Source: Candidatus Woesearchaeota archaeon
GTDB lineage: Archaea > Nanobdellota > Nanobdellia > Woesearchaeales > GW2011-AR4
NCBI GenBank assembly: GCA_016180235.1
Contig: JACPBQ010000003.1
Location: 62,001 to 126,000 of the forward strand
Reading direction: 5' to 3'
DNA length: 64,000 bases
Shown piece after piece: positions 1 to 64,000 of the stretch. Under the pieces are notes generated by a model. It made no database searches. It was not told where the DNA came from and saw only the letters and a list, made by a program, of their open reading frames with translations. The position numbers were made by a program, and so were the translations under genes. The number at the start of each line of letters is the position of its first letter. Position 1 is the stretch's first letter.

Positions 1-1
1 G

Positions 2-451
2 AGCAACCATACAATCCACAATGCTTCTGTGTTTCAGGACGACTGCTCTGTTTCCGTTGCTGTTGTAGTCTATGCCCTTTCAAAGATAATAGAGAGGAAT
101 CCCGAAAAGCTGAATTATGCCAAATTCATCAAAATACTTGAAAAAGCAAGAAATTCTGTTGCAAATAATGATGGCCGCAGCTTCAGTCTGTCAATAAATC
201 TTCTTTTTTCCGAGATTTCAAACATTGACAGCAAATTAAAGTTTTATGTGCAGGAAGTGATAAACGAGGCCCAGGTCAAAAAAGGCTGCAAGCTCTGCGA
301 GCATGGCTTGAGCACTGCAAAAGCTTCGCAGCTGATTGGGGTTTCGCAATGGGAGATGATGAGGTACCTTGGCAACACCAAGCTTAATGAGCATGCTTCT
401 GGAATAGATGTCAAGTCAAGAGTCAAATTTGCCCGAGGCTTGTTTTCATGA
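2..451 (+). CDS. HTH-like partner of PIN-domain protein (5' end cut by window)
   Basis: The frame is open to the left edge of the window, so the true start lies outside; a GTG at 29 is possible but looks internal. The visible part is helical, and its C-terminal region (CEHGLSTAKASQLIGVSQWE) reads as a helix-turn-helix. The stop overlaps the ATG of the PIN-domain gene (TCATGA), so the two are translationally coupled. A DNA-binding protein followed by a PIN protein is the usual form of a VapBC-like pair, but this upstream partner is larger than typical VapB antitoxins, so a toxin-antitoxin role is inferred from context only. I do not recognise the family by name. Confidence 0.7.
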   Translation, partial: SNHTIHNASVFQDDCSVSVAVVVYALSKIIERNPEKLNYAKFIKILEKARNSVANNDGRSFSLSINLLFSEISNIDSKLKFYVQEVINEAQVKKGCKLCEHGLSTAKASQLIGVSQWEMMRYLGNTKLNEHASGIDVKSRVKFARGLFS

Positions 452-1137
452 AAACCCTTGTTTTTGACACCGGGCCTATAATAACCCTCACTATGAACAA
501 TCTTCTCTGGCTTTTGGAGCCGCTGAAAAAAATGGGCAAAGCCAATTTTTACATAACGGATTTGGTCAAGAAAGAGCTTGTTGACAATCCCCTGACAAAG
601 ACAAAGCGCTTTAAGTTCGAGGCATTGCAGGTATTGAACTATATAGAAAGCGGCATATTGGAAGTTATAGGCAATGACGAAATAAAAAATCAGGCTGAAA
701 GACTGCTTTCCGCGGCAAACGGCTGTTTTAAGGCATTTGGCCACGATATGAGCCTTGTCCATGCTGCAGAGATGTCAGCCATCGCATTGTATATGCAGAA
801 AAATGCCGATGCATTTGTTGTGGATGAAAAGACCACAAGGTTATTGATTGAAAACCCAAGGAAGCTGCACCACATTTTGAGGCATAACCTGCATACAAAA
901 GTGGAACTTAACAGCAATAGCATGAAAGATTTTCACAAGATGACAAAAAATGTCCGCATGATAAGGTCAGTGGAGCTTGTAACGGTAGCATATGAAAAAG
1001 GCCTTCTTGACAAGTACCTTCCGCATATGGCAGATTCCAGGAAAGAGCTTTTGGAAAGCGTTTTATGGGGAGTAAAACTCAATGGAAGCGCTGTCACCAA
1101 AAAAGAGATAGAGCAGATTTTAAGGATGGAAGCTTAA
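448..1137 (+). CDS. PIN-domain protein
   Basis: The N-terminus (MKTLVFDTGPIITL) is the first strand of a PIN nuclease domain with Asp7. Further acidic positions expected of the fold follow in the ITDLVKKELVDNP segment (near 36-48) and in DAFVVDEKTTRLL (near 121-133). PIN domains are Mg-dependent RNases, often toxins or rRNA/tRNA processing enzymes. At 229 residues it is longer than a minimal VapC (about 130), with about 90 extra C-terminal residues ending in what may be a small winged helix (SAVTKKEIEQIL). It overlaps the upstream HTH gene by 4 nt. Convergent with the next gene. Confidence 0.75.
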   Translation: MKTLVFDTGPIITLTMNNLLWLLEPLKKMGKANFYITDLVKKELVDNPLTKTKRFKFEALQVLNYIESGILEVIGNDEIKNQAERLLSAANGCFKAFGHDMSLVHAAEMSAIALYMQKNADAFVVDEKTTRLLIENPRKLHHILRHNLHTKVELNSNSMKDFHKMTKNVRMIRSVELVTVAYEKGLLDKYLPHMADSRKELLESVLWGVKLNGSAVTKKEIEQILRMEA

Positions 1138-1162
1138 TTTAAACCAGTTATATTGGTTGAAA

Positions 1163-1498
1163 TCAAAGATAGTCAACAATTTGCCTCACTTTTGCTTCAT
1201 CTTCTGGACGGAATGCAACATAGCCTACTCTACCGAAAACCGCCGCGCCACGAAATATTCCACCATTCTCTTTTGCAAGTGCCATGGCAATTTCATCAAC
1301 AGCTCCTATCCTAACAAATGCTCTTTCGCTTACTTTACCAGCTGCATTTTCAGCTTGATTTTTTCTCATTCTAGCTACTGTTGGAGACTCTTGGGTGATA
1401 TCGTAAAGACCAACAAGAATATATCTAGTCACTCCATCAAAAGGCGCTGTTTCTCCGTATCCAACTTTTGTTTGTGTAGTAAGTGCAACACATTTCAT
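1163..1498 (-). CDS. hypothetical protein, 111 aa
   Basis: Unrecognised soluble protein with no signal peptide or membrane segment. The start ATG is supported by an AATATTTAAAA box on the minus strand about 27-30 nt upstream (1521-1534), which implies a leaderless transcript. It is divergent from the HerA gene, and the two promoters sit back to back in the 87-nt gap. No catalytic motif could be identified. Confidence 0.6.
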   Translation of the reverse strand: MKCVALTTQTKVGYGETAPFDGVTRYILVGLYDITQESPTVARMRKNQAENAAGKVSERAFVRIGAVDEIAMALAKENGGIFRGAAVFGRVGYVAFRPEDEAKVRQIVDYL

Positions 1499-1520
1499 AA
1501 TCTATGGTTATGCTGTTCAT

Positions 1521-1561
1521 TTTTTAAATATTGCTGATTTTCACTGCAAAACTTTTATATA
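1521..1561. promoter_or_regulatory. back-to-back archaeal TATA promoters
   Basis: On the minus strand an ATATTTAAAA box (about 1521-1533) lies about 27 nt before the ATG at 1498. On the plus strand CTTTTATATA (1552-1561) lies about 27 nt before the GTG at 1586. Both spacings fit leaderless archaeal transcription. Confidence 0.65.
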
Positions 1562-1585
1562 CAAACCTCAAATATCCATCCTTGG

Positions 1586-3130
1586 GTGGTTCTGATAACA
1601 AAAGGCCAGGTAATAGGCGGGGAGTTTGGAAGGATAATTGCGAGGCAGAAATCCGGCCAGAAACTCGAGCTGGGGGAATTATTGGTTTCCGAATCCGGTG
1701 AAAATAAGATTCTGATGCAGGTCTTTGACTTGATATACGGCTCTCAGATTTCCCAGCAGAACCTTGAATTAATATCCGGAATGAAGCTGGAAGAAGATGC
1801 AGACACGGAATTCTTTGACAAGAACTTAAGGAATTACCTGCTGGCAAGATTAAAGAATTTAGTCACGATCAATAATGACGGGGTTTTTGTAAGCAAACTG
1901 ATGCCACCATTTTTTTCTGAAGTGAGGGAAGTGGCAAGGGAAGATTTGTCATTCCTGACCAAGCCCGGCAATCCGCTGTTTATCGGTAACTTAAGGTCGG
2001 GAAGCAAAATGCTGGATGTTCCTATTTACCTTGAAGGCAGCAAGGTTTTAACACATCATATTTTGATAGCAGGAACGACAGGCAGGGGCAAAAGCGTCTT
2101 AATCTCAAATATCCTGTGGAATCTGATATCCCAGGATTATTGCGGAATCCTGGTTTTGGACCCCCATGATGAATACTTTGGGAGGAACAAGCTTGGCCTT
2201 AAAGACCACCCCAGCAAGGAAAAATTAAGCTATTACACTCCAAAAGAAGTTCCTGTCGGTGCAAAAACCCTGAAGATTAATTTTAAGACAATAAAGCCGC
2301 AGCACTTTGACGGCGCAATCAGCCTCTCGGACCCTCAAAAGCAGGCTTTGTCATTGTATTACAAGTTTTTTGGAAGCGGCTGGATCAAAAATCTGCTTTT
2401 TGAAAGGAAGATGGAAAATATTTCATTCATGGACCAGACAATCTCTGTTGTAAAAAGAAAGCTATTGCAACTGCTTGACCTGGAAATACAGGGGGAAAAT
2501 ATAATAGCAAAAGGCATCTTTGACGAGAATGCAGGCATAAATACTGCCTACGATATTGTAAAGGAGCTGGAAGACGGCAAGGTCGTTATTGTTGACACAT
2601 CCAGCTTTTCCGGAGCTGTTGAGATACTGGTAGGAAGCCTGATTACTACAGAGCTTTTTAACAACTATAAGCATTATAAGATGGACGGAACTTTAAAGGA
2701 AAAGCCAGTTATATCTGTTGTTTTGGAAGAGGCGCCAAGAGTTTTAGGCAATGAAATCCTGGAATCAGGCCCCAATATATTCTCGACAATAGCAAGGGAA
2801 GGCAGGAAGTTCAAAATAGGCCTGACAGCAATAACTCAGCTGCCTTCCTTGATTCCAAGGGAGATTTTAGCTAATATGAACACGAAAATTATATTAGGGA
2901 TAGAGATGAAGCCGGAAAGGACTGCAATAATAGAGTCTGCTTCTCAGGATTTAAGCGATGATGACCGCAATATAGCATCCTTGGACACAGGGGAAGCATT
3001 GATAAGCTCAAATTTTGCTAAATTTGCAATACCGGTTAAGATACCTTATTTTGAGGATGTTGTAAAAAAAGATATAAACATGAAAAAAGAAAATATAAGG
3101 CACAGCTTCAGCGGAATAAATTTGACATAA
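1586..3130 (+). CDS. herA: HerA-family DNA-translocating ATPase
   Basis: HerA is a hexameric bipolar DNA translocase that normally works with NurA, Mre11 and Rad50 in DNA end resection. The protein has an N-terminal beta-barrel-like region (1-130), Walker A GTTGRGKS at 163-170, Walker B LVLDPHDE near 189-196, and a late ATPase region ([25 protein letters not shown]) typical of the FtsK/HerA superfamily (DUF87). Length (514) is normal for archaeal HerA. The GTG start is chosen because CTTTTATATA lies about 27 nt upstream. Downstream genes are a small helical protein (4-nt gap) and, 1.2 kb on, Mre11; no NurA or Rad50 is seen in the window. Confidence 0.88.
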
Positions 3131-3134
3131 TAAA

Positions 3135-3584
3135 ATGGCCACCAATTTGGAATTAAGAATACTTGAATTGGCGAAATTATTATCCAAAAAAAGGCTAGGT
3201 TTCCCGGACAGGATTAGGGTGGCATATGACCTCATGAATCTGGCTGCTGAAAATAGGGCAGAGATTGAATACCTTAGAAGAAGCGGTAATAGCTTTTATG
3301 TTTTAATGAAAAAAGTTCTCGAAGCCTTTGCCAAACAGCTGAAGACTCTTATGGTAAGAAGAAAACAACTGCTTGAGGACATGAAGGGAAAAGAGTTTGT
3401 GGAGAAAATGCTCGAATCCTTCCCAAACCGCCCTTTAACCGGGAAAGAAATAGGACAAATCAGGCAAATACACATGGAAGAAGCAGGAAGGCTCGCAAGA
3501 GTAAACATAGATAAATATGTAGAGCGCACTAATATGCTGATAGGAGCTAGAAAACAGATTGAAGCTTTTGCTAAAAAATTGTAA
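3135..3584 (+). CDS. hypothetical helical protein, 149 aa
   Basis: Begins 4 nt after the HerA stop, so it is almost certainly co-transcribed and possibly coupled. It is rich in Lys, Arg, Glu and Leu, and is predicted all-helical with no membrane segment. I do not recognise the family. By position it could be a HerA accessory protein, but it shows none of the conserved acidic motifs of NurA, so that assignment is not supported. Confidence 0.65.
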   Translation: MATNLELRILELAKLLSKKRLGFPDRIRVAYDLMNLAAENRAEIEYLRRSGNSFYVLMKKVLEAFAKQLKTLMVRRKQLLEDMKGKEFVEKMLESFPNRPLTGKEIGQIRQIHMEEAGRLARVNIDKYVERTNMLIGARKQIEAFAKKL

Positions 3585-3640
3585 AGAAAGGTTTGATAAT
3601 GAAAAGGTTTAAACGTTCTTCTCAAGTCCAAGGAATTTAA

Positions 3641-3856
3641 TCACCGGTAAAGACCCGGATAAATCGTCTTAGGGGGTTCATTATAGTCTGCAGGACCAGC
3701 TCCTGTTGCTCCTTGGGTAAAATCAACTATTCTCCTTTTAGCAGCCATTTCTTGTAGCTGTTTGGAGCCTGGAGTCCCAATTCTTGTTTCCAATGCTGGA
3801 TCAGCTATTGGTCCTGGACCAGCTATTTGCCCTTTGTTTTCTTTTGCATCGTTCAT
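3641..3856 (-). CDS. hypothetical protein, 71 aa
   Basis: Short Gly/Pro-rich, probably disordered protein. It is supported mainly by its promoter: a TTTAAATTTA box (3881-3890) about 27-30 nt before the ATG, the usual leaderless arrangement here. No domain is recognisable. Confidence 0.5.
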   Translation of the reverse strand: MNDAKENKGQIAGPGPIADPALETRIGTPGSKQLQEMAAKRRIVDFTQGATGAGPADYNEPPKTIYPGLYR

Positions 3857-3955
3857 ATCATTCGGTAGTCAATTGCAATATTTAAATTTAATGCATTTTC
3901 ACATTAAAAATCAGCAATAACATTAAATGATGTTCTTAAGGATATTTTAACAAAG

Positions 3956-4252
3956 TCATTTTTTCATTTTGCTGGCCGCTTTCCTGATTTCACGTTCAAT
4001 TATCGCCAATAGCTTTATAACATTTTTTGATGTATTCGCAAAATTAGTTTTAGCCATATCCTTAACGATTAAGTTCAAGCCCCGCCTGATATTATTTAAT
4101 TCATCTGCAATGTTTATATTTCTGTAATCACGAATCATCATAGCGACTTGGCTTTCTAAAACTCTAATTGCAGCTTTCCTTGTATCCTTGCTTCTTCCAG
4201 GAGTCCCCAATTCATATTTCACTAATTCAAAGGAAGTAACCAAATTTTGCAT
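3956..4252 (-). CDS. hypothetical helical protein, 98 aa
   Basis: Small basic helical protein ending in a Lys-rich tail. A TTTATAAAG-type box near 4275-4284 lies about 27 nt upstream of the ATG, supporting a leaderless start. No known family was recognised. The next gene (Mre11) is divergent, with its own TATA box in the same gap. Confidence 0.55.
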   Translation of the reverse strand: MQNLVTSFELVKYELGTPGRSKDTRKAAIRVLESQVAMMIRDYRNINIADELNNIRRGLNLIVKDMAKTNFANTSKNVIKLLAIIEREIRKAASKMKK

Positions 4253-4360
4253 TTTTTTATTTTAAAGACTATGCTTTATAAATTTATTTGTGTTTTAAAT
4301 AATTGCAATTAATCAGCCTGCATCAAAACCCTTAAATAATTTGTTCTATTCCCATTGCCC

Positions 4361-5581
4361 ATGAAATTCGCCCACATGGCTGACTGCCACATAGGAAGCT
4401 GGAGGGATCCGAAGCTGAAGGATACAAGCACTTTAGCCTTTAGCAAGGCTGTTGACAGGTGCATAAGAGAAAATGTTGATTTTATCCTGATAGCAGGAGA
4501 CTTATTCAACACCTCATTCCCAAGGCTTGATAACCTAAAATCAGCAGTATCATCTTTAAAGAAGCTCAAAGAAAAAGACATTCCAGTCTATATAATACCC
4601 GGAAGCCATGATTATTCTCCTTCAGGGAAGACAATGCTTGATGTTTTGGAAGAAGCTGGCTTGTTTGTTAATGTTGTAAAAGGGGAAGAAGTTGATGGAA
4701 AGCTAAAATTAAGCTTTACTATAGATCAAAAAACAGGAGCGAAGATAACAGGATTGCTTGGAAAAAGGTATTCCCTGGAGAAAAAATATTATGAAAACCT
4801 TATCACTGAAAATCTGGAGAAAGAAAAGGGCTACAAGATTTTCATGTTCCATTCCGGAATTGACGAGTTAAAGCCGGAGGATATGCAGAATATCATTACA
4901 CAGCCTTTGTCTTTGCTGCCAAAAAACTTTGATTATTATGCCGGAGGCCATGTGCATATCGTGGAAAACAGGCAGATAGAAGGCTATGGTCTCATAGTTT
5001 ACCCGGGCCCTTTGTTTCCCAATTCCTTCTCTGAACTGGAAAAATTGGAGCGGGGAGGATTTTATATTGTGGAAAATGGAAAATTAAGATGGGAGCCTAT
5101 ACAGGTCTTTAACATCTATAAAATATCAAAAAACTGCAATGGCATGTCTCCCGAGCAGATATTTGACGAATTAATTGATGAAATCAAGGACAAGGAATTC
5201 AATAATACTATAGTCCTGATAAGGCTGTCTGGAACTTTAAGCTCGGGCAAGCCTACCGATATTGATTTCAAGGAAATATTTGCGGCTTTATACGGCAAAT
5301 CAGCATATTTTGTGATGAAAAACACCTCTGCATTGACAACAAAAGAATTTGAGGAAATAAAAATAGACACAAAATCCGTTGAGGAAGCTGAAAACAGTAT
5401 CATTAAGGAGCACCTGGGCCAGATTAAATTAAGGAATTTTGACAATGAAAAGGAGGAATTATTGATAAAGAGTTTGATGGATGCTTTGTCAACAGAGAAG
5501 CAGGAAGGCGAGACAAATCCTGATTTTGAAAGACGGATTAAAGAAGAAGTTGGAAAGGTTTTGGATGTTGATGTGAAGTAA
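4361..5581 (+). CDS. mre11: Mre11/SbcD-like DNA exonuclease
   Basis: Metallophosphoesterase acting on DNA ends with Rad50. Metal-binding motifs in order are MADCHIG, GDLFN, GSHDYSPSG, FHSGIDE and GGHVH, matching the five phosphoesterase blocks of Mre11. The ATG at 4361 (MKFAHMADCHIG) is preferred over a TTG six bases earlier because it matches the family N-terminus and lies about 27 nt after a TAAATAATTT box. The C-terminal third (capping and Rad50-binding region) is present, and the total of 406 residues is normal. No Rad50 follows; the next gene is convergent. HerA lies 1.2 kb upstream. Confidence 0.9.
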   Translation: MKFAHMADCHIGSWRDPKLKDTSTLAFSKAVDRCIRENVDFILIAGDLFNTSFPRLDNLKSAVSSLKKLKEKDIPVYIIPGSHDYSPSGKTMLDVLEEAGLFVNVVKGEEVDGKLKLSFTIDQKTGAKITGLLGKRYSLEKKYYENLITENLEKEKGYKIFMFHSGIDELKPEDMQNIITQPLSLLPKNFDYYAGGHVHIVENRQIEGYGLIVYPGPLFPNSFSELEKLERGGFYIVENGKLRWEPIQVFNIYKISKNCNGMSPEQIFDELIDEIKDKEFNNTIVLIRLSGTLSSGKPTDIDFKEIFAALYGKSAYFVMKNTSALTTKEFEEIKIDTKSVEEAENSIIKEHLGQIKLRNFDNEKEELLIKSLMDALSTEKQEGETNPDFERRIKEEVGKVLDVDVK

Positions 5582-5596
5582 ATTATCTATTTCAAA

Positions 5597-5926
5597 TTAA
5601 CGGCCATATATCATTTTATGAACTCTTCTTATTAGCCCCTCAAACTCCTCATCTGTAAAATTGCCTGAATCTGCAAACTTTTCATTCGCTTCCTCTACTA
5701 TTTTATCAAGCTCTGAAGCCTTTTTTCTGTCCTCTTCCCCCAGGCTTAAGCCGCAAGTTTGCTGGATATAATCTGCATAAGCCCTTATTGGATGTCGTGC
5801 AATTTCTTCTGCCAGCCTTTCTTTGCCTTTAGTTCTGAAAATTAGTGCATAGCTAAACCATTCATTATAATAATCCTCGTTTATTCCAGTTATACGTGAA
5901 ACTGGAGGCATTTCCTTGTTGACCAT
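5597..5926 (-). CDS. hypothetical protein, 109 aa
   Basis: Soluble, mostly helical protein of unknown family beginning 22 nt after the gatB stop on the same strand, so it is likely the last gene of that transcript. No catalytic motif, Cys cluster or membrane segment is visible. Confidence 0.55.
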   Translation of the reverse strand: MVNKEMPPVSRITGINEDYYNEWFSYALIFRTKGKERLAEEIARHPIRAYADYIQQTCGLSLGEEDRKKASELDKIVEEANEKFADSGNFTDEEFEGLIRRVHKMIYGR

Positions 5927-5948
5927 GTTAAAATTAATAACTAGGAAC

Positions 5949-7364
5949 TTATTTCAATAGGCTTTTAATAATCTCATTAACCTCTTTAGGAGTCGCTTTT
6001 CCCTTCGTCTTTTTCATCACACTGCCAATAACAAAATTAAGCGCTTTTTCATTCCCGCTTTTATAATCTTCAACAGCTTTGGGATTTTCTTTTATCGCTT
6101 CCCTGCAGTATTTTTCCAATTCAGAAACATCCGATACGGCTTCCAATCTTTCCTTTTTTACGTATTCATTGACATCAAACGGCTTCTCAACCAATTTTTC
6201 AAGCAGTTTTTGAGCGACATTTTCGGTTATTTTTTTATTTTCGACTAATTTTAACAGTTGTATCAAATGCTTCTCATCAATCTCTATCTCATGGATTTCT
6301 TTTTTGTTGTAATTTAAAACCCTGACTAATTCCCTTCTCACCCATTTTGCAGCCAAAACAGGATTAACTTCCTCTGCTACCTTCTCGAACATCTCTGCAA
6401 GCTCTTTTTCCGCTGCCAGGATTTCAGCATCTTCCTTCTTTATTTTGTGCTTTGCAACAAATTTCTTGATTTTGTCGTGCGCCAGTTCCGGCATATCTTT
6501 CTTTATTTTATCAGTCAAATCCTTGGTTATCTCTGTTTTTACCAAATCTGTATCTAAAATATAGCCGTAATCTTCCTCTGTCTCTTTTTTCCTCAATAAA
6601 AATGTAATCCCTTTTTCGGAATCCCAGCTCCTGGTTTCCTGCTCAAGCTTTCTGCCTTCCGCTATTGCCGATTTTTGCCTTGCTATCTCATAATTCAATG
6701 CCCTCTCAATCTCCTTGAATCCTGTTATATTCTTTATTTCAATCCTTGTATAATCGCTTCCCTTTATGGAAACATTTGCATCGGCCTTTATAATCCCGTT
6801 ATTTATATCAAATATTTTCAGATAGCCTAATGTGGTTATTAATTGCTTCATGAATTCCCTTGCTTCCTCTGCATTTCCCAGTTCAGGCTTTGTAACTATT
6901 TCAAGCAATGGATTCCCGCTTCTGTTATAATCAACTAGCACATAAGCAGACTGCTGCATTCCGGAAGGATGTATCAAGGAAGCAGGATCCTCTTCCATAT
7001 GGACCCTTGTAATCCCAATTTCCTTCCCGTCTCTAAGTTTTAAATTTCCTTCTTCTCCTAATGGTATTTCATATTGCGTAATCTGGTAGTTTTTTGACAT
7101 ATCCGGATAGAAATAAGATTTTCTGGAAAAAATCAATTCTTTATTTACTTTGCAGTTTAATGCCAGGCATAATTTTATTGCAAATTCAACAGCTTTTTTG
7201 TTCAATACAGGCTTGCTTCCCGGATGGCCTAAACACACTGGACAAGTTCTCGTATTGGGCTCCTCGCTGCCTTTTGTAGGGCAAGAGCAGAATAATTTTG
7301 TGTTTGTGTCTACTTCTATATGTATCTCCAGGCCAACTACGATGTCTGTTTTGAATTTGTTCAT
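5949..7364 (-). CDS. gatB: Asp-tRNA(Asn)/Glu-tRNA(Gln) amidotransferase subunit B
   Basis: GatB is the kinase/tRNA-binding subunit of GatCAB, which converts Asp-tRNA(Asn) and Glu-tRNA(Gln) to the amidated forms. The N-terminus IVVGLEIHIEV, the cysteine pairs CSC..CPVC of the zinc site, and MEEDPASLIH are GatB signatures; the C-terminal YqeY-like tail ends in KATPKEVNEIIKSLL. Length (471) is normal. It lies 18 nt after the HEPN gene and about 1.1 kb away from gatA, so gatB is separated from gatA by a HEPN/MNT pair instead of following it directly. Confidence 0.95.
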   Translation of the reverse strand: MNKFKTDIVVGLEIHIEVDTNTKLFCSCPTKGSEEPNTRTCPVCLGHPGSKPVLNKKAVEFAIKLCLALNCKVNKELIFSRKSYFYPDMSKNYQITQYEIPLGEEGNLKLRDGKEIGITRVHMEEDPASLIHPSGMQQSAYVLVDYNRSGNPLLEIVTKPELGNAEEAREFMKQLITTLGYLKIFDINNGIIKADANVSIKGSDYTRIEIKNITGFKEIERALNYEIARQKSAIAEGRKLEQETRSWDSEKGITFLLRKKETEEDYGYILDTDLVKTEITKDLTDKIKKDMPELAHDKIKKFVAKHKIKKEDAEILAAEKELAEMFEKVAEEVNPVLAAKWVRRELVRVLNYNKKEIHEIEIDEKHLIQLLKLVENKKITENVAQKLLEKLVEKPFDVNEYVKKERLEAVSDVSELEKYCREAIKENPKAVEDYKSGNEKALNFVIGSVMKKTKGKATPKEVNEIIKSLLK

Positions 7365-7382
7365 TTTTAATTTGAATACTTG

Positions 7383-7811
7383 TCAATTATTAAACATTTC
7401 CTTGGCAATTTCATTTGAGCATTTATCCCAAAAATCTATTATTTCTTTTGCCTGTGTGGCTTTAACTTTAAATCCCCTGTAATTTGCATCATTCCTTATT
7501 CTTTTAAACCTTGAAAGATGATTCAGCATTAATCTCTCCTTTATGTTTGAGTCCTTAAGTATTTCCATGCAAACCTCATGGTTTCTTGGCTCATAGCCTA
7601 ATAACCACCACTTGGCATCGCCTAACTGCCTCACTGATTCGTAGATTTCCCTGAATATGAGCGTGGCGCTGTCATCATACAAAGGGACCGCTTTTGCAAT
7701 TCTTGCATTTATTTTGGCAGATTCAACCATGGATTTGGCCCTCTCTTTGTCCGGCTGCCTTATCCTGATTTGGTCACTCCCGATGTACATTTCGATTGCG
7801 TCTTGTTTCAT
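7383..7811 (-). CDS. HEPN-domain protein (putative toxin of MNT/HEPN pair)
   Basis: All-helical 142-residue protein. Its C-terminal half carries RNDANYRG, the position where HEPN proteins have the Rx4-6H RNase motif; here His appears replaced by Asn/Tyr, so RNase activity is uncertain. It overlaps the nucleotidyltransferase gene by 4 nt (ATGA). HEPN plus MNT nucleotidyltransferase is an established toxin-antitoxin architecture in which the MNT partner modifies or neutralises the HEPN protein. The pair sits inside the gat gene cluster, between gatA and gatB. Confidence 0.7.
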   Translation of the reverse strand: MKQDAIEMYIGSDQIRIRQPDKERAKSMVESAKINARIAKAVPLYDDSATLIFREIYESVRQLGDAKWWLLGYEPRNHEVCMEILKDSNIKERLMLNHLSRFKRIRNDANYRGFKVKATQAKEIIDFWDKCSNEIAKEMFNN

Positions 7812-8389
7812 GGTTTTACCTCTAAAAAGCCTGCTAAAACAATGCCATTGGCTATGTTATTAAAGACATTTAAATCAACATTTGTTCTGTTAAATAAGTG
7901 TATCTGCAGCTTTCTTCCAATAGCATTCTCAAATTCTGTAAGATTCTTATGCCTGACGATTTTATAGTCATCAACCTCATCACTCTCAATAGCTATGTCA
8001 ATGTCAGACGTGGAAATATCATCGCCTTTGCTAAAGCTGCCAAATAATATTATCGCCTTTGGATTATTAAACTGCTCATTTATGAATTCTACCAAACCGC
8101 TTTGATAAACAAAATTGAGATTGAATATTACCTTGCTCTTTATGAATTCCGGGCTTTGTTGATTGGCTTTTATTCTCCATATTTTGCTCAATTTTATGAT
8201 ATTTATGAGTCCAAGTTCGTAAAATTCATTTAAAATCGTGCCTATATGAGCCTTTGCAACGCCTGCTTCTTTTGCAATATCCGAAAGGCTAAACTCTTTT
8301 TCGGGGTATTTAAGAAATACACTCCATACTTTTTGTCTAGCGGTTTCAATATAGAACGTAAGTAACTTTTTTGTAACAATCGGTTTCAT
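7808..8389 (-). CDS. HTH-nucleotidyltransferase (MNT) protein
   Basis: Residues 1-75 form a winged HTH (FSLSDIAKEAGVAKAHIG is the recognition region). The nucleotidyltransferase core follows with GSFSKGDDISTSDIDI at 117-132, containing the GS and DxD metal-binding signature of MNT/pol-beta enzymes. It is expected to be the antitoxin of the downstream HEPN protein and, because it carries its own HTH, a candidate autorepressor. An inverted repeat of TGTAAC lies directly before the ATG, and an ATTTAAATAG box near 8421-8430 is the likely promoter. The HTH-MNT fusion is a known archaeal variant. Confidence 0.8.
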   Translation of the reverse strand: MKPIVTKKLLTFYIETARQKVWSVFLKYPEKEFSLSDIAKEAGVAKAHIGTILNEFYELGLINIIKLSKIWRIKANQQSPEFIKSKVIFNLNFVYQSGLVEFINEQFNNPKAIILFGSFSKGDDISTSDIDIAIESDEVDDYKIVRHKNLTEFENAIGRKLQIHLFNRTNVDLNVFNNIANGIVLAGFLEVKP

Positions 8390-8391
8390 TT

Positions 8392-8407
8392 TGTAACGTA
8401 TGTTACA
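8392..8407. promoter_or_regulatory. putative operator of HTH-MNT gene
   Basis: TGTAAC (8392-8397), a 4-nt spacer and GTTACA (8402-8407) form a perfect 6-bp inverted repeat between the TATA-like box and the start codon. Further GTAAC copies occur in the first codons at 8373-8377 and 8362-8366. The clustering suggests binding by the HTH domain of the gene it precedes. Confidence 0.55.
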
Positions 8408-8474
8408 TATTAGAACTATTTAAATGTTTCGGTTTAATGATAGAAAAGGGCTGCTCCAGTTATCCTCAACCTTA

Positions 8475-9908
8475 TTACTCCTCATCAAACAAACTCCCTA
8501 TCTGCAGCAATTTCCCTTCCTCCAGATGATCTGCTGTCAGCATCATCCCAACCGGTAATTTTTCCTCAAAGCCAACAGGCACATTTAAGTGAGGCAATCC
8601 CGCTAAGTTAGGGCTTACAGTCATGATGTCCATCATGTAGTTCTGCAAAGGGCTTAGTTTTTCTATTTCAGAGAATTTTGGAGGCAATATAGGCATAGTT
8701 GGAGATACTAAAGCATCATACTTTTTGAACAATCTCTTGTATTCCTGGATTATTTTGGCCCTTACTTTTGCAGCTTTTATGTAATAAGCGTCCCTATAGC
8801 CAGACATCCTTGCAAAAGTGCCTAAAATGATTCTTCTCTTTACTTCGGTTCCAAGATGCTCGCTCCTTACTTTGGAAAAATACTCGTTGAAATTCCCCTT
8901 TAGCTCTTCGCTCATGCCGTATCTCATCCCGCAGTATTTAGCCAGGTTAGTGGATGCCTCGGAAGTAGCAAGGATATAATAAGCAGCCAGGCCGTATTTT
9001 ACCGGCAATGACAGGGAAACTTCCTCAATTTTGGCTCCATTCTCCTTTAGTTTTTCAATCCCATTCCTTGCATTTTTCTCAACCTTCCCGTCAATATCCC
9101 TGAACGTTTCTTTAATTACCCCGATTCGGATATTATTTCTTTTTTTATTTATTGAATCGGTATAATTATTTATTGGCTCATTTATTGTCGTGCTCTCGTT
9201 ATTGTCAAAACCAGCTATTGCTTCCAATAATAATGCAGCATCATAAGCATTCTTTCCCAAAGTCCCGATTTTATCCAGAGAATTCCCGTAATCAATCAAT
9301 CCATGCCTTGAAACCCTTCCGTAAGTGGGAGTTAGCCCAAACACGCCGCAAAAAGATGCAGGCGCTGCTATAGAGCCTCCTGTGCTCTCTCCTAAAGCAA
9401 TATGCGGAAAACTTGCTTTTTGTGTTATTCCGGCTGCCCCTCCGGAACTGCCTCCGCATGCCCTTGTCTTATCAAAGGGGTTCTTTGGAATTTCAAAACC
9501 CAGGCCTACATTGACATTAAAGCTTCCAAAGCCGAACTCATCCTGCGCAGTCTTTCCTATTATTATTGCTCCCTGCTCAACCGCTTTCTTAATCACAGTA
9601 GCATCAAACAATGGCTTGTAGCCCTTAAGAATCCTTGAACCAGCAGTGCTTTCTATTCCTTTAACGCAAATAGCATCCTTGGCAGAAACCGCAACTCCCA
9701 ATAATTTTTTGTTTTTAAGGCTATTCTTATCTTGTTTTAATTGTTTTTTAATATCATTGGCTTGCTTAATTGCTAACTCCTCAGAAATGGCATTGAAATA
9801 ATTGTATTCCTTATTGAGCTTTTTGCATTCTTCAATGGCCTTATGGGTATGCTCAACTATGTCAATTTCATTGCTTTTTATTTTTTGAATAAAATCCTGC
9901 GTTCTCAT
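8475..9908 (-). CDS. gatA: Asp-tRNA(Asn)/Glu-tRNA(Gln) amidotransferase subunit A
   Basis: Amidase-signature hydrolase that releases ammonia from glutamine for GatB. The Ser-cisSer-Lys triad is visible: Lys77 in VSAKDAI, the Gly/Ser loop CGGSSGGAAG at 151-160, and Ser179 in GESTGGSIAAPAS. The usual Arg after GGSI is replaced by Ala, which may alter substrate contacts. Length (477) is normal. Its start overlaps the stop of the upstream MFS gene by 4 nt. Confidence 0.95.
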   Translation of the reverse strand: MRTQDFIQKIKSNEIDIVEHTHKAIEECKKLNKEYNYFNAISEELAIKQANDIKKQLKQDKNSLKNKKLLGVAVSAKDAICVKGIESTAGSRILKGYKPLFDATVIKKAVEQGAIIIGKTAQDEFGFGSFNVNVGLGFEIPKNPFDKTRACGGSSGGAAGITQKASFPHIALGESTGGSIAAPASFCGVFGLTPTYGRVSRHGLIDYGNSLDKIGTLGKNAYDAALLLEAIAGFDNNESTTINEPINNYTDSINKKRNNIRIGVIKETFRDIDGKVEKNARNGIEKLKENGAKIEEVSLSLPVKYGLAAYYILATSEASTNLAKYCGMRYGMSEELKGNFNEYFSKVRSEHLGTEVKRRIILGTFARMSGYRDAYYIKAAKVRAKIIQEYKRLFKKYDALVSPTMPILPPKFSEIEKLSPLQNYMMDIMTVSPNLAGLPHLNVPVGFEEKLPVGMMLTADHLEEGKLLQIGSLFDEE

Positions 9909-10486
9909 TTTTTATTGTTCTTTTTAACTTGCAGCTCTTTTGGCTCTTCCTTCAGCTGCGTTGCAATTACCAGGCTGAATAATGAAGCGATAAACATGAC
10001 CAAAAACAGGGTCTTAAACCCATACAGGCTTGCCAGGAAGCTTCCGATTAAGGCTGCTATGCCCTGGACTATGAACCATGTGCTTTCCCATGCAATCCAC
10101 TGGAAAGCCAGCTTTTTCCTGTCAACATAGTTTGCGTAAAACGAATAAGTTGCAGGAGATATCACAACAACAGACAATCCTAAAAAGACCTGCAGGATGA
10201 ACATTTGAGGCACATTTGAGACAAAATAATATCCTAAAAATCCAAGGCTTCTAAGGAAATATCCTGCAACCAAGACATTCTTGTCTTTGCTTAATTTATC
10301 CTGCAGCTTGCCCATGAAAAGCATGCCGATTCCTGAAACAATCATGAAAATAGCCCATGCTGCTCCGGCTTCCAGTATATCCCCTCCTATTTTTTGCACA
10401 AAAACAGCATAGATAGGCCCCAACATGCCGAAGGCTAATGCATAAATCCCATCCGCAACCAGAAACAATTTTAGCTGCTTGTGCAT
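9905..10486 (-). CDS. MFS-like half-transporter, 6 TM
   Basis: Integral membrane protein of 193 residues with about six hydrophobic segments. It contains an MFS-type loop (GKLQDKLSKDKN) after the second pair of helices, as in the N-terminal half of major facilitator proteins. It is half the usual MFS length (about 400), either a natural dimerising half-transporter or a truncation. It is inserted between the isomerase and gatA genes with a 1-nt gap upstream and a 4-nt overlap downstream, so it is firmly part of the gat transcript. Substrate unknown. Confidence 0.7.
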   Translation of the reverse strand: MHKQLKLFLVADGIYALAFGMLGPIYAVFVQKIGGDILEAGAAWAIFMIVSGIGMLFMGKLQDKLSKDKNVLVAGYFLRSLGFLGYYFVSNVPQMFILQVFLGLSVVVISPATYSFYANYVDRKKLAFQWIAWESTWFIVQGIAALIGSFLASLYGFKTLFLVMFIASLFSLVIATQLKEEPKELQVKKNNKK

Positions 10487-10487
10487 T

Positions 10488-11024
10488 TTAGCTGATTGTA
10501 ACCTTATTCATAACATCCCCATCCCTTAATTTCCCTGCAACATCCATGCCTTCTATTACTTTGCCGAAAACAGCATAGTTTCCATCAAGGAAATGGGAAT
10601 CTTCCAGGGTAATGTAAAACTGGGATGATGCGCTGTTTGGGTCAGAAGCCCTGGCCATCGCAACTGCTCCCTTAACATGAGTAAGTGCAGGATTTATCTC
10701 CAAGAGTATGTTTTTGCCAGAGCCTCCAGTGCCATCGCCGTTTGGATCTCCGCCCTGTATGACAAAACCTGGCTCATACCTGTGGAAAGTCAAGCCGTCA
10801 TAGAATCCCGAGCTTGCAAGCTCAATGAAGTTTTTTGCCGTTACCGGCGCTTTATCCTGGTACAATTCAAATTTTATTGTTCCCTTGTCCGTATCTATAG
10901 TTGCTATTTTGTTTTTCATTTTTACATCTTCTCCTGTTACAACTGGGTCTCTGGCCGTATTGCTGCCAGAGCATCCTGCAATAACGAATAAAAACACAAC
11001 CAGCCATATTATCTGCATTCTCAT
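10488..11024 (-). CDS. cyclophilin-type peptidyl-prolyl isomerase, lipoprotein
   Basis: Cyclophilin folding catalyst anchored outside the membrane. The N-terminus has a hydrophobic stretch followed by a lipobox-like VIAGC. The mature domain has [25 protein letters not shown] and [12 protein letters not shown], covering the active-site Arg, Gln and Phe positions of cyclophilins. Length fits a minimal domain. It lies 8 nt after gatC and 1 nt before the MFS gene, so it is embedded in the gat operon without an obvious functional link. Confidence 0.88.
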
Positions 11025-11032
11025 TTTTTCCT

Positions 11033-11323
11033 TTAAATCGCCCTCGGCCCTTTAAAATAGCCGTCTTTTTTATTTTGTGTCAATGACAATGCTTCTTCTT
11101 GGCTAAGGCATTCTTTTGCTTTATCCTCTCTTAACACGTTCTTTAATTCAACCGGCTGCAGGCTTACATCTATGCCTTTAGTATCAACTTCATCCAGTTT
11201 TGAGAAAGTATCCAGGATTTCCTTCAGCTCTTTGACGAACTGCTTCTTCTCTTTTTCAGAAATTTTCAGCCTGGCAACATCAGCAACGTGCTCTATAAGC
11301 TTCTCATCAACCTTCGCTTTCAT
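11033..11323 (-). CDS. gatC: Asp-tRNA(Asn)/Glu-tRNA(Gln) amidotransferase subunit C
   Basis: Small subunit that wraps around GatA and GatB. The N-terminal helix [15 protein letters not shown], the middle [15 protein letters not shown] and the C-terminal [11 protein letters not shown] are typical of GatC; 96 residues is the normal length. It is the first gene of the minus-strand gat transcript: a CTATTTAAAC box (about 11348-11357) lies about 27 nt upstream of the ATG. Order in transcription is gatC, isomerase, MFS, gatA, MNT, HEPN, gatB. Confidence 0.92.
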
Positions 11324-11367
11324 AAGAGAAATTGTTTTGGAATCGGGGTTTAAATAGTTTTTGTGTC

Positions 11368-13197
11368 TTATTCCACCGTAACACTCTTGCTTAAATTCCT
11401 CGGCTTGTCCGGGTCCAATTTCCTGTCAGTAGCAGCATAATATGCCAATAGCTGCAATGGCACAACAGCTAAAATTGAGCTTAAAATATAAAGTGTATTT
11501 GGAATGTACAGGACATGGTCAGCCAGCTTTTTAATTTCTGAATCTCCGTCGCTTGCTATTGCTATTATGATGCCTCCTCTTGCCTTGACTTCCTGAATAT
11601 TGCCCAAAACTTTTTTGTATGTGTAGATGTCTTTGGTTGCCAAAACAACAACCGGCATGTTTTTGTCTATCAAGGCTATTGGGCCATGCTTCATCTCAGC
11701 TGCCGGATATCCTTCTGCATGTATGTAAGAAACTTCTTTCAATTTTAAAGCCCCTTCCAGGGCAATAGGAAAATTAATGCCTCTTCCCAAAAACAGGGCA
11801 TTATGCTTGTCTTTGTAGATGTTTGCTATTTTCCTTATCTCTTTTTCCTTGCTCAGCAAAGACTCCATTTCCAATGGTAATTTTCTTAATTTTCCCATCA
11901 GATCCTTTATTGTTTCTTTGTTTAATGAATCTCTTATACTGCTCATGTATAATGTAAACAAATACAGGACAACCAGCTGTGTTGTAAATGCCTTTGTGGA
12001 TGCAACCCCGATTTCAGGCCCGGCGAAAGTATACAGGACAGAATCAGACTCCCGGTCAATGGAGCTTCCCTTGGCATTGACTATTGAAAGTATTTTGGCT
12101 CCTTTCTTCTTTGCCTCCCTTATCGCAGCCAAAGTGTCTGCCGTCTCTCCTGACTGGGAAATCGCTATAACCAAAGTATTGCCGTTTATGATCGGGTTCC
12201 TGTACCTGAATTCAGAGGCATATTCAACCTCTACGGGTAATTTAGCCAATTCTTCAAGCATAAATTCTCCGGCTAATCCGGCATGCCATGAAGTGCCGCA
12301 GGCAACTATTATTATCCTGCTTATATTTTTTAATTCCCTCTCATTGAAATTTAGTTCATTGGCTAAATTAATATTGCCATTTTCTATCCTTCCGTTCAAG
12401 GTTTCAGTTATAGCGCGAGGCTGCTCATGTATCTCTTTCAGCATGAAATGCTCATAGCCCGCTTTTTCAGCTAATTCAGAATCCCAGTCAATTTCGTTAA
12501 TATTTTTTTTAATTATTTCCCCATCAATGTTTTTTATTTGAACATTATTTTTTGTCAATATTGCCATTTCATTATTGTCAAGATAAATGACTTTGTTTGT
12601 ATGCTTTAATATCGCAGCCACATCAGAGGCAATGAAGTTCTCATTTTTTCCAATTCCAACAATTAATGGGCTCTCATTCCTTGCTGCTATCAAAATTTCT
12701 GGGCTATCTGCGCAAATAACTCCCAAAGCATAGCTTCCTTCTATTTGTTTTAAAGCAGCGCTTGTTGCCTCCTCTATATCACCCTTAAAATTATCTTCTA
12801 TCAGATGCGCAATAACCTCTGTATCAGTCAAGGAATTGAATTTGTGGCCTTTGCTAATCAGCATTTCCTTTAACTCAGAAAAATTCTCAATAATGCCGTT
12901 ATGCACGATGCTTATTTTGCTTTTGCAGTCAAAATGAGGATGGGCATTTTCTTTAGTTGGTGACCCATGAGTGCTCCATCTGCAGTGCGCCAAACCGATA
13001 TTCCCTTTTAATTCAGAAAAATTAACTTTTTTATCCACTTCTTCGATTTTTCCCGCATCTTTCTTAATAACCAATTTATTGCTATTTATGCAAACCATCC
13101 CAACTGAGTCGTATCCTCTATATTCCAATCGTTTTACGCCGTCTAGTAATTTATTCGCCACATTATTATCCGACACAATACCCACAATACCGCACAC
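11368..13197 (-). CDS. glmS: glutamine-fructose-6-phosphate aminotransferase
   Basis: Makes glucosamine-6-phosphate from fructose-6-phosphate and glutamine for amino-sugar synthesis. The start is GTG: it gives MCGIVG, with the glutaminase nucleophile Cys next to the initiator. The glutaminase domain shows [15 protein letters not shown] and NGIIENF. The two SIS domains show CGTSWHAG, SQSGETADTLAA and the HAEGYPAAEMKHGP loop; the C-terminus ends in SKSVTVE. Length (609) is complete. The ribosome binding site AGAGGT lies inside the last codons of the upstream homing endonuclease gene, and the start is 2 nt after that stop, so translation is coupled to it. Confidence 0.96.
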   Translation of the reverse strand: MCGIVGIVSDNNVANKLLDGVKRLEYRGYDSVGMVCINSNKLVIKKDAGKIEEVDKKVNFSELKGNIGLAHCRWSTHGSPTKENAHPHFDCKSKISIVHNGIIENFSELKEMLISKGHKFNSLTDTEVIAHLIEDNFKGDIEEATSAALKQIEGSYALGVICADSPEILIAARNESPLIVGIGKNENFIASDVAAILKHTNKVIYLDNNEMAILTKNNVQIKNIDGEIIKKNINEIDWDSELAEKAGYEHFMLKEIHEQPRAITETLNGRIENGNINLANELNFNERELKNISRIIIVACGTSWHAGLAGEFMLEELAKLPVEVEYASEFRYRNPIINGNTLVIAISQSGETADTLAAIREAKKKGAKILSIVNAKGSSIDRESDSVLYTFAGPEIGVASTKAFTTQLVVLYLFTLYMSSIRDSLNKETIKDLMGKLRKLPLEMESLLSKEKEIRKIANIYKDKHNALFLGRGINFPIALEGALKLKEVSYIHAEGYPAAEMKHGPIALIDKNMPVVVLATKDIYTYKKVLGNIQEVKARGGIIIAIASDGDSEIKKLADHVLYIPNTLYILSSILAVVPLQLLAYYAATDRKLDPDKPRNLSKSVTVE

Positions 13198-13198
13198 T

Positions 13199-14290
13199 TT
13201 ATTTACCTCTATACTTGTTTGTCAAGATTTCTAGTTTTTTCTTTTTTTCAGGATGTAAAAATCCTATTTTTTTGGCAAAAAGCAAGATATTATCTTTTCC
13301 ACTAATTGAAAAATAATGCATTGTAGTTCTATCTTTGCTTTTGTGAACGAGAATTTGATTTGGTCTTATGCCGACTTTTTCGACTGCATTCCTCAAATCA
13401 TTAACCAAATCCCTATATTTTTGAGCTATAACAATCATATTCTTTTTAGGATAAATGTAACCTTCATCATCATATAAGGCTTGCAGGAACTTACAAATAA
13501 GATTCTCTTCTAATCCATATACAAAGCTAGGTATTCTTTTTTTGTCATTGTTAATTTCATACTCCAGAATATCATATAATATTCGCCCTATGCTTGTTTG
13601 CAGCCAAAGTTCATCCCCGTGACCGATTCTTTTCCTAAAGTATATTTTATTGCCACCAAAAACAGATTTAACATCATTTCTAAAAGCATTTAATAGAATT
13701 TCTTCATTATTCACATAAAATGGCCTATATTTACTTTCATTTTTGACTAAATGAATTCCACCATCTCCAATTATGTGGCCTAAAATTCTCATTAGCTCTT
13801 CCGATAGTTTAAATCTTTTTACCTCAATTGAGAAAGAATTCTTTGTCTTGAGTTGCCTAATATTATTTGTTAAGTATGATTCTTCGATTGATAATGCTCT
13901 AAATAATTTAAATAAAGTATCCAAATTAGCCCAATAATTCTTGCTTTTTAGGATTCTTTGCAAAGTTTGATAAGACGCTCCAATCTTTTTGCTCAATTCA
14001 ACTTTGCCTGACTTTATTCTGGAACTTAGCAATTTTTGGAGATTTTCATCTATAATAGCATAATAATCCTCATTTTTGATAAAATTAAAAATTTTCATAT
14101 TGCTACTTTGCATTTGCTGGAAATTTTTAACGAATGGAGAATTAGCGATATTATTAGAAGATTCAAAAACTTTGTCATTTGAAATAAAGTCATAAGAAGA
14201 ATCATAACCCCTGTACTCGAGCTTTTTCAGCCCTTCAAACAGTATAGGCGCTGCATTTTTTTCCCCGACATAACCGATTATTCCGCACAT
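13199..14290 (-). CDS. LAGLIDADG homing endonuclease fused to a GlmS N-terminal fragment
   Basis: Residues 1-31 ([15 protein letters not shown]... to LEYRGYDS) are the N-terminus of a GlmS. They match the following intact glmS only partly, so they come from a different glmS allele. The rest has an HTH-like region (about 95-130) and two LAGLIDADG motifs, [11 protein letters not shown] (169-179) and [11 protein letters not shown] (268-278), as in DNA-cutting homing enzymes. There is no intein block A at the junction and no terminal His-Asn plus nucleophile, so splicing is not expected. Its final codons supply the ribosome binding site for glmS. A CTTTATATAC box lies about 30 nt upstream, and the ATG is nearly leaderless. 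Confidence 0.85.
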
Positions 14291-14317
14291 TTTTAGCAGG
14301 GATTAAAACTCCGGTCA

Positions 14318-14327
14318 GTATATAAAG
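14318..14327 (-). promoter_or_regulatory. TATA box for endonuclease-glmS transcript
   Basis: CTTTATATAC on the minus strand, centred about 32 nt before the endonuclease ATG at 14290. No separate promoter is evident directly before glmS, so the same box probably drives both genes. Confidence 0.6.
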
Positions 14328-14404
14328 ATTATGAATCAATGATCGAGAAAGATAAGAGCAAAATAGCAATAGATATTTAAAAAACTGTACTCAACATCTG
14401 TTAA

Positions 14405-14895
14405 ATGCTGAAAAAAGAAATCAGGGTAATTGGGATTGATGATGCCCCGCATAAATTCAGGGCAAAAGGCAGTATTCTGGTTGTAGGCACAATTTTTAGG
14501 GGAGGCAATTTTCTTGATGGTATTTTGTCAACAAAAGCATCCATTGACGGCAACAACGCAACTTCTAAAATAACAGAAATGATCAATAAATCAAAATTCA
14601 AGCCGCAGTTAAGGTGCATTTTTCTTGACGGCATAGCTGTTGGGGGCTTTAACATAATTGATATAGTTGAATTGAACAAAAAAACAAAAATCCCGGTTAT
14701 AGTGATAATGAGGAAAAAGCCGGTCCTGTGATTCCTGCTGGCAGGATTTACGTGCAGATATCCGGCATTAGCCTGGAAAAGGCAAAAGAGATGCTGAAGA
14801 TAGCGTGCACGCGAAGCACAATACCTGAAGCAGTGAGGATGTCCCATATTATAGCCTCAGGGATAGTTGAAGGGCAAAGCAGGGGAAAAGCTTAA
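14405..14895 (+). pseudogene. DUF99-family protein, internally deleted and frameshifted
   Basis: The first 100-odd codons (IRVIGIDDAPH, FLDGIAVGGFNIID, VIVIMRKKP) are the N-terminal two thirds of a DUF99 protein, ending at TGA 14729-14731. A second frame continues at once with AGPVIP..GRIYVQISG, then STIPEAVRMSHIIASGI and a Gly-Gln-Ser-Arg-Gly-Lys-Ala end at TAA 14893-14895, which is the family C-terminus. The segment expected between RKKP and AGPVI (roughly 25-30 codons in family members, from memory) is absent, so the lesion is a deletion with frame change and not a sequencing slip of one base. A TATA-like ATATTTAA lies about 27 nt before the ATG, so the 5' part may still be transcribed. 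Confidence 0.8.
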
Positions 14896-14967
14896 AAATA
14901 AGTTTAATAATCAGAAATCTTGATATAATATCTTAGCAGATAAAAACAGGCAATAGCGGTGATTTTT

Positions 14968-15198
14968 ATGGGAAGGAAAAGCAAGAAGAAAAAAGCAAAG
15001 AAAATAAGCATGAAGAAGGAGAAATACCTTAAGTTCAGGAAAGAGAAGAATACTGCTATTGATATAACGATGCCTGAGCTCACTCCGGAGCAGAATAAGC
15101 AAAAGCAGGAAGACGAGATGAAGATTGGCAGGTTCCTGAGATTCAACAAGAATCCCCCTCAGAAAGAGCTGAAGGAGAAGATGCTTAAGAGAAGATAA
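14968..15198 (+). CDS. small highly basic protein, 76 aa
   Basis: Lys-rich protein starting MGRKSKKKKAKK. The ATG at 14968 is chosen because GGTGA lies 6 nt upstream; a GTG three codons earlier overlaps that site. The composition suggests nucleic-acid binding or a ribosome-associated role, but no family is recognised. It ends 23 nt before the structured repeat at 15221. Confidence 0.6.
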   Translation: MGRKSKKKKAKKISMKKEKYLKFRKEKNTAIDITMPELTPEQNKQKQEDEMKIGRFLRFNKNPPQKELKEKMLKRR

Positions 15199-15220
15199 AG
15201 GGCAGATATAAAAGCATTCT

Positions 15221-15404
15221 AAAATGTCGGAATTTTCCACTAGTTAATAACTAGTGGCAGAAAAGCCAAATACATTGCGAAAATTCCGAGCATGCTCAAA
15301 AACCACTCAATGTTTATATACATAACCCAATCATTCCACCCATCTGTGATGGTTTGAACTTGTTCAAACCTACAAACGCTAGTGAGTATGGGTGGTTTTT
15401 GACA
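15221..15404 (+). repeat. structured repeat family, copy A
   Basis: Two helices in series. Stem I is TCGGAATTTTC (15227-15237) pairing with GAAAATTCCGA (15279-15289), enclosing the hairpin CCACTAGTT/AACTAGTGG (15237-15257). Then GCATGCTC and stem II, TCAAAAACCAC (15296-15306) with GTGGTTTTTGA (15392-15402). Inside stem II is a perfect hairpin GGTTTGAA-CTTG-TTCAAACC (15351-15370) and a TATA-like TTTATATA. It fills the gap between two convergent genes. Copies B and C share the same plan and the words ATGTC and CATGCTCAAAAAC. Confidence 0.85.
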
Positions 15405-15412
15405 GAAACTAA

Positions 15413-17158
15413 TCACCCATAATAACTCCCTTTCTCTTTCTGCTCCCTGTCCAGTTTGGAATCTAATTTATTGACTCTTGGCATCAAACTTTCCTTATCC
15501 CTCCTTAATGTAATATTCAATTTCTTCAGGAAAATGTTCATGCCTTCCTCCATCATAAAAGGCCCTTTTACAATTCCTTCTTTTGCAGGGATGCCGTCAA
15601 AAACCATTAATTTGTCTGATAAATAATCAAGAAATAACAGGTCATGGTCCACTATAAGTGCTGATGAGCCTTTTTGTTCCATGAAATCCCTTATTACTTT
15701 TGAAACTATGAGCCTTTGCTCAACATCAAGGTATGCAGAAGGCTCGTCAAGCAGATACAGGTCAGCTTCCCTGCCCAAACAATGAGCGACCATCACTCTC
15801 TGCAGCTCTCCCCCGGACAGCTCATTCAGTTTTTTCAAAAGTAAAGGGCTGATATTTAATGGATTTATTATTTGGTTTGCATAGCCCTTTATTGCATCCT
15901 GTAAAAAAATCATCACCAATTCATCATTGGCTTCCAGATACTGCGGCTTGTAGCTTACTGTTACCTTCTCATTTAGCTTGCCTGAATCATTTTCTATCTC
16001 TCCCGCCAGTATCTTTACAAAAGTGGTCTTTCCGATGCCGTTTTCACCCAGGATCCCTATAACTTCCCCTTTGCCAATGGCCCCTTTCTCGGTTTTCAGC
16101 GAAAAATTGCCCAATGTTTTGGAGATGTTCTCCCAGTTGACCAAAGGCACATCTTTCTTCTTCACAAAAGGCTTCCTCTCCTCAAACTTGACCTGCTTAT
16201 CCCTGAATCTTATGTTTTCTTCCTTCATGTAGCCGCTCAAGTAAACATTGATTGCGTTCTTTGTCGGCTTTACCCCGGAGACAGAGCCGTAGACATCCTC
16301 GCTTCCGTACATTATATGCGCCAAATCGGAAATATAGTCGAAAATTATGAGATCGTGCTCAACAGCCATGACCGCAGTTTTCTCATCGGCCAGATTCCTT
16401 ATGAACTTGCTCACATTTATCCTTTGCTTTATGTCCAGATATGAGCTTGGCTCGTCGAAAATATGCAAGTTTGCTTTTTTCAGGACTGCAGCGGCTATTG
16501 CCACTCTCTGCAGCTCTCCTCCGGAAATTTCATTGATATTATTGTCCATTATACTTTCTATTTCCAGCTCTTTTGCTATTTCATTCAGCTTATTTTCCTC
16601 ATCGATTTTTTTTAATAAATCTTTAACTTTCCCTTTCTGCATCCTTGGTATTAATTCAATGTTCTGGGGCTTGTAGCTTACCTTAATCTCATTTTTCCGG
16701 ACTTTCTCAAAAAACAATTGCATTTCAGTTCCCTTGAAGAAATTAATTATTTGCTCATAACTTGCTTCCTTGCCAATATTATCAAAATTCGGCTTTAAAA
16801 TGCCTGCTAATATCTGTATTGCAGTGGACTTTCCGATGCCGTTTACTCCCAAAATGCCGACAACTCTGCCAAATAGAGGAGTGGGCAAATTAAACAATGC
16901 AAACTTGTTTTCCCCGTACCTATGGATGGGAGTTTTGTCCAGCACCTCTGGGAGATTAATGATTTTGATGGCATCCGGAGCAGCTTTTGGGCAGATTCCG
17001 CAGCCGATGCATGTAATCTCGTCAATCGTAAGCCTGCCATCTTTCTCAATCTTGATGCATTCTGTTCCTGCCCTGTTGACAGGGCATAAGCTCTGTATGT
17101 GCTTCTTAAGCTGCATGTCTTTGAGCTTCTTGTTGTCAACAACCGCTATTCTTTTCAT
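15413..17158 (-). CDS. ABCE1/RLI ribosome-recycling ATPase, single Fe-S cluster variant
   Basis: ABCE1 splits ribosomes after termination. The twin ABC domains are intact: Walker A GVNGIGKST and GENGIGKTT, signatures SGGELQRVAIA and SGGELQRVMVA, Walker B HIFDEPSSYLD and YLLDEPSAYLD. The N-terminal ferredoxin-like domain is unusual. The first motif keeps only its last Cys (Cys25 in LCPVNRAG) and the second keeps Cys50, Cys53 and Cys56 (CIGCGIC) but has lost the fourth. In a two-cluster ferredoxin fold these four ligate exactly one cluster, so the other is absent. A CTTTATAAAC box lies about 27 nt upstream of the ATG. Confidence 0.93.
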   Translation of the reverse strand: MKRIAVVDNKKLKDMQLKKHIQSLCPVNRAGTECIKIEKDGRLTIDEITCIGCGICPKAAPDAIKIINLPEVLDKTPIHRYGENKFALFNLPTPLFGRVVGILGVNGIGKSTAIQILAGILKPNFDNIGKEASYEQIINFFKGTEMQLFFEKVRKNEIKVSYKPQNIELIPRMQKGKVKDLLKKIDEENKLNEIAKELEIESIMDNNINEISGGELQRVAIAAAVLKKANLHIFDEPSSYLDIKQRINVSKFIRNLADEKTAVMAVEHDLIIFDYISDLAHIMYGSEDVYGSVSGVKPTKNAINVYLSGYMKEENIRFRDKQVKFEERKPFVKKKDVPLVNWENISKTLGNFSLKTEKGAIGKGEVIGILGENGIGKTTFVKILAGEIENDSGKLNEKVTVSYKPQYLEANDELVMIFLQDAIKGYANQIINPLNISPLLLKKLNELSGGELQRVMVAHCLGREADLYLLDEPSAYLDVEQRLIVSKVIRDFMEQKGSSALIVDHDLLFLDYLSDKLMVFDGIPAKEGIVKGPFMMEEGMNIFLKKLNITLRRDKESLMPRVNKLDSKLDREQKEKGSYYG

Positions 17159-17200
17159 AGGCTGTGGATTTTTTGCTATGTTTATAAAGATTAAGAAAAT

Positions 17201-17953
17201 CTATTCAAGGAAAAGGAGGGCATACATTACTGAAACTCCCATTGCAATCATTGCAAACTGCAGCAGGGACCTTCTCCAGTCAAACTTTCCTTTGTGTAAT
17301 TCAGGTATCAAATCAGAGCCCGCTATGTAGATGAAAGCGCCGGCAGCAAAAGCAGCCAAAGATGTGGTAATTCCCTCTATCCTGCTGCCTATGAAAAGCG
17401 TGGCTATTGCCCCCAAAACAGCAGTCAATGCAGTCAAAAAATTATAAAATAAGGCTTTTGCTTTCGTGAAGCCGCCATGCAGCAAAACTCCAAAGTCAGA
17501 AATTTCCTGCGGTATCTCGTGCAAAATAACAGCTATTGTGGTTGCAATTCCCACGGGAATGTTTACCATGTAGCTTGCAGCTATTATTATGCCGTCAATG
17601 AAATTGTGCACCATATCCCCTACAAGATTCATAATCGCAAAAGGATGCACATGGCCTTCCTCCAATGGGTAGTGGAAATGATGCCAATGGACTACTTTTT
17701 CTATAAGAAATGAAAACCCAATGCCAAAAAGGACATACAATGAGATAGTAGCCTCAAAACCCTTATCTTCGACAGCTTCCGGCAATAGATGGATAAAAGC
17801 ATCCCCTAGCAAGGCGCCGGCAGCAAAGCTCACAAGGTAAATGAGCAGCTTCCTGAGCTTTTCGACTTTTATGGATAATGCTATGACTCCTATAAGGGAA
17901 ATGATGCTTACAATAAGCACGCTTGCCAGCGAATAAACCCAGGTATTATCCAT
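17201..17953 (-). CDS. ZIP-family metal transporter
   Basis: Eight-helix zinc/iron permease. The metal-site helices are clear: HNFIDGIIIAASY (TM4) and HEIPQEISDFG (TM5), with a His-rich loop HWHHFHYPLEEGHVHP between TM3 and TM4 that would bind metal in the cytoplasm. 250 residues is normal. It starts 27 nt from a palindromic ATTTAAAT box shared with the divergent gene at 18010, so the transcript is leaderless. Confidence 0.9.
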   Translation of the reverse strand: MDNTWVYSLASVLIVSIISLIGVIALSIKVEKLRKLLIYLVSFAAGALLGDAFIHLLPEAVEDKGFEATISLYVLFGIGFSFLIEKVVHWHHFHYPLEEGHVHPFAIMNLVGDMVHNFIDGIIIAASYMVNIPVGIATTIAVILHEIPQEISDFGVLLHGGFTKAKALFYNFLTALTAVLGAIATLFIGSRIEGITTSLAAFAAGAFIYIAGSDLIPELHKGKFDWRRSLLQFAMIAMGVSVMYALLFLE

Positions 17954-17976
17954 ATTTTCCTTATAATATTGGATAT

Positions 17977-17984
17977 ATTTAAAT
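17977..17984. promoter_or_regulatory. shared palindromic TATA box for divergent genes
   Basis: ATTTAAAT is its own reverse complement. Its centre lies about 27 nt from the ZIP ATG (17953, minus) and about 29 nt from the ATG at 18010 (plus), the leaderless spacing in both directions. No second AT-rich box is needed to explain either gene. Confidence 0.6.
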
Positions 17985-18009
17985 AATTCTGTTTCTAGTA
18001 TTGAAAGCT

Positions 18010-18633
18010 ATGCACCTGAAAAAAGGCCAGCTTCCAGTATTTATTGTGAATATAATTGCACTGATAATCTTCACTTTCATTTTTGCCCAAAGGAAAAACT
18101 ATGAATTCATGATTTATATCGGAGTAATAATATTTTTCCTTGCTTTAATTTTGTATACAAACAAAAAAATAAACTATCCGAACAGCATCTTGTGGGGCCT
18201 TACAGCATGGTCATTATTGCACATGTCTGGCGGGGGCATATACATTAACGGCAGGAAATTATATGCAATGATGATTTATCCTATTGTAGGAGAGCCATAT
18301 AATATCTTTAAATTTGACCAGTTCGTGCACATTGTCGGCTTTTTTGTTGCAACATTGGTTGTTTACCATTTAATAAAGCCCAAGCTGATAAAAGGCCACA
18401 AATGGGTTGCTTTATCTATAGTTGTTGTCATGGCAGGTTTTGGCCTTGGAGCTTTAAACGAGGTTGTGGAATTCATTGCTACAGTAATCACTCCAGAGAC
18501 AGGCGTTGGAGGTTATGAGAACACTGCATTAGATTTGGTCTCGAACCTTATAGGCGCGATATTGGCTATGGGTTATATCTATGTTAAGGAAAGAAGCAAT
18601 AAAAAACAGACAATGAACAGAAAACAACATTGA
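18010..18633 (+). CDS. DUF2238/YjdF-like membrane protein
   Basis: Polytopic membrane protein with about six hydrophobic segments. Features resembling the YjdF/DUF2238 family are the FDQFVHIVGFF segment, the GALNEVVEFIA helix with an acidic pair, and ENTALDLVSNLIGA. The function of the family is unknown. The ATG at 18010 is preferred to a TTG at 18001 because of the shared TATA box at 17977-17984. The family call is from memory of motifs and is moderately sure. Confidence 0.7.
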   Translation: MHLKKGQLPVFIVNIIALIIFTFIFAQRKNYEFMIYIGVIIFFLALILYTNKKINYPNSILWGLTAWSLLHMSGGGIYINGRKLYAMMIYPIVGEPYNIFKFDQFVHIVGFFVATLVVYHLIKPKLIKGHKWVALSIVVVMAGFGLGALNEVVEFIATVITPETGVGGYENTALDLVSNLIGAILAMGYIYVKERSNKKQTMNRKQH

Positions 18634-18703
18634 AAATTAAACATCTAATCCCGCTAAAATAATTCCCTATAGATTTAAATAATAATTATTTATTCTCCCG
18701 GTT

Positions 18704-18865
18704 ATGAAATGCGGAATATGCAGTAAAAATATTGAAACAACGTTCATGAACAAGATTTTAGGCACTCATATCAAGGACGAAAAAGGAAAAAAGCACGCTA
18801 TCTGCTTTGAGTGCCAGAAAAGGTTCAACAACGACAAGGCAAAAATATTAGAAAGCCTTAAGTAG
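18704..18865 (+). CDS. small zinc-ribbon protein, 53 aa
   Basis: Begins MKCGICSKNIETTF and has a second pair in ICFECQKRF, so CxxC plus CxxC forms a four-cysteine zinc ribbon. GATTTAAAT at about 18672-18680 lies about 27 nt before the ATG. It ends 23 nt before the tRNA gene. Such mini zinc ribbons are common in archaea; the partner is unknown. Confidence 0.75.
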   Translation: MKCGICSKNIETTFMNKILGTHIKDEKGKKHAICFECQKRFNNDKAKILESLK

Positions 18866-18888
18866 CGATATTATTTCTTTTTGCTCCT

Positions 18889-18962
18889 GCCCCTGTAGCT
18901 CAGCCTGGCAGAGCGATTGCTTCGTAAGCAATAGGCCGGGGGTTCAACTCCCTCCGGGGGCT
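18889..18962 (+). tRNA. tRNA-Thr (CGT)
   Basis: The cloverleaf can be folded by eye. Acceptor GCCCCTG pairs with CGGGGGC (one G-T). The anticodon arm ATTGC-TTCGTAA-GCAAT has anticodon CGT. The T arm GGGGG-TTCAACT-CCCTC is followed by discriminator T. CCA is not encoded. There is no intron. The 3' half is partly duplicated at 19750-19766, which marks a likely integration site. Confidence 0.95.
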
Positions 18963-19019
18963 TTCAGCACTGGACATTCACGGGTAAAATATATAAGCCA
19001 AGGAATATTAATCTTTAAG

Positions 19020-19589
19020 ATGAAATTTCAAAAAGATAAAATAATTTTGGATAAGATAGTTAATAACCTGGACAGGTTTGCTCTGGATTTTGTTAAAATC
19101 CTTGAAAAGAAGGCAGATTACGTGCTGGTTTCAGGATACGTTTCCATCCTTTTTGGCAGGAGCAGGATTTCCGAGGATATTGACATGTTCATTCCAAGAA
19201 TGGAAAAAACTGAGTTTAGCGCCTTGCATAATTCTTTGCTGAAGGATTTCTGGTGCCTTAATGGAGATGATGCCGAAGAGCTTTTTGATTTATTGATGAA
19301 AAGGCATTCCATACGCTATGCGAGAAAAGGGAAAGTAATCCCCAATATCGAAGTGAAATTTGCCTGCAAGCCATCCGACTTTGAGTCACTCAGCAAAAAA
19401 ATCAGGGTTGAAATAGGAAAAAAGGCATTGTTTGTGTCTCCAATAGAGCTGCAGATTGCATACAAGGAAAGGATTTTGAAGAGCGAAAAGGACAGGGATG
19501 ATGCCTTGCACCTGAGGGAGGTGTTTAAGGATAATATCTCAAAGAAAAAGATTAAATACTACGAAGAACTGGTAATGAAGCATGACTAA
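19020..19589 (+). CDS. AbiEii-like nucleotidyltransferase-fold protein
   Basis: Contains VSGYVSILFGRSRISEDIDMF, matching the G-x-ED-x-D core of AbiEii/DUF6036-like nucleotidyltransferases (related to MNT toxins or antitoxins). 189 residues. An AAATATATAAG box (18987-18996) lies about 27 nt before the ATG, so it is leaderless. Its stop overlaps the start of a 41-residue gene, the layout of a two-gene toxin-antitoxin unit. It lies inside the tRNA-flanked island. The substrate is unknown. Confidence 0.7.
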   Translation: MKFQKDKIILDKIVNNLDRFALDFVKILEKKADYVLVSGYVSILFGRSRISEDIDMFIPRMEKTEFSALHNSLLKDFWCLNGDDAEELFDLLMKRHSIRYARKGKVIPNIEVKFACKPSDFESLSKKIRVEIGKKALFVSPIELQIAYKERILKSEKDRDDALHLREVFKDNISKKKIKYYEELVMKHD

Positions 19590-19707
19590 GGAAAATAGCC
19601 AGGACAGGGAATGGATGGTAAGATACTGGGCTAAATTCGTCAGGGAGCATCCTGACAAGGAATGGTCAAAGCAGCAGAAAGAATTGATTGATTCTCTGAT
19701 TTCTTAG
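19582..19707 (+). CDS. 41-aa partner of the nucleotidyltransferase
   Basis: ATG overlaps the end of the nucleotidyltransferase gene by 8 nt. The product is small, charged and Trp-rich (REWMVRYWAKFVREHPDKEW, then SKQQKELIDSLIS). The overlap and size suggest an antitoxin-like or accessory partner. It ends 43 nt before the tRNA-derived repeat. Confidence 0.6.
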   Translation: MTKENSQDREWMVRYWAKFVREHPDKEWSKQQKELIDSLIS

Positions 19708-19749
19708 CTTTAATCTTTGGATTTAGAAACATTCCAGAAATAGGTGGGT

Positions 19750-19766
19750 TTCAACTCCCTCCGGGG
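19750..19766 (+). repeat. partial copy of tRNA-Thr 3' end (att-like)
   Basis: TTCAACTCCCTCCGGGG is identical to tRNA positions 18943-18959. The 5' half of the tRNA is not repeated, so this is a 3'-end fragment and not a second gene. Confidence 0.75.
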
Positions 19767-19773
19767 CTTCAAG

Positions 19774-20214
19774 CTATCTTGCGGGATAATTTTCCATCTG
19801 CCTGATACTCTCACGAAGCCGTTCATCGAAGTCTGGAATTTGGCATGAGCCGATTACACTTTCTATTGTGTCGAGAGAATCAATGATGGAGTCCACTCTT
19901 TCTATAGCCCTTCCAAACCAGTATATTGCTTCCTCCGCATGAGACCTGTATAGATCTTTATCCCAAGGCAATTGCCAAGCAGGGCTAAATTTTAGCCTTA
20001 TTGTAATGGTGAAGGAATTAGCAACATCTTTATTATGATATGCATTTACTGCAGAAAAAACCAGTTCATCCACAGAATTCTTTATCCTGCCGAGGCTATG
20101 CTCAACAATAGACCTTGCTTCATAGCAATCGTCCAACTTTATGCCGTTTGCTGCGGATTGCGGGGAAGCTAAAGTTAAAGCTCCTCCAAGCAGCAAGGCA
20201 CTTTTTAGCCCCAT
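19774..20214 (-). CDS. hypothetical secreted protein, 146 aa
   Basis: N-terminal signal sequence (LKSALLLGGALTLASPQSAANG), then a soluble helical domain with two cysteines (DDCYEA and GSCQIP) that could form a disulfide. An AT-rich ATATATTAAATTG stretch near 20236-20248 is the likely promoter. No family recognised. The stop lies next to the tRNA-derived repeat at 19766. Confidence 0.55.
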   Translation of the reverse strand: MGLKSALLLGGALTLASPQSAANGIKLDDCYEARSIVEHSLGRIKNSVDELVFSAVNAYHNKDVANSFTITIRLKFSPAWQLPWDKDLYRSHAEEAIYWFGRAIERVDSIIDSLDTIESVIGSCQIPDFDERLRESIRQMENYPAR

Positions 20215-20383
20215 TCCTGGAGAAAAAAAGCTTCAATTTAATATATTTACTATTTTTAAGTAGATATATGATATTTTGCTATAATACTCTTCCAAGCTGC
20301 AAAAATCTTTGATTACCAAAAAATAATGCTGCTAAGGCGCATAAACAAATATTTTATAAACAATAAGATTCTAGGAGTAAGAT

Positions 20384-20980
20384 ATGAAAACCCTCATAAT
20401 CTATGCGCATCCCGAGACAAAAGGCCATTGCCCCCTGATTCTGAAGGAAATGGAGTCATTGCACAAGAAGGAAAAAATACCGTATGAGGTGATTGACCTC
20501 TATAAAATCAAGTATGATCCTGTATTAAAAGCGTCTGAACATTATACTGCAGGAAACAGGGCTGTCTCTGGGCAAAATAAGATATTCCAGGAAAAAATTA
20601 GAGCGGCTGATAGGCTCATATTTATACATCCTGTCTGGTGGGGCTCCTATCCTGCTGTCCTCAAGGGATTTATCGATAGGGTTTTTACTTCCGGGTTTGC
20701 ATTTAATCTCAAGCCGTTGGGCTTTTTAGGGCTGGCAATGCCGATTAAGCACCTTAAGGGAAAGAAAGCTGCAGTATTGCAGACAACAGGAAGCCCGAAA
20801 ATAATAACAGCAACTTACCTGGGCAACAGGTTCAAAAAAACGCTAAAGCACGAGACTTTTGCATTTTGCGGCATAAAATCAAGGTATTTCCAGATAGACA
20901 AGGCAACTCAGGTAACTGAAAAACAGGTTTCCAGGATAAAGAAGGAAGCCAAGAAAGCTATGGGATGGCTTTATTCCTGA
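20384..20980 (+). CDS. flavodoxin-like NAD(P)H oxidoreductase
   Basis: Member of the NQO1/MdaB/YwrO group of FMN or FAD reductases. The N-terminal phosphate-binding region is TLIIYAHPETKGHC, and HPVWWGSYPAVLKGFIDRVF is the family signature around the flavin. Length (198) is normal. A TTTTATAAAC box lies about 27 nt upstream, and GGAG sits 6 nt before the ATG. Likely cytosolic quinone or flavin reduction. Confidence 0.85.
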   Translation: MKTLIIYAHPETKGHCPLILKEMESLHKKEKIPYEVIDLYKIKYDPVLKASEHYTAGNRAVSGQNKIFQEKIRAADRLIFIHPVWWGSYPAVLKGFIDRVFTSGFAFNLKPLGFLGLAMPIKHLKGKKAAVLQTTGSPKIITATYLGNRFKKTLKHETFAFCGIKSRYFQIDKATQVTEKQVSRIKKEAKKAMGWLYS

Positions 20981-21023
20981 GCTTTCTAAACCTTTTTAAA
21001 CAGCAATTTTTTCTGAAGCAATT

Positions 21024-22031
21024 ATGCAAAATATCCTAATCAAGGTAAACAGGGCAAAAAAAGTCCATTTTGAAAGGGCAATCTTCATTTCCTGGTACTG
21101 TTCTTTGGGGGACTGCACTTACTGCTACATGTCCACGCAAAAAGGCCTTATTTCCGACCCTAAAAAGGCAAAAAGAAGCACGGCATCAATTTTGGCAGAA
21201 GCTTATCTGTGCAGGAAGCTTGGATGGAAGCTTGGCAATCTTGCAGCAGGCTACGGCAGCTACACCCATGAGTCAATCTTGGAATTGGTGAAACAAGTTT
21301 ACGAAATCTATGGCGGTAAATTTTGGCTGAATATTGGTGTTTTGCCGGAAAAGACAATTGCTGCATTAAAGCCGTATTTGGAAGGGCTATATGGTGCTGT
21401 AGAGACAACTAATGAAAAAGTCCATGAAATCGTTGCTCCGAACAAGCCAATAAGGCCGATAGAAAACATGTTCAAAATATGTGAAAAATATAATCTAAAG
21501 AAAGCAATGACCTTTATTGTTGGGATGGGAGAGACAATAGATGATTTTCAGTCTTTGAAGGAGTTTATTGCTGCAAATAAGGTTGATAAAGTTGTTTTTT
21601 ACGCGCTGAATCCCATTGAAGGTACCATGTTTGAAGATTCAAAAGGCCCGGGTATTGATTATTACCTGGAATGGATGAGAAAAACAAGGGAAAATTTTCC
21701 CGATATGGATATTGTTGCCGGTCCCTGGGTGAACCGCATAGGCCACATAAGTTCAATGTTAAATGCCGGAGCAGGCTCAATTACAAAATTCCCGGCAATA
21801 AAACTGTTCAACACAAGGCACGCAAAGACAATTGAGGAGGAAATAAAAAATTCCGGCTACATACTGGAAGGGACTTTTACAAAAATGCCGAAAATTGATT
21901 TTGAGGAAATTAAAAAATTGGATATGGATGAAACTCTAAAAAATAATATTGTTGAAAAATTAGGATTGTACCTTAAAAAAATGAAAAAGACTGGCTCTCT
22001 GTTGCAGATCAAGGTAAATCAGGAATCTTAA
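21024..22031 (+). CDS. radical SAM protein, BioB/HydE-like
   Basis: The Fe-S motif is CSLGDCTYCYM, a CX4CX2C spacing instead of the common CX3CX2C. GAVETTNEKVHEIVAP and FIVGMGETIDDF match the biotin synthase/HydE/PylB branch. There is no N-terminal extension and 335 residues is normal. CTTTTTAAAC lies about 27 nt upstream of the ATG. No biotin or hydrogenase genes are nearby, so the substrate is unknown. A TIM-barrel enzyme acting with S-adenosylmethionine is the safe call. Confidence 0.82.
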   Translation: MQNILIKVNRAKKVHFERAIFISWYCSLGDCTYCYMSTQKGLISDPKKAKRSTASILAEAYLCRKLGWKLGNLAAGYGSYTHESILELVKQVYEIYGGKFWLNIGVLPEKTIAALKPYLEGLYGAVETTNEKVHEIVAPNKPIRPIENMFKICEKYNLKKAMTFIVGMGETIDDFQSLKEFIAANKVDKVVFYALNPIEGTMFEDSKGPGIDYYLEWMRKTRENFPDMDIVAGPWVNRIGHISSMLNAGAGSITKFPAIKLFNTRHAKTIEEEIKNSGYILEGTFTKMPKIDFEEIKKLDMDETLKNNIVEKLGLYLKKMKKTGSLLQIKVNQES

Positions 22032-22045
22032 GATTAATTGGCTGT

Positions 22046-23086
22046 CTAATCCTGCTTTATTCTTATTCTTATAATCTTGTCATCATTTGATGCAGGTATG
22101 CCCCTGCCGTCTTTGTTGGATGTGGAAAAATAAAGATAGCCGTTATGCTCAACTGCTTCCCTGATTCTTCCCATGCTGCTGAATAGCTCTTCTTCCATTA
22201 AAATTGTTTTACGCTCATCATCAAAAACGATTCTTCTTAACTGCGTTCCCCGCAAAGCAGCTACATACAGATCATCATTATAAAATGCAATGCCTGCCGG
22301 CGCAAGCGTAAATTCCGTATAGCATCTTATTGGGTCCAGGTAATTCGGGGATTCGTCGCACTGAGCTGGCCATCCGTAATTTTGCCCCTTTGCAATTATA
22401 TTAATTTCATCATTTCTTGTCGGCCCGTGCTCTGAGGCATATAATTTGCTATTATGCCATGCTATTCCCTGGGGATTCCTGTGGCCGTATGAGTAAACAT
22501 AATTTCCGAAAGGGTTGTCTTCAGGAACAGTCCCGTTCTTATTCATGCGCAATATTTTTCCCGCTAAGGATTTAGTGTCCTGGGCTGAAGAAGGATTAGT
22601 TGCATCCCCGGTTGTGATGTAAAGCTTTCCGTCGGGCCCGAACTTTATCCTGCCGCCGTCATGGAATCTCGCATTGGGGATATTGTCGAGAAGCACAAGC
22701 TCATCTTCAAGATTTTCATTTAACACAAACCTGGAAACCCTGTTGCCGTTTTCATGCGTATAATAAAAGTATACGAACCTGTTGTCGCCGAATTCAGGGT
22801 CAACTGCTATTCCAAGCAGTCCGGATTCGCTTACCTCGCTGGCATTAATATTGCCAACAACTTTTATCTTGCCGTCATCCAAAATGCTCGCTCTTCCGTG
22901 CCTTTCAGTAAAAATCACCCTTCCGTCGGGTAAGAAGTCAATTGCCCAAGGAGTGTCCAGATTTTCAGCTATGATTTCTGCTTCAAATTCAGATTGCTCA
23001 ATTGGCTTTGGCGGAATAAGGATGGATAAAATTACAATTAACACAGACAAGCCAATTATTAAAAAAATAATATTTTTTCTTTTCAT
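22046..23086 (-). CDS. secreted PQQ-type sugar/aldose dehydrogenase-like beta-propeller
   Basis: Membrane-anchored N-terminus (about 25 hydrophobic residues) followed by a six-bladed propeller of the glucose/sorbosone dehydrogenase family. Marks are TPWAIDFLPDGRVIFTERHG, ARFHDGGRIKFGPDGKLYI, YGHRNPQGIAWH, SEHGPTRNDEINII and GQNYGWP. The active-site His and Arg of soluble aldose dehydrogenases are in place. No PQQ synthesis genes are in the window. It is separated from the ABC permease gene by the repeats at 23126-23276. Confidence 0.88.
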   Translation of the reverse strand: MKRKNIIFLIIGLSVLIVILSILIPPKPIEQSEFEAEIIAENLDTPWAIDFLPDGRVIFTERHGRASILDDGKIKVVGNINASEVSESGLLGIAVDPEFGDNRFVYFYYTHENGNRVSRFVLNENLEDELVLLDNIPNARFHDGGRIKFGPDGKLYITTGDATNPSSAQDTKSLAGKILRMNKNGTVPEDNPFGNYVYSYGHRNPQGIAWHNSKLYASEHGPTRNDEINIIAKGQNYGWPAQCDESPNYLDPIRCYTEFTLAPAGIAFYNDDLYVAALRGTQLRRIVFDDERKTILMEEELFSSMGRIREAVEHNGYLYFSTSNKDGRGIPASNDDKIIRIRIKQD

Positions 23087-23125
23087 TGTTCTATTGCGAA
23101 AATATTGTTTTTTAGTTAATGATTA

Positions 23126-23276
23126 TTATTCATACCTCAAAGCATACTCAGTGAGTTGTGAGCGAGTTCACTTCGCTCACTCGCATCTCACCCGTTCGTA
23201 GCTTTGCGTTACTCATAACGCAAAGCATACTCACTTTGTTCGTAGCTTTTCGGTACTATTCGTACCTCAAAGCATC
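23126..23276 (-). repeat. three copies of the permease 3' end (ALRYE-stop)
   Basis: On the minus strand, the last codons of the upstream permease (GATGCTTTGAGGTACGAATAG, 23256-23276) are followed by two further imperfect copies, each again reading YALRYE-stop: 23209-23229 and 23126-23146. A neighbouring word GTTCGTAGCTTT also repeats at 23194 and 23239. The tandem decay copies look like remnants of recombination at the gene end. Confidence 0.75.
23151..23191. repeat. palindromic repeat shared with 55176-55221
   Basis: GTGAGTTGTGAGCGAG (23151-23166), 8 nt, then GCTCACTCGCATCTCAC (23175-23191). The reverse complement of both halves occurs at 55176-55221 inside copy C of the structured repeat, with one mismatch and a 13-nt spacer. 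It forms a hairpin of GTGAGCGA/TCGCTCAC type. Confidence 0.7.
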
Positions 23277-24476
23277 CACGGGCTTTAACTTTGATGCTGC
23301 CCTTGCAGGGAAATATCCGGAAGCGGCCCCAACAAAAAATGAAAACAAAAGAGAGCCGGCAATGAGCCACCACGGGAATGCAGGCTTTAGCAATGCGAAT
23401 CCCGCTGATGCTGCAAAAAATCCCCCTAATTTTGCAAGCCCATAGCCCAGTAATATTCCAATAGAGCCTCCAATCAGCCCTATAATCCCTGATTCCATGA
23501 AAAACATGAAAAGTATTGTGCTGTTCCTCGCGCCGATTGATTTCATCACTCCTATCTCTTTTGTCCTTTCAAGAACAGCAGTATACATTGTGTTCATGAT
23601 ATTCACAGCAGCAACCAGGACAGAGATTCCCGCAATAATCACCAAAACTGCATTAAGCACAAGCAATATTGTGCCAAAAGTCTCAAGCAGCTGCTCGAAA
23701 GTCTGTATGAAAAATGTCTCTTCACCTTCATTCTGGCCTTTTTCCTTCCTTAATTTTTCCTCAAGCCTCGCCGCAACTTCTGAAGGATTTGCCCCTTTTT
23801 CAGCCCTTATGTAAACAAACCCATATTCATCCTTGACATCAAAAAGCTCCTCAGCATCATCTATGGTCAAATATACATTTGAGTCATCCCCTGAATTCCC
23901 GATTTCTTCATAAAAGCCTATTATCCTGAACTCAACATCGTTGATGAACACCTTATCGCCCAGATTCAGCTCTTTTGGGAATATCTTATCGGGAAATTGG
24001 TAGTTATAGCCGATAACAGCTTTATTTTTGTCGCCGCTCTTGAGGTTCCTGCCAGTTAGTATGCCGATGCCCCCAAAAGACTCATCTATCAATCGTTGCT
24101 CAGATGGTATGGTTGACATGCCCATTACAAAAACCCATTTTCCCGGCTTGTCTTCATCCAAAGAAACTTCTGCCTGCTGCACCACTAATCCTGTAGCCTC
24201 GGAAATATCATTTGTCTTCTTGATAAAATCAAGGTCGTCTTTTGTCAATGGCGTGCTTGAAGTTCCAGGAGGTCCAAATCCGCGAGGCTGGGCAATAAGC
24301 TTGTCTGCTCCCGCCTCCTGGCCAACCTGGTTGACATAGGAGCTTAAGCCCTGCCCAAAGCTTACCAAGGCAAAAATAGCCATTATGCCTATAAGTATTG
24401 AAATTATGGTAAGGATGCTTCTGGTTAGCCTCACCTTCATGTTTTTCAGCACATAACTTGCTATATCCCGCAGCAT
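23256..24476 (-). CDS. MacB/LolE-like ABC transporter permease (1)
   Basis: FtsX-type permease: one N-terminal TM (ILTIISILIGIMAIFALVSF), a large extracytoplasmic domain (about 45-270), and three C-terminal TMs including ERTKEIGVMKSIGARN, the coupling motif of the MacB family. 406 residues is normal. Together with the second permease (1-nt gap), the adhesin-like protein and the ATPase it forms a minus-strand export operon. Expected role: mechanotransmission or lipoprotein/lipid export; substrate unknown. Confidence 0.88.
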   Translation of the reverse strand: MLRDIASYVLKNMKVRLTRSILTIISILIGIMAIFALVSFGQGLSSYVNQVGQEAGADKLIAQPRGFGPPGTSSTPLTKDDLDFIKKTNDISEATGLVVQQAEVSLDEDKPGKWVFVMGMSTIPSEQRLIDESFGGIGILTGRNLKSGDKNKAVIGYNYQFPDKIFPKELNLGDKVFINDVEFRIIGFYEEIGNSGDDSNVYLTIDDAEELFDVKDEYGFVYIRAEKGANPSEVAARLEEKLRKEKGQNEGEETFFIQTFEQLLETFGTILLVLNAVLVIIAGISVLVAAVNIMNTMYTAVLERTKEIGVMKSIGARNSTILFMFFMESGIIGLIGGSIGILLGYGLAKLGGFFAASAGFALLKPAFPWWLIAGSLLFSFFVGAASGYFPARAASKLKPVDALRYE

Positions 24477-24477
24477 T

Positions 24478-25701
24478 TTATTTTGCGTACCTCAATGCAT
24501 CTACCGGGCTAAGCTTAGCAGCTTTTATTGCCGGCAAAATTCCAAACAGGCTTCCTAATGCAAATGAGCCTAAGACTGACCCAATTACAAGCCATGGGCT
24601 TATTTCTGCTCTTATAAGGTCGCTGCCTAAGAGCGATTTTCCTATGAATGCAAGCCCTAAGGCAAACAACACCCCGAAAACCGCTCCTATGATTCCGCCT
24701 ATGCTGCCAATCATCCCTGATTCAATGAAAAACAGGGAAAATACCGAGCTGTTTCTTGCCCCTATGGACTTCATAATCCCGATTTCCTTTGTCCTTTCCA
24801 GGACCGAGGTGAACATTGTGTTCATTATGCCTATGCCCCCTACCAGGATTGATATGCCCGCAATTATATAAACAAAAAGCTGCACCCCGAATAAAATTGA
24901 ATTAACCTGGCCCAGAAGAGCCTGGGGCGTCTGCACTGTAAAATCCTCTTCTCCTTCCTTTACATCCCTTTCGCTTCTCATAACTTTCTCGACTCTCTGC
25001 TGGACCTCAGCAATGTCAGCATTCTGCTGCACCTGTATCACGATGATATCATAATCTTCCTGCGGCACATCCAGTGTCTCCCTTAAATCCTCCTCATTCA
25101 TGAAAACCACATTGTCAAGGATAAAGCTTCCAAGTTTTTTTAAGATGCCTACAACCTCAAATTCCCCGCCTTCAATCAGGACTTTTGACCCTACAACAAT
25201 CTGTTTTCCCAGGCCCGCATCCTGCTCGCCAAGATTGCTGCCCAGCATGACTTTTCCCTTATCACCGTCTTTCAGCAGCCTTCCTGACTCTGCTTCCAGG
25301 TTCTGCGCTTCCTCTATCAGCTTTCTTGCATCGCCATCGGGCATGCTCGCGGCATAGCCAAAACCCGCGTGATCGTCATGCTCTATTTTTCCCGGCTTTA
25401 TCAGCCTCCCGGCAGCTATTTTAACCCCGCTTACTTTCTTTACCTTCTCAAGGTTGTCTTTCGTCAAGGGCTTTACCACTGCGGTGCCTGGCGGCCCAAA
25501 GCCTCCGGATGCCTGCACAGCTAATTTGTCTGTCCCTAAGTCTCCAAACTGCAGGCTTATAGCAGTCTTTAATCCCTGCCCCATGCCTATCAGGGAAACA
25601 ACTGCCGTTATGCCTATGATTATGCCTATCATAGTCAGCCACGATCTCAATTTTCTGTTCCTGAGGTTCTTAACAGAGAAAATAAAGTAATCCTTGAGCA
25701 T
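24478..25701 (-). CDS. MacB/LolC-like ABC transporter permease (2)
   Basis: Paralogue of the neighbouring permease with the same plan: TM1 LTMIGIIIGITAVVSLIGMG, outer domain, ERTKEIGIMKSIGARN, and a C-terminus ending VDALRYAK. Two different permeases with one ATPase suggest a heterodimeric transporter. 1-nt gap to the next permease, 24-nt gap from the upstream gene. Confidence 0.88.
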   Translation of the reverse strand: MLKDYFIFSVKNLRNRKLRSWLTMIGIIIGITAVVSLIGMGQGLKTAISLQFGDLGTDKLAVQASGGFGPPGTAVVKPLTKDNLEKVKKVSGVKIAAGRLIKPGKIEHDDHAGFGYAASMPDGDARKLIEEAQNLEAESGRLLKDGDKGKVMLGSNLGEQDAGLGKQIVVGSKVLIEGGEFEVVGILKKLGSFILDNVVFMNEEDLRETLDVPQEDYDIIVIQVQQNADIAEVQQRVEKVMRSERDVKEGEEDFTVQTPQALLGQVNSILFGVQLFVYIIAGISILVGGIGIMNTMFTSVLERTKEIGIMKSIGARNSSVFSLFFIESGMIGSIGGIIGAVFGVLFALGLAFIGKSLLGSDLIRAEISPWLVIGSVLGSFALGSLFGILPAIKAAKLSPVDALRYAK

Positions 25702-25725
25702 TTTCAGTACAGAGGAAGAAACCGA

Positions 25726-26967
25726 TTATTTCTTCCTGCCTCTTTTCCATCTTCTGTAAGCGAATAAACCTGCCGCTACTATAAGAAACACAATAAAGAA
25801 CCCTAATTTACCGTTCCCTGCCACTAACCCGAGCTTTTTGGCTTCTGACGCGCTGTACAGCGGCATTTCAATATTCATTTCCGTCCTGTACTCGTTGTTG
25901 TTTGCGTCCATGTATTCCAGTATTATCGGAAGCATTATTTTTTTGTCCTTTTTATTTTCAACATAGATGTTGAATTCTGCTGTTTCATAATCATCAGAGT
26001 CTATATTGCCAAGGTAGTCCTCGTCATTTGACAGTATGTTATAATCCTTGCTCGGCATGAGCTTTACATTTGTGAATTTTATGTCAGTGACTCCCTTGTT
26101 TACGACTTTTATGACTACCTCTCCTGGTTTCTTGGCCTGATAGACCTCTGTTGTGTCGAGTGTAACGCTTAAATCCGGCTTTGCCCCGACAACAAATCCG
26201 AGCGTGCTGTTCTTGAAATAAGTTTTTCCAAGCTCGTCAGAGTATGTTATCTTCAAAGGCACCTGGTAGACTCCTGAAGCAGCATCCGGGTTTGCCAGAA
26301 GCTCAAAATCAAACTCATATGCCTCTCTTGAGTCAATTTTATAGATGCTTTTCTCGTTTGTCGAGCCTAAAGGCACGAAAGGCAAGCCCCCTAATTCCAG
26401 TCTTGCCTTTATGTCCTTTAAAGCAGAATCAGCATCATTTGAGACTTTTATTTTCACAGTGTTGCTTGCTCCCGGCTCCAGGGTTTTTTTGCCTATGCTT
26501 ACAGACTCTACGGAGAGGATGGCATCATGCGTCTGCACATCAATCTTAAACTCTTCGGGCTCTATCCATGAGTATCCTTCTATCTTGTATCTTACCCTTA
26601 AATCATTTTCCCCTTCAACCGCATTCTTATCCACCCTTAGCCTGTATTTTACTATTATTCCAACATCACCTCTTTGCATGCTCTGTATAGTTCCTATGTT
26701 CCTTATAGCTTCTGCGCCGGGATCCAATGAAAAAGGATATTGGGGCATCAGCTCTACCATGACATTTCTTGCCTCCCCGCTTCCATTGTTGTCAAACTTG
26801 AACCTCACATCGACATATTTTCCTGGCTCAGCAGGATCAGGCTCCTGGTTTATCAGGGTAAACGCAATGTCATCTACTTTTGCAGGTTTTGTTGTGGTTT
26901 GCGCCCCAAATACATTAGAAGCAATCAGTGCTGCAAACACGAAAAGAATAATCAATGCTTTTTTCAT
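25726..26967 (-). CDS. COG1361-like extracellular protein of ABC operon
   Basis: Signal peptide (ALIILFVFAALIASNVFGAQ), then three or four Ig-like/CARDB-type beta domains (for example PAEPGKYVDVRFKFDN, LEPGASNTVKIKVSND, KKPGEVVIKVVNKG). A C-terminal TM (LGFFIVFLIVAAGLFAYRRW) with a basic tail anchors it outside the cell. Such COG1361 proteins often accompany MacB-type permeases in archaea. It lies between ATPase and permeases with gaps of 8 and 24 nt. Confidence 0.85.
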   Translation of the reverse strand: MKKALIILFVFAALIASNVFGAQTTTKPAKVDDIAFTLINQEPDPAEPGKYVDVRFKFDNNGSGEARNVMVELMPQYPFSLDPGAEAIRNIGTIQSMQRGDVGIIVKYRLRVDKNAVEGENDLRVRYKIEGYSWIEPEEFKIDVQTHDAILSVESVSIGKKTLEPGASNTVKIKVSNDADSALKDIKARLELGGLPFVPLGSTNEKSIYKIDSREAYEFDFELLANPDAASGVYQVPLKITYSDELGKTYFKNSTLGFVVGAKPDLSVTLDTTEVYQAKKPGEVVIKVVNKGVTDIKFTNVKLMPSKDYNILSNDEDYLGNIDSDDYETAEFNIYVENKKDKKIMLPIILEYMDANNNEYRTEMNIEMPLYSASEAKKLGLVAGNGKLGFFIVFLIVAAGLFAYRRWKRGRKK

Positions 26968-26975
26968 TTCATCTA

Positions 26976-27656
26976 TCAGCTCCTTTTCACCACTCTTCCG
27001 TCTTTGAGGTGCTCTATCCTCTGCGCATGCCTCGCTACATTCGCATCATGCGTTACCATTATTATAGTTTTCCCTTCTTTATTAAGTTTTCCCAAAAAAT
27101 TTATGACAATTTCCCCGGTTTTTGAATCTAAGTTGCCGGTAGGCTCGTCTGCCAAGACTACTTCAGGATCATTTGAAAGGCTTCTTGCGATTGCAACCCT
27201 CTGCTGCTGGCCCCCGCTCAGCTCATTTGGCTTGTGGTTCATCCTTTCCCCAAGCTCGACCAGCTCCAGGAGCCTATTGGCTGTTTTCAGCCTTGTTTCC
27301 CGGTCGGTGTTCTGGAAAAGCATGGGCAGCGCAACATTTTCGAGTGCAGTCAGTGTATTTATCAGATTAAACTGCTGGAATATGAAGCCTATTTTCCTGC
27401 CTCTTATCTGCGCCAAATCAGACTCTGAAAGCTTTGAGATGTCATGCTGGTCAAGGTAGATGTGGCCTTTTGTAGGCACGTCCAGGCAGCCAATCATGTT
27501 GACAGCAGTGCTTTTTCCCGAGCCGCTTGGCCCCATTATTGCAACAAATTCCCCTTTCTTTATCTCAAGGCTCAGTCCCCTTAAAGCCTCTACCTTGACC
27601 TCTCCCATCTGGTATATCTTCCAGACATTGTCCAGCTTTATTATTGTGCCTTTCAT
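26976..27656 (-). CDS. LolD/MacB-type ABC transporter ATPase
   Basis: Walker A GPSGSGKSTAVN, Q-loop region FIFQQFNLI, signature LSGGQQQRVAIARSL, Walker B VVLADEPTGNLD, H-loop MVTHD. 226 residues matches LolD. First gene of the four-gene minus-strand operon; it energises the two FtsX-type permeases. Confidence 0.93.
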   Translation of the reverse strand: MKGTIIKLDNVWKIYQMGEVKVEALRGLSLEIKKGEFVAIMGPSGSGKSTAVNMIGCLDVPTKGHIYLDQHDISKLSESDLAQIRGRKIGFIFQQFNLINTLTALENVALPMLFQNTDRETRLKTANRLLELVELGERMNHKPNELSGGQQQRVAIARSLSNDPEVVLADEPTGNLDSKTGEIVINFLGKLNKEGKTIIMVTHDANVARHAQRIEHLKDGRVVKRS

Positions 27657-27895
27657 AAAATATCAGCTTACCAACTATTTGTTATCTCATCATTTAATGG
27701 AGACTTTATCTCATTTGGGCAATAAAAAATAATAATTTCATAAACGCCGGATAAGATTTTTTTATTTGGATTGTTTTTATTGGTATGTTCTTTATATATT
27801 TTTACTATTTAATTGTCGGTTTTTTATTTTTTTGCTGGTTTATAACTTTAATTCGCACAAAAACCTTTAAATACAGCCATCTTCTGCTTTTTTTC

Positions 27896-28480
27896 ATGAG
27901 GAAGCAGGATAAGCCGGACAGGATGAAGAAGTTCATGGTCTACTTCATAGGCTTCATAATGATTAGCAGCGTTTTTGGGGTGATATTCTTCGGATTTAGC
28001 GATGCTGGAACAAGCATAAAATACAACGAATTCAAGTTCTTCAACAGGGGCAATTTCTGGTCCACCAATATAGACGGAAGGGAAGCGATGTTTACCTATC
28101 TTCCTTCGGAAATCGAGTCAATATCCGCAGATGATGGGGCAATCAGCAGGCTGAGAAACAGGCCTCAGATTGATATAACCTCGGAATTTAACGACACTTT
28201 TGCTGAAGGCATAGCCCTTGCACAATACCAGATGGGAATCACTTTGGGCAATTTCAATATTTTTGCAAGGAGCGGATTTACAAGCCAGACCAGCTATAAT
28301 GCGCCGGTAATAACGTGCAGCAGCTCAACAGATTTTGTGCCCGTTGTCTTTTTCACAAAAGGTAATTCAACAGGCATTTACATGCAGGGCAAATGCATAA
28401 TAGCGGAATCTGCCACACAGGCAGATGTCATAAGGCTCAAAGACAGGCTCGTTTATGGAATGCTTGGGATAATGGGATGA
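27896..28480 (+). CDS. single-TM surface protein, tandem paralogue 1
   Basis: Start placed at ATG 27896 (MRKQDKPDRMKKFM) because CTTTAAATAC (27865-27874) lies about 27 nt upstream; an in-frame ATG 111 nt earlier would precede the promoter. One N-terminal TM (MVYFIGFIMISSVFGVIFFG) then an extracellular domain. Its last about 55 residues (VITCSSSTDFVPVVFF, GKCIIAESA) resemble the end of the next protein (VTCDSTDKVVLYV, DNCIIVEGN), so the two genes are paralogues. 4 nt to the next gene. Function unknown. Confidence 0.72.
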   Translation: MRKQDKPDRMKKFMVYFIGFIMISSVFGVIFFGFSDAGTSIKYNEFKFFNRGNFWSTNIDGREAMFTYLPSEIESISADDGAISRLRNRPQIDITSEFNDTFAEGIALAQYQMGITLGNFNIFARSGFTSQTSYNAPVITCSSSTDFVPVVFFTKGNSTGIYMQGKCIIAESATQADVIRLKDRLVYGMLGIMG

Positions 28481-28484
28481 AACG

Positions 28485-29285
28485 ATGAAACAAAAAAAAC
28501 TGAGAGAGCTTGAGGAAAGCTATGAGCTGGGAATGATAACCAAAGAAGAGCATGAGGAAAAGAAGAAGGAGATAGAGGAGATGCCAGAAGAAAAAAAACC
28601 GGAAAAAAAAGATGAAGAGCCAAAGGAGGCAAAATTCAAGTCAGACAAAATCCTGATAATAGGTGCTGTTTTATTGATACTTGTCTTTGCTGTTGTTTTC
28701 GGAATAAGGTTTTTTACCCAGGAGCAGCCCCAGACCATTGAGGACCTGCATGCATTGAACTTCAAGGGAAAATTAAAGCCTGACCAGGGCTACTTGTACA
28801 GGGATGTTTATTCTTTTGTCAAGTTTGAGGATTCGTGGTACACGCAGTTCAAAAGCCCGAAGGGCTCAAGGCTCTATAATGTCCAGTTCAGGTACGGCCC
28901 AAAGGAAGTTGAAGATATCAGGATAAGCGGCTCTTTGGATTTAAACATGTTTAACAATGCAACGGATTATTATGTCACTTTTAATCCCAAAGGAAATGAC
29001 TTTTCCCATGTTGCCCTTGCAGCTGCAGATTTTAACCAGCACATGACGACCATATTCTTCAAGCAGCCTATTGGAGCATGCGACAGGAACGAGACTTTTA
29101 CATGCAGGGACAGGCCCATAGTGACTTGCGATAGCACCGATAAGGTTGTTTTATATGTGAAGGAAGCCAATGAAAGCAAAGCCTCTTTTAACGACAACTG
29201 CATAATTGTGGAAGGGAATGGATTTGACTTGGTAAAAGAAATAGACCGTGTCCTTTACGTGTTCTATGAGATAATGGAGCAGTAA
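28485..29285 (+). CDS. single-TM surface protein, tandem paralogue 2
   Basis: N-terminal cytoplasmic region begins with a SHOCT-like helix (LRELEESYELGMITKEEHEE) and an acidic/basic coiled segment. It is followed by one TM (ILIIGAVLLILVFAVVFGI) and an extracellular domain with paired cysteines (GACDRNETFTCRDRP, VTCDST, DNCIIV) that probably form disulfides. It shares its C-terminal domain with the upstream gene and is co-transcribed. Function unknown. Confidence 0.72.
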   Translation: MKQKKLRELEESYELGMITKEEHEEKKKEIEEMPEEKKPEKKDEEPKEAKFKSDKILIIGAVLLILVFAVVFGIRFFTQEQPQTIEDLHALNFKGKLKPDQGYLYRDVYSFVKFEDSWYTQFKSPKGSRLYNVQFRYGPKEVEDIRISGSLDLNMFNNATDYYVTFNPKGNDFSHVALAAADFNQHMTTIFFKQPIGACDRNETFTCRDRPIVTCDSTDKVVLYVKEANESKASFNDNCIIVEGNGFDLVKEIDRVLYVFYEIMEQ

Positions 29286-29306
29286 GAAATTAAAAAAAAT
29301 AATAAA

Positions 29307-29513
29307 ATGTCAGAAATTTTCCACCAGTTTATAACTGGTGGCTGAAAGCCAATTTCCTTTAAGCATATGGAAAATTTCTGAACATGCTCAAAAACCACTG
29401 GAATAGTTTGCGATAAGCAACATCCTAAAAAATCTCTACGAGATTTTTGGGACACCAAAAACTCAAGGAATTTTTCAGTGTTCCACCAGTCTTTGACTGG
29501 TGGTTTTTGACAA
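29307..29513 (+). repeat. structured repeat family, copy B
   Basis: Stem I is TCAGAAATTTTCC (29310-29322) with GGAAAATTTCTGA (29369-29381), 13 bp perfect, enclosing hairpin CCACCAGTT/AACTGGTGG. Stem II is TCAAAAACCAC (29388-29398) with GTGGTTTTTGA (29500-29510). An alternative hairpin CCACCAGTC-TTT-GACTGGTGG (29483-29503) competes with stem II. Compared with copy A, G-C pairs have become A-T and T-A pairs C-G at matching helix positions. Located between convergent genes. Confidence 0.87.
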
Positions 29514-29519
29514 ATAAGC

Positions 29520-30266
29520 TTACTTTATCTCGTAAGCCACGCTCACGAAAGCGCTGACTTCAACCTTTCCAGGCACAATCTGCGTTGCTGCTTTTGACTC
29601 TTCCATCCCGAATGCTGCCCTTGGAACATCATAAGCCGCGAAGTTGAAGTTTGATTCCTGCACCGAAACCACTTTTCCCAAATTCACGCCCAGGCTGTTT
29701 GCCAATGATTCGGCTTTGTCCCTTGCAACTTTTGATGCCATTATCAAAGCTTCCCCAAAGACCTCTTTCTGCATTTCCTTGCTCAGGCCGAAATTGACGC
29801 TCTGGATGCTGTTGGCTCCGCTGTCAACTGCCGTGTCTATCACTTTTCCGGCATTGTCAACGTCTTTTGTGGTTACTTTAAGCGTGTTTGTTGCAGTGTA
29901 CCCTGTCAAAACCTGCTCCTGCCTTTCATAGTCCCACTTGTACCTTGGGCTTATGTAGAAGCTTGTCGTCTCTATATCCTCATCCTTTATGCCCTCTTTC
30001 TTCAAAGACTTGATTACATTGCCGGATATTGCTGCATTCTCGTTTTTCGCATTCTCGGCTTTTTCATCGGAAGTCTCTATGGTTACATATACTTCCGCCT
30101 GGTCAGGCTCGACTTGCAGGTTGGCATTTCCCGAAACAGAAATTGCATTCTGCTGCTCTCCGCCCGTTATGATCTTTGTCTGGCCCTGGTTCAGGACCAA
30201 AATGACCGCTATTAGTATAATCCCTGCTATGAAAACAACCATTAAAGTGCTGTTGCTTTTTTCCAT
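29520..30266 (-). CDS. SIMPL-domain (DUF541) surface protein
   Basis: One N-terminal TM (LMVVFIAGIILIAVILVL) then a SIMPL domain: ISVSGNANLQVEPDQAEVYV, the YTATNTLKVTTKDVDNAG segment, and KARDKAESLANSLGV-like helices. In bacteria the family includes oxidative-stress proteins (YggE) and IRAK-binding SIMPL; the biochemical role is unclear. AGGTGG precedes the ATG, and an ATATTTAAATAC box is near 30299-30310. Confidence 0.85.
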   Translation of the reverse strand: MEKSNSTLMVVFIAGIILIAVILVLNQGQTKIITGGEQQNAISVSGNANLQVEPDQAEVYVTIETSDEKAENAKNENAAISGNVIKSLKKEGIKDEDIETTSFYISPRYKWDYERQEQVLTGYTATNTLKVTTKDVDNAGKVIDTAVDSGANSIQSVNFGLSKEMQKEVFGEALIMASKVARDKAESLANSLGVNLGKVVSVQESNFNFAAYDVPRAAFGMEESKAATQIVPGKVEVSAFVSVAYEIK

Positions 30267-30390
30267 TTAAAACCACCTAAGCGGGCATAAAAATTATTTA
30301 GTATTTAAATATTGATGTTTTTGCCATAAGAACGGGGTTTGGAACATAAAAAAGAAAACATATAAAAATTGAATCAAAAATACAAATATT

Positions 30391-30978
30391 ATGGCCTGGA
30401 TAACCATCGGAGAGATAATAGACATAATAGTCATGACTTTGGCTATTGGCTACATCTTCTCAAGATTCTTCAGAAGGCAGCCCCAGGAAGGGTATGATCC
30501 TCTCTCTTATTATAAAAAAAATCCAATCATTGAGGACATCAAGTATGGGGCGATAATTGCTGCTCCTGCCGTTGTATTGCACGAGTTGACCCATAAGTTT
30601 GTAGCCATGGGATTTGGCGCCCAAGCGACTTTGCACGCTCCCTCTTTATTTGGGATCCCGTACGGGATGTACCTTCTGGTGATCATCCTGATCCAGATGA
30701 ACTTCCCGCTGCTCTTCTTTGTCGGGGGCTATGTAAGCCATACTGCTTTGCCGCCACTGGCATCTTCAATAGTTGCATTTTCAGGACCATTAACTAATCT
30801 TATATTATGGCTGGTAGGAATTTCATTGATAAAATACAGTTTAATTGACAGGAAATATTACAAGACCATTGGCCTGATGGCAAAATTAAATCTTTTCTTT
30901 TTTGCCTTCAACATGATTCCCATACCGGGATTTGACGGCAGCAAGGTCTTTATGGGCCTGCTACAGTCATTTTTTTGA
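30391..30978 (+). CDS. M50 site-2-type membrane metalloprotease
   Basis: Multi-TM protein with the zinc-binding HELTH motif at 64-68 in a membrane helix and the second metal-site motif NMIPIPGFDGSK near 179-190, the arrangement of minimal M50 proteases. 195 residues with no PDZ domain matches the short archaeal group. ACATATAAAAA lies about 27 nt upstream of the ATG, so it is leaderless. Confidence 0.88.
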   Translation: MAWITIGEIIDIIVMTLAIGYIFSRFFRRQPQEGYDPLSYYKKNPIIEDIKYGAIIAAPAVVLHELTHKFVAMGFGAQATLHAPSLFGIPYGMYLLVIILIQMNFPLLFFVGGYVSHTALPPLASSIVAFSGPLTNLILWLVGISLIKYSLIDRKYYKTIGLMAKLNLFFFAFNMIPIPGFDGSKVFMGLLQSFF

Positions 30979-31020
30979 ACTTGAGTTTTAATTAACCGAA
31001 ACATTTATATATTCTGGCTC

Positions 31021-31032
31021 AGTTATATAACT
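31021..31032. promoter_or_regulatory. palindromic operator before ArsR-type gene
   Basis: AGTTATATAACT is a perfect 12-bp palindrome between the TATA box (CATTTATATATTC, 31002-31013) and the ATG at 31048. A degenerate second copy (AGTTTATATAA) abuts the start. Position and symmetry suit a dimeric ArsR regulator acting on its own operon. Confidence 0.6.
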
Positions 31033-31047
31033 AATAGTTTATATAAA

Positions 31048-31383
31048 ATGATGCAAGCAACATTAAAAGCGCTATCTGAACCAAACCGGCTGCGGATAGT
31101 GGATGTCTTAATTGATGGGCCGCACTCCGTTGGCGAAATTGTTATAGAACTGGAGATAAGTCAGCCACTGGTTTCAAAACATCTCAGTATATTGAGCGAA
31201 GCAGGTCTGGTGGAAGTTCATCAAGTCGCACAGAAGCGGATATATACATTGCGAGCCAAGCCGTTTAAAGAAATGGATTCTTGGCTGGTATCGTACAGGA
31301 GACTTTGGGGAGAAAAGTTTAATAGGTTAGATAAATTATTGGAGGAAGAGAAAAATAAACTGGAAGGTGGGACTAAAAAATGA
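31048..31383 (+). CDS. ArsR-family HTH regulator (1)
   Basis: Winged HTH: LSEPNRLRIVDVL and the recognition region EISQPLVSKHLSILSEAGL, then wing VEVHQVAQKRIYTL. No metal-binding Cys motif. The C-terminal helix ends in KLEGGTKK overlapping the next ATG by 4 nt. It is followed by two SRPBCC-related genes, a common bacterial ArsR-SRPBCC operon layout, which suggests acquisition from bacteria. Confidence 0.9.
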   Translation: MMQATLKALSEPNRLRIVDVLIDGPHSVGEIVIELEISQPLVSKHLSILSEAGLVEVHQVAQKRIYTLRAKPFKEMDSWLVSYRRLWGEKFNRLDKLLEEEKNKLEGGTKK

Positions 31384-31868
31384 AAAAGAATGAAATAGTA
31401 ATAACAAGAATCTTTGAAGCTCCGGTAGAATTAGTCTGGAAATACTGGACAGAGCCAGAATATTCTAAGAGGTGGTGGGCTCCGAAGGATTTCACTTGCC
31501 CGGTCAGCAAAATTGATTTTAAAGTTGGAGGCAAATATTTTAGCTGCATGCGTGGCAAGATGCCTGATGGTAAAATAACTGAGGTATGCAGCACTGGAGT
31601 ATATAAAGAAATTATTCCACTAAAAAAACTAGTTATGAGCGATAGTTTTGCTGATAAAAAAGGCAACGTTGTTCCTGCTTCACATTACGGCTTCGAAGGT
31701 TTTTTCCCAATGAAGCTTTTAATAACAGTCACCTTTGAAAATCTTAAAGATAAAACAAAAATAACACTCAAACATTCTGGTCTTGAGGATGTAGATGATA
31801 AGATGAAGAGTGATATGGATCGGGGCTGGAGCCAAATGTTTGATAAATTAAATAAAATCATAAAGTAA
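31380..31868 (+). CDS. SRPBCC/AHSA1-family protein
   Basis: Begins with the family mark ITRIFEAPVELVWKYWTEPE, has a WWAPKDFTCPV strand, YGFEGFFPMKLLITVTFENL and the C-terminal helix MDRGWSQMFDKLNKI. A hydrophobic-ligand-binding Bet v1-like fold. 162 residues is normal. Co-translated with the regulator; ligand unknown. Confidence 0.88.
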   Translation: MKKNEIVITRIFEAPVELVWKYWTEPEYSKRWWAPKDFTCPVSKIDFKVGGKYFSCMRGKMPDGKITEVCSTGVYKEIIPLKKLVMSDSFADKKGNVVPASHYGFEGFFPMKLLITVTFENLKDKTKITLKHSGLEDVDDKMKSDMDRGWSQMFDKLNKIIK

Positions 31869-31869
31869 A

Positions 31870-32178
31870 ATGATAAAAGAAAGCAAAGAAATAGTGATAG
31901 AAAGAATATTTGACGCACCGCGAAAGCTTGTATGGAAAGCCATAACAGACAAAGACCAAAAAGAAGTTGACTATTACTGGAAAAAGCTTTCTGCAGACCC
32001 AAAGTCAGAGCAATGCGGCTGGCTGAAAGACAAGTACGGATTGTCATGGCAGATTATTCCGGCTGCCCTTAATGAATTGCTTGGAAAAGACAGATCAGGA
32101 AGAGTCACGCAGGCGATGCTTCAGATGAAAAAGATTGATATCAAGAAATTAGAGCAGGCAGCAAGGAAAGATTATTAA
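31870..32178 (+). CDS. chimeric remnant: SRPBCC N-terminus joined to PhnB/VOC C-terminus
   Basis: Residues 1-27 (KEIVIERIFDAPRKLVWKAI) are the first strand and helix of an AHSA1/SRPBCC protein. From about residue 28 the protein becomes the C-terminal part of a PhnB-like VOC protein (EVDYYWKKLSADP, CGWLKDKYGLSWQIIP, GRVTQAMLQMKKIDI). The middle of both families is missing, so neither fold is complete. The reading frame is intact and starts 1 nt after the previous stop. Best explained by an in-frame deletion fusing two adjacent genes that commonly accompany ArsR regulators. Confidence 0.82.
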   Translation: MIKESKEIVIERIFDAPRKLVWKAITDKDQKEVDYYWKKLSADPKSEQCGWLKDKYGLSWQIIPAALNELLGKDRSGRVTQAMLQMKKIDIKKLEQAARKDY

Positions 32179-32203
32179 ATATGTTTAGAGGTTTATGGGC
32201 ATA

Positions 32204-33268
32204 ATGAAAAAGAGCCTGATTTTTGCATTGATATTGGTTTTATTGTTTTTCGTTGTGTCTTGCGCTCCTAAAATGCCACCTGAGAATGATATACTTGCAG
32301 AGGCTGAAAACGATGGCTTGGAGGAAGCCGATATTGCTCAAGGCTCGCAGCAAGATTTTCCATTAGCAGATGTAGAGTCAGAATCTGCTCCTGAAACACC
32401 TCAAGAGTTGATCCCAGAAACTGAAGATATCCCAGCCGAACCTGCTGCAGAAATATTGTCATTTTCCTGGGAGAAGGACAGCGGCTCAAGAATTACAGAT
32501 GGCTCTGTCCCTTACGTGCATAAATTGAAAGACGGCAGAGTGCGCTTGTATTACTGCAATTCTAAAGGGATATTGTCTGCTATTTCTAAAGATGGCCTGG
32601 CTTTTGCAAAAGAATCTGGAGTTAGGATTTCACCAGGAACTGGATTTGAAGTCCAGGTTTGCGACCCTACTATAGTTGATATTCCTGATGGAAAAATGAG
32701 GATGTATTACAAAGGCGCAAATAGCCTGAAACCCGGGCCTGGGCAGTCTATACACAAGATTTTTTCTGCAATTTCTTCAGATGGCCTGACTTTCAAAAAA
32801 GAGGGGCTCAGGATTGATTCAGAGACAAATGGCGACAATGGCTGGGCTTCTGTACCAGATGCTATAATGCTTAGTGACGGCAGGGTAAGGATATATTATG
32901 TAACAGCATCAGGAATGGAGCACGGAATTGGCTCAGCTATATCTTATGATGGCCTCGATTTTGAAAAAGAAGCCGGAATCAGGGTTTCGAATTTGGTTGA
33001 CCCAGCATTGGTCAGAATCAAAGACAAATACGTGCTTTTTGCAGCCTCTATTGATGAAAGGTTTGGCCAAGTCCCGAAGGGAATCTATTTTTCAGAGTCA
33101 TCTGACGGGCTTGATTTTGGCAAACAAATACCAGTTTTCCAGACAGATAATGTGTATGATCCGTCTCTCCTGAAAATCGATGAGAATACTGTCAGAGTCT
33201 TCTATGGTAAAGTCGTGCCTCCACAATTGCCAGCGGTCGAAAGCCATACGGGAAACATTGTAGGATGA
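32204..33268 (+). CDS. lipoprotein with five-bladed propeller-like repeats
   Basis: ATG 32204 (MKKSLIFALILVLLFFVV) is preferred to an ATG nine bases earlier because GAGGT at 32188-32192 is too close to the latter. A lipobox-like VVSCAP lies near residues 19-24, then an acidic Pro/Glu linker. About five repeats of the form SAIS-DGL-F-KE-G-RI follow (for example SAISKDGLAFAKESGVRI, SAISYDGLDFEKEAGIRV), as in glycosidase- or sialidase-like propellers. The catalytic function is not clear; a carbohydrate-binding or hydrolytic surface protein is plausible. Confidence 0.75.
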   Translation: MKKSLIFALILVLLFFVVSCAPKMPPENDILAEAENDGLEEADIAQGSQQDFPLADVESESAPETPQELIPETEDIPAEPAAEILSFSWEKDSGSRITDGSVPYVHKLKDGRVRLYYCNSKGILSAISKDGLAFAKESGVRISPGTGFEVQVCDPTIVDIPDGKMRMYYKGANSLKPGPGQSIHKIFSAISSDGLTFKKEGLRIDSETNGDNGWASVPDAIMLSDGRVRIYYVTASGMEHGIGSAISYDGLDFEKEAGIRVSNLVDPALVRIKDKYVLFAASIDERFGQVPKGIYFSESSDGLDFGKQIPVFQTDNVYDPSLLKIDENTVRVFYGKVVPPQLPAVESHTGNIVG

Positions 33269-33377
33269 TCCGATAAATCAAGTTACAGCAGCTTTTTCCC
33301 ACAGTGAGCAATAAGCATATAATTCTGTTATGGGGATACTTTTAATATTAGCCCAAAAGAGTTAAATTTTGCAAAAA

Positions 33378-33554
33378 TTATTCTAGAGGCGGAAGTACAA
33401 AAAATGCAAATATAATCATCAATATCAGAAAAGGGATATAGATTATTAGTGTTGCTACAGAACTATAGCCTAAAACTGCAAAAGCTCTTTTTAAAAAATT
33501 ATCAGAATTTAACCATCCTTTATAGCTATGCGTATCCTTTTTTTTAGCAGCCAT
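33378..33554 (-). CDS. small membrane protein, 58 aa
   Basis: Starts MAAKKKDTHSYKGW and has one long hydrophobic segment (SVATLIIYIPFLILMIIFAF) ending PPLE. A TTATATATTTAAT box (33571-33583) lies about 27 nt upstream of the ATG, so the gene is probably real and leaderless. Family unknown. Confidence 0.65.
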   Translation of the reverse strand: MAAKKKDTHSYKGWLNSDNFLKRAFAVLGYSSVATLIIYIPFLILMIIFAFFVLPPLE

Positions 33555-33609
33555 ATCATACGCTATTTTGGATTAAATATATAATGTTTTCTTTTTGCAA
33601 TCTTTAATT

Positions 33610-33629
33610 GGGTATAACGGCATATACCC
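33610..33629. promoter_or_regulatory. inverted repeat upstream of pyrG
   Basis: GGGTATA (33610-33616), loop ACGGCA, TATACCC (33623-33629). It lies about 180 nt before pyrG and upstream of that gene's CTATTTATATTAAAAC box (near 33715-33730). It may be an operator or a terminator remnant; no partner is identified. Confidence 0.4.
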
Positions 33630-33794
33630 TGGCTACGGCTTATTTTTAGGTTTTGGCGCTCTGAAACGCCAGGAATCAAAAGCCATTATGAAACTTGAGC
33701 CAAAAAACCGCAAACTATTTATATTAAAACGCATTTTTTTATTAATGCAACTAACAAAAATTCATAATTCTTTTGTGCTTAGAGGTGGCTGTCT

Positions 33795-35513
33795 GTGACT
33801 AAATACATAGTGGTAGCTGGAGGCGTAATGTCCGGAGTTGGAAAAGGCGTTACAACAGCCTCAATAGCAAGAATTCTCTCGGAGCATGGCTTTAAAGTCA
33901 CTACAATAAAGATAGACCCCTACATTAATTATGATGCCGGCACTTTAAGGCCCACTGAGCACGGCGAGGTCTGGGTGACAGATGACGGAGGAGAGATAGA
34001 CCAGGATCTGGGGAATTACGAAAGGTTCCTTGATGTTGATGTCCCGAAAATAAACAACATAACCACCGGGCAGGTTTACAAGACAATAATAGACAAGGAA
34101 AGAAAAGGAGGCTATCTGGGCAAGACCGTGCAGTTTATCCCCCATGTGCCCGACGAGATAAAAAGAAGGATTACAGAAGCATCAAAAGGATATGACATCT
34201 CTATTGTCGAGATTGGAGGCACGATTGGAGATTATGAGAACATACCTTTCCTTTTTGCCATGAAGAGCATGGAAAGGGAGCTCGGCAAGGACAATGTGGT
34301 TTATGTCCTTATAACCTATCTTCCGATACCATCCCATATAGAGGAGATGAAAACAAAGCCTACACAGCAGGCAATAAGGCTTCTGGGAGAAACCGGGATA
34401 ATACCTGATTTCATAGTCTGCAGGGCAAAAAAGCCATTGGACAAGATAAGGAAGCAGAAGATAGAAACTTATGCAAACATACCCTCTGAGCACGTTATAT
34501 CGGAACCGGATATAGACACTATATATTCTATACCATTAGACCTTGAAAAAGAGCAGCTTGGCATCAAGATACTTAAGGAATTGAAATTAAAGCCGAAAAA
34601 AGAGCCTAACTGGAGCGAATGGAAAAAACTGGTAGGCAGGATAAAGCAGCCGAAGAAAACTGTCAAGGTCGCTATAGTCGGAAAATATGTCGAGATTGGA
34701 GACTATGATCTGGCAGACAGCTATGTGAGCGTCAACCAGGCATTAATCCATGCAGGTGCATCCCTGGATTTGGGGGTTGAAATTCATTGGGTTGACTCAA
34801 AAAGGTTCGAGGACAACAGCAAGAACATTGACGTCCTGAAAAACTATGACGGGATTATAGTGCCAGGAGGCTTCGGCGCTTCCGGAGTGGAGGGGAAGAT
34901 AAAAGCCGCTAATTATGCCCGCTTGAATAAAGTGCCTTATCTTGGCCTGTGTTATGGTTTGCAGTTAGCGGTTGTGGAATTTGCAAGGAATGTTTGCAGT
35001 ATTAAAAACGCAAACACGGCAGAAAATGCAAAAACCAATGCTCCTGTAATAGACATACTTCCAACGCAAAAAGAGCTGATGGAAAAATCGCAGTACGGAG
35101 GCACAATGCGCTTGGGTGCTTATGCCGCTGTTCTGAAGGAAAAGACGCAAGTCCTGAAGCTATATCGGGAAACAGGCAGATTGAAAGAAGATGGGGAAAA
35201 AATTGAAAAACTGAAGAAAGACAAGGAGCAGCAATTTAGGTTAGGGATTTTAGATCATAATAAAAATATAGTCTTGGAGAGGCACAGGCACAGGTATGAA
35301 GTCAATCCAAAATATATAGACATTCTGGAAAAAAACGGGTTGATTTTCTCCGGCTATCATTTGAGGGAGGATAAAACAAAACTGATGGAATATATTGAGT
35401 TAAAAAATCATCCTTTCTTTGTTGGAACGCAGGCCCATCCGGAATTTAAATCAAGATTAGGCAATCCAAGCCCGTTGTTTTACGGGTTTGTAAATGCGTG
35501 CGGAAAACGATAA
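33795..35513 (+). CDS. pyrG: CTP synthase
   Basis: Converts UTP to CTP using glutamine. The synthetase domain begins IVVAGGVMSGVGKGVTTASI with the P-loop. EVWVTDDGGEIDQDLGNYER and IVEIGGTIGDYE follow. The glutaminase domain carries VPGGFGASG, catalytic Cys in LGLCYGLQLAVVEFARN and the His/Glu of QAHPEFKSR. 572 residues, slightly longer than bacterial enzymes through an insert before the glutaminase His/Glu. The GTG start is set by AGAGGTGG about 8 nt upstream. Confidence 0.97.
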   Translation: MTKYIVVAGGVMSGVGKGVTTASIARILSEHGFKVTTIKIDPYINYDAGTLRPTEHGEVWVTDDGGEIDQDLGNYERFLDVDVPKINNITTGQVYKTIIDKERKGGYLGKTVQFIPHVPDEIKRRITEASKGYDISIVEIGGTIGDYENIPFLFAMKSMERELGKDNVVYVLITYLPIPSHIEEMKTKPTQQAIRLLGETGIIPDFIVCRAKKPLDKIRKQKIETYANIPSEHVISEPDIDTIYSIPLDLEKEQLGIKILKELKLKPKKEPNWSEWKKLVGRIKQPKKTVKVAIVGKYVEIGDYDLADSYVSVNQALIHAGASLDLGVEIHWVDSKRFEDNSKNIDVLKNYDGIIVPGGFGASGVEGKIKAANYARLNKVPYLGLCYGLQLAVVEFARNVCSIKNANTAENAKTNAPVIDILPTQKELMEKSQYGGTMRLGAYAAVLKEKTQVLKLYRETGRLKEDGEKIEKLKKDKEQQFRLGILDHNKNIVLERHRHRYEVNPKYIDILEKNGLIFSGYHLREDKTKLMEYIELKNHPFFVGTQAHPEFKSRLGNPSPLFYGFVNACGKR

Positions 35514-35566
35514 AGGACTGATTCTCCACCACAATCTTTATAAAACCGCTATTTTTCTTTTCCGGA

Positions 35567-36496
35567 ATGGAAGAATCACCTAAAAGCATGTTCTCCGGCA
35601 TTAAAAATATATACGAAAACCATTACAAGAAGCTGCTGATACTGCCTTTTGCGCTTCTTTTGGCAGCAATAATATTTATCGGCTATCATTTTGCAGCGAC
35701 AGGGGAAATAATCAGCAGGGATATAAGCCTGAAGGGCGGAGTCACTATAACTGTTTCTTCCGGGCAGGATGTCGATATAATGGCTTTGGAAGAGGCATTG
35801 TCCCTGAAATTCCCGGATAATGACCTGGCAACAAAATCGATAAGCCAGTTTGGGAAGCAAACAGGATTCATCGTGGAGGCTGACATAAGCCAGGAGCAGG
35901 TTAATGCCTTAATAGGGGAAATAGGAAATGCGCTAAGCAAAAAACTCCTGCCGCAGGATTATGCTGTTGAAGTTGTAGGCTCTTCTTTGGGCACATCATT
36001 CTTTAAGGAATTAAGCATTGCATTATTGATAGCATTTGTGTTTATGTCCCTGGTCGTCTTTATTTCTTTCAGGACATTTATCCCTTCTATTGCTGTTATT
36101 TTTGCGGCATTTTCTGATATGATAGTGACCTTGGCCTTCGTTAATTTATTTGGCATGAAAATAAGCGCAGCCGGCATAGCTGCTTTCCTGATGCTGATTG
36201 GCTATAGTGTTGATACGAACATTTTGCTGACAACAAGAGTCTTGAAAAGAAAGGAAGAAACAGAAATGGAAAGGATTTATGGGGCAATCAAAACAGGATT
36301 GATGATGTCTGCCACAGCTATTGTGGCTGCAATTGCCACTTTGCTGGTAACACAATCAGAAGTTATAAGGCAGATAATGCTGATTTTATTGATAGGATTA
36401 TTAGCAGATTTAATCTACACATGGATGCAAAATGTGGGGATTTTAAGGATTTATGCTGAAAGAAAGGCAAGGAAACGAAATGAATTACAAAGCTAA
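35567..36496 (+). CDS. secF: protein translocase subunit SecF
   Basis: Membrane component that assists protein export. A single N-terminal TM, a small outer domain (SRDISLKGGVTITV), then five TMs with VVGSSLGTSFFKELSIALLI, FSDMIVTLAFVNLFG and GYSVDTNILLTTRV, the SecF signature. 309 residues. Its end overlaps the SecD start by 17 nt; the SecF-then-SecD order is as seen in other archaea. Confidence 0.94.
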   Translation: MEESPKSMFSGIKNIYENHYKKLLILPFALLLAAIIFIGYHFAATGEIISRDISLKGGVTITVSSGQDVDIMALEEALSLKFPDNDLATKSISQFGKQTGFIVEADISQEQVNALIGEIGNALSKKLLPQDYAVEVVGSSLGTSFFKELSIALLIAFVFMSLVVFISFRTFIPSIAVIFAAFSDMIVTLAFVNLFGMKISAAGIAAFLMLIGYSVDTNILLTTRVLKRKEETEMERIYGAIKTGLMMSATAIVAAIATLLVTQSEVIRQIMLILLIGLLADLIYTWMQNVGILRIYAERKARKRNELQS

Positions 36497-38198
36497 GCAG
36501 ATAATAAGGAATGTAAGGGTAATAATATTTTTGGTTTTATTAGTGTTAGCGGTTGTTGCTATCAATCCCAGACCCTGGGTGGATGGTGTTGCAATAAGGA
36601 GCGTAACAGCAAATTCAGCCGCTATAGAAGCCGGGCTTCAGCAGCCTTCTCCGACAATAAGCCCTGTGAACCGGGAGAGGATTTTGGAAATCAACAATAT
36701 GCCCATTAAATCAGCAGAGGACTATTACAATTTTGCAAATTCGCTGAAAATAAACCAGTCATTGCAGATTAAAACAAGCAAGGCATTGTACAGGCTGAAA
36801 GTAAGGGAAAGCATAGAAATCATGGAGCTGAATGAAACAGAGAAAAAAGAAGTTGAGGAAGTAATCATTAGAAATGAGACTATTGATGGGATTTTAATTC
36901 AAAATAATGAAACGATAAAAAAAATTATCGAAGTCCCGAAAACAATGGAGATAAGCAAAGGGCCGGAAGACATCGGGATAAGGGTTTTCAATGCGCCAAA
37001 AACAAACGTAAGGAAAGGCTTGGATCTGCAGGGAGGCACAAGAGTTTTGCTGCAGCCAGAAGTAATTTTAGCTCCACAGGACCTGCAGACTTTGATAGAC
37101 AACATGGAGGAGAGGCTTAATGTCTATGGCCTGAGCGATTTGATAATAAGGGACGCTTCTGATTTGAGCGGCAACCAGTATATTCTAGTTGAGATTGCAG
37201 GGGCGACAGAAGAGGAAATCAGGGATTTGCTGGCCAAGCAGGGCAAGTTTGAGGCAAAAATAGCGAACCAGACAGTCTTTGTTGGCGGCAAAGATATTGT
37301 TTTTGTCTGCAGGTCAGCAGACTGCGCAGGAATAGACCCTAATGCCGGCTGCTCCCTTTCAGGAGGCCAGGAAATATGCAGGTTCCGCTTTTCTATATCA
37401 ATAACCCCTGAAGCTGCGCAAAAGCAGGCAGATGTAACCAGAGTTATACCTGTAGCTGCAGACAACAATCGCTACTTGTCCGAGCCGTTGGAGCTTTATC
37501 TTGATGACGCTAAGGTTGACGAGCTTAACATAGGCGTTGAGCTACAAGGCAGCGCAACAACCGAGATACAGATTTCAGGCAGCGGCGCCGGCTCTAACCA
37601 GCAGCAGGCGCTTTTTGATGCGTTGAGCAACATGAAAAGGCTGCAGACAATCCTTATCACGGGCTCTTTGCCTATAAAGCTCAATATAGTCAAGATAGAT
37701 TCTATAAGCCCGCTGCTTGGGGAGGAGTTTTTGAGAAATGCGATAATTGCAGCTGCTTTGTCCCTGGCAGTTGTTTCTGCCGCAATATTTGCAAGGTACA
37801 GGAGATTTGTTATTTCAATACCGATTGTTATTGTTTCAGCCTCTGAAATTGTTTTGCTGCTGGGCTTGGCCGCTGTAATCGGGTGGAATATAGACCTTGC
37901 GGCAATTGCAGGAATCATAATAACTGTAGGAACTGGAGTTAACCACCAGATTATCATAACGGACGAAACTTTAAGAGGGGAAAGGTTTGCGGTGAACTGG
38001 AAGGAAAAGATCAAAAGAGCCTTCTCCATCATAATGACCTCTTATTTTACGGTGTTTGTGGCTTTGCTGCCATTGATATTTGCCGGAGCCGGATTGCTGA
38101 AGGGCTTTGCGATAATAACAATTTTAGGAGCATCTATAGGTGTATTTATCTCAAGGCCGGTATTTGCGAGAGTGATAGAAATATTATTAAGGAGTTAG
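36480..38198 (+). CDS. secD: protein translocase subunit SecD
   Basis: The ATG at 36480 (MNYKAKQIIRNVRVIIF) is preferred to an ATG 27 nt earlier inside secF because it places the start just before TM1 and after a purine-rich site. The P1 domain carries GLDLQGGTRVLLQ; the C-terminal TM bundle has GEEFLRNAIIAAALSLAVVS, AGIIITVGTGVNHQIIITDE and a final six-TM region. There is a PDZ-like segment near 40-90. 572 residues, normal for archaeal SecD. Confidence 0.94.
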   Translation: MNYKAKQIIRNVRVIIFLVLLVLAVVAINPRPWVDGVAIRSVTANSAAIEAGLQQPSPTISPVNRERILEINNMPIKSAEDYYNFANSLKINQSLQIKTSKALYRLKVRESIEIMELNETEKKEVEEVIIRNETIDGILIQNNETIKKIIEVPKTMEISKGPEDIGIRVFNAPKTNVRKGLDLQGGTRVLLQPEVILAPQDLQTLIDNMEERLNVYGLSDLIIRDASDLSGNQYILVEIAGATEEEIRDLLAKQGKFEAKIANQTVFVGGKDIVFVCRSADCAGIDPNAGCSLSGGQEICRFRFSISITPEAAQKQADVTRVIPVAADNNRYLSEPLELYLDDAKVDELNIGVELQGSATTEIQISGSGAGSNQQQALFDALSNMKRLQTILITGSLPIKLNIVKIDSISPLLGEEFLRNAIIAAALSLAVVSAAIFARYRRFVISIPIVIVSASEIVLLLGLAAVIGWNIDLAAIAGIIITVGTGVNHQIIITDETLRGERFAVNWKEKIKRAFSIIMTSYFTVFVALLPLIFAGAGLLKGFAIITILGASIGVFISRPVFARVIEILLRS

Positions 38199-38255
38199 AA
38201 AACAATTAGGTTCGCAAAATCAGAGATTTTCGGATATAATGATTATTTTTTCAAT

Positions 38256-38390
38256 GGTTTTTGATAAAACCTGGAAAAATGAAATTTTTCAAATGCCCTA
38301 ACTATAATAGGGGACATAAATAATTAATCATAAATAACCCCTATTATGTTTAGAAAACCTAACAAAATTATTAAAAACTTAGGTTTTCTA
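38256..38390. terminator. cluster of four hairpins downstream of secD
   Basis: In order: GGTTTT/AAAACC (38256-38271), GAAAAAT-GAA-ATTTTTC (38274-38290), ATAATAGGGG/CCCCTATTAT (38304-38347, 24-nt loop) and TAGAAAACCTAA/TTAGGTTTTCTA (38351-38390, 16-nt loop). The last two are 10- and 12-bp perfect stems in a gap of about 250 nt without genes. They could end the secFD transcript or regulate the SMR-type pair that follows. Confidence 0.55.
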
Positions 38391-38452
38391 TTATAATTAA
38401 AATCGATATTAAAAAATGAAATAGCAAATAACTGGGAAAGATAGGATAAAAA

Positions 38453-38830
38453 ATGTCAACAAAGCTTTGGGCAATGGGGATGGTTTTGTTCTGCACTTTG
38501 CTTACCTCCACAGCCCAGCTGTTCTATAAATTCGGTTCAGAAACTCTGGAGTTCAATTTTTTCAGCATAGCAACTAACATAAATCTGATTGCCGGATTGG
38601 CATTGTACGCTGTAGGGGGCACAATCCTGATCCTGAGCTTTAGGGGAGGAGAAGTCTCAACTTTGTATCCGATAATCGCAACAAGCTATATATGGGTCAG
38701 CTTCTTATCAATCTATTTCTTGGGCGAGCAAATGAACATTTTCAAATGGGCCGGAGTTCTTACGATAATAAGCGGCATAATTTTGATAGGTTATGGCAGC
38801 AGCAAAGAAGCCCCTGCCGGAGTGATATAA
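38453..38830 (+). CDS. SMR/EamA-type four-TM transporter subunit (1)
   Basis: Four TMs: AMGMVLFCTLLTSTAQLFYK, IAGLALYAVGGTILILSF, STLYPIIATSYIWVSFLSIY and WAGVLTIISGIILIGYG, the EmrE/ArnE-like half of the drug/metabolite transporter superfamily. 125 residues. It is followed after 1 nt by a paralogue, so a heterodimer is likely. Substrate unknown. Confidence 0.83.
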   Translation: MSTKLWAMGMVLFCTLLTSTAQLFYKFGSETLEFNFFSIATNINLIAGLALYAVGGTILILSFRGGEVSTLYPIIATSYIWVSFLSIYFLGEQMNIFKWAGVLTIISGIILIGYGSSKEAPAGVI

Positions 38831-38831
38831 A

Positions 38832-39182
38832 ATGGCCACTCAATTATGGGCGATTGGACTGGTGGTTTTCGCAACTTTAGTCGGTGCTTTTGGCCCTATA
38901 TTACTGAAAAAGGCATCTGAAAAAAAACTGTCAAGGATAAGCTCTTTGATGAGGAACTACCATCTTATGGGCGGTGTCGCTTTATACGGAATCAGCACCG
39001 TAATGTTCATACCGGCATTGAAAGGCGGCGAGCTTTCTGTTTTGTACCCTTTTGTCTCATTGGTTTACATATGGGTAAGCTTATTGTCAGTTAAATTTTT
39101 GGGCGAGAAAATGAACGCTTTAAAGTGGCTTGGTGTTGTTTTGATTATTGTTGGAGTAAGCTTTATCGGCCTTGGGAGCTAA
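38832..39182 (+). CDS. SMR/EamA-type four-TM transporter subunit (2)
   Basis: Paralogue of the preceding gene (VVFATLVGAFGPILLKKASE, ISTVMFIPALKGGELSVLYP, WLGVVLIIVGVSFIGLGS). 116 residues. It ends with a 4-nt overlap with the convergent phosphoribosyltransferase gene. Heterodimeric SMR pairs export cations or lipid-linked sugars; which one applies cannot be told here. Confidence 0.83.
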   Translation: MATQLWAIGLVVFATLVGAFGPILLKKASEKKLSRISSLMRNYHLMGGVALYGISTVMFIPALKGGELSVLYPFVSLVYIWVSLLSVKFLGEKMNALKWLGVVLIIVGVSFIGLGS

Positions 39183-39817
39183 TGCTCAAATTTCTTTGCC
39201 TCTTCAAGATAACGCTTGACATCCTCATCTTCCAGCTGCTGGAAATCCCGGTAAAAGCTTCCGACAGAGCCGAAAAATGCAGGAATATGCAAACAGATAA
39301 TTTCATCCGCTGATTTCTTGGCTTCTTCGAAGCTGTCTTTGGCAGCGACAGGGAATGCTACTATGAGCTTTTTAGGCTTCTGGCTTTTTGCATAATCTAT
39401 TGCAGCCATCATTGTGAATCCTGTGGCTAAGCCGTCATCCACAATTATCACAATCTTGTTTTTCAGCTCAGGTATTTTTCCTTTCGTGTATTCCTTGTAC
39501 CTCCTTATTATCTCTTTTGAAAGGTCCTTGACAGCGGTTTTTATGTATTCCCCTCCTGCCTCTGCCGCATACCTTTCGCTTACGCTGTAATGGCCTTTAG
39601 GCCCCACAGCCCCTATGGCAAATTCAGGGTCTGAAGGATAGCCTATCTTCTTGGTAACGAGGACGCTTAATGGAATCTTTAGCTCTTTGGCCACTTCAAA
39701 AGCAGCCTCTATGCCTCCCCTCGGAATTCCCAGGATTATTGCGTCCTTTTTGCCTTTGTATTTTTTCAGCTTTTCCGCAAGCCTTTTCCCGGCTTCGTGC
39801 CTGTCGGCAAAATGCAT
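39179..39817 (-). CDS. phosphoribosyltransferase-fold protein
   Basis: The start is placed at ATG 39817 (MHFADRHEAGKRLAEKL) because a TATATAAATATATA box near 39838-39851 lies about 27 nt upstream; a longer open frame would begin before the promoter. The PRPP-binding motif is VIIVDDGLATGFTM; ILGIPRGGIEAAFEVAKEL gives the first strand. It matches the family of predicted phosphoribosyltransferases often annotated as erythromycin esterase-associated PRTases. 212 residues. Confidence 0.85.
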   Translation of the reverse strand: MHFADRHEAGKRLAEKLKKYKGKKDAIILGIPRGGIEAAFEVAKELKIPLSVLVTKKIGYPSDPEFAIGAVGPKGHYSVSERYAAEAGGEYIKTAVKDLSKEIIRRYKEYTKGKIPELKNKIVIIVDDGLATGFTMMAAIDYAKSQKPKKLIVAFPVAAKDSFEEAKKSADEIICLHIPAFFGSVGSFYRDFQQLEDEDVKRYLEEAKKFEH

Positions 39818-39958
39818 TTTTAGCAATACTCTCGGTATATATTTATATATGCAAGGGTATATGGAAGTATTCAAACTTTTCTGTTTTTGCTGCTGCCAAG
39901 CCAAATCTTTCTGGAGATTCAGAAACATTTAAATAAAAACATAAGCATAATCCGCGCA

Positions 39959-40642
39959 ATGCCAAAGACAATAATACTATCTCTTGGAGGCTCTTTAATT
40001 GCTCCTGAGAAGATAGACATCAATTTTCTTAAGAATTTCAAAAAATCCGTTGAAAAATATGTCAAAAAAAATTGCCGTTTTGTGATTGTATGCGGCGGAG
40101 GCTCAATAGCAAGGAAATTCCAGAAAGCAGCATCTAAAAAGAAGAATATTGCCGTAAGGGATTTGGACTGGCTGGGGATATATGCAACCATGATAAATGC
40201 AAATTTCGTCAAGCAGGTTTTCGGAAACACAGCGGAAAAAAATATTATCCAGAATCCAACAAAAAAAATCAGTTCAAATAAAAAAATCATATTGGCATCA
40301 GGCTGGAAGCCGGGCTGGAGCACGGATTATGATGCAGTTTTATTGGCAAGAAACCTCGGGGCAAGGACAGTGATAAACATGAGCAACATTGATTTTGTCT
40401 ATGATAAAGATCCAAAAAAATACAAAAATGCGAGAAAAATAAAGAATGTATGCTGGAGGCATTACAGAAAATTAATAGCGAAAAAATGGACTGCGGGATT
40501 GAATGCTCCCTTTGACCCGATAGCTGCAAGAGAAGCGGATAAATTAAAGCTCAAAGTCATTATTATCGGGAAAAATCTTGGCAATTTTGAGAATTTGCTG
40601 GATAATAAGGGGTTTAATGGAACGATTGTTGAGAATTGCTAG
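39959..40642 (+). CDS. pyrH: archaeal UMP kinase
   Basis: Amino-acid-kinase-fold enzyme making UDP. IILSLGGSLIAPE, VCGGGSIARKFQ, LDWLGIYATMINANF and ASGWKPGWSTDYDAV match archaeal PyrH. The ATG at 39959 (MPKT) is chosen because ACATTTAAATAAA lies about 27 nt upstream; the frame extends further up but before that box. 227 residues is normal. Acts in the same pyrimidine path as the CTP synthase 4.4 kb away. Confidence 0.92.
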   Translation: MPKTIILSLGGSLIAPEKIDINFLKNFKKSVEKYVKKNCRFVIVCGGGSIARKFQKAASKKKNIAVRDLDWLGIYATMINANFVKQVFGNTAEKNIIQNPTKKISSNKKIILASGWKPGWSTDYDAVLLARNLGARTVINMSNIDFVYDKDPKKYKNARKIKNVCWRHYRKLIAKKWTAGLNAPFDPIAAREADKLKLKVIIIGKNLGNFENLLDNKGFNGTIVENC

Positions 40643-40646
40643 ATTG

Positions 40647-43600
40647 CTATTTTCTTGAAAAGAACTTGTAATAAAAGAACGTGCCAAGAATGACTATAGC
40701 AAAGACTATTGCAGCTCCAATGGCCCCATTTTTTATATTCCCTGAACTGCCGATAACAGCGCCGGTTATCTGATTTTTACTTTCTTCAGTTTCGGCTGCA
40801 TCATTTACACTTTCTTCCGCTCCCTTGATCTCTTGTTTCAGCTCTTGAATTACTTCGCATTTTCTTGCCATAGCAGGTGCATTATCCATTGTAGGGCATT
40901 CTTCACTCTGGCTGTGCTGGGCTACCTTAACAAAATCACATTTTCTTGTCTCCCAGCCTGCTTCGCAAGCAGACCAGTCTGAGCAGCTCCAGTCCATATT
41001 GCATGTGTATGAAATGCCTGAGCCGCCACCGCCTCCTCCACCACCTCCGGCTCCACCGCCGGAGCTTCCGCCGTCGGAACTGCCGGAATCATCCGAAGGC
41101 TTTGAATATTCTATCTGTTTTGCTCCGGAATGTTTTAATCCTGTTACTGCATACAATTGGCTGGATGAATTGTATGTGCAAGTATATCCGTTTTGGGCTG
41201 TCCCGTCGCATTCAATCTTAAACTCGTTTGTGGCATCGCATGAGTCGCTTATGTCAGAGACCCACTCGATTTCTGCATCCTTTATGCATATGCCGTTTAC
41301 ACCATCATTTACCTTTTCCATATATGCTGTTTTTGTAAATCCATCTGGAAGCTTAAGACCGGAAATAATTGTTGCTCCTGTTGTGGAGTTTGAGGCATTT
41401 AATATCGAAAGGTTTGTCAGGTCAAGCTTGATATCGGATGAAAAATCAAAGTCAAACTCCAGCAGTTTTTTCTCTCCCATGCGAATTTCGACTCTCTCAG
41501 TGCTGCTAAAATTCTTGGATATGTTGGAGTCCCTTCCTATCATAAAGCTTATATTTTTGAAATCGGTATTAATATTGCTTAAGTTGCCTTTCACGGCATC
41601 AAGAGCATCATCTATGCCATCATTGTCCAAATCGTTGTCCTCGTGGTCAGGGATGCCGTCATTGTCTGTATCTCTCAATTCAGTTGTAAAATTCCATAGA
41701 TAATCTTCTTTCAAGTTAGCCCCCGGAGTGCTTTTTATATCTGTTGTTAGGTTAACAATATAAGTGGTATTATGCTTAAGAAACATTATTGGGTTGAATA
41801 CGACTTCTTTTCCATCTTTAACGTTGATTATTCCATTGATAGTCTCTCCTGATAAGTCTTTAATAATAACGCCTTTCTTTAGAAAGTCCTTATTAATCTC
41901 CTGGTTAAAAGTTGTTATTATATCATCTTTTACGCTAATGTTTACACTCCCATTTTTGGGAGTGTTTGATGTTACGTATAAGTTTGCAGCAACTGTGAAT
42001 TTTAAGTGCTGAGTGGAATTTTTGCCAAAAGAATCCCTGCATATTATATCTATTGTATGATCCTCATCTTCAAGATTGTTTAGTGTTTTTTTGTATTTAT
42101 CCTCAGTCTGCCCTCCTGTTATAAAGACTTGTGGCACTCTTTGGCTTTGTGGGTATTCAATTATCAATTCTGTGACATTTTCTGATGTATCGGCTAACTG
42201 CACTTTCGCCCCGTAGCTTGTATATGCATACTGGTTATTCTCATCGTCATCAGGCGTCCTGAAGCTGTGCTTTTGATTGTTATTTAATGCCAGATTTACT
42301 TTTCCATCGGATGCGCTTATGTCAAAAATTAGGCTTGTGGGCTTTAAGTCATCAACATCATCAGGATTTGGCGTATCAACTTTTACAGTTATGATATTAG
42401 TTGAAATGTTTGTTATATTTATTTCAGCGCCATAAATAGAATTCAATGTGACCTGATTATTGCCTATGCTGCCCTTTCCATCCAAATCCACCAGAATATC
42501 AAAATCATTGGAAGAAGTTGATGAAGAATTATATACCCTGAATGTTCCTCCACCAAGCTTAATCTGGGCTATATCACTATTGCTACTAACCAAGAGCCTT
42601 TCAAGTCTTTCTCCGCTTCCCAGGTCGTCAAATTTAATTAATGGATTATCGGCACTAACCTTATCCGCTCCCCTGTATCTCAAGGCATAGCTTTTTCTTT
42701 TTCCATTGGTGTCGCTTTCATCAGTTACGATGAAATAGTCATCCTTGGTTATTGTCTTGTTTTCTTGGACTATCAAATTGTTGTCATTATCACCAAATTT
42801 AAGCTCTGAACCACCAGCAGCATGGGCAATGGGGAAAGTTGCAGTGTTTCCGCTGCCATCCCTGAATTCAAGATTGTAATCGTCAGTTCCGCTTGTCTTT
42901 ATCTTAATATTATTTACAGGCTCATAACTAAGGCCCTTATACTCAATATCCCAGTTTTTGTTAAAAAGCAACTCCGGCTCATCAAGCTCTGGATTCTCGC
43001 TCAGCTTTCCATCTGCAGGAACATAATAATCATCGTCTGCAGTCATGTTTACCTCAATATTATCGATACTAAATGTGGAATTGTCATCGCTTCCCATGAT
43101 TTTTACATAAGCACCATCAATTGTCTCATCATCAGCTTTCAGCTCATAGCTGCTTTTCGTATCTCTTATGTCATCATCCCTAAGCTCTGTTTTTTCCCTA
43201 CCTAGATAAAAAGTAGCACTATGTATCCCTCCGGCATAATCCTGGTACAATATGTCTGCTACAAGAATTGTTGTCCTGTCAGACAAAGTTTGGCTTTCCC
43301 CTTTGGCCATGTCTTTTGTTGCCGTTCCGTTTATTGTGAATTTTGCACTGTCCGAATCAGCAAAATCTAGTGTAATTTCATAGTCCTTGCTGTTTACAGT
43401 GTAAGTTTTTGTATTCCCTTCCAGCAAAGTATCTTTAACTGCGTTGGCTAACAAAACAAGATTTATACTATTTCCCACAGACGAAAGCCTTTTTGCGCTT
43501 GCAATTACATAGCTGCCTAACATCATTTCAAGAGTCACACCTTCAAAATCTCCCAAATACAAACCATCAGCTGCTTGAGTTCCTAAGCTATCCTCCACAT

Positions 43601-45893
43601 CGCTCTCCAATGCTGTTGTAAACTCAAGCTCATACCTTGCAATCTGCTTGTTATTTTGGAAGTACAGGAAATCTGCTGTGACATCATCCCTATCTTCAAG
43701 ATACTGAACATAGCCAGTACCAGCATCTTCAAAATACAGCCTCTGCTCATATGGTGCAGTTCCTTTGCTGTTTGATGTTGAGCCTGCAACCAATAAAACC
43801 GGCAATTGATCATCATCAATATAAGACGATGCTATGATAGCTGCTATTGTTTCTCTAACTGCTGTTACTCCTGTTTTCAGGTTTTCACTCAATTCCAATA
43901 TTTTTGTAGAGGTACCTACTTTCCATGCTTCTTCTTCAACATCTCTATCAACAAAATTGAATGTACCTGAATCAAGGCTGTATTTGCATACGGCATAGCT
44001 GTCTGTTGAAAAGTCCAAATCTGTGAAATTTGAATTGATTATTGAATTGTTTATTGGCGAGTTTATAGTTATGATGAGATTGTAGGGATTTGATACGCCT
44101 CCGCCACCGCCGCCTCCAGAAGCAGGCTGGGGAAAAGCTGTGTAGAAAAATATTGATTTATTATCATAATTTTTAAGATTATCCTCACAAGCTATAGTTA
44201 GATTATAGGTAAAACTGCCTTTCAAATCTGTGATTTTATGGGAATGGAATGTTGCGTTTGTTGCAGAAAAATTTTTTGGAACTATCTCATCGCATTCGGC
44301 TGGAGGGGATGGATCATCTGTAAGGCAGCCTTCTCCTTTGAATGAGCAAACAGCATTTTCATTGGTTGTGGCATTCAGCCATGTTGAGTTTTCTGTTACC
44401 GTGGAGCCATTGACGGGGCTTATTATTGAAATATTCATATCTACAAAAACATAAAAGAAGATTTTTTTATTGTTCTCATTCAGGGCTTGGTCTTGGCAAC
44501 TTATTGTGAGGTTGTAATTTTTATTTGGCAGACTGTCAATGTGGTGCTTATGTATAAGCCCTCCTGTATTGTTCATCTCACTAAAAGCAGGCTCGCAGCC
44601 GCTGCATTCGTATTCCATCTTGTAATTGCATGTCGCGCTTTCATTTGTGGTTGCATTGATCCACGTGAAATTAGTTGTTATTGTTGAGCCGTTTAAAGGA
44701 TATATGATTGATGTCTTTGGCGGTGTTGTGTCGCTTGCAATACTGGTAACATTTAGCTTTACTAGCAAAAAATCATTATTGGAGTCTTCCACTGTATAGC
44801 CGCCTACAATATAACCTCCACCAGATATTTGTCTGATAGATTTTAAAGAACTAGATTCTATAGTTACATTCCACGTTTTATTGCCGCTGGAATCAGTTTT
44901 TATTATTCCTTTAATGGGTCCAGCGACAATATACCCTCCATCAGAAGTTTGTCTGACAGAAGAATAATGCTCTAAGGTATCTGGAACTATAAATGTCTTA
45001 TTCCACTCATGGTTCCCATTTGAACTACTCTTTATTAGCCAAATATCATTCTGTCCTGAACCGGACGAATCCATCTGCCCTGCTGTTATATAACCTCCGT
45101 CAGAAGTTTGGTCCACTGAAAACAGCAATTCATTTCCAATGCCGCTATATACCTTCTCCCATTCCTTAGTCCCATTAGGATATACCTTTATCACTATCGA
45201 ATCACCGCCAGATGGTGGACTTGATGGATTGAAAGTCCCGACAAATATGTAACCACCATCTGAGGTTGTATCAACTTCATAAGGGAGATTATTGGTTTCC
45301 TTGCTGAATGTTTTATTCCACTGCGGACCCCCATTGGAGTCCGTCTTTATAAGCCAGAAATTTTCTCCTGTTTTTCCTAAAACAATATAACCGTGATCAG
45401 TTGTCTGTTTTACTGAAACGGCATAATCGGAATTCATGTCAAATGTCTTGTTCCATACCATATTTCCTTGAGAATCTGTCTTTATAAGCCAAACATCTTC
45501 AGAATTTATTGCGAATGACCATGTAGAACCAGCTATTATATATCCCCCATCTGATGTCTGTTGGATAGATCGTGCGCTATCGGAATCAGACCCCCCATAA
45601 GTTTTATTCCATTCTTCATTGCCATCAGAATCTGTTTTTATTAACCAAATATCTGTTGGATCATTTATTGATGTTTTAGTAGTTCCAACAATAACATATC
45701 CTAGATCAGACGTTTCTTGTACTGAGTAACCAATATCAGTAATACCATGACTGAAGGCTTTGCTCCATTGTTCAATCACAGATATTTCATTATTAACGAA
45801 AATAACTCCTGATGCTTTGGCTTGGTCACTGTTTCCTGTAAAAATACCTATAAAGAAAATTAAGCTTATTAAGATCAAAAGTGGTTTTTTCAT
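40647..45893 (-). CDS. giant S-layer-like surface protein with propeller and Ig-like domains, 1748 aa
   Basis: Signal peptide (1-28). Seven repeats of about 50 residues at 50-385 (for example DGGYIIAGSTW, DVWLIKTDSQGN), likely a seven-bladed propeller. Ig-like domains at about 390-485 and 487-585. A third Ig-like domain (603-650, 1265-1302) is interrupted by an S-layer core of about 600 residues, recognisable from GNTKTYTVNSKDYEITLDF and ILYQDYAGGIHSATFYLG. A BIG_5-like domain (1303-1406), calcium-type repeats DTDNDGIPDHEDND (1408 on), a Gly linker, a TSP1-like WSCSDWSACEAGWETRKC and a C-terminal ITGAVIG-TM-FFSRK anchor follow. The TATA box is about 50 nt upstream, inside an inverted repeat. 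Confidence 0.85.
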   Translation of the reverse strand: MKKPLLILISLIFFIGIFTGNSDQAKASGVIFVNNEISVIEQWSKAFSHGITDIGYSVQETSDLGYVIVGTTKTSINDPTDIWLIKTDSDGNEEWNKTYGGSDSDSARSIQQTSDGGYIIAGSTWSFAINSEDVWLIKTDSQGNMVWNKTFDMNSDYAVSVKQTTDHGYIVLGKTGENFWLIKTDSNGGPQWNKTFSKETNNLPYEVDTTSDGGYIFVGTFNPSSPPSGGDSIVIKVYPNGTKEWEKVYSGIGNELLFSVDQTSDGGYITAGQMDSSGSGQNDIWLIKSSSNGNHEWNKTFIVPDTLEHYSSVRQTSDGGYIVAGPIKGIIKTDSSGNKTWNVTIESSSLKSIRQISGGGYIVGGYTVEDSNNDFLLVKLNVTSIASDTTPPKTSIIYPLNGSTITTNFTWINATTNESATCNYKMEYECSGCEPAFSEMNNTGGLIHKHHIDSLPNKNYNLTISCQDQALNENNKKIFFYVFVDMNISIISPVNGSTVTENSTWLNATTNENAVCSFKGEGCLTDDPSPPAECDEIVPKNFSATNATFHSHKITDLKGSFTYNLTIACEDNLKNYDNKSIFFYTAFPQPASGGGGGGGVSNPYNLIITINSPINNSIINSNFTDLDFSTDSYAVCKYSLDSGTFNFVDRDVEEEAWKVGTSTKILELSENLKTGVTAVRETIAAIIASSYIDDDQLPVLLVAGSTSNSKGTAPYEQRLYFEDAGTGYVQYLEDRDDVTADFLYFQNNKQIARYELEFTTALESDVEDSLGTQAADGLYLGDFEGVTLEMMLGSYVIASAKRLSSVGNSINLVLLANAVKDTLLEGNTKTYTVNSKDYEITLDFADSDSAKFTINGTATKDMAKGESQTLSDRTTILVADILYQDYAGGIHSATFYLGREKTELRDDDIRDTKSSYELKADDETIDGAYVKIMGSDDNSTFSIDNIEVNMTADDDYYVPADGKLSENPELDEPELLFNKNWDIEYKGLSYEPVNNIKIKTSGTDDYNLEFRDGSGNTATFPIAHAAGGSELKFGDNDNNLIVQENKTITKDDYFIVTDESDTNGKRKSYALRYRGADKVSADNPLIKFDDLGSGERLERLLVSSNSDIAQIKLGGGTFRVYNSSSTSSNDFDILVDLDGKGSIGNNQVTLNSIYGAEINITNISTNIITVKVDTPNPDDVDDLKPTSLIFDISASDGKVNLALNNNQKHSFRTPDDDENNQYAYTSYGAKVQLADTSENVTELIIEYPQSQRVPQVFITGGQTEDKYKKTLNNLEDEDHTIDIICRDSFGKNSTQHLKFTVAANLYVTSNTPKNGSVNISVKDDIITTFNQEINKDFLKKGVIIKDLSGETINGIINVKDGKEVVFNPIMFLKHNTTYIVNLTTDIKSTPGANLKEDYLWNFTTELRDTDNDGIPDHEDNDLDNDGIDDALDAVKGNLSNINTDFKNISFMIGRDSNISKNFSSTERVEIRMGEKKLLEFDFDFSSDIKLDLTNLSILNASNSTTGATIISGLKLPDGFTKTAYMEKVNDGVNGICIKDAEIEWVSDISDSCDATNEFKIECDGTAQNGYTCTYNSSSQLYAVTGLKHSGAKQIEYSKPSDDSGSSDGGSSGGGAGGGGGGGGGSGISYTCNMDWSCSDWSACEAGWETRKCDFVKVAQHSQSEECPTMDNAPAMARKCEVIQELKQEIKGAEESVNDAAETEESKNQITGAVIGSSGNIKNGAIGAAIVFAIVILGTFFYYKFFSRK

Positions 45894-45932
45894 TTACATT
45901 ACCCGTGGTATCGAAAAATAATAAAAAATCAC

Positions 45933-45954
45933 CACTTTTTAGTATATAAAAGTG
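45933..45954. promoter_or_regulatory. inverted repeat over TATA box of the surface-protein gene
   Basis: CACTTTT (45933-45939) and AAAAGTG (45948-45954) form 7-bp arms around TATATA. On the minus strand the TATA box sits between the arms about 50 nt before the ATG, so a dimeric protein bound here would block TBP. No regulator is identified. Confidence 0.5.
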
Positions 45955-45974
45955 AAAACTCCTTTTAAATCTTG

Positions 45975-46484
45975 CTATATAAAATCGCTAATCTTATGCT
46001 TCATCTCCTCGTGCCAAAGCCACAGGAGCAATATCGCAGCATCCATTGCAGCGAACATATTCACGCTCACATTCTGCAATAAGTTGAGGCCATAAACTGC
46101 AGTGGAAAAAGGGTAGAAAAACATTATGCCTCCGGCAGCATCCACGACAAATGTGTAATCCAGGAATAAGTGCAATAAAATACCGAATGTTGTAACAAAA
46201 AAATACAGTGCAATCTTGTGCTTTTTATAGGACCAAAGAATAAATGCAGGTATTAAGAATATTAACCCAAATAACGGTGTATGGGTTATTGTCCTATGGA
46301 CAATTTCAGCGCCAAATAAATTAAGAATCCAGTTCAATGGTATGTCTATGTCCGGCAGCAATCCGGCAAACCCTGCAATAAAGACAGTATGCAGCGTAAA
46401 ATACTTCTTGTGCTTTGCAAAATAGTCCCTATACAAATCAACTGCTATTATTGCCAATAATACATGCGTTACTGCAAAAGGCAT
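45975..46484 (-). CDS. YdjM/DUF457-type membrane metal-dependent hydrolase
   Basis: Starts MPFAVTHVLLAIIAVDLY; has FAGLLPDIDIPLNWIL, HRTITHTPLFGLIF and LLHLFLDYTFV, the His/Asp pattern of the LexA-regulated YdjM/DUF457 family in a multi-TM protein. 169 residues. It begins 1 nt after the preceding gene. Function uncertain, possibly membrane lipid or phospholipase-like hydrolysis. Confidence 0.82.
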   Translation of the reverse strand: MPFAVTHVLLAIIAVDLYRDYFAKHKKYFTLHTVFIAGFAGLLPDIDIPLNWILNLFGAEIVHRTITHTPLFGLIFLIPAFILWSYKKHKIALYFFVTTFGILLHLFLDYTFVVDAAGGIMFFYPFSTAVYGLNLLQNVSVNMFAAMDAAILLLWLWHEEMKHKISDFI

Positions 46485-46485
46485 T

Positions 46486-46824
46486 TTATTCCAGTTCTTT
46501 GATTATTCTCCTCAGGGTTCTTTTTCCTTCTGCTGTAAGCTGCCTGTCCACAGTTCTTAGCATCTTTTTTGCTTTCCGGGCCTTGCTTTTTGAAGCAGCT
46601 CCTAACTGCATGGCAATCCTATTGGCTTCCTGCTCCGCAAACCTTGCTATCCTTATGCTTTCATTGGCAGCATGCTTCTTTATTTTATTCAGCATTTGTA
46701 GCCCGTCTTTTTTGGAAATTGCCCTTTTCCTGACAAGTTCCATCACTTTTTTCTCTGCTTTCTTTTTGGCAATGCTTGCCGCGCCAAGGCCCAGCAAAAA
46801 GCTTTTTTTTACAATGTCTCTCAT
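46486..46824 (-). CDS. phasin-like basic helical protein, 112 aa
   Basis: The ATG at 46824 follows GAGGTGA by 6 nt; a GTG two codons upstream overlaps that site. Long amphipathic helices rich in Lys, Arg and Ala (RAISKKDGLQMLNKIKKHAA) resemble PhaF/phasin-like proteins that often sit next to UbiB/ABC1 kinases, as here. The role is inferred. Confidence 0.65.
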   Translation of the reverse strand: MRDIVKKSFLLGLGAASIAKKKAEKKVMELVRKRAISKKDGLQMLNKIKKHAANESIRIARFAEQEANRIAMQLGAASKSKARKAKKMLRTVDRQLTAEGKRTLRRIIKELE

Positions 46825-46894
46825 TTTCACTCACCTCAAAAATTCTTCAATTATCTGCATTAGCAGTTTAGCTGCCTCAAATATTCTGTTTTTA

Positions 46895-48571
46895 TTATTT
46901 AATGATTTCCTTTTCCCTTAAAATTGAAAACAGCAGGACAAATGACAATATAAACGCAACTATGAAGCTAAACATGGGAATTGCGGGCAAATTTAAAATA
47001 AGAGGATCTCCGTAATTAATTGTGAGGGCCCCTACAATAAGCAGCGCAGCTATCAGCATGCTGTAAGCTACCCTGTTTCCGGACCTGTCGATTTCCAGGG
47101 ACAATTTTTTAATGTCCGTGTCCTCAATGTCAACTTTAATGGTGCCTTTCTCAATCCTTTTTAGGGCCTTTGTTGCATCTCCGGGAAATTCCTCGGCAAA
47201 TTTCCTGAACTTCAGCATGCTCTTCATGAAGCTGTTGGCAAGATATACTGGATTGTACCTCTGGGCCATAATCTTCTCGATGAAGGGCCTTGAGCTCTGC
47301 ACCAGCCTAAATTCAGGATCATACTCAAGGGCTACGCCTTCCAGCGTGATTACGGTCTTTCCGAACAGGACAAAAGGCGCGGGCATCTTAAGGCCGTAGC
47401 TTAAAGCCAGGTCCATTACCTCTTCTAATGCGCGGCTTACCTTTGCCTTGCTTATGTCCGTGCCCTGCAGGCTGTCCAACACCTGCCCCACATCATCAAG
47501 AAGCTCTTGCCTGTTTTCTATATCCGCATTGCCCAATTCTATCAATGTATCGACTGCCTTTTCGGCGTCATTTTCTATAATGCCATAAAACAGGTCAATT
47601 GACTTGTTTTTCAGTTTTTCGTCAAAATGGCCCACGATTCCAAAGTCAACAAACGCTATTTTTTTGTCTTTGGTTATTATTATGTTTCCGGGATGGGGGT
47701 CGGCATGGAAAAATCCGTGTATGAAGACTTGGGTCAATATGGCCTCAAAGCCATTGTTTATTATCGGTTTTAAGTCAATTTTTCTCCTTTTTGCTTCCTT
47801 GATATTGTGCAGCTCTATGCCGTCAATAAATTCCATCACAAGGATTTTTTCAGTGGTAAGGCTGTCGTAGATTTTCGGTATCTTTACTGTCTTGCTATCC
47901 TCGAAGTTTTTCGCAAATCTCTTTGCATTGAAAGCCTCTCTTTTGAAGTCAAGCTCCTTTTCCGTCCATTTTGAGAATTCTTCTATGATTCCTGCGGGAT
48001 TGTATTTCCTTGCCCCTGAAAAATGCTTTTCCAGCAGCCTTGCGACGTAGAACATTATGTCAATATCGGTTTCCATTATGTTCCTTACATCCGGCCTCTG
48101 GATCTTGACAGCAACTTTGCTGCCGTCCTTTAAGACTGCCTTATGCACCTGGCTTATCGATGCGGATGCAATGGGCTTTTTTTCAAATGAAGAAAAAATG
48201 TCCTCAATCTTTTTCCCCAATTCATTTTTTATCTGCCCTTCGACTATGCTGTAGGAAAAAGCAGGCACCTTGTCCTGCAGATTTTCAAGCTCTTTTATGT
48301 AGCTCTTTGGCACTAAATCGGGCCTTACGCTTAAAACCTGGCCGAACTTGATGAAAGTCGGCCCTAATCTCTCAAGGGTAAGCCTAAGCCTTTTTTCCAT
48401 GCTGTGCTTTTCCTTCTGCTTTAGCCGCTCCCTGACCCTTTTTGTCAAAGGCACCTTGTGCTTGAGTTTTGTTTTTTCCAGGGCAAAATCAAAGCCTTCC
48501 TCAAATAGTACTGTAAGAATTTCCCTCAGCCGGTTTATGTCCTTTACCTCTTTTAATATCTTAAAAACCAT
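46895..48571 (-). CDS. UbiB/ABC1/ADCK atypical kinase
   Basis: KxGQ motif FIKFGQVLSVRPDLVP, Ala-rich loop PIASASISQVHKA, kinase catalytic FFHADPHPGNI and DFG (FVDFGIVGHF), and two C-terminal TMs (MLIAALLIVGALTI, FIVAFILSFVLLFSI). 558 residues is normal. The family is needed for isoprenoid-lipid or quinone metabolism; substrate unknown here. The start is supported by CTATATAAAC about 27 nt upstream. Confidence 0.92.
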   Translation of the reverse strand: MVFKILKEVKDINRLREILTVLFEEGFDFALEKTKLKHKVPLTKRVRERLKQKEKHSMEKRLRLTLERLGPTFIKFGQVLSVRPDLVPKSYIKELENLQDKVPAFSYSIVEGQIKNELGKKIEDIFSSFEKKPIASASISQVHKAVLKDGSKVAVKIQRPDVRNIMETDIDIMFYVARLLEKHFSGARKYNPAGIIEEFSKWTEKELDFKREAFNAKRFAKNFEDSKTVKIPKIYDSLTTEKILVMEFIDGIELHNIKEAKRRKIDLKPIINNGFEAILTQVFIHGFFHADPHPGNIIITKDKKIAFVDFGIVGHFDEKLKNKSIDLFYGIIENDAEKAVDTLIELGNADIENRQELLDDVGQVLDSLQGTDISKAKVSRALEEVMDLALSYGLKMPAPFVLFGKTVITLEGVALEYDPEFRLVQSSRPFIEKIMAQRYNPVYLANSFMKSMLKFRKFAEEFPGDATKALKRIEKGTIKVDIEDTDIKKLSLEIDRSGNRVAYSMLIAALLIVGALTINYGDPLILNLPAIPMFSFIVAFILSFVLLFSILREKEIIK

Positions 48572-48609
48572 GCAGAAATTATTTTAATTGGTGTTTATAT
48601 AGTTTATTG

Positions 48610-48912
48610 TTATCGAACTTCCCCTTTAGCCCACTTGTCATACTTTTCATTGGCTTCCGCATTTATTTTTAGAATGCACGGGACATCATAGCTGTGGATT
48701 TTGGAAACTTCCTTTTTTATTTTATTGTAATTTTTATCCGTTGTTTTGGCAATAATAACATATTCCTTTTCATCCTGTATCCTTCCCTTCCACCAGTAAA
48801 GGCTTCTTATAGGATGGATATTAGAGCAGGCAATCAGCCTTTTTTCCAGCAAATGTTTGGAGATTTTTATTGCTTCTTTTTCATCTTTGCATGTTATGTA
48901 GACAAGGGTCAT
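48610..48912 (-). CDS. cutA: CutA divalent-cation tolerance protein
   Basis: Trimeric PII-like protein. TLVYITCKDEKEAIKISKHL, LIACSNIHPIRSLYWWKG and EYVIIAKTTDKNY are the family blocks, with conserved Cys and Trp residues. 100 residues is normal. It lies 39 nt upstream of the UbiB kinase start on the same strand, but UbiB has its own TATA box. Confidence 0.93.
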   Translation of the reverse strand: MTLVYITCKDEKEAIKISKHLLEKRLIACSNIHPIRSLYWWKGRIQDEKEYVIIAKTTDKNYNKIKKEVSKIHSYDVPCILKINAEANEKYDKWAKGEVR

Positions 48913-49113
48913 TTTTTGATTTATTTTTTATTGTTTTTCTTATTTGGATTTTATTAGCCCTCTTATTTATTTAAAGTTATTTGTTTTAGGAGGTATGATT
49001 TTTGATTGTTTTGATTTATTATGGGTTATTGCTATTGAATCTTATCTGTTGTTTCATTATTGGCATGCTCCTTATAGACAAACCTTTAAAAATTGACTAT
49101 ATTTCCTGTTACC

Positions 49114-50070
49114 ATGCCGGCAAAATTCATATTTACGAACATAATCGGGACTTTTGCATTTACTGAAAACCATAAGCCTGCAGATGGGCTCTTGTTTAAG
49201 GATATCGGGCAGTATAGGGAAAAGGGCATATATGAAGACAAGCTGAGGCAGAGGCACGGCAATCTTCAAAAACCTGAAGGAAAGGACCTTTGCAATATAT
49301 TGTCTTTCTTCAAAAACAGCAAATACTTTCCCGAATTCCTGAAAAAAAACCTGGAGCTGACAAGGGAATCGATTAAAGATTCAGTGGGCAATGACACTTT
49401 AATAATCCAGGCTATAACTATTATCAGCGAAATTGAGAAAACCCTCAACTCACTCACGAAAAGGCTGAGGGACTGGTACTATCTTTATAATCCGGAAGCG
49501 TCCAATAAGATAAAAGACCATCAAAAATTTGCCTCCCTGATAGCAAAGCATTCGAAATCCAGAATACTGGAAGAGTTCGGCCTTGATGAAAAAGATTCCT
49601 TCGGCTCTGATTTGAAGGAGAAAGATGTTTCTGAAATGCTGCTGCTTGCCTCGCAGATCAACAATCTCTATGCATTGAAAGGGCATTATGAAATCTACCT
49701 TAAGGAGCTTGAAAAAGAAGCCTGCCCTAATCTGGCAGAGGTTATAGGCGTTACAATGGCAGCTAAACTAATTGGGCATGCCGGCTCTTTGAAGAGGTTG
49801 GCGGAAATGCCCGCATCTACATTGCAGGTTTTAGGCGCGGAAAAAGCGCTTTTCAGGCACATGAGGAACAGCAAAAACAGGCCCCCAAAATACGGCATGT
49901 TGCGCGAGCACCAGCTTATACAGAAATCAAAAAGAGAAATGCACGGCAAAGCGGCAAGGGCATTGGCAGACAAAGCAACTATTGCAGTAAGGGTTGATTA
50001 TTTCAAGGGTAAGTTTATCGGTGACAAATTAAAGAAGGAATTGACGGATAAGTTCAAGATACAATATTAG
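49114..50070 (+). CDS. nop5: Nop5 (Nop56/58), C/D sRNP core protein
   Basis: Scaffold of the archaeal 2'-O-methylation complex; binds L7Ae-C/D RNA and fibrillarin. The NOP domain is clear: GVTMAAKLIGHAGSLKRLAE, TLQVLGAEKALFRHM and PKYGMLREHQLI, with a coiled coil before it. The ATG at 49114 is preferred because CTTTAAAAATT lies about 27 nt upstream. 318 residues is at the short end of the family. Fibrillarin follows 204 nt downstream. Confidence 0.94.
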   Translation: MPAKFIFTNIIGTFAFTENHKPADGLLFKDIGQYREKGIYEDKLRQRHGNLQKPEGKDLCNILSFFKNSKYFPEFLKKNLELTRESIKDSVGNDTLIIQAITIISEIEKTLNSLTKRLRDWYYLYNPEASNKIKDHQKFASLIAKHSKSRILEEFGLDEKDSFGSDLKEKDVSEMLLLASQINNLYALKGHYEIYLKELEKEACPNLAEVIGVTMAAKLIGHAGSLKRLAEMPASTLQVLGAEKALFRHMRNSKNRPPKYGMLREHQLIQKSKREMHGKAARALADKATIAVRVDYFKGKFIGDKLKKELTDKFKIQY

Positions 50071-50274
50071 AAAAAAATGCCAATACGGTTCACAAACGAT
50101 TTAATAAAAATTTGATTAGGTTTAAGATAATATATTGTTTATGATGAAGATTAATAAAAAAATTTATACCCGGGAATTATTTTAAAATTTTTTATTGCCC
50201 TGATGAAATTAAATTTGTATAAAAGAATGACAAAACAAATGATTGTAAATGATTGGATAAAAATTTGATTGAAA

Positions 50275-50943
50275 ATGATATCAAAATCAAAAATATTTGA
50301 GGTTTACGAGGAAAAAGGCAGGAATAAATTGTTTACATTAAATTTCACTCCAGGGAAAAAGGCCTATGAAGAGCAGTTAGTAAATCAGAATAATATAGAA
50401 TACCGCGAATGGGACCCCTACACCAGCAAACTTGCAGCTTTAATAGCAAATAAATGCCAGAACATATTCATAAGGAAGGATGATGTTGTTTTGTACCTTG
50501 GAAGCTCTACAGGAACAACAGTTTCTCATGTCTCTGACATTGTTGGAAAAGAAGGATTTGTTTTTGCAGTTGATTTGGCCCCAAGGGTTATGACCAGCCT
50601 TATTTTTAATCTGGAAGGAAGGAAAAACATAGCTCCAATTTTAGAAAGCGCCAATCATACTGGCAGGCTAAGCGAAAGAATCAGCGTTGTTGATATAATT
50701 TACCAGGATATTGCGCAGAAAGACCAGTTGAATATATTCTTAAAAAACATCCATAATTTTCTGAAGAAAGACGGCTATGCATTGCTGGCTGTAAAGGCAA
50801 GAAGCATTGATGTCACAAGAAAGCCCAAAGAAATATTTAATGAAGTGAAGAGGGAACTGGAAAAAGAAACCATAGTGATTGATTATAAGACCCTGGAGCC
50901 TTACCAGAAGGACCATGCCATGTTCGTGGTGAAGAGGAAATAA
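50275..50943 (+). CDS. flpA: fibrillarin, rRNA/tRNA 2'-O-methyltransferase
   Basis: Methyltransferase of the C/D sRNP. YREWDPYTSKLAALI, LYLGSSTGTTVSHVSDIV (SAM-binding), VFAVDLAPRV, DIIYQDIAQKDQ, and the KAR (VKARSIDVT) and DHAMFVVKRK blocks are diagnostic. The ATG at 50275 is preferred to a TTG six bases earlier. 222 residues is normal. Forms a functional pair with Nop5 upstream. Confidence 0.95.
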   Translation: MISKSKIFEVYEEKGRNKLFTLNFTPGKKAYEEQLVNQNNIEYREWDPYTSKLAALIANKCQNIFIRKDDVVLYLGSSTGTTVSHVSDIVGKEGFVFAVDLAPRVMTSLIFNLEGRKNIAPILESANHTGRLSERISVVDIIYQDIAQKDQLNIFLKNIHNFLKKDGYALLAVKARSIDVTRKPKEIFNEVKRELEKETIVIDYKTLEPYQKDHAMFVVKRK

Positions 50944-50994
50944 GCAAGAGGGGTATGCAGAAAAAAAGAAGCTTCTGCCTTTCCGCAACCAGTA

Positions 50995-51055
50995 GGAAAA
51001 ATTTATTTTTCCGAGGTTTCGAAAACCCTATAGGGTTTTCCGTAACCTTTAAAAC
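50995..51055 (+). repeat. double-hairpin promoter-associated repeat, copy 1 (before pdxS)
   Basis: GGAAAAA-TTTA-TTTTTCC (50995-51012), then the perfect 20-bp palindrome GAAAACCCTATAGGGTTTTC (51021-51040), then CCGTAACCTTTAAAAC ending at 51055. The same series (hairpin, GGTTT, second hairpin, CCGYAACCTTTAAAA) occurs on the minus strand at 60329-60272 in front of the malic enzyme gene. CTTTAAAAC is probably the TATA box of pdxS. Confidence 0.75.
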
Positions 51056-51086
51056 AGGATATTCATTTCTGCAATAAGGTAAACTT

Positions 51087-51977
51087 ATGGAAAACATATC
51101 TAACGGCCAGACAGGCACTTTTAGGCTCAAGAAAGGCCTTGCTGAGATGCTCAAAGGCGGCGTCATAATGGACGTTGTCAATGCAGAGCAGGCCAGGATA
51201 GCTGAGAAAGCAGGAGCGGTAGCTGTCATGGCCCTTGAAAGAGTGCCTGCTGATATTAGAAAATCCGGTGGAGTAGCAAGGATGGCAGACCCGAAGAAAG
51301 TAAAGGAAATCATGAAAGCCGTCACCATACCCGTAATGGCAAAAGTAAGGATAGGTCATCTTGCTGAAGCGCAGATTTTGCAATCCTTGGGAGTTGATTA
51401 TATTGACGAGTCGGAAGTTTTGACACCAGCTTCCAACAGCCATATTGACAAGCACAGCTTCAAGGTTCCCTTTGTGTGCGGAGCAAGAAACCTGGGGGAG
51501 GCATTGAGGCGCATCAATGAAGGCGCTGCTATGATAAGGACAAAAGGCGAACCCGGCACCGGAAACATAATAGAGGCAGTAAAGCACATTAATCTGATAA
51601 ATGAAGAAATTGAAAAATTGAAAACTATGCCAAGAAGGCAGCTGCAAAAAGAGGCTGAAAAGATGAGAGTTCCTTTAGAATTGGCTGAAGCAGCAAGAAA
51701 AATGCAAAGAATCCCTGTGGTAAATTTCGCTGCAGGCGGAGTTGCAACCCCGGCAGATGCCGCTTTAATGATGCTTTTAGGCACAGACGGGATTTTTGTC
51801 GGCTCCGGTGTTTTCAAATCAAAAAATCCAGATAAGATGGCAAGGGCAATTGTAGAGGCTACAACAAACTACGACAAGCCGGAAATAATAGCAAAAGTCT
51901 CAGCTGGGCTGGGAGACGCAATGGAAGGCATTGAGATAGAAAAGCTGCAATTAAGGATGCAGGACAGGAGCCAATAA
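51087..51977 (+). CDS. pdxS: pyridoxal 5'-phosphate synthase subunit PdxS
   Basis: Makes PLP from ribose 5-phosphate, glyceraldehyde 3-phosphate and ammonia. [32 protein letters not shown] (catalytic Lys), [10 protein letters not shown] (second Lys), and [19 protein letters not shown] are invariant family blocks. 296 residues is normal. AAGGT sits shortly before the ATG. PdxT follows 117 nt downstream. Confidence 0.97.
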
Positions 51978-52094
51978 TGCCAATGAGGCTATGAATAATT
52001 GTTTTTCCATGCCAAATAAGATTAATTGTGAAAAATAAAACTACTTAGCAAATAGTTGTGAGCCATAGGATAAAAATTAAAACTATTGTAAAAA

Positions 52095-52700
52095 ATGAAA
52101 ATCGGAATTCTGGCTTTGCAGGGGGATGTAAGGGAGCATGTTAATATTATAAAAAAATTAGATGCAGATGCAGTTTTAATAAAGCACCCGGCAGATTTGG
52201 AATATATTGACTCTTTAATAATTCCCGGCGGCGAAAGCACTGCCATCTCCTTATTGATGAAAAAATATGGCTTATATTCAAAAATAAAGGAAAAACATTC
52301 TCAGGGAATGCCAATTTACGGCACATGCGCAGGAGCTATTCTGCTCGCAAAAAAAATCCTCGGAAACAGCATGAAGCCTCTGGGATTGATAGACATAGAC
52401 ATCGAAAGGAATTCTTATGGCAGGCAGATAGACAGCTTTGAAGCGGACTTGAGCATAAAAAATATAGGCGATTTCAGGGGGATTTTCATAAGAGCTCCTT
52501 TGGTCAAAAGGCTGCATAACCAAGCAGAAATATTGGCAGAGCACAATAAATTTCCGGTAATGATAAAGCAGAATAATGTCCTTATAACCACTTTCCATCC
52601 GGAGCTTACGAATGACACAAGAGTGCATGAATATTTCCTAAGCATGGCCAAAGAATATAAAGAAATTAAGGATATGCACAGGGATATTGAGCAGATTTAG
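52095..52700 (+). CDS. pdxT: pyridoxal 5'-phosphate synthase glutaminase subunit PdxT
   Basis: Class I glutaminase supplying ammonia to PdxS. IGILALQGDVREH, IPGGESTAISLLM, nucleophile Cys in YGTCAGAILLAK and the His/Glu of TFHPELTNDTRVHEYF are all present. 201 residues. Its stop overlaps the end of a convergent 52-aa gene by 4 nt. Confidence 0.96.
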   Translation: MKIGILALQGDVREHVNIIKKLDADAVLIKHPADLEYIDSLIIPGGESTAISLLMKKYGLYSKIKEKHSQGMPIYGTCAGAILLAKKILGNSMKPLGLIDIDIERNSYGRQIDSFEADLSIKNIGDFRGIFIRAPLVKRLHNQAEILAEHNKFPVMIKQNNVLITTFHPELTNDTRVHEYFLSMAKEYKEIKDMHRDIEQI

Positions 52701-52855
52701 ATCTGTACAGCATGCTTTGTTATCTCTACGTTGCATGAGTGATGCTCTCTGCACCAATTCTCGCATTTTTGAGCCCAATCTTTGCTTTCATATGCAAAAT
52801 TGCATTCCTCGCAGGCAAAATATTTTTTGTTGTTTTTCTTATTTTCTTTTACCAT
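52697..52855 (-). CDS. small Cys/His-rich protein, 52 aa
   Basis: Starts MVKENKKNNKKYFACEEC and contains CEECNFAYESKDWAQKCENW and CREHHSCN, a CxxC..C..C..H..C pattern that would hold one or two zinc ions. GGAGGTGA about 6 nt before the ATG makes translation likely. It overlaps the pdxT stop at the 3' end. Short zinc-finger proteins of this kind are frequent in archaea; the role is unknown. Confidence 0.78.
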   Translation of the reverse strand: MVKENKKNNKKYFACEECNFAYESKDWAQKCENWCREHHSCNVEITKHAVQI

Positions 52856-52875
52856 TTTTTCACCTCCAATCCTTG

Positions 52876-53202
52876 TTAATTAACCAAAATTTTTTCATTC
52901 CTGATTACTCTGCATGATTTAAGCCTGTCAAGATACTTTTCTATGTGCTTGTCAAACAGTTTAACTATTGGCAAGATAGTTTCTTTATCCAGGGAATATC
53001 TCTTCCACTTCCAGTTTTGCTGTGCAGTTACAAAGCCGCAATTCTCAAGGCATTTAAGGTTATGGGAAACTCTGCTCTGCTCAAATCCGGTTTTTTCGCA
53101 GATTTCCGTAACTGTTAAGGGCTTTTCTTTAAGCAAATTAATAATCTCCAATCTGGTTTCATTGGAAAATGCCTTGAAGAATAATCTGTGCAAATTGTCC
53201 AT
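52876..53202 (-). CDS. ArsR-family HTH regulator (2)
   Basis: Winged HTH: LFFKAFSNETRLEIINLL, TVTEICEKTGFEQSRVSHNL, KCLENCGFVTAQQNW. Cys residues near the recognition helix (ICEKTG, KCLENCGF) could bind metal. 108 residues. The start is leaderless behind a GTATATAAATG box (53228-53238), and a 6-bp inverted repeat lies directly before it, suggesting autoregulation. Confidence 0.88.
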   Translation of the reverse strand: MDNLHRLFFKAFSNETRLEIINLLKEKPLTVTEICEKTGFEQSRVSHNLKCLENCGFVTAQQNWKWKRYSLDKETILPIVKLFDKHIEKYLDRLKSCRVIRNEKILVN

Positions 53203-53203
53203 T

Positions 53204-53223
53204 ATATGACAAAGTTATCATAT
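53204..53223. promoter_or_regulatory. operator-like inverted repeat of ArsR (2)
   Basis: ATATGA (53204-53209), 8 nt, TCATAT (53218-53223), placed between the TATA box and the start codon of the ArsR gene, over the expected transcription start. Confidence 0.6.
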
Positions 53224-53256
53224 GAAGTATATAAATGTTTGGAAAAAGCAGCAGTT

Positions 53257-54333
53257 TCAATAATATTCCATATGGTTGAATATGTCCTTCATACTTATTT
53301 TCTTTACGGAAATTACCGAGTCTGCCCCGCCAAGGTATACCAGCAAGTCTTTCTTGTTCAAATCCATAATCGCTCCTGTAGGAAATACAACATTGCTGAT
53401 AAAGCCTTTTTTCTCATGCTTTTCAGCAGGCGCAAACAATGACCTGTCTTTGGGGGACCTTGCCAGTATTTTCTCCGGGTTTTTTAAGTCCAGTAAAATT
53501 GCTCCCGCGCTATAGGTCTTTTTCTCGCCTTTTTGCTTTACGCCGTGGTATATTTCAAGCCACCCTTCCTTTGTCTTTATTGGCGGAGCCCCTGAGCCAA
53601 TCCTGTCCTGCTCCCAGGAATTTGGCCTTGGCTGGATAATGCTTTTTTCCCTGCCCCAGTAAGTTAAGTCCGGAGAATATGAAATCCAGATGGATGGCTT
53701 GCTGAAGCTAAAAAACCCTTCCGGCCGGTGCAAAGCAACATATTTTCCTCTTATTTTCTCGGGAAATATAACCACATCCTTGTTTTGCTCCCTGAAGATA
53801 ATGCCTTTTCTCTTCCAGTGCACCAGGTCTTTTGAGACGGCCAAAGAAGTGGATACTCCTTCATTTAAGGAAACTGCAACATACGTAAGCAGATATTGCC
53901 CCTTTATTCTTGTAATTCTGGAATCTTCAACCCCGTATTGGCCTTCTGTTGCTGTTCCCGTAAATACCGGCTTCTCGCCTATGTGCTCCATATCAAAGCC
54001 GTTTTCATTCAATATTATTTTTCTGAAATGCGAAAATGTTGTTAGTCTGCAGCTGCCGTTTTTGAGGAAAACCACATTATTCTCTTTCCTCACTATATCT
54101 GTTTTCTTGACCTTCTCAACTTTTGTTTTGAATCCTTGCTCACTCGTTATAATCGGGCAGTGCAGCAATTTGCCCCTGTGCAGATGGTATTGCTCCGCAA
54201 CTCTTACAAGCAACAGGATTTTGTTATTGGGAAGCCTTATAGCTCCCGGATTTAAGACGCCCTTCACAGTCCAGTCGGGAAAAGAGGGCTTTAAATCTTC
54301 AGGCTTTAGCAGCAGTTTGTCTTTAATTTTCAT
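53257..54333 (-). CDS. GH130-type glycoside phosphorylase/hydrolase
   Basis: Five-bladed propeller enzyme acting on beta-mannosides. NPGAIRLPNNKILLLVRV, YGVEDSRITRIKGQYLLTYV (catalytic Asp region), SWEQDRIGSGAPPIKTKEGW and VYLGGADS are family blocks. The ATG at 54333 (MKIKDKLLLKPEDL) directly follows the stop of the upstream gene (TAGAAATG); a longer start overlaps it. Probably co-transcribed with the membrane gene before it. Confidence 0.88.
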   Translation of the reverse strand: MKIKDKLLLKPEDLKPSFPDWTVKGVLNPGAIRLPNNKILLLVRVAEQYHLHRGKLLHCPIITSEQGFKTKVEKVKKTDIVRKENNVVFLKNGSCRLTTFSHFRKIILNENGFDMEHIGEKPVFTGTATEGQYGVEDSRITRIKGQYLLTYVAVSLNEGVSTSLAVSKDLVHWKRKGIIFREQNKDVVIFPEKIRGKYVALHRPEGFFSFSKPSIWISYSPDLTYWGREKSIIQPRPNSWEQDRIGSGAPPIKTKEGWLEIYHGVKQKGEKKTYSAGAILLDLKNPEKILARSPKDRSLFAPAEKHEKKGFISNVVFPTGAIMDLNKKDLLVYLGGADSVISVKKISMKDIFNHMEYY

Positions 54334-54335
54334 TT

Positions 54336-55013
54336 CTAATACCCTATATTCCACAAGACCATTATGACTATCGTATACAATAAAAGCCCCGTTATAAAAT
54401 ACAACGGCTTCCCTTCCCTGTCCCGGGGCAGTGATTCCCTTACTACCATGTACAGTAAGCCGCCGCCGACAAATCCCAGCAAAGCCGCATTTCCTGCAGC
54501 TCCAATGCCAATAAAACTCGCGACTAAAGCGCCAAGAAAAGCGGAGCTGGCATGAAGCACCCTTAAATGGTATTTTTTTGTTGACCTTCTGGGCAGCGAG
54601 TCAATAATAATATGCAATGCAATTGGTATGGACAGTAATGCGCTGTCAACAATATTTACTTCCGTTATTTTAACTAAAATAAACCCGACAACAAAAAAAT
54701 AGGCAAAAGAAGTTGCAGAATGGACAAACCTGTGTTCTTTTCTCAGTTGCGGGCCAGTAAAATTCTGCCTTATATATTTCTCGATTATGTGGAAGATCCC
54801 GAATCCCAATAATATGGACAAAAACAGCAGCCTGTTTATGTTTACAGAGCCAATGTATATCTCAGGCAGCATTACCAGGAAGATATAGGATATTGAGACT
54901 CCTGCAGCAAAGGAAATGAACTTCATCTTATTTGGGGAAGGTTTAGAGAACAGCCCTTCTGTAAAGAAGTCTATTACGCTCAATGCCAAAGCCAGGATAT
55001 GCCCTATTACCAT
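54336..55013 (-). CDS. ZIP-like polytopic membrane protein
   Basis: About seven hydrophobic segments. ISFAAGVSISYIFLVMLPEI resembles the N-terminal part of ZIP transporters. The metal-site helices are poorly kept: IALHIIIDSLPRRSTKK replaces HNxxDG, and no HEIPHE is seen. It may have lost metal transport or belong to a related family. Ends 2 nt before the GH130 gene. Confidence 0.65.
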   Translation of the reverse strand: MVIGHILALALSVIDFFTEGLFSKPSPNKMKFISFAAGVSISYIFLVMLPEIYIGSVNINRLLFLSILLGFGIFHIIEKYIRQNFTGPQLRKEHRFVHSATSFAYFFVVGFILVKITEVNIVDSALLSIPIALHIIIDSLPRRSTKKYHLRVLHASSAFLGALVASFIGIGAAGNAALLGFVGGGLLYMVVRESLPRDREGKPLYFITGLLLYTIVIMVLWNIGY

Positions 55014-55123
55014 TTTATAAAATAATTTGGATTGTGGTATTTATAATTTTTCTTTTAATATTGGATATTGCCTTAAAAACGGAAATTATCATAAGGCAAG
55101 TTTTGCGGAATTTCATCTTTTTA

Positions 55124-55284
55124 CATGTCGGAAATCGCAAAGGCGTACACCATTTGCTTCAGCTTATGGAAAGCAGTGAGATGCGAGTGAGCTCGTGTTT
55201 TCTCACTCGCTCACAATTCACCGATTTCCGAGCATGCTCAAAAACTCCGCTACACGTTCCGCACTTTAGTGCGGAGTTTTTGAC
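55124..55284 (+). repeat. structured repeat family, copy C
   Basis: CATG plus stem I TCGGAAATCG (55124-55137) pairs with CGATTTCCGA and CATG (55222-55236). Stem II is TCAAAAACTCCGC (55238-55250) with GCGGAGTTTTTGA (55271-55283), 13 bp perfect; the hairpin TCCGCAC-TTTA-GTGCGGA (55258-55275) competes with it. The interior of stem I holds the palindrome shared with 23151-23191. Unlike A and B it lies between divergent genes, upstream of the thyA TATA box (CTATTTAAAA, 55296-55305). Confidence 0.87.
55176..55221. repeat. palindromic repeat, second copy
   Basis: GTGAGATGCGAGTGAGC (55176-55192) and CTCGCTCACAATTCAC (55206-55221); reverse-complement match to 23151-23191. Nested within copy C of the structured repeat. 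Confidence 0.7.
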
Positions 55285-55342
55285 AAAACCAAAACCTATT
55301 TAAAATTAAATCGTTTTATCCTCCATATCGGGTGGTCATATA

Positions 55343-56188
55343 ATGAAACAGTATCTCGATGCTTTAAAATACGTCTTGGAGAAAGGCGCAAACAAGAAAG
55401 ACCGCACAGGCACAGGCACGAAAGCAGTATTTGGAATGCAGCTAAGATTCAGCATGGAAGAGGGCTTTCCTGCCATAACTACAAAAAAATTAGCCTGGAA
55501 ATCGGTTGTTTCTGAATTATTGTGGTTTATTGAAGGAAGCGGTGATGAAAGAAGATTAGCTGAGATACTTCATGGAACTCGCGATAAAGATAAAAAAACA
55601 ATTTGGACAGCTAATGCAGAAGCTGATTATTGGAGGCCAAAGGCAAAATTTGAAGGGGATTTGGGAAGGGTTTATGGAGTCCAATGGAGAAAATGGAAAA
55701 GCCCTGAAGGAAAAGAAATCGACCAGTTAAAAAATGCCATTGATTTAATCATGAATAATCCCTCATCAAGAAGAATCATAGTAAATGCATGGAATCCTGG
55801 AGAAATGGACAGGATGGCTTTGCCTCCATGCCATACTTTTTTCCAGTTCTTTGTTGCCGATAATAAACTAAGCCTGCAGATGTATCAAAGAAGCTGTGAT
55901 ATGTTTTTGGGGGTTCCATTCAATATTGCTTCCTACTCCCTATTATTGCACATGGTTGCCCAGGTCACAGGCTTAAAGCCGGGGGAATTTGTCCATACTC
56001 TGGGAGATGCCCATATATACCGAAATCATTTTGCGCAGGTAAAAGAGCAATTAAAAAGGAAGCCATTGCCATTGCCAAAATTAAGGCTAAATCCGGATAT
56101 AAGAAAAATTGATGATTTTAAGATGGAAGATATAGAATTAATTGGGTATGAGCATCATCCACCGATTAGGGCGCAGATGGCCGTTTAG
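55343..56188 (+). CDS. thyA: thymidylate synthase
   Basis: Methylates dUMP to dTMP with methylene-tetrahydrofolate. DRTGTGTKAVFGMQLRF, ELLWFIEGSGDERRL, DLGRVYGVQWRKW, the nucleophile Cys in ALPPCHTFFQFF, and YQRSCDMFLGVPFNIASY are all canonical. 281 residues. GGGTGG lies 9 nt before the ATG. folA lies 0.6 kb downstream, the usual functional pair. Confidence 0.97.
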   Translation: MKQYLDALKYVLEKGANKKDRTGTGTKAVFGMQLRFSMEEGFPAITTKKLAWKSVVSELLWFIEGSGDERRLAEILHGTRDKDKKTIWTANAEADYWRPKAKFEGDLGRVYGVQWRKWKSPEGKEIDQLKNAIDLIMNNPSSRRIIVNAWNPGEMDRMALPPCHTFFQFFVADNKLSLQMYQRSCDMFLGVPFNIASYSLLLHMVAQVTGLKPGEFVHTLGDAHIYRNHFAQVKEQLKRKPLPLPKLRLNPDIRKIDDFKMEDIELIGYEHHPPIRAQMAV

Positions 56189-56684
56189 TCTCATCAATAA
56201 TATTCATAGCCTCTAATTCGCGTGTTGCTATATTAACAGCTTCCTGCGCTTTAATTGAAATATACACTATGCTTAGTGTTTCCCCTATTAATCTCCTGGT
56301 TAAATGGCTCCTGCCATAATCCATAAAGTCTTCTATGGTTGCGTAAGCTATTGGATCGTTTTCCGCAATAGCAACAATATTCTCTCTGAATTCATCTGAA
56401 AACTTTGATTGCTCCAATACTTCATTCACTACAAAATCCGATATTTCCATGCATCCTGCATAGCCGGAAGAAGTTTCAATTCTGTTCTTAAGCATAAAAT
56501 AGAAAAAACCGGCAAAGGCTTTTAACTTCCTTTCTTCATTAGGTGGCAATGCCTGCCCCCTTATTATTCCAGCGTGGCCTAGGTGTATCTCAACTAGGTC
56601 AAGCAGGTTGCGCTGCTCTTCGCCAAACAACCCAATAATCCTATCTTGAAGCTTTTCTTTGCTTGGATTGTATACACTCTCCAT
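56166..56684 (-). CDS. hypothetical helical protein, 172 aa
   Basis: Soluble all-helical protein of unknown family, convergent with thyA and overlapping its last 23 nt. An ATTTAAAAATAG box (56703-56714) lies about 25 nt before the ATG, so it is leaderless. No motif recognised. Confidence 0.6.
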   Translation of the reverse strand: MESVYNPSKEKLQDRIIGLFGEEQRNLLDLVEIHLGHAGIIRGQALPPNEERKLKAFAGFFYFMLKNRIETSSGYAGCMEISDFVVNEVLEQSKFSDEFRENIVAIAENDPIAYATIEDFMDYGRSHLTRRLIGETLSIVYISIKAQEAVNIATRELEAMNIIDETKRPSAP

Positions 56685-56805
56685 TCAGCATGGTGATTCA
56701 AGGCTATTTTTAAATTCTTCTTTATTGGCAATTTAAAATATGGTGAAATGCTGGGGTAGAATTAAGATGAGAAACTTTATAAGCCTATATTCATTCATTC
56801 AAAAA

Positions 56806-57291
56806 ATGATAATCTCTTTTGTTGTTGCAATGGGAAAAAATAGAGTTATAGGAAAGGATAATTCCCTCCCATGGAACATGCCAGCGGATATGAAACGATT
56901 TAAAGAATTGACATTAAACAAGCCGGTAATAATGGGAAGGAAGACCTTTGAAAGCATAGGAAAGCCATTACTCAAAAGGCTGAATATAATAATTACCCGC
57001 GATGAAAGTTATAAGGCAGAAGGCTGTGTTGTTGTGCATTCCGTTGATGAGGCATTAAATGCCGCAAAAAACGCAAAAGAGGCAATGGTGATCGGAGGCT
57101 CCCAGATTTTCAGGGAATTTTTTCCTAAAGCAGGCAGGATATATCTGACAATAATTGAGCACGATTTTGAAGGGGATGTGAAATTTCCGGAATACGATAT
57201 AACTGAATGGGAAGAGGCCTCTTATGAGGAGCATGAAAAAGACAAAGAAAACCCTTACGACTACTCATTTATCACTTTGGAAAGAAAATAA
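56806..57291 (+). CDS. folA: dihydrofolate reductase
   Basis: Regenerates tetrahydrofolate used by ThyA. IISFVVAMGKNRVIGKDNSL, PWNMPADMKRFKELT (catalytic Asp), VIMGRKTFESIGKPL and AMVIGGSQIFREFFP are standard. The ATG at 56806 is chosen because CTTTATAAGC (56775-56784) lies about 27 nt upstream and the family starts here; the frame is open further upstream. 161 residues. Confidence 0.96.
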   Translation: MIISFVVAMGKNRVIGKDNSLPWNMPADMKRFKELTLNKPVIMGRKTFESIGKPLLKRLNIIITRDESYKAEGCVVVHSVDEALNAAKNAKEAMVIGGSQIFREFFPKAGRIYLTIIEHDFEGDVKFPEYDITEWEEASYEEHEKDKENPYDYSFITLERK

Positions 57292-57301
57292 ATTCTTGAT
57301 T

Positions 57302-57418
57302 TTATCTTTCTATCCTTGTATTAATCCACCTTTGAATGCTTTTAAGCTCTCTTGCCGCAGCTTCCTGCTCATCAAAAAAGCTGTCAAATTCCGATGTTAT
57401 GTCCTTGTCTATCTCCAT
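57302..57418 (-). CDS. 38-aa acidic/helical peptide gene
   Basis: Starts MEIDKDITSEFDSFFDEQ and ends in WINTRIER. GAGGTGA 5 nt before the ATG and ATTTATATAAG (57450-57460) further upstream make it a plausible small gene. It is convergent with folA. No family recognised. Confidence 0.55.
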   Translation of the reverse strand: MEIDKDITSEFDSFFDEQEAAARELKSIQRWINTRIER

Positions 57419-57531
57419 GACTATCACCTCAATTGTCTTTTAGAATATTCTTATATAAATAATTTCATGTTTAAAATATTCTTATAGGAATAAATAATAT
57501 GGAAAAGTTCGCATAACGTACAATTTTATGC

Positions 57532-57615
57532 AACATTTTTTCCTCGAAAATTTTACCCTCGTGTGAGGCAACCCACACACAGAGCTGGTAAAATTTTTAG
57601 AGTTGAAAAAATGTT
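57532..57615. repeat. long hairpin in left arm of the 57.5-kb element
   Basis: AACATTTTTT (57532-57541) pairs with AAAAAATGTT (57606-57615), CTC with GAG, AAAATTTTACC (57547-57557) with GGTAAAATTTT (57587-57597), and GTGTG with CACAC at the tip. This gives a stem of nearly 30 bp with small bulges. The right arm has no counterpart, so it may be a separate small insertion. Confidence 0.65.
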
Positions 57616-57900
57616 AGGTGAGTGAGCGATACCTTTGATGGCTGAGCGAACGAACCGCATAAAATGTGTTACATGAATTAAGCCGCAACGAATGAGCCTT
57701 TTGATAGGCGAATTCGTGAGGATTTAGTTGTGAGTGTCGCCAGAATTTTCTTTGATGGAAATTCGGATTTATTTCTCATATTATTTTAGTGGAAGAACTA
57801 TCTTTTTAGAATAAAAAGTTCCCGAAGGGCTATGCGTATAATGTTGTTATATGTATTTTTAGGATAATATTTAAAGGAGTAAGGATAAACTAACTAAGAA

Positions 57901-58881
57901 ATGAAAAAATATGTTTTGATTGTTTTCATTTTTTTATTGAGCATTTTTGTAGCTAAAGCTCAATTAGCTGAGATATATAACGAAGAAAATTTAGATTTTG
58001 ATAGAGATTATAGAGATAATTATCTTGCAGACTATAACTATTTCTCAGATTTAGAATTTGTAATAACTTCTGGTGGAGATAAACTCCATATGGATACATC
58101 AACCACGAGTCAAACGTTAAGAGGCATTAATATAAATGGAAAAAATTTTGCATTTGATTTTATAGGTTGTGATGCTTGGGAAAGATACTGTAGTTTTAGA
58201 ATTAATGGTGTGCCTACAAAAAAGACATTCGACCCTAACTACCATCCAGATAAGCAAACAAGCTTTAGATTTGACGAGGATTATTCCCTTTTAATAGAAA
58301 CAGTAAATTATGCCTCAGTTGGCACGTTTGATATTATAGACATAATAATTGATGGTTCTGTTAGTAGTTGTGGAGATAGTATTTGTGGAGAAGGAGAAAC
58401 CTGTTCTTCCTGTACTCAAGATTGCGGATGCAGTTCAGGATATATATGTGAATCAGAGCAATGTGTTGAGGAAATTATTTGCGGAGATAATATATGTGAC
58501 ACCAATGAAAATTGCTGCATGGATTGTGGTTGTGGTAGTGGATATGAATGTATAAGTAATTCTTGTGTTCTGGAGTATGAATGTATTTCAGATTCAGATT
58601 GTAACAATGATGAGGCTTGCGTAGACAATGAATGTGAGATAGTCTTGCTACCTCCCGAGGAAAATGACACTGCAACTTTAGATTCAACTGATCTAACGAT
58701 TTCTGACATTACTCCAACAGAACAGGACAAAGTGGAAATTACAGTTGCCCCAAGCTCCATTGAGGAAGAAAAAGAAGATAAAGTTATTGAGACTCAAAGT
58801 GATGTTCCTGAACCACCACCTAAAGAAGAAAGTACTGTGATACAAAAAATTATAGCTTGGTTCTTTTCATTGTTTGGATAA
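57901..58881 (+). CDS. secreted cysteine-rich protein with C-terminal hydrophobic anchor
   Basis: Signal peptide (MKKYVLIVFIFLLSIFVAKA), a beta-rich N-terminal domain (20-155), then three Cys-rich repeats of CGDSICGEGETCSSCTQDCG type (about 156-240) that resemble disulfide-linked EGF/Dickkopf-like knots. An acidic Pro-rich stalk and a short C-terminal hydrophobic end (IIAWFFSLFG) follow. It is the only gene inside the inverted-repeat segment. Codon choice is more A/T-rich (AGA, TTA, ATA) than neighbouring genes, consistent with transfer. ATATTTAAAGG upstream is the likely promoter. Confidence 0.78.
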   Translation: MKKYVLIVFIFLLSIFVAKAQLAEIYNEENLDFDRDYRDNYLADYNYFSDLEFVITSGGDKLHMDTSTTSQTLRGININGKNFAFDFIGCDAWERYCSFRINGVPTKKTFDPNYHPDKQTSFRFDEDYSLLIETVNYASVGTFDIIDIIIDGSVSSCGDSICGEGETCSSCTQDCGCSSGYICESEQCVEEIICGDNICDTNENCCMDCGCGSGYECISNSCVLEYECISDSDCNNDEACVDNECEIVLLPPEENDTATLDSTDLTISDITPTEQDKVEITVAPSSIEEEKEDKVIETQSDVPEPPPKEESTVIQKIIAWFFSLFG

Positions 58882-59061
58882 AATATCAGGAATGATTTAG
58901 TTACATTATACGAAAGTTCTTCCACGACTCTCTTTAGAGAAAAATAATAATGTAGAAGCGACACTCACGAACATTTAACACGCTTTTTGCGAACATTATA
59001 TGGGCGTAAAAAGCAAGTGTTATGCGAATCTTTTATTAGAAATAAGAATTTTACTTATTGG

Positions 59062-60243
59062 CTATTCCCTGCAAACTCCTGTTTCTTTTGCTGTTTTGGC
59101 AACAGCTTCCGCAACCCTCTTAACAACATTCTTGTCCAGGGTATAAGGCAGAATATTGTCTTTTGTAGGATTTACGCAATTTGCTATTGCGGTTGCAGCA
59201 GCTATTTTCATCTCGTTGTTGATTTTAACCGCTTTTGAGTCCAATGCTCCCCTGAAAACGCCTGGAAATGCCAACGAATTGTTTATCTGGTTCGGAAAAT
59301 CGCTCCTTCCGGTTCCCACTATTGCAGCTACTTTAGAGGCTTCATCAGGCATTATCTCCGGAGTTGGGTTTGCCATTGCAAATACGATAGGGTCCTTATT
59401 CATAACTTTTAGATCATCTGCTGTAAGCAAATTTCCTTTAGAGACGCCGATGAAAACATCCGCTCCCTTAAGGGCGTCTTTTAGCATACCTCCTCTTTTA
59501 CTTCCATTTGTTATCTTTGCCAATGCCTTTTTTATTTCATTCAAATCAGGCCTTCCTTCATAGACAATCCCCTTGCTGTCGCACAAGACAATTTCTTTTA
59601 CTGATGTGCATATCTTCTTGTCTATGCCTATACACAGCAATAATTTTGTGATTGCAGTGCCTGCTGCCCCCACTCCGTTAACAACAACCTTTAATTCCTC
59701 AATATGTTTTCCTGTTACTTTTGCAGCATTGAGCAAAGCAGCCAGCACTACGATAGCGGTCCCGTGCTGGTCGTCGTGCATTACGGGTATTCCTATATTC
59801 TGCAGCTTTTCCTCTATTTTAAAGCATCTTGGCGCGGCTATATCCTCAAGATTTATCCCTCCAAAGGCAGGCGCAATATTCTTCACAATATTGATGATTT
59901 CATCGTCATTCTGGTTTTTGATGCAGATTGGAAAGGCATCTATATTGGCTAACTCCTTGAACAGGACGCTTTTGCCTTCCATTACCGGTAAAGATGCTTC
60001 TGCTCCTATGTTTCCCAGCCCCAAAACAGCACTTCCGTCAGTCACAACAGCGACAGAATTAGATTTCATGGTATAATCATAAACTGCCTTCGGGTTGTTG
60101 GCTATCTCCCTGCATACCTCGGCAACTCCGGGAGTATAAACCAGGCTCAAATCTTCTTTTGTATTGACATTGACTTTGGATTTTACTGCCAACTTCCCCT
60201 TGCTATCCTTGTGCAGCTTTAGCGCTTCTTCTTTTAGGTTCAT
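59062..60243 (-). CDS. malic enzyme (NAD(P)-dependent malate dehydrogenase, decarboxylating)
   Basis: Converts malate to pyruvate, CO2 and NAD(P)H. SLVYTPGVAEVCREIANN, TDGSAVLGLGNIGAEASLPV, MEGKSVLFKELANIDAFPI, HDDQHGTAIVVLAALLNA and VVVNGVGAAGTAI (NAD site) are diagnostic of the short malic enzyme family. 393 residues. The upstream CTTTAAAAAC (60281-60272) belongs to the double-hairpin repeat copy 2. Confidence 0.95.
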   Translation of the reverse strand: MNLKEEALKLHKDSKGKLAVKSKVNVNTKEDLSLVYTPGVAEVCREIANNPKAVYDYTMKSNSVAVVTDGSAVLGLGNIGAEASLPVMEGKSVLFKELANIDAFPICIKNQNDDEIINIVKNIAPAFGGINLEDIAAPRCFKIEEKLQNIGIPVMHDDQHGTAIVVLAALLNAAKVTGKHIEELKVVVNGVGAAGTAITKLLLCIGIDKKICTSVKEIVLCDSKGIVYEGRPDLNEIKKALAKITNGSKRGGMLKDALKGADVFIGVSKGNLLTADDLKVMNKDPIVFAMANPTPEIMPDEASKVAAIVGTGRSDFPNQINNSLAFPGVFRGALDSKAVKINNEMKIAAATAIANCVNPTKDNILPYTLDKNVVKRVAEAVAKTAKETGVCRE

Positions 60244-60271
60244 TTTATTAGCAGAAAACGAATAAATGGGT

Positions 60272-60329
60272 GTTTTTAAAGGTTGCGGGAAATGCGTTTT
60301 CCCAAAACCCAGGAAAAACTTGTTTTTCC
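60272..60329 (-). repeat. double-hairpin promoter-associated repeat, copy 2
   Basis: Minus strand: GGAAAAA-CAAG-TTTTTCC (60329-60312), then a GGTTTT word, GGGAAAA-CGCA-TTTCCC (60303-60287) and CCGCAACCTTTAAAAAC. Same order and words as 50995-51055 although the loops differ. It separates gdhA from the malic enzyme gene and ends in the latter's TATA box. Confidence 0.75.
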
Positions 60330-60337
60330 GCTGCTTT

Positions 60338-61585
60338 TTACTTCAAAACTCCCCTTAGCCTCTCGGCTTGAAGTATCTTGTTTATTGCAGAGATATACAG
60401 GCCTTCTCTCATAATGCATTTATAGCTGCTGCATGCCATTTCCAGCTCCTTTGCTGCCTTTGTCATGTATTCCTCTAATTTTTTGAGCACGTAATCTTCT
60501 GTCCAGTAATAGTTTGTGGCGTTTTGCACCCATTCGAAATAGCTTACGACTACTCCTCCGGCATTTGCAAGAATATCCGGTATAACTGGTACTGTCCTGC
60601 TTGCAAGAATCTCGTCAGCTTCCGGCATTATTGGCCTGTTCGCAAGCTCAAGGATCATCTTTGCCTTTACTTTGCCTGCATTTTCCTTTGTTATCTGGTC
60701 CTCTAAGGCAGCTAAAACCAGGACATCGCATTCAAGCTCCAGAAGCTCCTCGTTGGCAATATTTTTCGCGTTGGCAAAATCCTGCACTGATTTTTTGTCT
60801 TCCTTGTGCTCAATCACCTTTTCTATTTGCAGCCCGTTCTCATCATAAATGCCTCCTCTTGAGTCGCTTACCGCTATGACCTTGAACTTGTTTTTATGGA
60901 GTATCTTTGCAATATTCATTCCAGCATTGCCAAATCCCTGCACAACAGCTTTTGTGTTTTCTTCCTTCATGCCGAACTGCTTCAGGACTTCCTTCAGCAC
61001 AAAATAGCCCCCTAAAGAGGTTGATATGCCCCTTACATGGCTGCCTCCAAGCTCTAAGGGCTTTCCTGTTATAACACCGGGAGCATGCTGGCCTGTAACC
61101 CTTTCATACTCATCAAGCATCCACGCCATCACCTGGGGGTTTGTGTTTACATCAGGCGCAGGAATGTCTGTGTTTGGACCAATGAACCTGTAAAGCTCCC
61201 TCATATAGGCCCTGCTTATCCTCTCCATCTCCCCTTTAGAGTGCTTTTTAGGGTTTACAACAACTCCTCCTTTTGCTCCTCCGAAAGGGACATTTATAAC
61301 TGCGCATTTAAGCGTCATGAGAAAAGCTAAAGTCTTTATCTCCTCTAAATCCACTTCAGGATGAAACCTTATGCCCCCTTTTGTCGGGCCTCTTGCATTA
61401 TTGAACTGTATTCTGTAGCCTGTGAATATCTTAACCTTGCTGTCGTCCATTATCACGGGAAAGCTGAACGTATACGACCTTCTCGGCCTCGAGAGAAGCC
61501 CTGTTTCAGGCTCGCTTAACCCTAATTTGCCTGCTATCTTGTCCAGCATCTCGTAGCAGTTGATGCATACATTATCCTTTTCCAT
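60338..61585 (-). CDS. gdhA: glutamate dehydrogenase
   Basis: Interconverts glutamate and 2-oxoglutarate plus ammonia. RIQFNNARGPTKGGIRFHPE, VPFGGAKGGVVVNPKKHSKG (catalytic Lys), DIPAPDVNTNPQVMAWM and VVQGFGNAGMNIAKIL (nucleotide-binding) are canonical. 415 residues, hexameric archaeal type. It starts 9 nt after the glutaredoxin stop, so the two are one transcript. Confidence 0.97.
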   Translation of the reverse strand: MEKDNVCINCYEMLDKIAGKLGLSEPETGLLSRPRRSYTFSFPVIMDDSKVKIFTGYRIQFNNARGPTKGGIRFHPEVDLEEIKTLAFLMTLKCAVINVPFGGAKGGVVVNPKKHSKGEMERISRAYMRELYRFIGPNTDIPAPDVNTNPQVMAWMLDEYERVTGQHAPGVITGKPLELGGSHVRGISTSLGGYFVLKEVLKQFGMKEENTKAVVQGFGNAGMNIAKILHKNKFKVIAVSDSRGGIYDENGLQIEKVIEHKEDKKSVQDFANAKNIANEELLELECDVLVLAALEDQITKENAGKVKAKMILELANRPIMPEADEILASRTVPVIPDILANAGGVVVSYFEWVQNATNYYWTEDYVLKKLEEYMTKAAKELEMACSSYKCIMREGLYISAINKILQAERLRGVLK

Positions 61586-61594
61586 AGAATATGA

Positions 61595-61831
61595 TCAGCT
61601 GGCAAGGGCTTTCTCTATCGCTTCCTTGTCAAAGCCGACAATTATCTTGCCGTCTATTTCAGTGACGGGAACACCCATCTGGCCTGATTTCTCAACCATC
61701 TCGTTTGCTGCTTTCTGGTCAACTCCGACATCTATGTTCTCGAACTTAACTCCCTTTTCTTTCAGCAATTCTTTTACCTTGTGGCACCACGGGCACGTTT
61801 TTGTGCTGTAAACCTTTACTTTTTTTGCCAT
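61595..61831 (-). CDS. glutaredoxin-like protein (NrdH type)
   Basis: Thiol-disulfide carrier: VYSTKTCPWCHKVKELL gives the CPWC active site, and GQMGVPVTEIDGKIIVGFD gives the cis-Pro loop. 78 residues. The ribosome binding site GGAGGT (61843-61838) is 6 nt upstream and can be trapped by an upstream structure (61838-61939). First gene of the transcript with gdhA. Confidence 0.92.
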   Translation of the reverse strand: MAKKVKVYSTKTCPWCHKVKELLKEKGVKFENIDVGVDQKAANEMVEKSGQMGVPVTEIDGKIIVGFDKEAIEKALAS

Positions 61832-61837
61832 TTTTAT

Positions 61838-61939
61838 ACCTCCGAATTTTTATGAGGAGGTTGGAAACACGCGAAAATTCTTTAAATTTTCGGTGTCCTG
61901 AAAATCCATGATTTTCATGACTTTGTTTCCGCTACCTCC
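61838..61939 (-). promoter_or_regulatory. three-way-junction leader with mutually exclusive SD pairing
   Basis: Minus-strand RNA: GGAGGT (61939-61934) pairs with ACCUCC (61861-61856), and GGAAAC (61930-61925) with GUUUCC (61868-61863). Inside are hairpins UGAAAAUC/GAUUUUCA (61917-61899) and CGAAAAUU/AAUUUUCG (61892-61872). The ribosome binding site of the glutaredoxin gene is a second GGAGGT (61843-61838) that can pair with the same ACCUCC across a 12-nt loop. The two pairings exclude each other, as in an expression switch. Confidence 0.7.
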
Positions 61940-61954
61940 ATAATCCTATATTTT

Positions 61955-62077
61955 TTACCTTAGGAATGCATATGCCGCTGCTGCAATCACTATTATTAGC
62001 AATACAAGCATTGTCTTCTCGTGCATGCACATCCCTTCCTTCTCTTTGCAGCCCTGCATGGGGCACATCTTAGCCAT
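61955..62077 (-). CDS. small Cys-rich single-TM protein, 40 aa
   Basis: MAKMCPMQGCKEKEGMCMHE followed by a TM (KTMLVLLIIVIAAAAYAFLR). Three cysteines and one His near the membrane could bind metal. GGTGAT precedes the ATG, and TTTATATAAAA (62112-62122) lies upstream. It comes before the switch-like leader and glutaredoxin on the same strand, so all may share a transcript. Confidence 0.7.
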   Translation of the reverse strand: MAKMCPMQGCKEKEGMCMHEKTMLVLLIIVIAAAAYAFLR

Positions 62078-62186
62078 TTAGCATCACCTTCCAATTTTAG
62101 TTTTATTTTATATAAACCTTTTGATTAATAGTGTATTGGTTTCCAATAATAATCTTGTGTTTAGATATTAAACCCGGAGTTTAAGG

Positions 62187-62368
62187 CATAGAAAATGCTC
62201 AGTAGAAATCCTGTAGGCATTGCCTTTTTTGTGAGGCTCTTAAACCAGCACATAAGGCTGACAAGGGGGAAGTCCCTCACGGGGAACGTCAGCTTTCAAA
62301 GAAAACAGCAAAGCCGAACTTGGCAATGCCCGAGCGAATGCGAGAGGATTTCTACTGAGCCATAGAAA
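62187..62368. mobile_element. MITE-like element with 16-bp terminal inverted repeats
   Basis: Perfect terminal inverted repeats GCTCAGTAGAAATCCT (62197-62212) and AGGATTTCTACTGAGC (62345-62360), then a second inverted pair GGCATTGCC (62216-62224) and GGCAATGCC (62322-62330). Flanking direct repeat CATAGAAA occurs at 62187-62194 and 62361-62368, a likely target duplication of 8-10 bp. The 164-bp interior has no gene but folds further (GCTGAC/GTCAGC, TCCC/GGGGA). It could instead be a structured RNA gene. It occupies most of the 328-nt gap before the endonuclease IV gene. Confidence 0.7.
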
Positions 62369-62405
62369 GCAAAATTTTAAAAAACAGGGAAAAACAGCAT
62401 TTCAT

Positions 62406-63233
62406 ATGGAAAAGCTCCTTTTCGGCACAGCAGGCATTCCAGCCTCATCAAAAGGCCCCACAGAAATAGGAATAGCAGATGTAAAAAAGCTTGGCTTAGG
62501 CGCGATGGAGCTTGAATTCGTCCACTCGATAAACATAACCAGGGAAAAGGCCCCTACAATAAAAAAAGCAGCAGAAGAGAATGGTATTGTTTTAACTTGC
62601 CACGCGCCTTATTTCATAAACTTAAACTCCCTTGAAAAGCCGAAACTGAAGGCCTCTATCCAAAGAATACTTAATTCTGCCCGCATTTTAAACTTATGCG
62701 GTGGTTGGTCTGTTTGCTTTCATCCGGGTTTTTATCAAAAGTCGACAAAAGAAGAAGCTTTTGAAAGGGTTAGGGGATCAATAAAAGAAATGTCAGAGGC
62801 TTTGAAAAAAGAAAAAAACAATGTATGGCTGAGGTTGGAAACAACAGGGAAAGCAACCCAATTCGGAGACTTAGATGAAATATTAAGATTGAGTGGAGAG
62901 CTTTCTAATGTGATGCCGTGCATTGACTTTGCGCATTTTCATGCCCGCACTAACGGGAAATATAACTCATATAAAGAATTTTACGAAATATTGGAAAAAG
63001 TGGAAAAAACGCTTGGTAAGAAAGGCCTGGAAAACATGCATATTCATATTACCGGCATAGCGTACGGCGAAAAAGGGGAAAAGCATCATCTTAACCTGAA
63101 GGATTCTGACCTTAAATACAGGGAGCTCCTCAAGGCTTTGAAAGACTTTAGCGCCAAAGGGGTTGTCATCTCTGAGAGCCCTAACATTGAGGAAGACGCT
63201 TTGTTGATGAAGAGGACTTATGAGAAGAAATGA
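62406..63233 (+). CDS. nfo: endonuclease IV-like AP endonuclease (TIM barrel)
   Basis: AP-endonuclease family 2 fold. Metal ligands are seen in LTCHAPYFINL, VCFHPGFYQ, WLRLETTGK, CIDFAHFHAR, MHIHITGIAYGEKGEKHH and VISESP. 275 residues is normal. It would cut DNA at abasic sites. An AAAATTTTAAAA box lies about 27-30 nt upstream, just after the MITE-like element. Confidence 0.88.
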   Translation: MEKLLFGTAGIPASSKGPTEIGIADVKKLGLGAMELEFVHSINITREKAPTIKKAAEENGIVLTCHAPYFINLNSLEKPKLKASIQRILNSARILNLCGGWSVCFHPGFYQKSTKEEAFERVRGSIKEMSEALKKEKNNVWLRLETTGKATQFGDLDEILRLSGELSNVMPCIDFAHFHARTNGKYNSYKEFYEILEKVEKTLGKKGLENMHIHITGIAYGEKGEKHHLNLKDSDLKYRELLKALKDFSAKGVVISESPNIEEDALLMKRTYEKK

Positions 63234-63259
63234 GGTATTTTTGGCTTATTCCCCCTGAA

Positions 63260-63781
63260 TTATTTCTCATCTGATAGCTTTCCTATGCTGTTGCCATAAT
63301 ACTTCTGGATCAGCGAATGCAGCATCTTTTCTATTTCATAGGGGTCTTTTATATAGTAAAGCATCAGTCCGGAAGAGCCTCTTTCAGCCGTATTCAGCGC
63401 TATCTTTCCTGTTCTCCAGAGCCTGTCCCACGGTGACGCAATTATCTTTATGTTTGTTATCTGCGTATAGGGAAGGGAGCTTCTTTTTACCTTTATGAAC
63501 TTGAATATGGACATGACATGGGTCTTGTAGAAATAGTATTTTGTGAAATGAAGCCTCATGAGATTATATTTCATCGGAAGGAATGCCAATGCCAGAAACA
63601 CGATAAATGCCGTTATGTTTATAGCCTTGGAAGAGTAGTTTATTATGCCGGAAAAGTTTAATGCATATGCTGTGATTAAAAGCGCAATTCCAAATGGAAG
63701 CATTTTCAGGGTGCTTTTGAAAAAAAGAGGCAGTATAGCGCTGGCAAGATTCGGCTTCAAGACAAGCAAATGCTTTTCCAT
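63260..63781 (-). CDS. membrane protein with bacterial PH (YdbS-like) domain
   Basis: Two N-terminal TMs (MLPFGIALLITAYAL, AINITAFIVFLALAFL) followed by a PH-like domain: YYFYKTHVMSIFKFIKVKRS and SLPYTQITNIKIIASPWDRL, GKIALNTAERGSSGLMLYYI. The ATG at 63781 is chosen over a TTG 9 nt earlier; TTTTAATAAATG (63798-63809) is the promoter. 173 residues. Role unknown. Confidence 0.8.
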   Translation of the reverse strand: MEKHLLVLKPNLASAILPLFFKSTLKMLPFGIALLITAYALNFSGIINYSSKAINITAFIVFLALAFLPMKYNLMRLHFTKYYFYKTHVMSIFKFIKVKRSSLPYTQITNIKIIASPWDRLWRTGKIALNTAERGSSGLMLYYIKDPYEIEKMLHSLIQKYYGNSIGKLSDEK

Positions 63782-63908
63782 AAAATGCAATTAAGGCTCA
63801 TTTATTAAAATTCTTTCTTTTTTGAGGCAAAAATACCCCACTAATCCAATTTCAGAAATAATAAATAAAAAAAATAAAGTCCGCTATTCCAGTACTAAAT
63901 CCGAAGAA

Positions 63909-64000
63909 TTAAAACCTTCTTCTTTTCCTGTAACAGTCCCTGCAAAAAACTGGCTTGCCTTCTGTTGGCTTGAATGGAACCTCGCATTCATTGCCGCACT
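63909..64000 (-). CDS. zinc-binding CxxC-domain protein (partial, cut by window)
   Basis: The last 29 or more residues read CGNECEVPFKPTEGKPVFCR then DCYRKRRRF and a TAA at 63909-63911. The two CxxC-type pairs around VPFKPTEGKPVFC are the widespread CxxC zinc domain found in DPANN and bacterial small proteins. The 5' part lies beyond the window. Confidence 0.72.
   Translation of the reverse strand, partial: CGNECEVPFKPTEGKPVFCRDCYRKRRRF

Follow-up and report, generated by a model that had tools for sequence, protein, structure and literature searches.

The DNA analysed here, a window of 64,000 nucleotides from a Candidatus Woesearchaeota archaeon (contig JACPBQ010000003.1, positions 62,001 to 126,000), carries three copies of a family of short double-hairpin elements that is mobile and recently active. 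We lean, with restrained confidence, towards reading the family as non-autonomous mobile DNA elements of 50 to about 250 bp, running from TGTC to GACA, which would move as a folded single-stranded DNA double hairpin with the help of a single-strand transposase supplied in trans and a guide linked to an internal hairpin (HP1). The limits of the three copies come from direct reading of the letters and from a generic detector, and their parts are listed below (^ marks a junction or insertion point throughout).

15225-15404, + strand: double-hairpin element, copy A, 180 bp, TGTCGGAA...GACA (direct reading, detector)
15221-15224, + strand: left-flank target of copy A, AAAA (direct reading, target rule)
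15233-15236, + strand: putative guide of copy A, TTTT, just 5' of HP1 (flank-guide association)
15237-15257, + strand: HP1 of copy A, internal 21-nt hairpin, CCACTAGTTAATAACTAGTGG (direct reading)
15288-15297, no strand assigned: junction core of copy A, GAGCATGCTC, made of the stem I 3' foot and the stem II 5' foot with bulged G and bulged C (core pattern, detector)
29308-29512, + strand: double-hairpin element, copy B, 205 bp, TGTCAGAA...GACA (direct reading, detector)
29304-29307, + strand: left-flank target of copy B, AAAA (direct reading, target rule)
29317-29320, + strand: putative guide of copy B, TTTT (direct reading, flank-guide association)
29321-29341, + strand: HP1 of copy B, CCACCAGTTTATAACTGGTGG (direct reading)
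29380-29389, no strand assigned: junction core of copy B, GAACATGCTC, bulged G replaced by A (core pattern, detector)
29420-29481, no strand assigned: second, unrelated double-hairpin unit in the stem II loop of copy B (direct reading)
29483-29503, + strand: HP2 of copy B, CCACCAGTCTTTGACTGGTGG, then TTTTTGACA (direct reading)
55126-55285, + strand: double-hairpin element, copy C, 160 bp, TGTCGGAAATCGC...GACA, lacking HP1 and HP2 (direct reading, detector)
55123-55125, + strand: left-flank target of copy C, ACA (direct reading, target rule)
55230-55239, no strand assigned: junction core of copy C, GAGCATGCTC (core pattern, detector)

The exact architecture common to the three copies is TG-TC[stem I]GA-g-CA^TG-c-TC[stem II]GA-CA, in which a foot of two pairs, TG/CA, closes each hairpin, one G is bulged on the 3' side of stem I and one C on the 5' side of stem II, the junction reads GAGCATGCTC, and the reverse complement yields the same architecture again; copy B carries an A in place of the bulged G. 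The original prediction had described a two-stem structure shared by three places in the window, and this structure is present in all of them within the refined limits given above, although the TG/CA feet with one bulged base each (GAgCA^TGcTC) had escaped that description. A detector that specified this architecture only and left the stem sequences free returned exactly these three copies and no others in the window, against one match in 40 Markov-simulated windows and none in 1.46 Mb of shuffled sequence from the fetched loci. The unit nested in copy B has a junction of the GGNNCACC type and ends near CAT/AGTG, recurs at five other loci (L045, L015, L019, L068 and L359) and probably represents a sister family built on the same logic.

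Further copies turned up both in the genome of origin and in related DPANN genomes, so that the earlier count of three holds for the window but not for the family as a whole. By counts that rest on pattern searches, the genome of origin has six intact copies, defined as exact cores with both arms (two on contig C5, three on C6 and one on C9), and one further degenerate core near C6:61778, while up to about 22 oriented copies occur in the genome of one relative. The core, with at most one mismatch, was found in 37 of 59 sampled relatives and a reversed control pattern in none; an exact longer pattern, searched in 371 genomes of the phylum, occurred in 26, all belonging to several families of the window's own order, and was absent from the other sampled orders of the class. 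Judged by the contig lists, the hosts are mainly Woesearchaeota with some Pacearchaeota. A first pass catalogued 122 elements, rising to about 147 distinct ones once a second, distant family was added; most are about 50-254 bp long, and nearly all of the variation among them lies within the two loops. Core matches in bacteria mostly look like chance matches to a 16-mer, and none of the seven in viral contigs is accompanied by stems.

The fold is supported by covariation. In 93 unique elements whose left ends were picked by the flank motif and not by pairing, 89% of variable stem positions are paired in stem I and 94% in stem II, compared with 18-66% when the alignment is slid by one to three bases, and the eight column pairs with the highest corrected mutual information are, without exception, predicted pairs. 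The feet covary as well, at least 20 copies having CATC...GAGTGTGCTC in place of TGTC...GAGCATGCTC. The compensatory pairs named in the original prediction were correct, and its view of a structured repeat family with compensatory change is borne out by overwhelming base-pair covariation; its remark that the repeat matched no known RNA also agrees with a search of the window with the Rfam covariance models, in which no family reached its gathering score for the elements and the sole match was a tRNA. The nature of the folded molecule is a separate matter. Summed from the pairing table of the same 93 elements, mismatches in the stems comprise 26 G.T and 26 A.C (an apparent A.C excess in stem I came from a count that repeated related copies and was replaced by this unbiased one), and since the two kinds are equally common the pairing looks like that of DNA and not of RNA from one strand. 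The orientation of the elements is moreover uncoupled from that of the flanking genes (25 versus 21 in co-directional gaps), with convergent gaps containing few copies and the other two kinds, divergent and co-directional, most of them, and these two observations together make DNA the most likely folded molecule. Copying within the palindrome could be an added source of covariation, so that selection need not be the only one, and compensatory change within a repeat family need not signal a functional RNA.

Recent movement can be read from near-identical copies and from empty sites. For example, one relative (G025) carries 164-bp copies that are 95.7-99.4% identical, and another (G032) 112-bp copies that are 98.2-99.1% identical, in both cases at unrelated sites with flank identity at about the level of chance, and in both the identity between copies stops exactly at TGTC and GACA. 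In a gene of G031, a 57-bp copy lies in-frame and adds 19 residues between SITNN and ISDT (locus L208, which is one record with L090); those orthologues from relatives whose alignment spans the site have no such insertion. A host hairpin pair with the linker TCGTAATA^AGCAAATGACA is empty at L309 and filled at L288, one copy sits within the hairpin loop of another element (AGTC^TATGACT, L344), another is nested in the stem of an element (L042), and the flanks of the copy at L058 match an element-free repeat at L066. At none of these five empty or nested sites (L208, L309/L288, L344, L042 and L058/L066) is there a target duplication.

The surroundings of the copies provided several observations of their own. 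Another two-hairpin repeat (ACGGACAA...TTGTCCGT, the linker TCGTAATA, then a second hairpin) repeatedly hosts the element in its linker (L288, L299, L307, L308, L316 and L309), and several copies of a larger hairpin-rich repeat (GCCTCG...CGAGGC) carry the element at the same loop position (L058, L066, L086, L102 and L139). Insertions into hairpin loops look enriched, flanks able to pair over at least 8 bases accounting for 15.8% compared with 4.7% in shuffles (loci with such insertions are L269, L273, L285, L286, L289, L049 and L344). At L385, a direct duplication of 30 bases spans the left flank and the left end of the element.

The left flank of the elements is constrained, with the form TTNNANA^, whereas the right flank is nearly free: A occupies position -1 in 112 of 121 cases and position -3 in 113 of 121, and T occupies positions -5 and -6 in about three-quarters. 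Recent copies vary from -4 outwards, and empty sites already contain the target bases, which assigns the flank to the target and not to the element. Copies bearing HP1 are divided by the bases directly 5' of this hairpin, TATACC-like copies having the flank ATA in 22 of 24 cases and TTCC/TTTTCC copies the flank AAA in 25 of 27 (Fisher P = 2e-13), whereas in copies without HP1 the flanks ATA, AAA and ACA are mixed and minimal copies of the CATC type tend towards ATT^ with T at +1. Within the window, copies A and B combine TTTT 5' of HP1 with an AAAA flank, and copy C, which has no HP1, has an ACA flank. The association is what would be expected if the bases 5' of HP1 acted as a guide; it could also come from two subfamilies served by two enzymes. 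Minimal elements of 50-57 bp have neither HP1 nor HP2 and thus lie outside the guide model as stated. In IS608, insertion takes place 3' of a tetranucleotide that is kept in the left flank, the target is read by a guide located 5' of a hairpin of 20-25 nt, and single-stranded DNA is used at replication forks (PMC5934647, PMC6006769).

Orientation tends to be coherent along contigs: of 49 pairs of adjacent copies on one contig, 37 face the same way (P = 4.5e-4 by permutation), although the result is weak when G342 is left out (21 of 30 pairs, P = 0.043). On the 731-kb contig of G342, 17 of 18 copies fall into two same-strand blocks, nine at 7-383 kb pointing one way and eight at 420-642 kb the opposite way, with a single exception at 5 kb. 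A replication origin at the switch was considered and rejected: cdc6 lies elsewhere and the GC skew tracks gene strand.

In the mechanism that we favour, the mobile form would be single-stranded DNA folded into two adjacent hairpins. These would be recognised by a single-strand transposase acting in trans, for which an HUH/Y1 enzyme resembling TnpA of IS200/IS605 is the simplest candidate. The enzyme would cut at the TG...CA ends and join the element to the 3' side of a short, AT-rich target, TTNNANA^, leaving no target duplication, and in copies bearing HP1 the bases directly 5' of this hairpin would serve as a guide pairing with the target trinucleotide. The target rule, the position of HP1, the missing duplication and the orientation pattern fit an IS608-type mechanism, including a possible link to replication forks. 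A more far-reaching version, which we put forward tentatively and hold to be the less probable, is that of an archaeal single-stranded DNA element reduced to two hairpins and dependent on an enzyme in trans, which may retarget itself by mutating the short guide next to a hairpin and may grow by insertion into the loops of other hairpin elements. If true, no REP-like system of single-strand transposition would have preceded this one in Archaea, and its record would be the natural covariation between guide and target.

The search for the enzyme bears on its class. Y1 genes occur in 27 of the 59 relatives, among them the three in which recent copies are clearest (G025, G032 and G342), whereas Y1_Tnp was not found in six high-copy genomes that are incomplete MAGs (G031, G034, G028, G021, G075 and G278). 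None of the Y1 genes examined is flanked by element ends, and the resident IS200-type elements have other hairpins and other ends. TnpB is rare in the host genomes and unlinked to the elements, and an IS200/IS605 parent was rejected after inspection of Y1 and TnpB loci, which have no ends in common with the elements. The homology to IS200/605 ends that the original prediction had raised as a counter-finding is absent in sequence, while the mode of working appears to resemble that of IS200/IS605; and since no Y1 locus examined has matching ends, we say of the family that it may work in the manner of an IS200/IS605 derivative, without classifying it there. An autonomous copy with a gene inside its loops was looked for within 6 kb of unpaired cores and not found, and the idea that the two inverted copies on contig C5 bound a composite transposon was discarded, since the genes between them are all ordinary ones. 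At L393 (G245, contig C112), a CATC-type element splits a Y1 transposase gene just past the HUH motif into two coding pieces. The presence pattern of tyrosine recombinases or of reverse transcriptases was not discriminating, and neither was retained as the linked enzyme.

The alternative that survives best, which we nevertheless hold to be unlikely, is that a tyrosine recombinase of the XerA or integron type acts on one folded strand, in the manner of IntI on attC, with a recombination site formed by the CA^TG junction and the two bulged bases, G and C. Xer-like genes are present in 17 of 20 host genomes checked, bulged bases and one-strand folding resemble attC, target duplication is lacking, there is a likeness between the target ANA^ and the right-hand terminus of the element itself, GACA^, and head-to-tail tandems with the junction GACA^TGTC have been observed (L057 and L387). 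On the other hand, such recombinases are equally present in element-free genomes (G013, G036 and G039), G001 with one copy gave no match and G278 with 11 copies a weak one, the copies do not stand in cassette arrays, and the model has no counterpart for the flank-guide association. A MITE that has short terminal inverted repeats (TGTCRRAAA/TTTYYGACA) and is mobilised as duplex DNA by a DDE transposase would account for ends that are imperfect inverted repeats, and TG...CA termini are common among DDE elements; we consider it rather improbable, as target duplication is absent at every empty site examined, the target preference is one-sided, the conserved bulges and folded interior are left unexplained, and no autonomous copy was found in the 6 kb around unpaired cores. 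Spread by an RNA intermediate and reverse transcription, as suggested for the double-hairpin elements of Allomyces mitochondria, would agree with two stable hairpins and, by the same argument as in Allomyces, with the lack of target duplication (PMC2800124), but is very improbable given that an RVT_1 reverse transcriptase is present in just 5 of 20 genomes, which include neither G025 nor G342, both with recent copies, that G.T and A.C mismatches are balanced, and that the elements have no orientation relative to genes. That host selection maintains a structured RNA or chromosomal site, so that covariation would reflect function and not transposition, as the original prediction had implied in taking selection on a folded molecule as its sole reading, would suit covariation as strong as that seen here, which extends to foot pairs changed from TG/CA to CA/TG, and the conserved bulges, but as the whole story it is already largely refuted by near-identical copies at new sites and presence/absence differences, by insertions inside a gene and inside other elements, by the lack of G.U bias on either strand and of any preferred position or orientation relative to genes, and by the ability of palindrome-internal copying to restore pairing as well.

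Searches of Rfam and of the literature found no description of this family, and we know of no kind of element with this GAGCATGCTC junction. The closest kinds are REP sequences with their RAYTs, fungal mitochondrial double-hairpin elements and Rickettsia palindromic elements. The last, which PMC3733652 cites, are palindromic units able to enter protein genes in-frame, a likeness to the in-frame insertion reported here, whereas their host domain and anatomy are different and the present family is mostly intergenic. Integron attC sites are imperfect palindromes with bulged bases, a variable interior and one-strand folding, features that recur here, but our copies are scattered and end in TGTC/GACA, and no core boxes or cassette arrays were seen. 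Likeness to IS200/IS605 extends, in copies bearing HP1, to hairpins of about 21 nt preceded by a sequence that matches the target in the left flank; it further extends to insertion 3' of a short AT-rich target with no duplication and a free right flank, and to an orientation that tends to be coherent by region; in contrast to those elements, the present ones have no linked tnpA or tnpB, differ from the resident IS200 elements in their ends, which fold into two complete adjacent hairpins with the fixed GAGCATGCTC junction, and lack internal hairpins in their minimal copies. REP and REPIN sequences are likewise small, mostly intergenic, multi-copy palindromes, often paired and sometimes inside genes, and are thought to be mobilised in trans by Y1 proteins (TnpA-REP, or RAYT) that go with GTAG- and CGTC-tagged palindromes (PMC3733652). 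Here, neither tag is present, the feet are TG/CA and rarely CA/TG, the double hairpin is head-to-tail with bulges, the host is archaeal, and no Y1 gene examined is flanked by the repeats; a 2018 survey listed only IS200-type Y1 proteins in Archaea (PMC6006769). The double-hairpin elements of Allomyces and Schizosaccharomyces mitochondria also consist of two adjacent hairpins and are mobile, mostly intergenic and without flanking duplication, whereas their setting is unrelated and the portions of the reports consulted mention no TG...CA feet, GAGCATGCTC junction or guide-target relation (PMC2800124, PMC10085805). This likeness is a structural analogy only and does not imply common descent. With this family, a mobile element of the REP-like or double-hairpin kind that was active recently is placed in the DPANN archaea, mostly uncultured organisms with small genomes; guide-target covariation among its natural copies would make target choice by base pairing testable beyond the few IS200/IS605 elements studied, and in-frame insertion is a way in which archaeal proteins can acquire new peptide segments. 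In our view the elements are best read as a family, new and archaeal, of non-autonomous, putatively guide-targeted single-stranded DNA elements, analogous to REP and double-hairpin elements.
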